35,201 nt of DNA, taken from the NCBI GenBank assembly GCA_026996605.1, contig JALWLE010000126.1, positions 1-35,201 of the forward strand, read 5' to 3'. This stretch comes from Flavobacteriales bacterium. GTDB taxonomy: Bacteria; Bacteroidota; Bacteroidia; Flavobacteriales; Flavobacteriaceae. Shown piece by piece: positions 1-35,201 of the stretch (positions are counted from its first letter, which is position 1; each line of letters opens with the position of its first letter). A model generated the notes under the pieces. The model ran no database searches. It was not told the origin of the DNA and saw nothing but the letters and a program-made list of their open reading frames with translations. The translations under genes were made by a program, and so were the position numbers.

Positions 1-372
1 GGTAAAATTGACTTCCAAATTTTGATTCAGGTCAGTAGCAACTGCCGTGTAAGGGATTCTTAAATTTTCTATTTCTTTGATTGTCAGCATTTGTTCAATA
101 CGATGCATGATTTTTTCGCCCTTAATTAATCCGGGTAATTTGAATGAAAAATCTAACATTTTGACAGCTAGCTTGATATCGGCATTGAATAACCAGTTTT
201 TAAATTCAGTCGTTCCGCCACCGGTATAAATACCACCCACCAATGCCCCCATTGAAGTACCGGCAATTGCCATAATTTCGAAACCATGTTGTTCTAAAAC
301 TTCAATGACACCGATATGCGCAATACCGCGGGCGCCACCACCTGAGAGTACTAAATTAATTGGTTTTGACAT
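1..372 (-). CDS. patatin-like phospholipase family protein (partial, 3' end outside window)
   Basis: The minus strand encodes 124 N-terminal residues before running off the left edge. The protein opens with the patatin oxyanion motif GGGARG (residues 11-16), followed by the nucleophile elbow GTSMG with Ser40. Family members are serine acyl hydrolases with a Ser-Asp dyad acting on phospholipids or other acyl esters. The Asp half of the dyad would lie outside the window, so catalytic competence cannot be confirmed. No signal peptide is visible, so this is either a cytoplasmic enzyme or the catalytic part of a larger protein. The ATG at 370-372 is chosen because the motif starts within a dozen residues, as usual. 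It is divergent from the gene at 518; the shared 145-bp gap has a TATTTTTG on this strand (434 to 427) but no well-spaced TTG. Confidence 0.9.
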   Translation of the reverse strand, partial: MSKPINLVLSGGGARGIAHIGVIEVLEQHGFEIMAIAGTSMGALVGGIYTGGGTTEFKNWLFNADIKLAVKMLDFSFKLPGLIKGEKIMHRIEQMLTIKEIENLRIPYTAVATDLNQNLEVNFT

Positions 373-460
373 GATTTTTATTTTTGTATAAAGCTAATAA
401 AAATATTCGATTGATTGATGATTATTCAAAAATAGGCATTCGTTTAAATGCATAAGTTAA

Positions 461-491
461 TTGATTTTTTCAACTTTTTTCGTTATCTTTG
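461..491 (+). promoter_or_regulatory. Bacteroidota-type promoter for the gene at 518
   Basis: A TTG at 461-463 is followed after 20 bp by TATCTTTG at 484-491, matching the consensus TTG-N(17-23)-TAnnTTTG. The start codon lies 26 bp downstream, giving a short leader. The match is direct; promoter activity is inferred. Confidence 0.6.
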
Positions 492-517
492 AAGCAATTA
501 AACCATAAATTTTTATT

Positions 518-1567
518 ATGAAACAAAGAGTAGTCATATTTGAAGCCGAAGGCGGTTCAGACAAAGGATTAGACGGATACCGTAAAGATACCATTCCCAT
601 TGCCAATGCTTTGCGCGAACGCGGTTGGGATGTCGATATTTTAAAATTTAGAGACGAATGGGCAGACAAAATCTACGATTATGCCAAAAATCGTTATGAT
701 GCTTATATCACCCGTGTCAATCCGGGAACGATTCCGGCGGGTGAAAAAATTTTTTTTGAGACCTTGCGTAAATTATCCGATGCCGGTTTGGAAGGGTTTT
801 CACATCCCGATGTGATGCAAGACTTAGGCGCCAAAGATGCTTTGGTTAAATTGGTCGGTACGGGTTTAGTCCCCGAAGATACTTATGCCTATTATACTGT
901 TGAAGAATTTAAGAAAACTTTTCCGAGAAGTATCTCATTCGGTGAGCGCGTTTTAAAACAAAATCGCGGTTCTACCGGTGAAGGTATTTGGCGTGTACAA
1001 GTCATAGATGAACGTCCTTACAAACCCGGTGATACTTTGCCGCTTGATACCAAACTCAAATTGACCGAAGCTAAAGATAACCATGTAGAATATCGCACTT
1101 TGGAAGATTTTATGGAATTTGCGACTCAATATATTGTCGGTGATAACGGTATGTTGGTCGATATGCGTTTTATGCCGCGGATCAAAGAAGGTGAGATACG
1201 TATTTTGATGGTTGGCGAAGAACCCATTTTTGTGGTGCATAAAAAACCGGCTGACAGTGCCGATGCTTTTTCCGCTACCTTGTTTTCAGGTGCCAAATAC
1301 ACTTATGACCGCCCTGAAGAATGGAAAGAATTAGTCGATATGTTTATCGGTCGTTTGCCTGAAATCATGTCAAAATTAGGTAACCACGATGCGCCCCTGA
1401 TTTGGACGGCAGATTTTATGCTCGACTGGGACGAAAACGGTAACGATACTTATGTTTTGGGGGAAATTAATAACTCATGTGTTGGTTTTACCAGTCACTT
1501 AAATCAAGGTATTCAAGACAAAATAGCCGACCGTGTTATTGAATTGGTTAGCAAGAAAAAAGCTTAA
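518..1567 (+). CDS. Cj0069 family protein, ATP-grasp-like
   Basis: A 349-residue soluble protein resembling the uncharacterised Cj0069 family. It opens with a characteristic VIFEAEGGSDKG-type segment. An ATP-grasp-like arrangement follows: a nucleotide-binding lysine segment (VLKQNRGSTGEG, about residues 144-155), a central acidic region, and a C-terminal metal-binding-type motif (LGEINNSCVG, about residues 310-320). ATP-grasp enzymes ligate a carboxylate to an amine or thiol through an acyl phosphate; the substrate here is unknown. The gene stands alone, with its own upstream promoter and a clear terminator, so context gives no pathway hint. The ATG start is supported by the promoter spacing and the family-typical N terminus. 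I am fairly sure of the family and much less so of any reaction. Confidence 0.75.
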   Translation: MKQRVVIFEAEGGSDKGLDGYRKDTIPIANALRERGWDVDILKFRDEWADKIYDYAKNRYDAYITRVNPGTIPAGEKIFFETLRKLSDAGLEGFSHPDVMQDLGAKDALVKLVGTGLVPEDTYAYYTVEEFKKTFPRSISFGERVLKQNRGSTGEGIWRVQVIDERPYKPGDTLPLDTKLKLTEAKDNHVEYRTLEDFMEFATQYIVGDNGMLVDMRFMPRIKEGEIRILMVGEEPIFVVHKKPADSADAFSATLFSGAKYTYDRPEEWKELVDMFIGRLPEIMSKLGNHDAPLIWTADFMLDWDENGNDTYVLGEINNSCVGFTSHLNQGIQDKIADRVIELVSKKKA

Positions 1568-1590
1568 TCAATTTTTTAAATAAAAATACC

Positions 1591-1626
1591 AAGACCGTTA
1601 CCTTTACAGTGACGGTCTTTTTTTTT
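1591..1626 (+). terminator. rho-independent terminator after the Cj0069-type gene
   Basis: AAGACCGT (1591-1598) pairs with ACGGTCTT (1612-1619), and the stem runs directly into a T tract ending at 1626. It lies 24 bp past the stop codon at 1567. Confidence 0.85.
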
Positions 1627-1665
1627 AAATGATACTATCATCAAATATATTTTTGTGTGATAAAC

Positions 1666-1697
1666 TTGCTGATAATGCTTGATTTTTTCTATTTTAG
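1666..1697 (+). promoter_or_regulatory. candidate promoter for the MlaE/MlaF-type operon
   Basis: TTG at 1666-1668, a 21-bp spacer, then TATTTTAG at 1690-1697, one base off TAnnTTTG. The start codon at 1713 is 15 bp downstream. A second -7-like box, TATTTTTG at 1648-1655, has no suitably placed TTG. Confidence 0.45.
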
Positions 1698-1712
1698 CTA
1701 AAAATATCTTTA

Positions 1713-2453
1713 ATGAAGTATTTGGAAACCATAGGTAAATACAGCTTGATGCTCAAGCAAGTCTTTAAAAAACCGCAAAAACCCAAAATATTTTGGGAAA
1801 ATTATTTTAAGGAAGTTGAAGACTTGGGCATCAAATCCATTGGTTTGGTTAGTTTTATCTCGTTTTTTATAGGTGGGGTTGTAACCATTCAAACTGCCAG
1901 AAACTTGAATAATCCGTTGATTGACAAGTTATATATCGGCTATGCCACGATTAAATCTATTATTTTAGAATTTTCCCCGACCTTTATTTCTATTATTTTA
2001 GCCGGTATTGTCGGTTCTTATATCGCTTCGACTATAGGTACTATGCGTATAACCGAGCAAATTGATGCTTTAGATGTCATGGGGGTTAATTCGTTGAATC
2101 ATTTGGTCTTGCCAAAAGTTGTTGCTGCGGTGACGTTCTATCCTTTTTTGATAGTTATCAGTATGTTTCTCGGTGTTTTTGGCGGTTGGGTGGTCGGAAA
2201 TATGACCGGTATGGTGTTATCTTATGATTATTTAAAGGGGATTCGATATCTTTTTGACAGTTTTGATGTCGTTTATGCCTTAATCAAAACTTTGGTTTTT
2301 GCTTTTTTTATAGCCACTATTCCTTCCTATTACGGCTATTACGTCAAAGGTGGCTCACTTGAAGTAGGACGGGCGGCAACGCAAGCGGTGATTTGGACCA
2401 GTGTCAATATCATTATTTTCAATTATATATTAACCCAACTATTATTAGGCTAG
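1713..2453 (+). CDS. mlaE: MlaE-type ABC transporter permease
   Basis: A 246-residue inner-membrane protein of the MlaE (formerly DUF140) permease family. An amphipathic N-terminal stretch is followed by about five hydrophobic segments, with the family-typical SYIASTIGTMRITEQIDALDVMG region around residues 105-130. In Gram-negative bacteria MlaE works with MlaF, the MCE protein MlaD and MlaB to move phospholipids between the inner and outer membranes. The stop codon abuts the start codon of the ATPase gene, so the two are certainly translated from one message. No MCE-domain (MlaD) or STAS (MlaB) gene follows here, which means the substrate-binding part must be encoded elsewhere or the complex differs. 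The family is clear; the direction of transport cannot be read from sequence. Confidence 0.92.
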   Translation: MKYLETIGKYSLMLKQVFKKPQKPKIFWENYFKEVEDLGIKSIGLVSFISFFIGGVVTIQTARNLNNPLIDKLYIGYATIKSIILEFSPTFISIILAGIVGSYIASTIGTMRITEQIDALDVMGVNSLNHLVLPKVVAAVTFYPFLIVISMFLGVFGGWVVGNMTGMVLSYDYLKGIRYLFDSFDVVYALIKTLVFAFFIATIPSYYGYYVKGGSLEVGRAATQAVIWTSVNIIIFNYILTQLLLG

Positions 2454-3224
2454 ATGATTGAAGTAACAAATTTATATAAAGCTTTTGATGGCAAACCGGT
2501 TTTAAAAGGTATTTCGGCTGTTTTTGAAACCGGAAAAACCAATATGATTATAGGGCGAAGCGGTTCGGGAAAAACCGTCTTCTTAAAAAGCATGTTGGGT
2601 TTAATCGAACCCGATAAAGGGGTTATTTCCTTTGATGGACGTATTTGGAATCAATTATCATTAGACGAACAAAGACAAATTCGTAAAGAAGTTGGGGTGG
2701 TTTTTCAAGGTAATGCCTTATTTGATTCTATGACGATAGAAGAGAATATTAAATTTCCGATGCGTATGTTTACGTCTATGTCACCGGAAGAGAAAAAGAA
2801 ACGGGTCAATGAAGTTTTGGAACAAGTTAATTTGGAAGGCGTCAACGATAAATACCCTGCCGAAATATCCGGTGGCATGCAAAAACGTGTTGCTTTAGCT
2901 AGAGCAATTGTGTTATATCCCAAATACTTATTTTGCGATGAACCCAATTCCGGATTAGACCCTAAAACAGCTATTATTATTGACAATTTGATTCATGATT
3001 TGACCGTTCGTTACAATACGACTACGGTTATCAATACACATGATATGAATTCGATTATGGAAATCGGAGAAAAAATCATTTTGCTTAAAGATGGTTATAA
3101 GCAATGGGAAGGTGATAAATCACAAATATTTTTTACGGATAATCCCGATTTGAATGATTTTGTATTTTCATCGTCATTATTCAGAAAAGTCAAAGAATTA
3201 GTACAAAGAGAAGGTCATTTTTAA
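2454..3224 (+). CDS. mlaF: MlaF-type ABC transporter ATP-binding protein
   Basis: A 256-residue cytoplasmic ABC ATPase. Walker A is GRSGSGKT (residues 34-41), the Q loop follows at VVFQG (about 82-86), the signature is ISGGMQKR (138-145), and Walker B ends in FCDEP (160-164); GLDP and a switch His in NTHD follow. The signature ISGGMQKR and the CDEPNSGLDP stretch are typical of ATPases paired with MlaE-type permeases. The ATG directly follows the permease stop codon. The gene ends 7 bp before tcdA, which therefore probably lies in the same transcript although its function is unrelated. Confidence 0.93.
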   Translation: MIEVTNLYKAFDGKPVLKGISAVFETGKTNMIIGRSGSGKTVFLKSMLGLIEPDKGVISFDGRIWNQLSLDEQRQIRKEVGVVFQGNALFDSMTIEENIKFPMRMFTSMSPEEKKKRVNEVLEQVNLEGVNDKYPAEISGGMQKRVALARAIVLYPKYLFCDEPNSGLDPKTAIIIDNLIHDLTVRYNTTTVINTHDMNSIMEIGEKIILLKDGYKQWEGDKSQIFFTDNPDLNDFVFSSSLFRKVKELVQREGHF

Positions 3225-3231
3225 GTAGATT

Positions 3232-3942
3232 ATGTGGCGGGAACGAACAGCTTTGTTATTAAAAACAGCCGGACTTCAAAAATTACAGCAAGCTCATGTT
3301 TTAGTAGTTGGGCTTGGTGGTGTCGGGTCGTTTGCTGCCGAATTTCTTACGCGTAGCGGTGTCGGACAGCTGACTTTGGTCGATGGGGATACGGTGGATA
3401 TAACCAATATCAACCGCCAATTACCGGCGCTGCATTCTACTATAGGACGCCCAAAAACAGAAGTAGTTGCCGATAGATTACGAGATATTAATCCGGAACT
3501 TAAATTACACCTTATCAATAAATTTATAGAGCCGGATGGGTTTGAAGATTTGGTATCAAGTGCAAAGTTCGATTATGTTATTGATGCGATTGATAGCGTA
3601 TCACCCAAAATATATTTGATTTTGGCAGCCAAACGCAAAAAAATCAAAATTGTTTCGGCTATGGGGGCAGGTGGAAAGATGGACCCGTCCAAAGTCAAAG
3701 TTGCCGATATTTCCAAAACACGCGATGATTTTTTAGCCAGAGTGATTCGCAAGCGCTTGCGAAAACAGGGTATTCAAAAAGGCGTAAAATGTGTTTTCTC
3801 AACCGAATTGCAAAATACCGACAGCTTACAAATGACAGACAATACGGATTTTAAAAAATCACACTACGGCACTATATCATACATGCCGGCACTTTTTGGC
3901 TTGCATGCAGCGGCTACAGTTATTAATTATTTGGTTGACTAA
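3232..3942 (+). CDS. tcdA: tRNA threonylcarbamoyladenosine dehydratase TcdA
   Basis: A 236-residue E1-like (ThiF/MoeB superfamily) protein. It has the nucleotide-binding loop GLGGVGS (residues 27-33), an acidic strand end followed by NINRQ (59-63), and the conserved IDAIDS segment (about 117-122). TcdA (formerly CsdL/YgdL) uses ATP to cyclise the t6A modification at tRNA position 37 to ct6A, aiding decoding of ANN codons. The length is close to the family norm of about 250-270. It lacks the ThiF and MoeB partners expected for a cofactor-sulfur role, and the N-terminal WRERTALLL pattern also fits TcdA. It sits 7 bp after the ATPase gene and converges on the thioredoxin-fold gene, with no evident terminator in the 41-bp gap. 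Confidence 0.88.
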   Translation: MWRERTALLLKTAGLQKLQQAHVLVVGLGGVGSFAAEFLTRSGVGQLTLVDGDTVDITNINRQLPALHSTIGRPKTEVVADRLRDINPELKLHLINKFIEPDGFEDLVSSAKFDYVIDAIDSVSPKIYLILAAKRKKIKIVSAMGAGGKMDPSKVKVADISKTRDDFLARVIRKRLRKQGIQKGVKCVFSTELQNTDSLQMTDNTDFKKSHYGTISYMPALFGLHAAATVINYLVD

Positions 3943-3983
3943 TGCCGGTGTCTGATGTGTATTTTTCCGTAAAAATAGAATGC

Positions 3984-4583
3984 TTAAAGTTTGATATTTA
4001 CTTCTTGCAAATCAATACTTGGTGGTTTTTTCCATTTGATATTGCAACCGATACTCGGTTTTTGATCTTCGTCGGGAATGATTTTACCTTCTAATACATA
4101 ATCTAATGCTTTGCGTAAATCTTTGCCGTCATTAGGCAGATTGTTTTTCGGGGTGCTTTCGTCCATTCTACCGCGATACACCAGTTTGTCATTGGCATCA
4201 AATACATAAAAATCAGGGGTACAAGCTGCTTGATACGCTTCTGCGGTTTCTTGAGTTTCGTCATATAAATACGGAAACGTATAACCCACTTTTTGGGCTT
4301 GTTCGGTCATCAATTCCGGGGCATCTTGCGGGTAATTATCCACGTCATTAGAGCTGATAGCTACAAAACCAATGCCTTTGTTTTGATAATCATTAGCAAT
4401 ACTAACTATTTGATTATTAACATGTAACACATAAGGACAATGGTTGCATATAAACATAACGACGGTGCCTTTTTCGCCTTTAATATCGTTAAAAGTCAGA
4501 TATTTGCCCGAAACAGTATCGTACAATTTATAATCCGGTGCTTTGGTTCCCAAAGGAAGCATATTGGATGGTGTTGCTGCCAT
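3984..4583 (-). CDS. thioredoxin family protein (peroxiredoxin-like fold, CNHC motif)
   Basis: A 199-residue soluble protein of the thioredoxin/AhpC-TSA superfamily. After an N-terminal LGTKAPDYKL strand the active-site region reads MFICNHCPYV, with Cys46 and Cys49 as a CxxC pair. The TCPDF-like segment ACTPDFYVF (about residues 120-128) carries the cis-proline, and another Cys lies near the C terminus in SIGCNIKWK. The set matches the conserved family with the NHCPYV signature, annotated as thioredoxin or redoxin family proteins without a defined substrate. No signal peptide is visible, so it should be cytoplasmic. A likely promoter lies just upstream on the minus strand. Thiol-disulfide or peroxide chemistry is plausible but not proven. 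Confidence 0.88.
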   Translation of the reverse strand: MAATPSNMLPLGTKAPDYKLYDTVSGKYLTFNDIKGEKGTVVMFICNHCPYVLHVNNQIVSIANDYQNKGIGFVAISSNDVDNYPQDAPELMTEQAQKVGYTFPYLYDETQETAEAYQAACTPDFYVFDANDKLVYRGRMDESTPKNNLPNDGKDLRKALDYVLEGKIIPDEDQKPSIGCNIKWKKPPSIDLQEVNIKL

Positions 4584-4600
4584 AATTCTTATTTTTTTTG

Positions 4601-4627
4601 CTAAAATACGAAAAGTTAAGGAATCAA
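4601..4627 (-). promoter_or_regulatory. candidate promoter for the thioredoxin-family gene
   Basis: On the minus strand, TTG (4627 to 4625) precedes TATTTTAG (4608 to 4601) by 16 bp, one base shorter than the usual spacing. The start codon follows 17 bp later at 4583. Confidence 0.35.
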
Positions 4628-4646
4628 ATAGGAAACTACGGTATGT

Positions 4647-4840
4647 ATCATTTCGAACCTAGTGTCGTGTCAAGTATATTATTGTCATACCAAGCGCTCG
4701 CTCTTTTTGCCGATAACTGCATTAATAATTTTAACCATAGCTACGGCTATGTTGAAAATTATATGCTTTGTTCTCGACAAAAATAGCTTCGACTTATACG
4801 TCATAATATACCTGACACAACACTAGTGAGAAATCTCAAT
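4647..4840. repeat. dispersed repeat split by the foldback element
   Basis: Removing 4662-4825 joins the flanks into TCATTTCGAACCTAGTGAGA followed by AATCTC, which matches the uninterrupted arm at 7503-7529 apart from one base (C for G before TA). This is a short interspersed repeat of a kind common in Bacteroidota genomes. The inner element therefore landed inside an older repeat. Confidence 0.7.
4660..4825. mobile_element. MITE-like foldback element with TA duplication
   Basis: The outer ends are near-identical inverted repeats: positions 4660-4682 match the reverse complement of 4803-4825 at 21 of 23 bases. The similarity continues inward as an imperfect palindrome, for example GCTCTTTTTG against GCTATTTTTG, and ATAATTTT next to the central CATAGC/GCTATG hairpin around 4736-4751. 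The whole 166 bp can thus fold into one long hairpin. The flanking TA at 4660-4661 and 4824-4825 looks like a 2-bp target duplication, giving a 162-bp element at 4662-4823. It has no transposase and no convincing ORF. TA duplication suggests mobilisation by an IS630/Tc1-type transposase, but that is inference. A 5-bp duplication TAGTG is an alternative reading. Confidence 0.65.
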
Positions 4841-4877
4841 TTGATGATTATTTTTTTGGTATTTACTAAAAACTCTG

Positions 4878-6173
4878 CTAAAGTTTACCGGTAAACCTTA
4901 AAATCAAATAGCCAATCAATCCGGCAGTTAAAGAACCGATTATAATCCCGATTTTGGCGGAATTGATCAAAAATTCGTTGCCTTGAAAAGCCAAATTGGC
5001 AATAAAAATGGACATTGTAAATCCGATGCCTGCTATGGCGCCAATCCCGATGATGTGTTTATAATTTAAATCGTCGGGTAGTTTGATAAGTTTTAATTTT
5101 ACGCCTGCAAATGTAAATAAACTGATTCCGGATAATTTTCCGATAAAAAGTGCCAAGGCAATATTCATTACCAAAGCAGTGTTTAACTCTAAACCAGATG
5201 TAAAGTTAATGCCGGCGTTGGCAAAAGCAAAAACCGGTAAAATAACATAAGCGATTAAGCTGTGTAATTTCTCTTCCAAATATTGTAAGGGCGAACGCAC
5301 TTCGGCTGTGGCGTTGCCTAAATAATTGATGCAATTCATTTCGTCCTTATTCAAGATGTAAGCCGGTTTCGGATTGGTTTTCGTCAACAAATTTTGACTG
5401 ACATAATTGAGTTTTTCAACATAAGCCCCTATATTTATTCTCTTTTTAATAGGGATTGTAAAAGCCAGCAAGACACCGGCAATTGTAGGATGGATACCGG
5501 ATTTTAAAAATAAAATCCAGACAATGATCGCTATAAATAAGCCCATATCAATCCGAAATGATTTTTTGTGATAAAACCAAGCCAATAAGCCGATTAATCC
5601 CAAGGCATAAGCTAATAATTCCCAATAAATATGTTGACTGTAAAATAGGGCAATCACCAGAACGGCAGCCAAATCGTCGATAATGGCAAAAGCCGTTAAA
5701 AAGATTTTCAAACTGAGTGGCACCCGTTTGCCAAGTAACATTAAAACGGCAAGTGCAAAGGCGATATCCGTTGCCATTGGGATTCCCCATGCTTTGCTTG
5801 TATCGGGCTGCTGATTGATCATCAAAAACAAAACAATGGGCATAATGACGCCACCCAAAGCCGCCATAAACGGAAAAGCCGCTTTTTTTAAACTATTTAG
5901 TTCGCCAATAAGCAATTCTCTTTTTAGTTCCAGCCCTATCAGAAAGAAAAAAATAGCCATTAAACCGTCGTTAATCCATAAGATTAAGGGTTTTTTCAAT
6001 TCGAAATCACCAAAAGAAAACCCAATAGGAAATTGTTTTATGGTTAAATACACATCACTGAAAGAAGTATTTGCCATAATTAAGGCGAGAATGGTTGCGC
6101 CAAATAATAAGAAACCGGCTAAACTTTCGGCTTTGATAAATTTTTGAAAAGGACTGATAATTTTACGAATCAC
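4878..6173 (-). CDS. nhaA: Na+/H+ antiporter NhaA
   Basis: A 431-residue polytopic inner-membrane protein. It contains the NhaA hallmarks: an early LWINDGLMAIFFFLIGLELK segment (about residues 65-84), ATDIAFAL with Asp136, and AIIDDLAAV with the paired Asp166 and Asp167 that bind Na+ and H+ in the characterised E. coli protein. A C-terminal GIGAIAGIGFTMSIF stretch also matches. The role is electrogenic sodium export and pH homeostasis. The start is GTG at 6171-6173: an in-frame stop lies in the AACC-rich repeat just upstream, no ATG lies between, and the next Met falls inside the first membrane helix. It lies 84 bp downstream of the adaptor gene in the same direction, so read-through from the efflux operon is possible. 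Confidence 0.95.
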   Translation of the reverse strand: MIRKIISPFQKFIKAESLAGFLLFGATILALIMANTSFSDVYLTIKQFPIGFSFGDFELKKPLILWINDGLMAIFFFLIGLELKRELLIGELNSLKKAAFPFMAALGGVIMPIVLFLMINQQPDTSKAWGIPMATDIAFALAVLMLLGKRVPLSLKIFLTAFAIIDDLAAVLVIALFYSQHIYWELLAYALGLIGLLAWFYHKKSFRIDMGLFIAIIVWILFLKSGIHPTIAGVLLAFTIPIKKRINIGAYVEKLNYVSQNLLTKTNPKPAYILNKDEMNCINYLGNATAEVRSPLQYLEEKLHSLIAYVILPVFAFANAGINFTSGLELNTALVMNIALALFIGKLSGISLFTFAGVKLKLIKLPDDLNYKHIIGIGAIAGIGFTMSIFIANLAFQGNEFLINSAKIGIIIGSLTAGLIGYLILRFTGKL

Positions 6174-6177
6174 TTGA

Positions 6178-6215
6178 AGTATTTGGTTATTTGGTTATAT
6201 GTTGATATGGTTATT
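6178..6215. repeat. AACC/ATA-rich short repeat upstream of nhaA
   Basis: On the minus strand this leader reads as repeats of ATAACC and ATATAACC. It shares the 18-mer CATATAACCAAATAACCA with the leader of fumC at 30226-30270. It lies immediately before the GTG start of nhaA. Confidence 0.6.
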
Positions 6216-6257
6216 TTAGATAACGGGAATGTAAAGATAGTAATTATTTCAACAAAA

Positions 6258-7427
6258 TTAGTGTTCATGACCACCTTCACCACCGCCAATCAAGAAAAAG
6301 CCGCCTTTTGATAAAATTTTATCACCTTTTGATAAGGTTTTGCTGTCAATATGAATTTTTTGTGCGTTTTCTTCTACAATTTTTACCGGTACTTTTTCAA
6401 ACTCATAATCTTCATTATCCATTTTGATGAGTTTTAACACATAAACTTCATCACTATCTTTGATAATAGCCGTATCAGGCACCGATAAGCCCGGAAATTG
6501 TTCCGTCAATATTTTGGCTTCTACATAAAGTCCGGCAATAAATTTCGGATGTGGTTCTTCCAAATGAGCGTGCACCAATATGGAACGGGTATCGGGATTG
6601 ATTTCACGACCGATTAATTTGACATAACCTTTGTAAGTTTGCCCTTCAAGTCCCGGTACTTTATAAATAATTTTTTGCCCTTTTTTGATTTTCATAATGT
6701 TTTTTTCAAACACTTGCAGTTCCAAATGGATATGATCGTTGTTGATGATTTCCATAATTTTATCTTGTTCGCCAACGGCGCTTCCTTCCGTAACATAAAG
6801 GTTTGAGATATAGCCGCTAATGGGGGCGTATATGTTGGTAGTGGCAGACAAGATCCCGTTTTCTACGTTTTTCGGATTGATGCGCAACATTTTAAGTTGT
6901 TCTAACAAACCGTAGTAGCGGGCTTTGGCAGAGCGATATTGTCTTTGGGTTTCTTGCCATTTTTTTTGAGAAGTGATGCCTTCTTTTGCCAATTCCTTTT
7001 GCCGGTTGTATTCTTGTTTTTGATAGTCCAAATTTTCTTTGGCTTGGATATAATCTTGCTGTATTTTGAGATATTCCGGATCGCTTATTTGTGCCAATAA
7101 TTGCCCTTTACGCACTTTATCCCCTACAATCAATTTGATATTTTTGACTTTTCCGGGCAAAAAACTACTGACAACCGCTTTGTTTGAAGGCGGCACGTCA
7201 AGCACGCCTTGTGCCGTTACTTTTTGGTAAAAAGTATCTATCACCACTTGACCTATGGTCATATCATTGGCTTTAAATTGTTTCTTGCTGATGACAATGA
7301 TATCTTTATGGTCATTATCTTGTTGTTCATTATTGGTTTCTGTAACTTGTTGTTTTGGTTTTTCTTGACAAGAAATGCTTAACCCTGTCAATATGCTTAG
7401 TAAAATGGCAATTCGTAATGTTTTCAT
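6258..7427 (-). CDS. RND efflux periplasmic adaptor (HlyD/CzcB-like lipoprotein)
   Basis: A 389-residue membrane-fusion protein of a heavy-metal RND system. The N terminus is a lipoprotein signal ending in LSIS-Cys20, followed by a Gln/Asn/Asp-rich linker. Next come a barrel-sandwich half (about residues 75-110), a long coiled-coil hairpin (about 120-190), the second barrel-sandwich half (YAPISGYISNLYV), and a beta-barrel with a membrane-proximal domain. The C terminus ends GGGEGGHEH, a metal-affine His/Glu tail. It bridges the pump and the outer-membrane channel in the periplasm. The start at 7425-7427 is preferred over an upstream in-frame ATG at 7508, because that extension would be translated from repeat DNA and would bury the lipoprotein signal. 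It follows the pump gene with a repeat-filled gap of 183 bp. Confidence 0.9.
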   Translation of the reverse strand: MKTLRIAILLSILTGLSISCQEKPKQQVTETNNEQQDNDHKDIIVISKKQFKANDMTIGQVVIDTFYQKVTAQGVLDVPPSNKAVVSSFLPGKVKNIKLIVGDKVRKGQLLAQISDPEYLKIQQDYIQAKENLDYQKQEYNRQKELAKEGITSQKKWQETQRQYRSAKARYYGLLEQLKMLRINPKNVENGILSATTNIYAPISGYISNLYVTEGSAVGEQDKIMEIINNDHIHLELQVFEKNIMKIKKGQKIIYKVPGLEGQTYKGYVKLIGREINPDTRSILVHAHLEEPHPKFIAGLYVEAKILTEQFPGLSVPDTAIIKDSDEVYVLKLIKMDNEDYEFEKVPVKIVEENAQKIHIDSKTLSKGDKILSKGGFFLIGGGEGGHEH

Positions 7428-7457
7428 TTTTATATGATTATTTGGTGAATGGTTTAT

Positions 7458-7586
7458 TGAGATTCCTAGTCGCTCGACCTCGCTCTGTCGGAATGACATC
7501 GCTGTCATTTCGAACGTAGTGAGAAATCTTTCTAAATTTTATTTTTTATTGAGATTTCTCAGTCGTAAACTCCTTCGAAATGACAT
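7458..7586. repeat. cluster of three dispersed-repeat arms
   Basis: Three arms of one repeat family lie side by side: a minus-oriented copy at 7458-7499 (GAGATTCCTAGTCG to GGAATGACAT), a plus-oriented copy at 7503-7529 (TGTCATTTCGAACG to AGAAATCT), and a minus-oriented copy at 7550-7586 (GAGATTTCTCAGTCG to CGAAATGACA). Neighbouring arms are inverted, so two hairpins are possible. The cluster fills the gap between the pump and adaptor genes, where it could cause polarity or processing of the transcript. Confidence 0.75.
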
Positions 7587-7610
7587 CTGCTTTCATATTA
7601 TTGTTTTAAT

Positions 7611-10600
7611 TTATTCATCGACAAAATATTGATATTCAATCACTTTTTGATTATAGTTTTTTAAATCGTCTAAGTATTTGAGTTGTATATCGGTTGCTAT
7701 TTGCAAATTTTGCAGGTATTGATAATAGTTGATTTCGCCGGCTGTATAGCTTTTTTGCGCCATGTCATAAATTTTGCCGGCTAATTTTTGTCCGGTTTTT
7801 TCGTAATAATTAATACGTTCGCGATATTTGGCAATATCGTTTTGTAAATTTTGCTGTTTGGTTGCCAAGTTTTGTTGTTGATAGGCTTGGCGCAGCTCGG
7901 CAGCTTGATATTGCAAACCGGCTTGTTTAATTTTGGCTTTTTGTACCCCAAAAAATAAGGGAATGCTGATGCCGACCGAAAAACCCAAATAAGATTCATT
8001 GGCACTAAAATCCGTTTTACCTTGATACAATTCAAAATTAAAGTCGGGTAAAAGTTTGTTTTTTTCAAGCTTTTGTTTGGCTTTGGCAATTTTAGTGGAT
8101 TGTTCCGCTAATTTTAAATAGGGGGTTACCACTTCCGGATTAATTTTAAAATCCAAAGCTTGCAGGTTTTGTTCGGCTACATCATAATGCAATTCTTTTG
8201 CGCCCAGTAGCAAATTAAAACTTTGCTGCAAACTCATTAAGCTTTTTTGCATCTGCGCTATTTCGGTTAAAATAGCTTGATATTTGGCATCGGCAGTATA
8301 TTTTTCAAGCTCTGTGCTTTCGCCGGTTTTTAGTTTTAGAGCTGCTGCTTTGGCAAATTTTTGATATTTGTTTTTAAGTTCTTCAAATATTTTCAGCCGT
8401 TCTTTGACATATAAAATATCTTCATAAGTCATTGCCACAGCTTGTTTTAAGGCTTGTTGTCGAATACTGAGTTTTAATTGTGTTGTCCGGTATTCTTCGT
8501 TAAATAATTTTTTTTGAGCCATATAAACACCCGGAAAATCGAGCTGTTGTTGTATGCCGATAATCTTTAACGGATTGCCGTTCAGACCGGTATTATTTTC
8601 ATCAGTGGCATAATAGACATCGGTTTTAGGCAGATTAAAAGCCGTTTTTATTTGACTTTTACTTGCCAAGACTTCTTTATCCCCGGCAAGTATGTTGCTG
8701 TTATTTTCTAAACTGATTGTTATGGCTTCTTGTAAACTGACTTGCTGTTTTTGTGCTTTAAGAGCCTGTCCTGTTAATATAATCAGCGGTAAAACGAGCC
8801 AGAGAAAAGTTTTTCGTTTAAATGATTTCACTTTCAAAGGTTTATCAAACATAATGTATAAAATTGGTAATACAAACAAGGTTAAAAAGGTTGAAGTAAA
8901 CAAACCACCTATCACAACCGTTGCCAAAGGACGTTGCACTTCGGCACCGGCAGATTGCGAGAATGCCATAGGGAAAAAGCCCAATGCGGCTGCGGCAGCT
9001 GTCAATAACACCGGACGCAAGCGCTCGGTTGTACCTTTTACAACCAAGTCTTTTAGATTATCGTATGTGTGTTTTTTCAACTCTTTGTAATGTTCTATCA
9101 ACACGATTCCGTTTAATACGGCAATACCAAATAAAGCTATAAAACCGACACCTGCCGAGATACTAAACGGCATATCGCGCAACCAAAGCAGAAAAACACC
9201 GCCTATTGCTGCCAACGGAATAGCCGTATAGACCATAATAGCTTCTTTGATGGAATGAAAAGCAAAGTGCAACAGTATGAAAATCAACAATAAAGAAATA
9301 GGAATAGCAATAGAAAGGCGTTTTTTAGCAGCGCGTAAGTTTTCAAACTGACCACCGTAAGTTACGTAATAGCCTGCGGGCAATTTTAATTTTTGATCGA
9401 TGATTTTTTGCACATCTTTGACGACACTTTCCAAGTCTCTATCACGCACATTTACCCCAATAACGATGCGGCGTTTGGTATCGTCACGCGATATTTTTGC
9501 CGGTCCTTTGTCATAAGTAACGTGTGCCACTTCGCTCAGCGGAATACTATTACCGTTGGGAAGCAAAACACTGATGTTTTTAACATCGTTCAAGTCTTTC
9601 TTATATTTCTGATTATACCGCACAACTAAATCAAACTTTTTTTCGCCTTCAAAAATATCACCGGCTTTGAGTCCGGCAAAAGCGGCTGCCACTACTTGAT
9701 TTATTTCATCGACATTGAGTCCGTATTTAGCAAGATGGTTTTTATCATAACTGATTTTGATTTGCGGTAGCCCTTCGACTTTTTCAACACTGATATCGGC
9801 AGCGCCGGGGACTTTTTCTATCATTTTTTTGACTTGTTGGGCTTTACGGTTTAAGATGTTTAGGTCTTCACCGTAGATTTTGATAGCCAAGTCGGAACGC
9901 ACCCCGGTAATCAATTCGTTAAAACGCATTTCTATGGGTTGGGTAAATTCGTATTCAATGCCCGGAATCACCTGCAAAGCTTTTTTAAACTGATTAGCCA
10001 ATTCATCTTTGGTATCGGCTTTTTTCCAATATTTTTTGTCCTTTAATTTGATGATAATATCCGAATCTTCCATTGACATCGGGTCGGTTGGCACTTCTGC
10101 CGCACCTATCCGGCTGACCACTTGTTGCACTTCATCGGGAAATTTATCCAATAAGATTTTCTCGATTTTCGTGGTGGTTTCAATGGTTTTACCTAGCGAT
10201 GTTCCGGTTTTAAGCACCGGTTGAATCACAAAATCGCCTTCATCGAGTGTCGGCACAAATTCGCCGCCCATTTTGCCAAAGGTATAAATAGTGATAATCA
10301 ATAAGATAACAGATATGCTTAAAACAGCTTTTTTATATTTTAGTGCTTGATATAGTGCCGGTTGATACCAAGATTTTAATTTGTTAATCAAGCGGGTTGA
10401 AAAATTATTCGGATTTTTTAAAGGTTTTAAAAATACCGAAGACACTACCGGCACATAGGTCAGTCCGAGTATCATAGCACCGATAAGTGCAAATGAAAAA
10501 CTCAATGCCATTGGTCTAAACATTTTGCCTTCCACGCCGGTTAAACTCAAAATCGGAATAAACACAATAAGAATGATAATCTGTCCGAAAATAGCGGCGC

Positions 10601-11951
10601 CCATCATCTTTTTGGTGCTTTTGTAAGTGATTTGATCCACAACATCTTGGCGTTCGTCCTTAGGCAAGGAACTGACACGTTTCCATTTTAAAAGCAGTTG
10701 CAAACTGATAAATTCAACAATAATCACCGCCCCGTCAATGATGATCCCGAAATCGATAGCACCCAAACTCATCAAGTTGGCATCGATACCAAACAAATAC
10801 ATCATGGATATGGTAAACAATAAGGATAATGGTATAACCGAAGCAATGATTAGTCCTGAACGGAAATTACCGAGTAACAGAAAAACAATACCCAATACGA
10901 TGATAAAGCCCAAAATCAAATTTTCGGCTATAGTAAATGTGGTTTTTCCGACTAGTTCGCCACGTTCTAAAAACGGATTGATATAAACGCCTTCGGGTAA
11001 ATGTTTTTGCACTTCGGCAACTCTTTCGTGAACGGCTTCGGTAACTTTTTTTGAGTTGGCACCTTTGAGCATCATAATTTGTCCCATTACTTTTTCGCCT
11101 TCACCGTTTCCGGTAATGGCACCGAAACGATTGGCATGTCCAAATTGCACGGTGGCGATATCCCGTATCAAAACAGGCACGCCATTGACATTTTTAACGA
11201 CAATATTGTTGATATCTTCCATAGTTTTGGCTTGTCCGTCGGCACGAATAAAATAACTTTCATTATTTTTTTCGATATAACTGCCGCCTGCTATGGCATT
11301 GTTTTTTTCAAGCGCATTATAAATTTCGGTAATATTGACGTGCATCGACCGCAATTGGTCCGGATTGACCGCAACTTCGTATTGTTTCAAATAACCGCCC
11401 CAAGTATTGACTTCGACTACACCCGGAATACCGGATAGCTGTCGCTTGACAATCCAATCTTGTATGGTGCGCAAATCCGTTATGGAATACCGGTCTTTGT
11501 AACCGGGTTTGACATCTAATATATATTGATAAATTTCACCCAAACCGGTAGTGATAGGTCCCATAAAAGGCGTACCGAATTTTTTAGGAATCATTTCTTC
11601 GGCATTTTTGAGTTTTTCGGCTATCAATTGGCGCGGTAAATAGGTGCCTATATCATCGTCAAATACCACCGTTACCACCGATAATCCGAATTTTGAAACC
11701 GACCGGATTTCTTTAACCCCGGGCAAATTTGACAATTCCAATTCGATAGGATATGTAATAAATTGTTCTACATCTTGGGTTGATAAATCTTGTGATGTGG
11801 TAATGACCTGCACTTGGTTGTTGGTAATATCCGGCACCGCACCAATGGGAATTTGTGTCAAGGTATAAACACCGTAACCAATCCAAGTCAAGGTAAATAA
11901 AGCAACAATGAGTTTATTGTTTAAGCTGAATTGAATAATTTTGTTTAACAT
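7611..11951 (-). CDS. heavy-metal RND efflux pump (CzcA-like) fused to a TolC-family outer-membrane factor
   Basis: A 1446-residue protein. Residues 1-1040 form a complete HME-RND proton antiporter: an N-terminal helix, two large periplasmic loops, and two six-helix bundles. TM4 carries DFGIIIDGAVIIVE (residues 400-413) with Asp400 and Asp406, the proton-relay motif. The TQPIEMRFNEL segment (670-680) resembles CzcA-type divalent-cation pumps rather than the TMPI-type methionine site of CusA. After the last helix a basic stretch leads into a hydrophobic segment (about 1047-1064) ending in ALKAQ, which looks like a retained signal peptide. Residues 1070-1446 are TolC-like with long coiled-coil helices. 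Pump and outer-membrane channel are therefore one reading frame. The likely role is export of Zn, Co, Cd or Ni across both membranes; the metal is inferred. Confidence 0.93.
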   Translation of the reverse strand: MLNKIIQFSLNNKLIVALFTLTWIGYGVYTLTQIPIGAVPDITNNQVQVITTSQDLSTQDVEQFITYPIELELSNLPGVKEIRSVSKFGLSVVTVVFDDDIGTYLPRQLIAEKLKNAEEMIPKKFGTPFMGPITTGLGEIYQYILDVKPGYKDRYSITDLRTIQDWIVKRQLSGIPGVVEVNTWGGYLKQYEVAVNPDQLRSMHVNITEIYNALEKNNAIAGGSYIEKNNESYFIRADGQAKTMEDINNIVVKNVNGVPVLIRDIATVQFGHANRFGAITGNGEGEKVMGQIMMLKGANSKKVTEAVHERVAEVQKHLPEGVYINPFLERGELVGKTTFTIAENLILGFIIVLGIVFLLLGNFRSGLIIASVIPLSLLFTISMMYLFGIDANLMSLGAIDFGIIIDGAVIIVEFISLQLLLKWKRVSSLPKDERQDVVDQITYKSTKKMMGAAIFGQIIILIVFIPILSLTGVEGKMFRPMALSFSFALIGAMILGLTYVPVVSSVFLKPLKNPNNFSTRLINKLKSWYQPALYQALKYKKAVLSISVILLIITIYTFGKMGGEFVPTLDEGDFVIQPVLKTGTSLGKTIETTTKIEKILLDKFPDEVQQVVSRIGAAEVPTDPMSMEDSDIIIKLKDKKYWKKADTKDELANQFKKALQVIPGIEYEFTQPIEMRFNELITGVRSDLAIKIYGEDLNILNRKAQQVKKMIEKVPGAADISVEKVEGLPQIKISYDKNHLAKYGLNVDEINQVVAAAFAGLKAGDIFEGEKKFDLVVRYNQKYKKDLNDVKNISVLLPNGNSIPLSEVAHVTYDKGPAKISRDDTKRRIVIGVNVRDRDLESVVKDVQKIIDQKLKLPAGYYVTYGGQFENLRAAKKRLSIAIPISLLLIFILLHFAFHSIKEAIMVYTAIPLAAIGGVFLLWLRDMPFSISAGVGFIALFGIAVLNGIVLIEHYKELKKHTYDNLKDLVVKGTTERLRPVLLTAAAAALGFFPMAFSQSAGAEVQRPLATVVIGGLFTSTFLTLFVLPILYIMFDKPLKVKSFKRKTFLWLVLPLIILTGQALKAQKQQVSLQEAITISLENNSNILAGDKEVLASKSQIKTAFNLPKTDVYYATDENNTGLNGNPLKIIGIQQQLDFPGVYMAQKKLFNEEYRTTQLKLSIRQQALKQAVAMTYEDILYVKERLKIFEELKNKYQKFAKAAALKLKTGESTELEKYTADAKYQAILTEIAQMQKSLMSLQQSFNLLLGAKELHYDVAEQNLQALDFKINPEVVTPYLKLAEQSTKIAKAKQKLEKNKLLPDFNFELYQGKTDFSANESYLGFSVGISIPLFFGVQKAKIKQAGLQYQAAELRQAYQQQNLATKQQNLQNDIAKYRERINYYEKTGQKLAGKIYDMAQKSYTAGEINYYQYLQNLQIATDIQLKYLDDLKNYNQKVIEYQYFVDE

Positions 11952-11962
11952 TCTAAAATATT

Positions 11963-12001
11963 TTAAGCAAAAATAGTTTGGTGGATTTGCTTTTTGCTTA
12001 A
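11963..12001 (-). promoter_or_regulatory. inverted repeat over a candidate -7 box of the efflux operon
   Basis: TTAAGCAAAAA (11963-11973) and TTTTTGCTTAA (11991-12001) form a perfect 11-bp inverted repeat with a 17-bp spacer. On the minus strand TATTTTTG (11975 to 11968) matches TAnnTTTG and overlaps one arm. The start codon is 16 bp further on. No good -33 TTG is present, so an activator or operator role is possible; it is not demonstrated. Confidence 0.4.
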
Positions 12002-12041
12002 GATCAGCTTAAAATTCAATTGAAAAAAAATCTCTATTTTT

Positions 12042-12074
12042 TGTAAATCATAATATAAAATTTTTTTAACTTTG
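12042..12074 (+). promoter_or_regulatory. Bacteroidota-type promoter for the DUF4395 gene
   Basis: TTG at 12042-12044, a 22-bp spacer, then TAACTTTG at 12067-12074, a full match to TAnnTTTG. The start codon is 62 bp downstream. It lies in the 185-bp divergent region shared with the efflux operon. Confidence 0.55.
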
Positions 12075-12136
12075 CAACAAAAGTTACAATGCGGTTAAAT
12101 ATGTAAGTATTATATCAAAAAATTTTATAAAAAAAT

Positions 12137-12616
12137 ATGAATAGGCATTTTACATACAATAAATTTGGACAAGGTAATAAAATTAAAGCTTGTCCCGTAT
12201 CTTATCACCAAGTTAATAAAAATTTGATTAAAGCATACAGCGGTATAGTTTTAACTGTTTTATCATATACTTTGCTTACCGGACAATATTGGGCAATGTA
12301 TTTGATTAGTTTAGATTTTTTAATTCGCGTTTTTGCAGGAATAAAATACAGTCCTTTGTGCAATTTTTTAACCGCTATATTGAAAATTACACCCTTAAAA
12401 CCGGTTTTAGTTAATGCTGCATCTAAAAAGATTGCCGCTCAAGTAGGATTAATTTTTACATTTAGCATCTGTTTGTTTCATCTTCTTGGTTTTGAATTAG
12501 TCTCTCATCTATTTATTTGCATGTTTATGTTTGCCATTTCACTGGATTTGATTTTCAATTATTGTTTGGCTTGCAAAATGCAGAGTTTGTATTTGACTTA
12601 TTTTAAAAAGCCTTAG
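12137..12616 (+). CDS. DUF4395 family membrane protein
   Basis: A 159-residue protein with about four hydrophobic helices. It resembles DUF4395: a CPVS motif near the N terminus (Cys19), a first helix pair followed by LDFLIRVFAGIKYSPL (about residues 59-74), and a C-terminal CLAC motif (about 144-147). The paired cysteines at both ends suggest thiol chemistry or metal contact, but the family has no established function that I know of. It is divergent from the metal-efflux operon and shares its intergenic region, so co-regulation is possible. No partner gene follows; the next gene is a tRNA on the other strand. Confidence 0.75.
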   Translation: MNRHFTYNKFGQGNKIKACPVSYHQVNKNLIKAYSGIVLTVLSYTLLTGQYWAMYLISLDFLIRVFAGIKYSPLCNFLTAILKITPLKPVLVNAASKKIAAQVGLIFTFSICLFHLLGFELVSHLFICMFMFAISLDLIFNYCLACKMQSLYLTYFKKP

Positions 12617-12682
12617 TTTTTCATAATAGTTTCAGTATATTTCCGGCGGTTGTATATAATTTCAATCGTCGGATTTTTTTTG

Positions 12683-12754
12683 TACCCCTGCCAAGAGTCG
12701 AACTTGGATCTACGGTTTAGGAAACCGCTATTCTATCCATTGAACTACAGGGGC
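12683..12754 (-). tRNA. tRNA-Arg (anticodon CCT)
   Basis: The minus strand folds as a 72-nt tRNA. The acceptor GCCCCTG pairs with CAGGGGT through one G-U pair, with discriminator A at 12683. The anticodon stem GCGGT/ACCGT encloses TTCCTAA with anticodon CCT, and the T arm is CCAAG-TTCGACT-CTTGG. CCA is not encoded, as is usual in this phylum. It reads the AGG codon. It lies downstream of clpC in the same direction. Confidence 0.95.
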
Positions 12755-12765
12755 TGAAAATATTC

Positions 12766-12804
12766 AGACCTAGTAGGTTTTGAAAACCTGCTAGGTCTTT
12801 TTTT
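12766..12804 (+). repeat. palindromic repeat, terminator-like
   Basis: AGACCTAGTAGGTTTT (12766-12781) pairs with AAAACCTGCTAGGTCT (12783-12798) except at one position, and is followed by a T tract to 12804 on the plus strand. It resembles a widespread Bacteroidota palindrome containing AACCTGCTAGGT. It could stop plus-strand transcription beyond the DUF4395 gene, but it faces the wrong way to terminate clpC. Confidence 0.6.
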
Positions 12805-12865
12805 ATTAAAAAATTAATGTTTAAACAAAACGCCTCTACTGATTATAAACTACTTATTACAACTA

Positions 12866-15469
12866 TCAAACGCTTTCATTCTCATCTTTTTCTTGACTTT
12901 TATCCTTTTTAGGATGTTTTATTTTGAAAAATAATTTGTCATCTTTCTTATTATAATCCATAATAACGGTATCACCTTCATTAACGTGATCTTCCAAAAT
13001 TTCTTCAGCCAAGGCATCTTCAACATATTTTTGAATAGCACGATTCAACGGACGGGCGCCATATTGTTTATCATAACCCTTTTCAGCAATAAAATCTTTG
13101 GCTTTATCAGTCATAGTAAAATCATAACCCAATTCTTTGATACGTTTATAAACCTTTTCAAGTTCGATATCGATAATTTTATGAATATCTTCTTTTTCCA
13201 AAGCATTAAAGATGATAATATCATCAATTCTGTTCAAAAACTCGGGTGCAAAAGTTTTTTTCAAAGCTTTTTCTATTACGCTTTTAGCATGTTCGTCTGC
13301 TTGCGATAATTTAGCACTGGTTCCGAATCCGACCCCTTGTCCAAAATCTTTAAGTTGTCTGGCTCCTATATTAGACGTAAGAATGATAACCGTGTTTCTA
13401 AAGTCAATTTTACGTCCTAAACTATCCGTGATAAATCCTTCATCTAAGATTTGCAAGAGCATATTAAATACATCCGGATGTGCTTTTTCAATTTCGTCAA
13501 ACAAGACAACAGAATAGGGTTTACGGCGTACCTTTTCGGTCAGTTGTCCACCTTCTTCATAACCGACATACCCGGGGGGCGCACCGATTAAGCGCGATAA
13601 AGCAAATTTTTCCATATATTCACTCATATCAATACGGATCAGCGCATCGGCATTGTCAAAGAGTTCTTTGGCTAGTACTTTTGCCAATTGTGTTTTACCA
13701 ACACCGGTTTGTCCTAAAAAGATAAAAGAACCAATGGGTTTGTTCGGATCTTTCAGCCCTAAACGGTTTCGTTGAATGGCTTTTACTACTTTTTCAACGG
13801 CTTCGTCTTGTCCGATAACTTTTGATTTAAGAATCTGACTCAAATTTTTCAATTTGGAAGTTTCTGCTTGTGCAATTCTATTGACAGGAATACCGGTCAT
13901 CATAGAAACCACATCAGCCACTTCTTCTTCGCCTACCGTATGACGCAAATCTTTCATTTCTTCTTGCCATTTTTCCTGGGCTTTAACGAGTTGACTTTCG
14001 ACATATTTTTCATCATCGCGATATTTGGCAGCTAACTCAAACTGTTGCGCTTTAACAGCTTGTTGTTTTTTATCTTTGACTTCTTCCAATTTATTTTCCA
14101 AAGACAAAACATATTCAGGCACGACAATATTGGTGATATGCACACGAGAGCCGGCTTCATCCATGGCATCGATGGCTTTGTCAGGCAGGTTGCGGTCAGT
14201 CATATAACGGTTGGTCAATTTGACGGCGGCTTCAATGGCATCATCGGTAAAATTGACATTGTGATGACTTTCGTATTTATCCTTGATATTGTGCAAAATT
14301 TGAATGGTCTCTTCTACGCTGGTAGGTTCGACCAAAACCATTTGAAAACGGCGTGCCAAAGCCCCGTCTTTTTCGATATATTGACGGTATTCGTCCAATG
14401 TTGTGGCACCAATCGTTTGAATTTCACCTCGTGCCAATGCCGGTTTAAACATATTGGAAGCGTCTAATGAGCCTTGCGCACCACCGGCACCGACTATGGT
14501 ATGAATTTCATCGATAAATAAAATAACATCTTTGTTTTTTTCGAGTTCGTTCATCAATGCTTTCATACGTTCTTCAAACTGACCACGATATTTGGTACCG
14601 GCTACCAAACTAGCTAGATCCAAGGCAACAACTCGTTTATTAAACAGTACACGAGAAACCTTTTTTTGTACAATGCGTAAAGCCAATCCTTCAACGATTG
14701 CGGATTTACCCACACCGGGTTCACCAATCAAAATAGGATTATTTTTCTTGCGACGGCTTAATATTTGTGACACACGTTCAATTTCTTTTTGACGTCCGAC
14801 GACCGGATCGAGTTTACCTTCTGTAGCCAACTTAGTCAAATCACGACCAAAATTATCCAAAACAGGGGTTTTAGACTTGTTTTGTCGTTTTTTAGGACGA
14901 CTACCAAAAGGTTTTTCTTCGCCAAACCCTTCACCACTGCCACCGAATGGATTGTCAGCTTCATCTCTGGGCAAGTCTGAAAACGGATTATCTTCAAAAA
15001 ATTCTTCTTTATTGACATTATCAATAAACAAATCTTGATAGACTATTTTTAAATCTTCATATTCCAAATCATATCGATTAAAAATACGGGTGACCGGATC
15101 TTCTTCATTGTAAAGAATACTCATAAACAAATGTGCCGTATTGATTTCGTCTTCTTTAAAAGTTTTGGATAGCAAAAATGAACGCTTTAAAGCATTTGAC
15201 GCTTGATGTGTTAAAGTAATTACGGATTTATCCTGAACCGTTAAATTTATATCTGATTTCACAGGTATTAACTGCCTTATTTTCATTAACAAACGTTCCA
15301 TTGGCAAATCGTACTCTTCCTTCAATAAACGAGTCAATTTATTCTCTTCGGAATTGAGAAGTGCATATACCAAATGCTCGGTTCCCACAAATTTATTGCC
15401 GTTTCTATATGCTAAATCCCGACTTTTCAGGATAATTTTTTTGAGTGTTTTAGTATATTTTTCTTCCAT
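12866..15469 (-). CDS. clpC: ATP-dependent Clp protease ATP-binding subunit ClpC
   Basis: An 867-residue Hsp100 unfoldase. The order is: an N-terminal Clp_N double repeat (about residues 1-150), an acidic/Gly-rich linker (155-200), AAA1 with Walker A GEPGVGKS (249-256) and Walker B ILFIDEIH (316-323), and a middle domain with a UVR-type helix pair (about 455-500). AAA2 follows, with Walker A GQTGVGKT (586-593) and Walker B VVLFDEIE (654-661). VGF at 713-715 fits the loop that docks on ClpP. The UVR-bearing short middle domain separates it from the disaggregase ClpB. It unfolds damaged or tagged proteins for degradation by ClpP, which is not encoded here. The tail is highly charged. It lies 74 bp downstream of fmt on the same strand. 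Confidence 0.95.
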
Positions 15470-15543
15470 AAAATTTGATATAATTTATCATTGTAAAATT
15501 ACAAATAATTTTAAATAATTGTTGTTAATAAAAAATTAAAATT

Positions 15544-16500
15544 TTACAACGCTAATTTCAATGTTTTTTTATCCCGAATCCCATTCAAAAACGACACTAC
15601 ATCCATCATTTTCTTACCTTGTAATTTGACTATTTCGGGATAAATATAACCGTCTTTAACCGCTATTTTCAATTCTTTTTTACCGGCTGTGATATTGCCG
15701 ACCGGTTCATCTTGTTTAGCATGTTTAAATCTGCTTTTGTAGATAATCAATTTTTTGGGATCATTATCTTGTATTTTGATAGTCGTCCAAGCACCCGGAT
15801 AATAGGATAAACCGCGAATTAAATTATGGATATTTTCAGCTGTATCTTGCCAATTAATTTTCGTATTGTCTGCATGTAATTTCGGGGCTTTTTTTGGCAC
15901 ATCGATTTTGGGTTGTGGTTGTGTCATAACATTTCCTTTCGCAATCAAATCAACCGTTTTTAAAACCAAATCACTACCGGTTTGCATCAATTTATCATGT
16001 AACGATGAGGCATTATCGTCAGGTGCAATCGGAACTGTTTCTTGTAAAATAATTTCACCGGTATCGATTTTATCATCGATAAAAAAAGTAGTCACGCCGG
16101 TTTGGGTTTCGCCATTGATAATTGCCCAATTGATAGGTGCCGCCCCGCGATAGTCAGGCAACAAAGAAGCATGCAGATTAAAAGTGCCTAATTTGGGTAA
16201 ACGCCAAACTTTTTCGGGTAACATTCTAAAGGCTACTACGATTTGTAAGTCAGGGTTTAGGGCTTGCAGTTGCTTGTTAAACTCGTCCGATTTTAAATTC
16301 GCAGGTTGCAATACCGGTAAACCGTGCTGTTCGGCAAAAAGTTTTACGGCACTTTTACGCAGTTTTTTACCACGTCCTGCGGGTTTGTCGGGTGCAGTTA
16401 TCACGCCGACAACATTGTAATGTTCATCTATCAACTTTTGTAAAGTCGCCACGGCAAATTCGGGCGTCCCCATAAAAACAATTCTTGGTTGTTGTGTCAT
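15544..16500 (-). CDS. fmt: methionyl-tRNA formyltransferase
   Basis: A 318-residue cytoplasmic enzyme that formylates initiator Met-tRNA using 10-formyl-tetrahydrofolate. The N terminus RIVFMGTPEFAV is family-typical. The catalytic triad is visible as Asn108 and His110 in FNLHASLLP and Asp146 in DDKIDTGEI, the same numbering as the E. coli enzyme. SLLPDYRGAAPINWAI is the folate-binding signature, and a C-terminal OB-like tRNA-binding domain starts near residue 210. Length is normal. The start codon lies 47 bp from nnr on the opposite strand, and a short palindrome in that gap could serve both promoters. Confidence 0.97.
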   Translation of the reverse strand: MTQQPRIVFMGTPEFAVATLQKLIDEHYNVVGVITAPDKPAGRGKKLRKSAVKLFAEQHGLPVLQPANLKSDEFNKQLQALNPDLQIVVAFRMLPEKVWRLPKLGTFNLHASLLPDYRGAAPINWAIINGETQTGVTTFFIDDKIDTGEIILQETVPIAPDDNASSLHDKLMQTGSDLVLKTVDLIAKGNVMTQPQPKIDVPKKAPKLHADNTKINWQDTAENIHNLIRGLSYYPGAWTTIKIQDNDPKKLIIYKSRFKHAKQDEPVGNITAGKKELKIAVKDGYIYPEIVKLQGKKMMDVVSFLNGIRDKKTLKLAL

Positions 16501-16524
16501 TTATTTGTATTTTTAGCAAAAATA
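16485..16524 (+). promoter_or_regulatory. divergent promoter region between fmt and nnr
   Basis: For nnr, TTG at 16485-16487 (inside fmt) is 20 bp from TATTTTTA at 16508-16515. For fmt, TATTTTTG lies on the minus strand at 16524 to 16517 but has no well-spaced TTG. Together 16508-16524 form a near-perfect palindrome, TATTTTT-AGC-AAAAATA. Confidence 0.35.
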
Positions 16525-16547
16525 ATCAAGATTTCAAACTTAAACCG

Positions 16548-18032
16548 ATGTTTCAAAAATTATTTACGGCAAAACAAATCAAAGAAATTGATAATCAAAC
16601 TATTATCAGACAAAAGCTCACTTCCGAAGCTTTGATGGAACGAGCGGTTAATAACTTGCATAAACAGCTCGTTAAAGCCCTAGCATTTGAAAAAAACATT
16701 TATGTTTTCTGCGGCAAAGGCAACAACGGTGGCGATGGTTTGGTGTTGGCGCGCCTGTTGCAGCCGGTTTATAATGTTACTTGTGTCATCGTGCCGTTTT
16801 CAAAAAGCGGTTCGCCTGATTTTGAAAGCAATTTAGCCAAACTGCAAAATTTACCGGTTAAAATATTGGATTTTTCCGATAACCAAGACTTGAAAATCGA
16901 TGATAATGCAATTATTATTGATGCTATTTTCGGTACGGGCTTATCACGTCCGGCTAGCGGTATTGCTCAAAAAGCTATCAAAATTATCAACCATTCCGGT
17001 GCTAAAATATTGAGTATTGATATACCTTCGGGCTTATATGCCGACCGTTCCAATACACCGGACGACCCGATTGTCAAAGCAGATAAAGTCTATAGTTTTC
17101 AATTCCCTAAAATCAGTTTCTTTTTTCCTGAAAATGCGGCTTATGTCAAAAACTTTGAAACGGTTGATATCGGTTTGGATGAAAGCATAATTGCCGAAAT
17201 ACCTACCAAAAATTTTATGCTGACCCCCGCAATAAAAAACATGCTCAGAAAACGCTCAAAATTCAGTTACAAAAATAATTTTGGTCATGCACTCATCGTC
17301 GGTGGCAGTTACGGCATGATTGGCGCCCCTGTTTTGGCGTCCAAAGCAGCTTTACGTATCGGTACCGGATTGGTTACCAATTACCTGCCTCGTTGCGGTT
17401 ATAAGATCAGCCAAACTTACGTACCGGAAGTAATGACACTGACTGACGCTTCAAAAAAATATTTAACAAAAATCAATGTTCCTGATAAAATTACGGCTAT
17501 CGGATTGGGCATGGGCATAGGCACCAAAACCAAAACCCAAAAGGCATTGAAACAGTTTTTAAAAACTAATAACAAGCCCCTTCTACTCGATGCCGATGCT
17601 TTAAATATTTTAGCCAAACATCCCAAATGGTTAAAATTATTACCCGAAAACACCATATTAACCCCACATGTAGGTGAATTTAAACGATTGGTCGGCGATT
17701 GGCAAAATGACAGTGAAAAATTAGAAAAACTCATGTCATTTTCGGCACAGCATCAAGTAATCACAGTTTTAAAAGGTGCTTATACAACTATTAGCGACGG
17801 TGAGTATTTCTATATCAATCCCGTAGCCAATGCCGCTTTGGCAACTGCCGGTAGCGGTGATGTATTATCAGGTATGATTACGGGCTTGTTGGCACAAAAT
17901 TATCAGCCCCTTGAAGCAGCATTACTCGGGGTTTATCTGCATGCACAAACAGCTGAAAAATATGTTGAAAATCATCGTGATTTTTCAATGATTGCTTCAG
18001 ATATTATTGACTTGATACCAAATAAAGATTGA
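16548..18032 (+). CDS. nnr: bifunctional NAD(P)H-hydrate epimerase / ADP-dependent NAD(P)H-hydrate dehydratase
   Basis: A 494-residue protein that repairs hydrated NADH and NADPH. The N-terminal YjeF_N epimerase domain (about residues 1-215) has CGKGNNGGDGLVLARL (55-70) and an IIDAIFGTG segment. The C-terminal ribokinase-like dehydratase domain (about 225-490) has GHALIVGGS, LLLDADALNIL, and the phosphate/ADP loop ATAGSGDVLSGMI. Both domains are intact, as in most bacterial Nnr. The ATG at 16548 begins MFQKLFTAKQIKEID, the expected N terminus; the in-frame extension to 16485 overlaps fmt and reads as intergenic sequence. The small membrane-protein gene follows 7 bp after the stop. Confidence 0.95.
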   Translation: MFQKLFTAKQIKEIDNQTIIRQKLTSEALMERAVNNLHKQLVKALAFEKNIYVFCGKGNNGGDGLVLARLLQPVYNVTCVIVPFSKSGSPDFESNLAKLQNLPVKILDFSDNQDLKIDDNAIIIDAIFGTGLSRPASGIAQKAIKIINHSGAKILSIDIPSGLYADRSNTPDDPIVKADKVYSFQFPKISFFFPENAAYVKNFETVDIGLDESIIAEIPTKNFMLTPAIKNMLRKRSKFSYKNNFGHALIVGGSYGMIGAPVLASKAALRIGTGLVTNYLPRCGYKISQTYVPEVMTLTDASKKYLTKINVPDKITAIGLGMGIGTKTKTQKALKQFLKTNNKPLLLDADALNILAKHPKWLKLLPENTILTPHVGEFKRLVGDWQNDSEKLEKLMSFSAQHQVITVLKGAYTTISDGEYFYINPVANAALATAGSGDVLSGMITGLLAQNYQPLEAALLGVYLHAQTAEKYVENHRDFSMIASDIIDLIPNKD

Positions 18033-18039
18033 AACAAAA

Positions 18040-18252
18040 GTGGAAATTTTCAAGCATAAATATTTTAAACCGGTTTTGTATCTCTTGTTGGGACTGTATC
18101 TTTTTTTCTCATATTTTGACAAGAGCAATTTATATAGATTCGTTGCTTTTTTCGGGATATTTATGGCTATTTATCACTTTATAGTCATCTTAAATTTTGT
18201 ATTTGGTAAAGCTTATTTTGGCTATGAATTTGTTTTAAAAACGATTAAGTAA
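18040..18252 (+). CDS. small two-helix membrane protein (hypothetical)
   Basis: A 70-codon ORF with a GTG start directly after nnr (7-bp gap). The product has two hydrophobic stretches, about residues 10-26 and 31-53, with basic residues at both ends, fitting a small inner-membrane hairpin protein. It is rich in Phe, Tyr and Leu and contains no cysteines. I do not recognise a family. Support comes from tight coupling to nnr, base composition like the neighbours, and a plausible membrane topology. No ATG alternative keeps the first helix, so GTG is the likely start. Confidence 0.6.
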   Translation: MEIFKHKYFKPVLYLLLGLYLFFSYFDKSNLYRFVAFFGIFMAIYHFIVILNFVFGKAYFGYEFVLKTIK

Positions 18253-18326
18253 ACAAATATTAAATAACACTCTATTTTTTATTAACTTTACAATTCAAAC
18301 AGACTTTTAATTATCAGTTTACCAAA

Positions 18327-19598
18327 ATGTTTAAACACCATTTAATCAATCTATCACCGGACTTAATCAACCTGATTTTGGTCTTAGCTTTTTCATTAGC
18401 TATCGGCTTAGAATTGCGTCAAAACAATCTTAAAGCCAAAATCGGCAGTTTGTTTGGCACGGACCGTACGCATTTGTTTATCGGACTGTTAGGGTATATT
18501 CTTTTTGTTTTGTCCGGCAAACAACTGATTTTATATCTTGCAGGTGGAATAGCGCTATTGATTTTACTGGCTATCTACTATCATCATAAAATCATAAAAA
18601 ACCAAAGTTTCGGCATCACAACCATACTCGTCGCCTTAATCACTTATACTTTGGCACCTTTAATTTATACCAAACCGCTGTGGTTGAGCATCGCTGTAGT
18701 AACGATTGTCTTGATTGTAGTGGAATTAAAAAACTTTTTTTGGCAACTCAGTGGTAAATTTGATGAAAATGAATTTATCACGCTAGCCAAATTTTTATTG
18801 ATTTCGGGGGTGATTTTGCCTTTATTGTCCAATCAACCTATCAGTGAACAAATTCCGGTATCGCCCTTTAAAATTTGGGCTGCCGTAGTTGCTATTTCCG
18901 GCATTTCTTACTTGAGTTATTTGATAAAAAAATTTATTTTTCCTGACAAAGGCGCGTTTATTACCGGATTGCTCGGCGGTTTATACAGTAGTACGGCAAC
19001 GGCTGTAGTTTTGGCTAAAAAAAGTAAATATGCCAATGACCTGTATCAAATAGCTGCTGCCATAATTTTAGCCACCGGTATGATGTACATCCGCATCTTG
19101 ATTTTAGCATTTATTTTTAACCCACAAGCCGGTACGGCATTAAGCATACCCTTATTGGGTTTAGCAGCAGTATCTGCTTTGGCAGGCGGTTTGATATTTA
19201 AGAAAGCAGATAAAAATTTGTCTGAAAAACAAGATTTTAAAGAAACCGAAGTCAAAAATCCTTTGGAATTTAAAACGGCTTTACTCTTTGCATTTTTGTT
19301 TTTGTTTTTTTCACTGTTAACGTATTATGTCTTACAATGGTACGGACATGAAGGCTTGCATATTTTATCTTTTATAGTCGGGGTAACCGACATCGACCCG
19401 TTTTTGTTGAGTTTGTTTACGGGAAAATACCAAATCCTGTTGCCTACCTTGATTAAAGCCGTTTTGATTGCAACGCTTAGTAATAATTTGATGAAGCTGT
19501 TTTATGTAATGGCATTGGGAAGCCCGAAAATTCGCAAACCGGTTTTATGGGGATTCGGTTTGGTGATTTTAGTCAATCTGCTTTTTGTTTGGCTGTAA
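18327..19598 (+). CDS. MgtC/SapB family protein with DUF4010 domain
   Basis: A 423-residue polytopic membrane protein with about 12 hydrophobic helices. The N-terminal part (about 1-150) has the MgtC/SapB pattern, with LAFSLAIGLELRQ followed by a short cytoplasmic loop and FGTDRTHLFIGLLGYI. The rest fits DUF4010, including FITGLLGGLYSSTATAVVLAKK (about 213-234) and a VGVTDIDPFLLSL motif near residue 350, where charged residues sit inside predicted helices and suggest ion coupling. The family's transported substrate is unsettled. The gene starts 74 bp after the small ORF. Its last 30 bp overlap the 3' end of convergent rsmE. Confidence 0.85.
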   Translation: MFKHHLINLSPDLINLILVLAFSLAIGLELRQNNLKAKIGSLFGTDRTHLFIGLLGYILFVLSGKQLILYLAGGIALLILLAIYYHHKIIKNQSFGITTILVALITYTLAPLIYTKPLWLSIAVVTIVLIVVELKNFFWQLSGKFDENEFITLAKFLLISGVILPLLSNQPISEQIPVSPFKIWAAVVAISGISYLSYLIKKFIFPDKGAFITGLLGGLYSSTATAVVLAKKSKYANDLYQIAAAIILATGMMYIRILILAFIFNPQAGTALSIPLLGLAAVSALAGGLIFKKADKNLSEKQDFKETEVKNPLEFKTALLFAFLFLFFSLLTYYVLQWYGHEGLHILSFIVGVTDIDPFLLSLFTGKYQILLPTLIKAVLIATLSNNLMKLFYVMALGSPKIRKPVLWGFGLVILVNLLFVWL

Positions 19599-20300
19599 AT
19601 TATCCATTTGCAAATGCGCTGTCATCAAACTTACCAATCCGGCTGTTTCTGTACGCAAACGGTTAGGGGAAATACGAACGGTTTTAAAACCTTTATCTCG
19701 AGCTTTTTGGATTTCTTCTTCGCTAAATCCCCCTTCGGGTCCTATCAATATCAAAATATTTGGTTGTGATTTAATACTTTCGGACAAGACATCATCCGCT
19801 TGACAATATGCTATAAATTTTTGGGTATGATCAAAATTTTGTTCAAGAAAACGATCAAACCGGGTCAGCTCGTTGAGTTGCGGCTTGTACGCCTGCAAGG
19901 ATTGTTTCATCGCCGACACTAAAATTTTGTCATAGCGTGCCAAATTGATTTTTTTACGTTCGGAATAGCGGGTTAACAAGGGTGTAATTTCATCAATCCC
20001 GATTTCAACGGCTTTTTCCAAAAACCATTCAAACCGCTCATTACTCTTAGTCGGCGCCATGGCAACATGAATCCGGTACGGGCGTTGCGCTTTTTTGGTA
20101 ACCGATAATATTTTAATTTGCGTATGCTTAGGGTCTGCAGTTATTATTTCCGCTTCAAACCAATCCCCAAAACCATTGGTTAGATACAATGTATCACCGG
20201 TTTTTTTACGTAAAGATTTGGCAATATGACGGCTTTCGTCTTTATCAAAGGTATAATTTTTACTTTCAAAGCTTAAATCCGGCGCATAAAATAAATTCAT
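19569..20300 (-). CDS. rsmE: 16S rRNA (uracil-1498-N3)-methyltransferase RsmE
   Basis: A 243-residue SPOUT methyltransferase. An N-terminal PUA-like domain (DESRHIAKSLRKKTGD, about residues 21-36) is followed by the SPOUT fold with KSNERFEWFLEKAVEIGI (about 84-101), the knot motif LIGPEGGFSEEE (about 185-196) and RLRTETAGLVSL (about 212-223). It methylates U1498 of 16S rRNA using S-adenosylmethionine. Length is normal. The last codons and stop lie inside the end of the MgtC/DUF4010 gene on the other strand, an overlap of 30 bp. It is divergent from the GH16-like gene. Confidence 0.95.
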   Translation of the reverse strand: MNLFYAPDLSFESKNYTFDKDESRHIAKSLRKKTGDTLYLTNGFGDWFEAEIITADPKHTQIKILSVTKKAQRPYRIHVAMAPTKSNERFEWFLEKAVEIGIDEITPLLTRYSERKKINLARYDKILVSAMKQSLQAYKPQLNELTRFDRFLEQNFDHTQKFIAYCQADDVLSESIKSQPNILILIGPEGGFSEEEIQKARDKGFKTVRISPNRLRTETAGLVSLMTAHLQMDNLQPNKKQID

Positions 20301-20340
20301 TTTTTATATATTTGGCATTTTGTTTGTAGCAAATATACAT

Positions 20341-21315
20341 ATGTTTCGATTATATCTTATTCTAATTTTATACTTTTTCAGTCCATTGATAACCGCTCAA
20401 CAAAATAAAGCCTTGAGAGTCATTCATTTTGCCGGTCTTGATTGGTATGTACGTTCCGGGCAAGGCAATCCCGATAACAATTTGTGGCAAGACAGTAGTC
20501 AATCCGTATGGGTCGATGACCTGAACCGCTTGCATTTAAAATTGCGAAAAATTAACGGTAAATGGTACGCGGCAGAAGTTAGAAGTGTACAGCCTACTCA
20601 TTACGGCATTCATAGATTTTATGTAGCCAATCGTATCGATTTATTAGATAAAAATGTAGTCGGCGGTATTTTTATTTACAAAGGTCACAATCAAGAAATG
20701 GATATTGAATTTTCAAAATGGCGACAAGAAAACGCCCCCAATGCACAATTTGTAGTGCAACCGGAACAAACCGGCAATGTTTACAGGTTTCATTTAAAAC
20801 TTCAAGGCGATTATACCACTCATTTGATTAATTGGCAGCCTGATCATATTGATTTTAACAGTTTTTACGGACACAATATAATGCCCCCTAATTCCGATTT
20901 TGAGATTGCACGATGGTCTCACCGAGAAAAACAATTAATAGATGACAATCAATATTACATTCATATCAATCTATGGTTGTCAAAAAACCAAGCACCTGAT
21001 AATCAGCAAGAAGCGGAGCTTATTATAGCAAGTTTGGATACACCTGTTTCACCTATTGTCGTAAAAAATAAAAAGGCTTATAAAGATGTCACTCTTTATC
21101 CAAACCGGTCTTATGGACATCTTTTTGCTTACGTTTATGATGCCAAACAGATTTCCTATATCTTGTATGATTCTAAAAATCAAGTTGTTAAAAACAACAA
21201 GGTTGAACAAAATCATTTTAAAATCGATTTTACACACTTACCAAAAGGAAACTACAAATTGGTTATCCAAAACGCTTCCAAAAAATATACTTATAATTTG
21301 CAAAAGTCTTATTAA
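20341..21315 (+). CDS. secreted glycoside hydrolase family 16-like protein with T9SS-like C terminus
   Basis: A 324-residue protein. A signal peptide ends near ITA-QQ (residues 18-20). The body fits a beta-jelly-roll lectin/hydrolase fold with FAGLDWYVRSGQ, SVWVDDLNRLHLKL and the GH16 catalytic motif EMDIEF, where Glu119 and Glu123 flank Asp121. This is the intact nucleophile and acid/base pattern of beta-glucan, laminarin or agar-type hydrolases; the substrate is not deducible. The C-terminal region (about 240-324), ending DFTHLPKGNYKLVI and KKYTYNLQK, resembles a degenerate type A sorting domain of the type IX secretion system. ATG 20341 is preferred over an upstream TTG at 20320, as it starts the signal peptide. 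TATATTTG lies at 20307-20314. The stop overlaps the end of the convergent DUF2461 gene by 4 bp. Confidence 0.8.
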   Translation: MFRLYLILILYFFSPLITAQQNKALRVIHFAGLDWYVRSGQGNPDNNLWQDSSQSVWVDDLNRLHLKLRKINGKWYAAEVRSVQPTHYGIHRFYVANRIDLLDKNVVGGIFIYKGHNQEMDIEFSKWRQENAPNAQFVVQPEQTGNVYRFHLKLQGDYTTHLINWQPDHIDFNSFYGHNIMPPNSDFEIARWSHREKQLIDDNQYYIHINLWLSKNQAPDNQQEAELIIASLDTPVSPIVVKNKKAYKDVTLYPNRSYGHLFAYVYDAKQISYILYDSKNQVVKNNKVEQNHFKIDFTHLPKGNYKLVIQNASKKYTYNLQKSY

Positions 21316-21992
21316 TACAATGCCAACAACCATTCATTAAATTTTTGCATGGCTTGATAGTGTCGTACAATAAATACCGCTAAATTATCTTGATTTAAAA
21401 TTTCATCCGGAGTATAATACCTAATAGTATAAAACTGTTTGTTTAACAAAAACGGATAGGTTTTTGCCAATTCTTGCCACTGCTTAACCGGCAAACGTTT
21501 GTTACGTTCACCTTTAAAACCATCCGGAAATTGTTTAAGAATTCGCTTATCATGTAATATTGCTTCAAATTCTTCCGGATTTTTGGCAATTTTTTCTCTA
21601 ATAATATATAATGTATCTTTATCCGGACGGTATAAGCCACCGGCAATAAAATTTTCACCGGGTCCGAATTGAAAATAAATTTCAGGATAACGGGTATTTT
21701 TGCGCCCATTGCGACTGACAGCCGCGCCCATCCATAGTTTATAGGGGCTTTTATCTTTAGAAAAGCGCGTATCACGATAAAACCGGAAGGCTGCTTGCTT
21801 GTAATCAATTTGAATAGCCGGATCAATTTGCTGCATCAAATCAATCACTTGACAGATCAGTTCTTTAAATGGATAAAAAACATCCTTTTCATATACATCT
21901 TTGTGTAATTTGAACCATTCTCGGTTGTTATTTGCCGCAACTTCTTTTATAAACCGGTAAAATTGTGGCGTAATTAGTCCTTTTTTGCTCAT
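21312..21992 (-). CDS. DUF2461 domain-containing protein
   Basis: A 226-residue soluble protein matching DUF2461 (the TIGR02453 family). Typical elements are the N-terminal FYRFIKEVAANNNREWFKLH (about residues 12-31), FRFYRDTRFSKDKSPYKLWMG (about 69-89), and a GGLYRPDKDTLYIIRE segment (about 118-133). The family is widespread in Bacteroidota and has no established function that I know of. No signal peptide is seen. It lies between the GH16-like gene and susC but on the opposite strand, so it is probably an independent unit. Confidence 0.88.
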   Translation of the reverse strand: MSKKGLITPQFYRFIKEVAANNNREWFKLHKDVYEKDVFYPFKELICQVIDLMQQIDPAIQIDYKQAAFRFYRDTRFSKDKSPYKLWMGAAVSRNGRKNTRYPEIYFQFGPGENFIAGGLYRPDKDTLYIIREKIAKNPEEFEAILHDKRILKQFPDGFKGERNKRLPVKQWQELAKTYPFLLNKQFYTIRYYTPDEILNQDNLAVFIVRHYQAMQKFNEWLLALY

Positions 21993-22162
21993 AATTTATG
22001 CACAGTTTTTACTTTTTTTATAAAAATATTAACTTTTCTGAACAAATCTACTTTTTTTATTACTAAAAGTGAAAAACAAAATAAATAAAAGACTTGTAAG
22101 ATTTTTTTTTAAACAAAAAATATTAATTTTAGCTTAATTTTAACTTAACTAAAAAATGAACT

Positions 22163-25100
22163 ATGATGAAAAAACAAATTAATTTGAAATTACTGTTTTT
22201 GCTACTGGGTTTACTTAGTAGTTTAAACAGTTTTGCACAAATATCCGTGAGCGGTACAGTAACCGACTCAAACGGCGAACCCTTGCCGGGTGTCGAAATC
22301 ATTATCGTTGGGACACAAACCGGTACTGTAACAGACTTTGATGGTAAATATACCATTAAAGCTATAAAAGGTGATAAAATCAGAGCAAGTTATATAGGTA
22401 TGTCACCACAAACTAAAACTGTTACAGGTGCTAAACTAGATTTTGTCTTAAAAGAAGATGCGCTCGGATTAGATCAAGTAGTTGTAACCGCCCAAAGTGG
22501 TATTGTTACCAAAAAACAATTAGGTAGTGTGATTAACACAGTTAAAATGGATAAAATAGGGACACGTACGGTTTCAAATGCAGCTGAGGCACTACAAGGA
22601 ACTTTACCCGGCGCACGTATTATGAGAAATTCCGGTTCTGTAGCGCCTAGTATTTCTATCCGTCTTCGTGGTCCTTCTACCGTATTGGGTAGTTCTGACC
22701 CTTTGATTATGGTTGATGGCATGATTATCAACAATGATACCCGTAGTGCTATTGGTTCAGGAGGAAGTTCAGATCCTTTATCAGACATTGATTTGAATGA
22801 TATAGATCATATTGAAATCTTAAAAGGACCGGCTGCTTCAGCTATGTACGGTTCCATGGCAAGTAATGGTATTATTCAAATTTTCACCAAACACGGTAAA
22901 ACCGGAAAACCTAGCGTAACGGTTACTTCTAGTGTTAATATTAATCAAATTAGGAAATATAAGCCTTATAACAAAGTTTTATTAAAATGGGAAACGGATC
23001 CAAATACAGGAAACTTGATTACTGTTCCTATTGACAAACGTTATGATTATCAAAGCTATATTTTTCATAAAGCCTTTGGTTCATACAATAATGTTAAAGT
23101 CAGTGGTGGAACAGACTGGACTCGATATTCATTAAGTGGTTCGATTTTAGATAATGAAGGAATTATTAGAAATTCCAGCTACAACCGAAAAAATATTAAT
23201 TTGAAATTAAATCAAAAAATTTCGGACTGGCTTAAAATAAATTTAGGTGTAATTTATTCAAATAACAAGACCAAAGAAATCCCTTATGCTTATGCCTCCA
23301 GCTTTAAATATGCTCCACTACAATCTATCTTATTTGCAGACAATAGTATCAATCCTGTCAATCCGGATGGTACATATAACAGTTTAGGTTGGATGGGTAA
23401 TCCTTATGAAAGTATAGATAAGATTGATGCTAACTTAAATATTGATCGTATTATTAATAATTTTACGATTAATATGAAACCTATGGATAACCTTAACATA
23501 GATTATATTTTCGGTTATGACCATACCGGTTCTAACAGTCGTTTTAAAGTTCCTTACGGATTTGGAGCAGATCAAGATGGTGATTTAAGTTTTGCCCAAA
23601 ATAAATACGACATCCTAAGTTCGCATATTAAAGCTAATTATAATTATAATATTACCGATGATATTAAAACTTCTACCGGATTGGGTTATCAGTATTTGTA
23701 TAATAAAAAACTTTATAACATCCAACATAATCCAACACTCTCTATATTTGATAATTTAGATGTTATGAATGGCTCCAATAGTATAGTTGCTAATAGTTCC
23801 ATATACGAGTATGCCATTTGGGGTACATGGGTACAGCAACATTTTAATTTTTACGATAAATTTCATTTAACCTTAGGGGGGCGTTGGGATAAAGCTTCTA
23901 CTTTCGGAGACAATGTTCAATCTTTTTATCCAAAAATCAGTGGCTCTTTAGTTTTATCGGACTTTGATTTTTGGAAAAATTCTTTAGGAAAATTTTTCAA
24001 TTCGTTTAAATTAAGAGGTGCTTGGGGTGAAGCCGGAAATATGACTGCTTTAACCAGCCCTTCAAATATTAATGTAAAATATGGTTCTTTATACAGCTCA
24101 GATTCTTATTTAGGTCAAACTATATACGTACCTAATACAAAGAATGGTAATGAGCATATTAAGCCTGAAGTAACTCGTGAACTTGAATTTGGATTTGATG
24201 CTTCATTTTTAGATGGTAAAGCCGGATTAGAATTTACAGTTTATCATCAAGATGTTAAAGACTTGTTACTCAATACTGTTATGGCACCATCATCAGGTTT
24301 TGATTCACGAGTTGATAACGTAGGAACATTGACAAACGACGGTTTAGAAATTAGCTTAAAAGCAGTTCCCTATCAAAACAAATCTTTCCGTTGGGATACC
24401 TCAATTAATTATTCCACTAACAAAAACAAAGTTTCAAATATTTCCGGTGGATTTAAAACTTTAGGAGGTTATGGTACTTCAATTGCAGCTAACGGTTATC
24501 CTTTGGGAGTCTTTTATGGCTATTTTTATGCCACTGACTCTAATGGCAATTGGGTATTAGATGCCAATGGTAATCCGCAAAGAGCACGTGGTATTCAAAT
24601 AGATAAAGATGGAGACGGATTTCCTGAAAGTTACGAACAACAATTTGATAGTAATGGACAACCTGTCGGAACAAAATTGAAAAAAGTGATTGGTGATCCT
24701 AATCCGGATTATATCATATCCTTCAACAACAGCTTTAAATACAAAAATTTCGGTTTATATATTTCAATTGATGCCGTTCAAGGATTTGATATTTTCAGTT
24801 GGGATAAACGTATGGGACAATCCAAATCAACTTCAACAGGCGCTATTTTCACCGGATGGGAATTTGCCGGAGAAGATTTAGAAACCGGTAAACACGGCTG
24901 GTATGGTAGTCGCTTTTATATTTATGAATCACATATTGAAGATGGTTCATTTGTCAAACTTAGAAATGTTTCGCTTAGTTATGACTGGAACAAACCGATT
25001 AAAGGTATTAAATCGATACAATTTAACTTGAGCGGTTCTAACTTAATTTCTTGGGATAACTATTGGGGATATGATCCGGAAGTTAATTCTTGGGGAAAAT

Positions 25101-25180
25101 CAAATGGCGCACGTTCTCAAGATTATGCTAATATACCCATTCCAAAGGTTTATACATTTGGCGTAAAATTAAAATTTTAA
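22163..25180 (+). CDS. SusC/RagA family TonB-dependent outer-membrane transporter
   Basis: A 1005-residue outer-membrane protein. A signal peptide ends near SFA-QISVSG. A carboxypeptidase-regulatory-like beta-sandwich (about residues 27-100) contains GTVTDSNGEPLPGVEI. A TonB-box-like DQVVVTA segment (about 104-110) leads to the plug (about 115-245), with LQGTLPGARI, IRLRGPSTVLGSSDPLIMVDG and LKGPAASAMYGSMASNG. A 22-strand barrel follows and ends YTFGVKLKF. It lacks an N-terminal STN signalling domain, so it should not signal to an anti-sigma factor. An Asp/Gly-rich loop (DKDGDGFPE, about 815) may bind Ca2+. With the lipoprotein gene 3 bp downstream it forms a glycan or peptide uptake pair driven by TonB. 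Two adjacent ATGs (22163 and 22166) make the exact start ambiguous by one residue. Confidence 0.95.
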   Translation: MMKKQINLKLLFLLLGLLSSLNSFAQISVSGTVTDSNGEPLPGVEIIIVGTQTGTVTDFDGKYTIKAIKGDKIRASYIGMSPQTKTVTGAKLDFVLKEDALGLDQVVVTAQSGIVTKKQLGSVINTVKMDKIGTRTVSNAAEALQGTLPGARIMRNSGSVAPSISIRLRGPSTVLGSSDPLIMVDGMIINNDTRSAIGSGGSSDPLSDIDLNDIDHIEILKGPAASAMYGSMASNGIIQIFTKHGKTGKPSVTVTSSVNINQIRKYKPYNKVLLKWETDPNTGNLITVPIDKRYDYQSYIFHKAFGSYNNVKVSGGTDWTRYSLSGSILDNEGIIRNSSYNRKNINLKLNQKISDWLKINLGVIYSNNKTKEIPYAYASSFKYAPLQSILFADNSINPVNPDGTYNSLGWMGNPYESIDKIDANLNIDRIINNFTINMKPMDNLNIDYIFGYDHTGSNSRFKVPYGFGADQDGDLSFAQNKYDILSSHIKANYNYNITDDIKTSTGLGYQYLYNKKLYNIQHNPTLSIFDNLDVMNGSNSIVANSSIYEYAIWGTWVQQHFNFYDKFHLTLGGRWDKASTFGDNVQSFYPKISGSLVLSDFDFWKNSLGKFFNSFKLRGAWGEAGNMTALTSPSNINVKYGSLYSSDSYLGQTIYVPNTKNGNEHIKPEVTRELEFGFDASFLDGKAGLEFTVYHQDVKDLLLNTVMAPSSGFDSRVDNVGTLTNDGLEISLKAVPYQNKSFRWDTSINYSTNKNKVSNISGGFKTLGGYGTSIAANGYPLGVFYGYFYATDSNGNWVLDANGNPQRARGIQIDKDGDGFPESYEQQFDSNGQPVGTKLKKVIGDPNPDYIISFNNSFKYKNFGLYISIDAVQGFDIFSWDKRMGQSKSTSTGAIFTGWEFAGEDLETGKHGWYGSRFYIYESHIEDGSFVKLRNVSLSYDWNKPIKGIKSIQFNLSGSNLISWDNYWGYDPEVNSWGKSNGARSQDYANIPIPKVYTFGVKLKF

Positions 25181-25183
25181 AAA

Positions 25184-26551
25184 ATGAAAAAAATGAAAAA
25201 AATAAGTCTTTTAATATTACTGATTCTTTCCTTGTCTGCTTGTGAGAAAGAATTTATAGATAAAAACGAGGTAACTGAAAAGGCTGCCTACGAAACACCT
25301 GAAGCTTATCAAGGTATTGTTTTGGGTATGACCAAAATATTTACCACTTCAACCTTAAAAAATATCATTAAAGGTCCCGGCTTAACTGCCAAAGAATTCG
25401 GTCGAGCCAATACATATGTTTCAACAACCCAATTATCAAACGGTGGTAAAGGCATTACTGATGATAATCCCACAGTCAATGGTATTTGGTCAGGTTTACA
25501 TCGTAGTCGTGGCATAGCCGAAAAAATCTTATCTAATATTGATAAAGTTACTTTCGTTAATGCTGACGAAGGCATAGCATATAAAGCTTATGCTAAGTTT
25601 TTTAAAGGGTTGACCATTGGTTATATGTCACAATACTGGGAAAAAGTTACTTTGGATAATGATGCTGAAAACAATGCTCAATTTGTCGATAGATTAGACG
25701 GATACCAAACCGCTATTGATTATTTAAATGATGCTGAACAAAGTTTTACAAACAACGCGAATGCCACAGCTTTAATCAATGGTTTGATTTCTTCAAATTT
25801 TTCCGTGTTAGATGTAATTCATATCTTAAAAGCCCGATATTATATGGAATTAGGACAATACCAAGAAGCATATGATGAAGCCAATGCTGTTGATTTAACA
25901 ACAAAATCACAATGGGATTATGATGGTGGAGCTATTAAAAATCCGATATATGCTCAAATATTAGATCCGGGCGCTTCATTAAATTATTTACCTTTAGACC
26001 AACTGGGAATGTTATCAGTACACACACTAGATGTCGGTGACAATCGTGTAAACTTTTATTTGGAAAATACTGTTGTCATGCAAGATATTGATTGTGGCTA
26101 TGATTTATACAATCCTGTAGGTTTCTGGTCAACCGATTCATCACCTATTCCTGTATATTTAACCGGAGAAGTCATGTTGCTTAAAGCAGAAGCCAAAGCG
26201 CGGTTAAATGGTGCAGCCAACTTGGCAGAAGCCGTTAATTTAATTAATGATGTAAGAACCAAAACATCGAGCGCTGATCCTTTTGGAGTTGGTGCTTCAT
26301 TAGGTGTATGGACAGGAAATGCTACAAATCAGCAAGACGTTTTAGATGAAATCTATAGAAATTATGCAGCCGAATTATATTTAGAAGGACTGAGATTTCC
26401 CATACATAGACGATTTTTTCCTAATTACCTAGATAATATCGATTGGAATCAAGTGAATCGTTGCGGTTTAGAACGTGTAAACAATTTCTATCCTTATCCG
26501 GATAGTGAACGCGCCAACAACCCGAATTGTCCACCTAATCCCGAATTTTAA
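25184..26551 (+). CDS. RagB/SusD family nutrient-uptake lipoprotein
   Basis: A 455-residue lipoprotein. The signal ends in LSLSA-Cys20, followed by EKEFID, as in other surface-exposed Bacteroidota lipoproteins. The SusD-type helical scaffold is visible: VNGIWSGLHRSRGIAEKIL (about residues 99-117), AYAKFFKGLTIGYMSQYW with a TPR-like pattern, and a C-terminal RNYAAELYLEGLRF motif (about 400-413). SusD proteins act as a substrate-capturing lid on the SusC barrel. The gene starts 3 bp after susC and ends at a terminator, so the operon has just these two genes. It is slightly shorter than the usual 500-600 residues but complete. The ligand is unknown; the upstream GH16-like enzyme suggests a beta-glucan-type polymer, as inference only. 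Confidence 0.95.
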   Translation: MKKMKKISLLILLILSLSACEKEFIDKNEVTEKAAYETPEAYQGIVLGMTKIFTTSTLKNIIKGPGLTAKEFGRANTYVSTTQLSNGGKGITDDNPTVNGIWSGLHRSRGIAEKILSNIDKVTFVNADEGIAYKAYAKFFKGLTIGYMSQYWEKVTLDNDAENNAQFVDRLDGYQTAIDYLNDAEQSFTNNANATALINGLISSNFSVLDVIHILKARYYMELGQYQEAYDEANAVDLTTKSQWDYDGGAIKNPIYAQILDPGASLNYLPLDQLGMLSVHTLDVGDNRVNFYLENTVVMQDIDCGYDLYNPVGFWSTDSSPIPVYLTGEVMLLKAEAKARLNGAANLAEAVNLINDVRTKTSSADPFGVGASLGVWTGNATNQQDVLDEIYRNYAAELYLEGLRFPIHRRFFPNYLDNIDWNQVNRCGLERVNNFYPYPDSERANNPNCPPNPEF

Positions 26552-26577
26552 TTTTTTATTACTATCAAAAATTAAAG

Positions 26578-26606
26578 AAAGCTGCCTAAAACGGCAGCTT
26601 TCTCAT
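26578..26606 (+). terminator. rho-independent terminator of the susC-susD operon
   Basis: AAAGCTGCC (26578-26586) pairs perfectly with GGCAGCTTT (26593-26601) around a six-base loop. The tail TTTCTCATTT is only moderately T-rich. It lies 26 bp past the susD-type stop codon. Confidence 0.8.
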
Positions 26607-26633
26607 TTCTTAACTAAATTTTTACAAAGCTGT

Positions 26634-26665
26634 TTTGTCATGTTACATAAAGTTAGTTACTTTTG
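26634..26665 (+). promoter_or_regulatory. Bacteroidota-type promoter for pfkA-gapA
   Basis: TTTG at 26634-26637, a 20-bp spacer, then TACTTTTG at 26658-26665, a full match to TAnnTTTG. The pfkA start codon is 61 bp downstream. Confidence 0.6.
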
Positions 26666-26726
26666 TCAATCAATTAAGGAAATCCGTTTTTAACAAATTT
26701 ATTATCTTGCGGCATAAAATTAACAA

Positions 26727-27713
26727 ATGAAGAAACAAATACAAAATATTGCAGTGATGACATCCGGAGGCGATGCGCCCGGAATGAATGCAGCGATTAG
26801 AGCAGTCATTAGGACAGCTGTTTTTTACAAATTGGATCCCTATGGAATTTATCGCGGCTATGAAGGTTTGATAGACGGCGATATAGAACGTTTTAATGCC
26901 CGTAAAGTCAGTAATATCATCAATAGAGGCGGAACCATATTAAAAACCGCCCGTTCACAAGAATTTAGAACAGTACAAGGGCGTAAAAAAGCTTATGACC
27001 AATTAAAAAAACATAATATTGACGCTTTAATCGTAATAGGTGGAGACGGCTCTTTTACCGGTGCCAAAGTCTTTGCCGAAGAATTTAATTTTCCGGTTAT
27101 CGGCATTCCCGGTACTATTGACAATGATATTTTCGGCACCGATTTTACCATCGGATTTGATACGGCAAGCAATACGGCAACCGAAGCCATAGACAAAATA
27201 CGGGACACCGCCAGCTCACATAATCGTTTGTTTTTTATAGAAGTTATGGGACGAAATGCAGGCTTTTTGGCACTTTATAGTGGTATAGCAGGCGGAGCTG
27301 AAGAAATTTTGATACCCGAAGAAAACATTGGTATTGATAAATTGGTCGAGTCTTTACGTCGTAGTAAACGTGCCGGTAAAACAAGCAGTATAGTAGTAGT
27401 GGCTGAAGGCGATAAAACCGGTAAAAATGTTTTTGAACTGGCTAAGTACGTTGATGACAATTTGAAAGAATATGAATCACGTGTCGTGATTGTCGGACAT
27501 ATTCAACGTGGCGGTTCACCAACAACTTTCGACCGTGTATTGGCAAGTCGTCTGGGGGTTAAAGCAGTAGAAGCTCTTTTAGATGGACAAAACAAAATTA
27601 TGGTAGGATTTAGAAATAATCATGTTTCTTATACATCTTTAGAAGATGCCATTAGTTTAAACAGAACAATTAATAAAGAATTGTTAAATATCAGTGATAT
27701 TTTGACAACCTAA
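26727..27713 (+). CDS. pfkA: ATP-dependent 6-phosphofructokinase
   Basis: A 328-residue glycolytic enzyme converting fructose 6-phosphate to the 1,6-bisphosphate. The N-terminal MTSGGDAPGMNAAIR (residues 11-25) and GGDGS (105-109) form the ATP site; a Gly rather than Asp at the fourth position of GGDG indicates ATP rather than pyrophosphate use. The catalytic base lies in GTIDND (Asp132), and the substrate-binding MGRNAG and GHIQRGGSP motifs are intact. Length fits the short bacterial PfkA class. It is followed by gapA after 32 bp in the same direction, so glycolytic flux genes are co-transcribed. Confidence 0.97.
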   Translation: MKKQIQNIAVMTSGGDAPGMNAAIRAVIRTAVFYKLDPYGIYRGYEGLIDGDIERFNARKVSNIINRGGTILKTARSQEFRTVQGRKKAYDQLKKHNIDALIVIGGDGSFTGAKVFAEEFNFPVIGIPGTIDNDIFGTDFTIGFDTASNTATEAIDKIRDTASSHNRLFFIEVMGRNAGFLALYSGIAGGAEEILIPEENIGIDKLVESLRRSKRAGKTSSIVVVAEGDKTGKNVFELAKYVDDNLKEYESRVVIVGHIQRGGSPTTFDRVLASRLGVKAVEALLDGQNKIMVGFRNNHVSYTSLEDAISLNRTINKELLNISDILTT

Positions 27714-27733
27714 AATACAATAATAAATTTTAA

Positions 27734-28744
<1,011 letters not shown>

Positions 28745-28755
28745 AGTGTCTTAAA

Positions 28756-28804
28756 AAAACAATTAAAAAGGTAGCTGCTAAGCAGCTACCTTTTTAATTG
28801 TTTT
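28756..28804. terminator. bidirectional terminator between gapA and fumC
   Basis: Two 24-base arms (28756-28779 and 28781-28804) are perfect reverse complements around a single central A. The core is GGTAGCTGCT/AGCAGCTACC. A/T tracts flank both sides, so it can stop transcription from gapA and from convergent fumC. Confidence 0.9.
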
Positions 28805-28822
28805 AAATTATCTTAAAAGCCA

Positions 28823-30220
28823 TTAATCAATATCACCTACCATTTTTTCCGGCACAACATATTTGTCAAATTCTTCGGGGGTTAAAATACCTAAATTAAC
28901 AGCTTCTTCTTTAAGTGTTGTACCGTTTTTATGAGCGGTTTTAGCGATTAAGGCGGCTTTTTCATAGCCAATATGCGGATTTAGTGCCGTGACCAACATC
29001 AAAGAATTGTTCAAAAGTTCCTCAATACGTTTATAATTCGGTTTAATACCTTTTACCAGTTTGTCAGTAAATGAAACGGCGGCATCACCTAACAAATCGG
29101 CAGATTGTAACGCATTATAAATCATCATGGGTTTGAATACATTAAGTTCATAATGTCCTTGTGTTCCACCTACAGTTATAGCCACATCATTTCCCATAAT
29201 TTGTGCCGCTACCATGGTAATGGCTTCCGCTTGTGTCGGATTGACCTTTCCGGGCATAATACTGCTACCGGGTTCGTTGGCAGGAATGATAATTTCACCA
29301 ATACCGGAACGAGGTCCGGAAGCCAATAAACGAATGTCATTAGCAATTTTATTAACTGAAACAGCTATTTGTTTCAGTGCGCCGTGCGTTTCAACTATGG
29401 CATCGTGAGCAGCCAAAGCTTCAAATTTGTTTTCAGCCGTTTTAAAAGGTAAACCGGTAAACTCGGCTATATATTTGGCAACCAATTCGGCATAACCTTT
29501 TGGTGTATTAATGCCGGTTCCAACAGCTGTGCCACCAAGAGCCAATTCGCTTAAATGATTCAAGGTATTTTTTAAAGCTTTGATGCCATGGTCTAGTTGA
29601 GAAACATAACCCGAAAATTCTTGACCCAATGTCAAAGGCGTAGCGTCCATCAAGTGCGTACGACCGATTTTGACAACTTTCGTAAATTCTTTGGATTTTT
29701 TAGCGAGTTCATCACGCATGTATTCTAAACCGGGAATGGTTTTTTCTACTATTTTCTTATATAATGCAATATGCATAGCAGTCGGAAACGTATCATTAGA
29801 CGATTGCGATTTGTTAACATCGTCATTGGGATGAATGTATTTTTCACCTTCTCCCAATTTATAACCTTGCAATACGTGAGCGCGATTAGAAACCACCTCG
29901 TTAAAATTCATATTGCTTTGTGTTCCTGAACCGGTTTGCCAAATAACTAAAGGAAATTGATCATATAATTTACCTTCTAAAACTTCATCGGCTACTTGGG
30001 CTATTAAGTCACGTTTGTCTTTAGGTAAAACACCCAATTCGTGATTGGTGTAAGCCGCTGCTTTTTTTAAAATAGCAAAAGCATCGATAATCTCACGGGG
30101 CATGGAAGCCGCCGGACCTATTTTAAAATTGTTACGTGAACGCTCGGTTTGTGCACCCCAATACTTATCGGCAGGTACTTTAACTTCACCTATAGTGTCG
30201 TGTTCTATTCTGTATTTCAT
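28823..30220 (-). CDS. fumC: class II fumarate hydratase
   Basis: A 465-residue TCA-cycle enzyme interconverting fumarate and malate. Class II signatures are intact: [10 protein letters not shown] (residues 96-105), [10 protein letters not shown] with His189, and the mobile loop [11 protein letters not shown] (318-328) holding the catalytic Ser. It lacks the iron-sulfur cysteine pattern of class I enzymes, so it is oxygen-stable. The related aspartate ammonia-lyase and argininosuccinate lyase are less likely, given [12 protein letters not shown] and the FumC-like C terminus. The start codon is immediately preceded by an AACC-rich short repeat. Confidence 0.97.
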
Positions 30221-30225
30221 ATCTT

Positions 30226-30270
30226 TTTGGTTATATTGGTTATATGGTTATTTGGTTATATGGTTAATGT
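30226..30270. repeat. AACC/ATA-rich short tandem repeat upstream of fumC
   Basis: On the minus strand this tract reads as several ATATAACC or AAATAACC units directly ahead of the fumC start codon. It shares the 18-mer CATATAACCAAATAACCA with the leader of nhaA at 6178-6215. Confidence 0.65.
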
Positions 30271-30469
30271 TGAATATTATATTTATCGTTTATAGTTTAT
30301 ATAATTCTTTAATTCCGGTGGCTTCGGCACTCAGCCACCTTTTATTTTGGTTCATAGTCCACTAAGTGATCCCAATGAGAATCGGAAATATACCGAAGTG
30401 ACCGCTATTATTTACAACAAATTTACAATCAAAAATACATAAAAATGAGTTCTTTTGTCAGTTTTTTAC
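30271..30469. other. intergenic region with short hairpins
   Basis: No gene is visible. GGTGGCT (30317-30323) and AGCCACC (30333-30339) form a hairpin with a nine-base loop. It resembles the GTGGCTGAG-type interspersed repeats of Bacteroidota. Around 30359-30405 lie CACTAAGTG and ACCGAAGTGACC, which may be decayed repeat sequence. A promoter for fumC is expected here but I cannot point to a good match. Confidence 0.45.
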
Positions 30470-30499
30470 AAAAAAAGCTGCCCGTTTGGACAGCTTTTT
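30470..30499 (-). terminator. rho-independent terminator of the DUF4197 gene
   Basis: AAAAAGCTG (30472-30480) pairs with CAGCTTTTT (30491-30499), with two more inner GC pairs. On the minus strand the stem runs into seven Ts. It lies 20 bp beyond the stop codon at 30520. Confidence 0.85.
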
Positions 30500-30519
30500 A
30501 GAATTCTTAAAATTTGCTA

Positions 30520-31233
30520 CTATTTATGATCCTGCAAAGCAAAAACTTTCTTTAACAAGCTGGAAGTCCGTTCGTTGATATCCGTTCTGATTTTTTGCTC
30601 TTCTACCGCTACTTTTATAAACACACCGGCCATAGCTTTTTTAGTAACGTAATCCGTTAAATCCGGATTGACTTTATCAACAAAAGGAATTTGATTGTAT
30701 TTGTTGATAATTTTTGTCCAAACTTCGTCTGCTTTTACCTTATGTAAGGACTGTTGTACTTGAGGTTTAAATTTTTGATACAACCGATTTTCTGTTTTTT
30801 GTCTTAAATAATCGGTAGCAGCTGTTTGGTCACCTAACAATATCTTTTTGGCATCATCAAACGTCATAGTCTTAATGGCAGCGACAAAAATGGGTTTGGC
30901 CTCTTTAACGGCATCTGAAGCGGCTGAGTTAAGCAATTTTATACCTTCATCAGCCAATTGTCCCATACCCAAATCACGTAAAGTTTGATCCACTTTTTGC
31001 AATTCTTGAGGTAATAAAATTTTAACCATCCGGTCTTTATAAAAACCATCCGGTGCCATTAGTTTGGTAACTTCCTTATCTATACCTTTGTTAAGAGCTT
31101 CTTTAAGTCCGGAAGCTATCTGTGCATTACTTAAACCTTCTTGCGGTAATTGATTCATGGCTTGTTGCAACTCAGCACAAGATGATAATTGCAAACTTAT
31201 CAATAAAATCAGTAGTAACTTAATGTTTTTCAT
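30520..31233 (-). CDS. DUF4197 family lipoprotein
   Basis: A 237-residue protein with a lipoprotein signal ending in LQLSS-Cys19. The mature part matches DUF4197: GLKEALNKGIDKEVTKL (about residues 42-58), an FYKDRMVKILLPQEL segment (about 64-78), then a mostly helical body with TDYLRQKTENRLYQKFKP (about 140-157). The family is periplasmic or outer-membrane associated and has no established function that I know of. Its start codon lies inside the last codons of the upstream 42-codon ORF (14-bp overlap in another frame), implying translational coupling. Confidence 0.88.
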   Translation of the reverse strand: MKNIKLLLILLISLQLSSCAELQQAMNQLPQEGLSNAQIASGLKEALNKGIDKEVTKLMAPDGFYKDRMVKILLPQELQKVDQTLRDLGMGQLADEGIKLLNSAASDAVKEAKPIFVAAIKTMTFDDAKKILLGDQTAATDYLRQKTENRLYQKFKPQVQQSLHKVKADEVWTKIINKYNQIPFVDKVNPDLTDYVTKKAMAGVFIKVAVEEQKIRTDINERTSSLLKKVFALQDHK

Positions 31234-31348
31234 AAGTTGAATTTTGATTATTTTCTTCTAATTTTAATGTTTTCTTTTTAGAAAATTTTTGATAAAGATA
31301 ACCAAAAATGGCAATACCCAATAATAAACGGATTAGAAATTTTAACAT
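31220..31348 (-). CDS. putative 42-residue single-pass membrane protein
   Basis: A 43-codon ORF with an ATG start. The product begins MLKFLIRLLLGIAIFGYLYQ and then turns basic (KFSKKKTLK) and polar, giving one N-terminal membrane helix and a short cytoplasmic tail. Its stop codon overlaps the start of the DUF4197 gene by 14 bp, an arrangement typical of translational coupling. I do not recognise the family. Evidence is limited to topology, the A-rich leader before the ATG and the overlap; short ORFs of this size also occur by chance. Confidence 0.45.
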   Translation of the reverse strand: MLKFLIRLLLGIAIFGYLYQKFSKKKTLKLEENNQNSTYEKH

Positions 31349-31508
31349 TTTAATAATTTTTTAAGTTCCGGTTATTGATAATACAAATGCTGTGCCAAGT
31401 GCGGATATCTGAACTCGCACTTGGCGCTTTCCACTTTATCGCTTTCCACTTAAGACGAATGCAATTCGTCTTTACTTACTACTTTATCGCTTTTAACTTT
31501 CAACTAAT
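31349..31508. other. intergenic region with inverted and direct repeats
   Basis: Downstream of gcvP lie two hairpins: GCCAAGTGCG (31394-31403) with CGCACTTGGC (31416-31425), and AAGACGAAT (31452-31460) with ATTCGTCTT (31464-31472). The 13-mer ACTTTATCGCTTT occurs twice (31433-31445 and 31481-31493). Neither hairpin has a T tract on the gcvP strand, so they look more like interspersed repeats than a standard terminator. A factor-independent stop for gcvP is not evident. Confidence 0.6.
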
Positions 31509-34346
31509 TTATTCTTCCATATATTTTTCAATCGGGTCGCAAGTACAGTGCAAATTGCGGTCTCCATAGGCATCATCTACTCTGGCAACTGCCGGCCAAA
31601 ACTTATTATCTCGAATAAAATCCAAAGGAAATGCCGCTTTTTGACGGGTATATTGGTGAAACCATACATCAGCTGTCAGCATATCTTGTGTATGGGGGGC
31701 ATTTTTTAAAGGATTATCCGGTTGGTCGGGTTGAACGTCTTGAATTTCTTTCCAAATACTGATCATAGCTTCGGCAAAGCGGTCAATTTCTTGTTTGCTT
31801 TCGCTTTCAGTCGGTTCTATCATCAAGGTGTCATGAACGGGGAATGACACCGTTGGGGCGTGATAGCCGTAGTCCATGAGACGTTTGGCAATATCCATTA
31901 CATTAACGCCTTTGTCTTTAAAAGGCCGACAATCCGCTATAAATTCGTGAGCGGCTCTACCACGCTCTCCGGTATATAAAACCGGATAATAATCTTTGAG
32001 CAAGGCTTCGAGATAGTTGGCATTGAGTATAGCATATTCTGTCGCTTTTTTGAGTCCGTCCGGTCCAGCCATTCTAATATAAGCATATGATATTAAACTC
32101 ACCAAAATAGAACCGTAAGGTGCTGCTGCTACGGCATTTCCGGCTTTACCACCGGTTTTAATCAAAGGATGAGACGGTAAAAATTCCGCCAAGTGTGCCT
32201 TAACTGCAATAGGTCCGACACCCGGACCGCCACCACCATGCGGAATGGCAAATGTTTTATGCAGATTAAGATGACAAACATCCGCACCGATGATTCCGGG
32301 ACTGGTCAAACCTACTTGCGCATTCATATTGGCGCCATCCATATAAACTTGTCCGCCACATTGATGTATAATGTCGGTCATTTCTTTGATAGCCGATTCA
32401 AACACGCCATGTGTCGAAGGATAAGTTACCATAAAAACTGATAAAGTGTCTTTATACAATTCGGCTTTTTCACGTAAATCATCAACATCAATATTACCTT
32501 CGGGTGTTGTTTTTATGACGACAACTTTATGTCCCGCCATAACTGCCGATGCCGGATTGGTACCATGTGCCGATGCCGGAATCAAAGCAATATTACGTTG
32601 CGTTTCTCCCTTGCTCTTGTGGTATTTTCTAACGGCTAACAATCCGGCGTATTCGCCTGCTGCTCCGGAATTGGGTTGTAAACTCACTGCATCGAGTCCG
32701 GTGATTTCTTTGAGATAATTTTTTAAATTTTCTATAACGACTTGATAACCGGCTGCTTGGTCCATCGGCACAAAGGGGTGTAAACCATTCCATTTATCCC
32801 AACTGACGGGAAACATTTCGGTAGAAGCATTGAGCTTCATGGTACAAGAACCCAAAGGAATCATCGAATGGGTTAAAGATAAATCACGGCGTTCCAATTT
32901 TTTGATATAACGCATCATTTCGGTTTCCGACTGATAAGCCTTAAAAACCGGTTGTTGCATAAAATCATCTGTACGTAAGAGTTCATCCGGAATAACAGCA
33001 AAGTTATCTTTTGTTTCCGGTATTGTTTTTTCAAAAGCAAATATTTTTAAAATGTTTTCGACATCTGCATCCGTTGTATTTTCGTCCAGTGAAACCGCTA
33101 CCAAATTATCGCCGTGATAATAATTAAAATTGATACCTGCTGTTTCCGCTACCGGACGAATTTTATCGACTTCTACGGGAATTAATAAAGTGTCAAAAAA
33201 TACATCATGCACCGGTTTGTATCCCAGTTCTATCAAACCAAAATATAATTTTTTGGTTAACCGGTGGATATTTCCGGCTATTTCTTTCAAACCATCCTGT
33301 CCTTGATAAACGGCATACATACCGGACAAAACAGCCAATAGTACTTGTGCCGTACAAATATTGGAAGTGGCTTTTTCGCGTTTGATATGTTGTTCACGGG
33401 TTTGTAGTGCCATTCGCAGGGCTTTCTTACCTTGTGCATCGACGGTAACGCCAATAATTCTACCCGGAATATGGCGTTTGTAGGATTCTTTAGCCACAAA
33501 ATAGCCTGCATGCGGTCCGCCATACGCCATGGGTAAACCAAAACGTTGGGTGCTACCAACGACCACATCTGCTCCCCACTCTGCCGGCGGCGTCAAAAGG
33601 GTCAAAGCCATTAAATCGGCTGCAACCGCCAAAGGAATATTTAAAGCTTGTAAACGCGCACTCAATTCACTATAATCATTGATTTTTCCGGATGCTGCCG
33701 GATATTGTACCAAAGCACCGAAATAATTCTCATCAATTAACGCCGTTCTAAAATCGCCCTTGACGATTTCAATATCCAATGCTTCGGCTCTGGTTTGCAA
33801 TACTGCCAAAGTTTGCGGAAAAATATCCAAATCGACAAAGAACCGCTTTGTACCGGCTTTCTTTTGTTTGCGATTGCGATTGTTATAAAACATCAACATG
33901 GCTTCTGCTGCTGCTGTTGCTTCGTCTAATAAAGAGGCATTGGCAATATCCAAACCGGTCAATTCAGTCAGCATGGTTTGGTAATTGAGCAAAGCTTCCA
34001 ATCGTCCTTGTGAGATTTCCGGTTGATAAGGGGTATAAGAAGTGTACCAAGCCGGATTTTCCAAGATATTGCGTTGGATAACGCCGGGCATAGTTGTACT
34101 ATAGTAACCAAAACCGATAAATGACCGAAACAGCTTATTCTTTTCAGCCAAATGTTCAATATGTTCCATAAATTCCGGCTCGGTCATAGCCGGCGGTAAA
34201 TTCAAATCGTGTTTGAGCCGGATATTATCGGGTATGGTTTCATAAATTAATTGGTCCATATCTTTCACTCCGATAGTTTGGAACATTTCGGGTAAATCTT
34301 TGTCACGCGGTCCAAGATGTCTATATATAAATGTATTGGTTTTCAT
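31509..34346 (-). CDS. gcvP: glycine dehydrogenase (aminomethyl-transferring), P-protein
   Basis: A 945-residue PLP enzyme of the glycine cleavage system that decarboxylates glycine and passes the aminomethyl group to lipoyl-H-protein. It is the single-chain type: the N-terminal half (TFIYRHLGPRD at the start, then FIGFGYY and a YQPEISQGRLEAL region) and the C-terminal half are fused. The PLP lysine lies in LNLHKTFAIPHGGGGPG (about residue 700). LIPASAHGTNPASA and the SLTHSMIPLGSCTMKLN stretch are conserved. Length equals the usual 940-960. The T and H proteins are not adjacent, so the system is dispersed in this genome. It starts 23 bp after the pepT terminator. Confidence 0.97.
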   Translation of the reverse strand: MKTNTFIYRHLGPRDKDLPEMFQTIGVKDMDQLIYETIPDNIRLKHDLNLPPAMTEPEFMEHIEHLAEKNKLFRSFIGFGYYSTTMPGVIQRNILENPAWYTSYTPYQPEISQGRLEALLNYQTMLTELTGLDIANASLLDEATAAAEAMLMFYNNRNRKQKKAGTKRFFVDLDIFPQTLAVLQTRAEALDIEIVKGDFRTALIDENYFGALVQYPAASGKINDYSELSARLQALNIPLAVAADLMALTLLTPPAEWGADVVVGSTQRFGLPMAYGGPHAGYFVAKESYKRHIPGRIIGVTVDAQGKKALRMALQTREQHIKREKATSNICTAQVLLAVLSGMYAVYQGQDGLKEIAGNIHRLTKKLYFGLIELGYKPVHDVFFDTLLIPVEVDKIRPVAETAGINFNYYHGDNLVAVSLDENTTDADVENILKIFAFEKTIPETKDNFAVIPDELLRTDDFMQQPVFKAYQSETEMMRYIKKLERRDLSLTHSMIPLGSCTMKLNASTEMFPVSWDKWNGLHPFVPMDQAAGYQVVIENLKNYLKEITGLDAVSLQPNSGAAGEYAGLLAVRKYHKSKGETQRNIALIPASAHGTNPASAVMAGHKVVVIKTTPEGNIDVDDLREKAELYKDTLSVFMVTYPSTHGVFESAIKEMTDIIHQCGGQVYMDGANMNAQVGLTSPGIIGADVCHLNLHKTFAIPHGGGGPGVGPIAVKAHLAEFLPSHPLIKTGGKAGNAVAAAPYGSILVSLISYAYIRMAGPDGLKKATEYAILNANYLEALLKDYYPVLYTGERGRAAHEFIADCRPFKDKGVNVMDIAKRLMDYGYHAPTVSFPVHDTLMIEPTESESKQEIDRFAEAMISIWKEIQDVQPDQPDNPLKNAPHTQDMLTADVWFHQYTRQKAAFPLDFIRDNKFWPAVARVDDAYGDRNLHCTCDPIEKYMEE

Positions 34347-34368
34347 TATTCATTTAATATTTGATATA

Positions 34369-34398
34369 CAAAAAAACCTGTGCCTTACTGCACAGGTT
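34369..34398 (-). terminator. rho-independent terminator of pepT
   Basis: AACCTGTGC (34375-34383) pairs with GCACAGGTT (34390-34398). On the minus strand the stem is followed by a run of seven Ts. It lies between pepT and gcvP, making them separate transcription units despite their shared direction. Confidence 0.88.
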
Positions 34399-34407
34399 AT
34401 AAGTAAT

Positions 34408-35201
34408 TTATTTTGCAAATTTTTGAGCGGTTTTTTCAATAACTTTTACAATTAAATCGCGGGCTTTTTGCATGGATTCTACCGGTACAAATTCGTAAGG
34501 TCCGTGAAAATTGAGTCCACCGGCAAAAACATTAGGGCAAGGTAAGCCTTTAAAAGATAGTTGTGCGCCGTCAGTACCACCGCGTATAGCTTTAATTTTG
34601 GGCTTAATCCCTAAATCTTGCATGGCTTCTTCAACAATATCAACGACATGCATGACCGGTTCAATTTTTTCTCTCATATTGTAATATTGATCTTTCAGTT
34701 CAACTTCAACCGTTCCTTCACCATATTTTTGATTAAAATCTGCTGCCACTTTTTCAAAAAATTTCTTACGGGCTTCAAACTTTTGACGGTCATGGTCTCT
34801 AATAATATAGTTTAATTCTGTCAGTTCCACATCACCTTTCATATTGTGTAAATGATAAAAGCCTTCGTAGCCTTCAGTTGTTTGCGGGGTTTCGTCAGCC
34901 GGAAAAGCTTTGATAAAATCCGCTGCTATCAACATGGAATTGATCATTTTATCTTTGGCATAGCCCGGATGTACACTTTTACCGTTAATTTTAACTTTGG
35001 CACCGGCTGCGTTGAAATTTTCAAATTCCAATTCTCCAACGGTTGAACCATCCATGGTATAAGCCCAATCGGCGCCGAATTTTTCAACATCAAATTTGTG
35101 CGCCCCTAAACCGATTTCTTCATCAGGGTTGAATCCAACACGAATTTTTCCATGCTTAATTTCCGGATGTTTGATTAAGTAATCCATCGCATCCATTATT
35201 T
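34408..35201 (-). CDS. pepT: peptidase T (tripeptide aminopeptidase), partial
   Basis: The visible 263 codons are the C-terminal two-thirds of an M20 metallopeptidase; the 5' part lies beyond the right edge. The frame stays open to the last base, so the ATG at 35196 is an internal Met. [26 protein letters not shown] with the catalytic and zinc-binding Glu pair, YTMDGS, the dimerisation-domain [11 protein letters not shown], and the C-terminal [18 protein letters not shown] and [13 protein letters not shown] are typical of PepT rather than other M20 members. It releases N-terminal residues from tripeptides in the cytoplasm. The zinc-binding His and Asp of the N-terminal part are outside the window. 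Confidence 0.95.

Follow-up and report, generated by a model that had tools for sequence, protein, structure and literature searches.

A Bacteroidota metal-pump gene that probably encodes an RND pump and its outer-membrane channel as one polyprotein with an internal signal peptidase I site

Introduction

Tripartite pumps need matching numbers of pump and channel, and how cells fix that ratio is not obvious. The window analyzed here, a stretch of 35,201 nucleotides from a Flavobacteriales contig, carries a gene that places a pump of the inner membrane and a channel of the outer membrane in one reading frame, raising the question of how a single translation product could serve two membranes. A sequence-only reading of the locus had left open whether the product is cut at the junction or remains tethered; comparison with fused and split relatives favors cutting over tethering.

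Results

A pump and a complete channel in one frame

The gene occupies positions 11951..7611 of the minus strand, with its stop codon at 7611–7613, and encodes 1446 residues in a single uninterrupted ORF; a forward reading of 7611..11951 in frame 1 meets many stops. The pump domain comprises residues 1–1036 (8844..11951, minus strand), with Pfam ACR_tran covering residues 5–1035. Against residues 1–1036 the NCBIfam model TIGR00914 (CusA/CzcA) scores 1175.6 bits, above its cut-off of 701.45, placing the pump in the HME-RND family, and an adaptor gene lies alongside. The nearest solved structures are ZneA (4k0e, E 9.3e-191) and CusA (3t51/3k07, E 3.1e-182), and the pump has a DFGI(I/V)DGA stretch in common with ZneA, its nearest solved relative by sequence. 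As judged from the sequence, the pump substrate is probably a metal, of the divalent type.

The channel domain, residues 1067–1446 (7614..8753, minus strand), constitutes a complete TolC/CusC-type channel. Pfam OEP matches two stretches in the C-terminal part (best 1277–1443), and these matches together with those of ACR_tran and TIGR00914 bear out the earlier claim of an RND pump fused to a TolC-like channel in one ORF, to which only the strand had to be added. The AlphaFold model of residues 1034–1446, which covers the channel part alone as a monomer and is of low confidence in its first 30 residues, has a mean pLDDT of 90.4 and shows two β hairpins and long helices; strands 78–88, 94–104, 270–279 and 288–296 (model numbering) make up a four-strand contribution to the barrel. 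A fold search of the PDB with this model returned CusC (3pik) as the best match, with a TM score of 0.76 by query length, and OprM and TolC also match. Two OEP repeats, a TolC fold and four barrel strands are thus all present, as in members of the TolC/OEP family.

Next in the downstream direction, also on the minus strand, lies a gene (P0002, 6258..7508) encoding a periplasmic adaptor of the CusB/HlyD type, matched by HlyD_D23 (Pfam) and RND_mfp (TIGR01730, NCBIfam). Its sequence contains a lipoprotein-like motif, LSISC, in the N-terminal part.

An internal signal peptide at the junction

Residues 1037–1066 (8754..8843, minus strand) have the tripartite make-up of a Sec signal peptide: a basic segment K1037 to K1047 with six Lys or Arg residues, a hydrophobic core F1049–L1059 and a polar c-region that ends in ALKA before Q1067, just as the sequence-only reading had described. 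The proposed signal peptidase I site, A1066/Q1067 (8751..8756, minus strand), has Leu at −3 and Lys at −2 and is weaker than A-x-A.

The 61 of the 77 related loci with an ORF of at least 1300 aa were aligned with the window, giving 62 rows. The 16 loci left out were cut by a contig end (L051, L057, L064, L065, L077, L085), broken in frame (L059, L071, L074, L079), chimeric-looking (L056) or split (L053, L066, L067, L069, L073). Across this profile, all 62 fused proteins show a basic segment and then a short hydrophobic core, with Gln at +1, a small −1 residue and a permissive −3 residue. The [A/S/G]-Q pair falls at the aligned place in 62/62, with Ala (44), Ser (16) or Gly (2) at −1 and only A, G, L, V, S, I, T or M at −3. 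The last charge before the core lies 15–21 residues from the site, the net charge over the 12 residues ending with it is at least +2, and positions −15 to −6 are free of charge, again in every row. The site picker used for this first set accepted [A/G/S/C]-Q no more than 4 residues from the aligned Gln, and its count at +1 depends on that rule. The alignment itself was made without any site rule, and of its 457 columns only five are invariant, Q1067 among them; because this residue is unchanged in sequences whose identity to the window falls as low as 19%, conservation of the junction exceeds chance. After the junction segment, 62/62 rows have the motif [AVSTGLIM]-x-[AGS]-Q, as against 0–9/62 after the other hydrophobic segments tested; TM1, which likewise runs from inside to outside and is uncut, has it in 1/61. 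A lipoprotein form of the fused channel was considered and rejected, since +1 is Gln in all 62 rows and Cys therefore in none.

The arrangement is widespread in the phylum

In an evenly drawn sample of 198 Bacteroidota genomes, the matches listed comprise at least 63 fused genes in addition to that of the window, in agreement with the earlier expectation of long forms in other Bacteroidota. Cultured environmental relatives that carry the fused gene include Flavobacterium stagni (L016) and Runella slithyformis. These 63 rows were counted by hand as open frames >1400 aa among the best-scoring matches listed, and 61 of their junctions have [A/S/G]-Q after the hydrophobic core. The two junctions lacking Gln, SAEA-C in L123 and LYG-K in L127, both keep the core; L112 has FKA-Q, with Phe at −3 (counted by eye), and the first site in L130 is LMA-Q. 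L123 is also the single lipoprotein candidate of the 63-row set. A 1777-aa open frame (G135) was rejected as a further fused form: the additional residues come from an upstream open frame in GC-rich DNA, and its pump end is normal.

One survey gene (L168) is the same as one in the first set (L075), so the 62 and 63 junctions represent 124 genes. The hydrophobic core is present in all 124, with a best 10-residue mean hydropathy of ≥1.69 in the first set and ≥2.08 in the second, and [A/S/G]-Q follows it in 122/124. The idea of a signal-peptide-like junction conserved among relatives thus holds up in both sets, and a non-hydrophobic junction lacking a cleavage motif, which would have told against it, occurs in none of the 124 genes.

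Splits nested within the fused clade

In the tree, built without L018 (N terminus absent), L099 and L102 (wrong or over-extended frame), split pumps are nested within the fused clade. The nested splits L111, L073 and L067 are followed by a separate channel gene whose ordinary signal peptide ends in AQ at the same place. Splits are also found outside the tree, on the complete Hymenobacter BRD128 plasmid, where the channel signal peptide ends in YGQ, and in L181–L183, where the separate channel gene likewise has an ordinary signal peptide. Pump and channel genes overlap in four split relatives; in L181, L182 and L183 they do not, being 245, 16 and 10 bases apart as measured to the first ATG considered, and this spacing speaks against any general rule of coupling.

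The host carries candidate genes for the Q-rule machinery

In PMC5837995, Gln at +1 is the "Q-rule" mark of Bacteroidetes signal peptidase I substrates, with a species mean of 71% and values above 48% in 332/334 species, and the +1 Gln was detected as pyroglutamate by mass spectrometry in five species; the authors regard pyroglutamate on inner-membrane proteins as still to be examined. The features of such substrates (basic n-region, hydrophobic core, small −1 residue, Gln at +1) are present in 62/62 aligned junctions and 61/63 survey junctions. By family matches, the genome of the window carries genes for both enzymes expected of a Q-rule host, a putative signal peptidase I (PF10502, contig C22) and a putative plant-type glutaminyl cyclase (PF05096, C17, E 1.3e-93), and it also encodes free channels bearing AQ signal peptides.

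Discussion

Cut, tethered, started internally or misassembled

We consider it very probable, from sequence comparison, that the product is a polyprotein from which cleavage after A1066 yields pump and channel; conservation of the site and the split relatives together suggest that two mature proteins are released from one precursor. The same hydrophobic segment, which follows positive charges in 62/62 rows, might instead be an uncut thirteenth transmembrane helix within a single chain across both membranes, and the shared frame in 61/77 relatives would suit such a protein. A plain helix, however, leaves the invariant Gln and the small −1 residues unexplained, and the link is absent in split relatives. 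The span available in the model is also far too short: the modeled hydrophobic helix ends at residue 1063 and the first mature strand, 1069–1071, comes right after the site, leaving about five residues, too few to reach mid-channel, given that the equatorial domain sits mid-barrel and the N-terminal anchor of OprM originates there (PMC8277102). Because of the site invariance, the nested splits and this reach, a tether is rejected as the main reading and is very unlikely.

For a channel made separately from an internal translation start, with its own N-terminal signal peptide, the stretch from TM12 to the core offers an in-frame ATG in 37/62 rows (at residue 1034 in the window) and only GTG or TTG in 15, but 10/62 rows have none of the three there. 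Moreover, Met at −30 to −16 is no more frequent than background (2.6% versus 2.7%) and is missing from this interval in 40/62 rows. Such a start would add to cutting rather than replace it, because the full-length chain keeps the site, and we judge this explanation highly improbable, a minor possibility for individual species. That a base error fused two adjacent genes could be argued from the origin of the window in a 149-contig draft genome and from the broken frames of some draft relatives (L059, L071, L074, L079). The fused frame is nonetheless no assembly accident, because it recurs uninterrupted in 61/77 related loci, including the Petrimonas record L060, titled complete genome, and on complete plasmids of Haliscomenobacter hydrossis and Chryseobacterium balustinum; it is also intact in the closest relatives, L009 and L010, and the chance of an artifact is close to negligible.

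A polyprotein route to pump and channel

The polyprotein reading envisages, in one frame, a divalent-metal-type RND pump followed by the secretory precursor of its own outer-membrane channel. In the RND fold the chain is back in the cytoplasm after TM12. From there the Lys/Arg-rich segment 1037–1047 and the short hydrophobic core would act as an internal signal peptide, and residues 1067 onwards would be exported by Sec. Signal peptidase I would cleave at A1066/Q1067, and the new N-terminal Gln would be cyclized, so that pyroglutamate is expected. The freed channel would trimerize, enter the outer membrane and rejoin the pump via the separate adaptor, while the cut pump, unless trimmed, would keep the signal sequence as helix 13 at its C terminus. 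Pump and channel would be synthesized in equal numbers, the likely advantage of the arrangement; the overlaps in four splits support this idea and the three non-overlapping ones do not.

More broadly, it is likely that in a whole Bacteroidota lineage of metal pumps the inner-membrane pump is made together with its outer-membrane channel in a single polyprotein, which signal peptidase I cleaves at an internal Q-rule site, with the ratio of the two fixed and a thirteenth, C-terminal helix left on the pump, and that this arrangement is old, spans many families and has repeatedly been separated into genes, some still overlapping. If true, a large bacterial group sets the ratio through a cellular polyprotein cut by its general signal peptidase.

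Comparison with known systems

The Q-rule substrates of PMC5837995 resemble the window's junction in hydrophobic core, small −1 residue and Gln at +1, but their signal peptide is N-terminal whereas that of the window is internal and follows 12 transmembrane helices; RND and TolC are absent from the main text of that paper, and "polyprotein" appears once, for gingipains. Long forms in databases named "CusA/CzcA family heavy metal efflux RND transporter" are the same fused protein, annotated without channel or processing site; among the 30 plasmid records listed, 26 annotate the pump alone, one names both CusA and TolC, and three are without a feature. No description of fusion or processing was found in the titles and abstract openings listed by searches of the open-licence literature. 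Entries named only "RND transporter" conceal an outer-membrane channel, which affects localization predictions and proteomics.

CusCBA and CzcCBA, as exemplified by E. coli CusA-CusC and by ZneA, are like the window's system in pump family, CusC-like channel fold and an adaptor gene that follows. In those systems pump and channel are separate genes and CusC is a lipoprotein, whereas the channel of the window has a signal-peptidase-I-type site and is located inside the pump gene. The rhizobial FbcH protein is a cytochrome b-c1 polyprotein cut by signal peptidase and belongs to a respiratory complex. It offers the same order within one gene, with a membrane protein first, then an internal signal peptide and finally a partner that is exported, but the partner in FbcH remains in the inner membrane, whereas that of the window would go to the outer membrane and serve an efflux pump rather than a respiratory complex.

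Architecture of the fused gene and its surroundings

The fused protein is encoded on the minus strand of the window (11951 to 7611) in a frame of 1446 residues that is free of stop codons and intact at the junction. Residues 1–1036 match domain and family profiles of the CusA/CzcA-family RND pumps, with ZneA (CzcA-like) and then CusA as the closest solved structures by sequence, and residues 1067–1446 form a TolC-type channel with two OEP stretches (Pfam). The AlphaFold model of residues 1034–1446 (mean pLDDT 90.4) is composed of long helices and two β hairpins, and its best fold match is CusC (3pik; TM 0.76). Pump and channel are on one gene and the adaptor, of CusB/HlyD type and with a lipoprotein-like start, is on the next gene of the minus strand, followed on that strand by an NhaA Na+/H+ antiporter gene (4878–6173). 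Elsewhere in the window, a 455-residue ORF (25184–26551, plus strand) lies immediately 3' of a TonB-dependent receptor gene; Pfam gave no match for it at E 1e-10. On another contig of the same genome (C69; L004/L005), an unfused TolC-type channel gene adjoins an apparent second CusA-type pump, cut at the stretch edge.

The junction segment and its conservation

From residue 1037, six Lys/Arg within 11 residues are followed by a hydrophobic core of about 11 residues, a short polar part and A1066-Q1067, the proposed signal peptidase I site (A1066 at −1, Q1067 at +1). The signal-peptide-like character proposed in the sequence-only reading is thus borne out, and it is shared by the relatives. The relatives scan gave 77 loci, of which the 61 with an ORF of at least 1300 residues through both domains were taken with the window as a first set of 62 rows. 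An [A/S/G]-Q pair stands at the aligned junction place in all 62, a count that depends on a site picker seeking [A/G/S/C]-Q close to the aligned Q. Because the picker itself seeks Q, independent evidence comes from a MAFFT alignment of the channel region, in which identity to the window falls to 19% and Q1067 is among five columns that are invariant. The −1 residue is A in 44 rows, S in 16 and G in 2, and position −3 is restricted to A, G, L, V, S, I, T or M. Averaged over the rows, hydropathy stays high between −15 and −7 and drops at −6; charged residues are absent between −15 and −6 in all rows, and the last charge before the core lies 15–21 residues from the site. The core is present in every row (lowest best-10 mean hydropathy 1.69, in L038).

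As a control, the pattern [AVSTGLIM]-x-[AGS]-Q was tested after other hydrophobic segments. It followed the pump segments tested in 0, 0, 9, 0, 1, 1, 0, 0, 0, 6 and 0 of 62 rows and one channel segment in 9, compared with all 62 for the junction segment; after TM1, an uncut helix running in-to-out like the junction segment, it occurred in 1/61.

Among the TIGR00914 matches listed for 198 genomes sampled evenly across the phylum Bacteroidota, we counted at least 63 fused open frames besides the window's own. The 63 survey junctions read all have the hydrophobic core (lowest best-10 mean 2.08), followed by [A/S/G]-Q in 61 (60 found by script and L112 by inspection). Q is missing from +1 in L123 (SAEA-C), possibly a lipoprotein form, and in L127 (LYG-K), fused pumps of two families that do not belong to the class of the window. 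One gene is common to both sets (L168 and L075), and in the resulting 124 genes the core is universal and [A/S/G]-Q is found in 122, so that the segment suggested for a survey of relatives proved conserved. The linker from TM12 to the core varies widely in length (e.g. L132 and L134 versus L117) while core and site are kept, as expected if core and site are what matters.

Among the 5000 best-scoring plasmid records, 45 have a single locus that spans at least 80% of the query, and 26 of the 30 listed are annotated as the pump alone. Taxonomy lines confirm Bacteroidota for three of these 30; the remaining genera we take to be Bacteroidota as well.

Split pumps among the relatives

A pump-domain tree of 94 rows (quick IQ-TREE, SH-aLRT support only, midpoint root) contains one clade of 79 rows with support 100, made up of 73 fused pumps and 6 split ones; the fused label needs at least six changes on the tree. 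After each of the nested split pumps L067, L111 and L073 comes a same-family channel gene (hmmsearch E 2e-98, 5e-89 and 7e-84, respectively), which overlaps the pump gene by an ATGA stop/start in L111 and L073 and by 11 bases in L067. All three free channels have, at the junction's place, an ordinary N-terminal signal peptide ending in AQ. The split in L067 and L073 may be a base error, since both are from metagenome drafts, and their placement and that of L066 are less sure because they are on the tree's long-branch list. No channel gene was found in the fetched loci of the split pumps L053, L069 and L066.

Outside the tree, a complete Hymenobacter plasmid carries a split pair with an annotated overlap of 37 bases and a channel signal peptide ending in YGQ, and in the survey loci L181, L182 and L183 gaps of 245, 16 and 10 bases separate the pump gene from the channel gene that follows it, whose signal peptide ends in AQ. 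The free-channel pairs indicate that the link was lost more than once and that the signal peptide was kept wherever a channel gene follows. Since the genes overlap in 4/7 split pairs, there are hints that selection keeps coupled synthesis and not the tether, though the other 3 speak against this as a rule.

In L181 and L182, which come from two genomes belonging to the same family as the window, the N-terminal region of the free channel has an odd repeated stretch, TFANFA...LRTLRLIAFLL, resembling a translated repetitive element at the junction, which may have broken the fusion there. The locus L056 turns after query residue 1002 into GC-rich unrelated sequence (9010–9283), probably a chimeric contig end.

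Probable processing at the junction

Whether the chain is cut or tethered had been left open. An uncut chain would tether the channel to the pump. A review (PMC8277102) describes the periplasmic α-barrel as about 100 Å long and places the equatorial domain halfway along it; in OprM the membrane anchor at the N-terminal extremity originates from that domain. In our model the first mature strand is at residues 1069–1071, two residues past the site; the hydrophobic helix, modelled with low confidence, extends to about 1063. About five residues (<20 Å by our estimate) would therefore have to cross the periplasmic part of the pump, the zone of the adaptor and half of the channel, which is at odds with the usual assembly, as judged from the secondary structure of a monomer model without pump or adaptor rather than from measured coordinates. 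The channel could instead be made separately from an internal translation start, and an in-frame ATG does lie between TM12 and the core in 37/62 rows, with GTG/TTG only in 15; however, 10 rows have none of these codons there, and Met just before the core (24/930 positions, 2.6%) is not enriched over background (2.7%). The rows thus share no conserved internal start, although an internal start may be used in individual species.

The reading we favour is a cut after A1066, which we predict with high confidence. According to Bochtler et al. (PMC5837995), Q is the N-terminal residue exposed in most signal peptidase I substrates of Bacteroidetes (species mean 71%; >48% in 332/334 species), and data from five species show it as pyroglutamate; the rule is not consistently shared by related groups, and pyroglutamate on inner-membrane proteins is called untested by its authors. 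An invariant Q exactly at +1 is explained if the bond is cut; for an uncut bond no explanation is apparent to us. Genes of the signal peptidase I and plant-type glutaminyl cyclase families are present in the window's genome, as are free TolC-type channels with signal peptides of their own that end in AQ.

None of the open-licence papers listed in our literature searches describes this pump-channel fusion or its processing. The parts are known, namely an HME-RND pump, a CusC-like channel and a Q-rule signal peptide, and the arrangement is new: a probable bacterial polyprotein whose signal peptide is internal.
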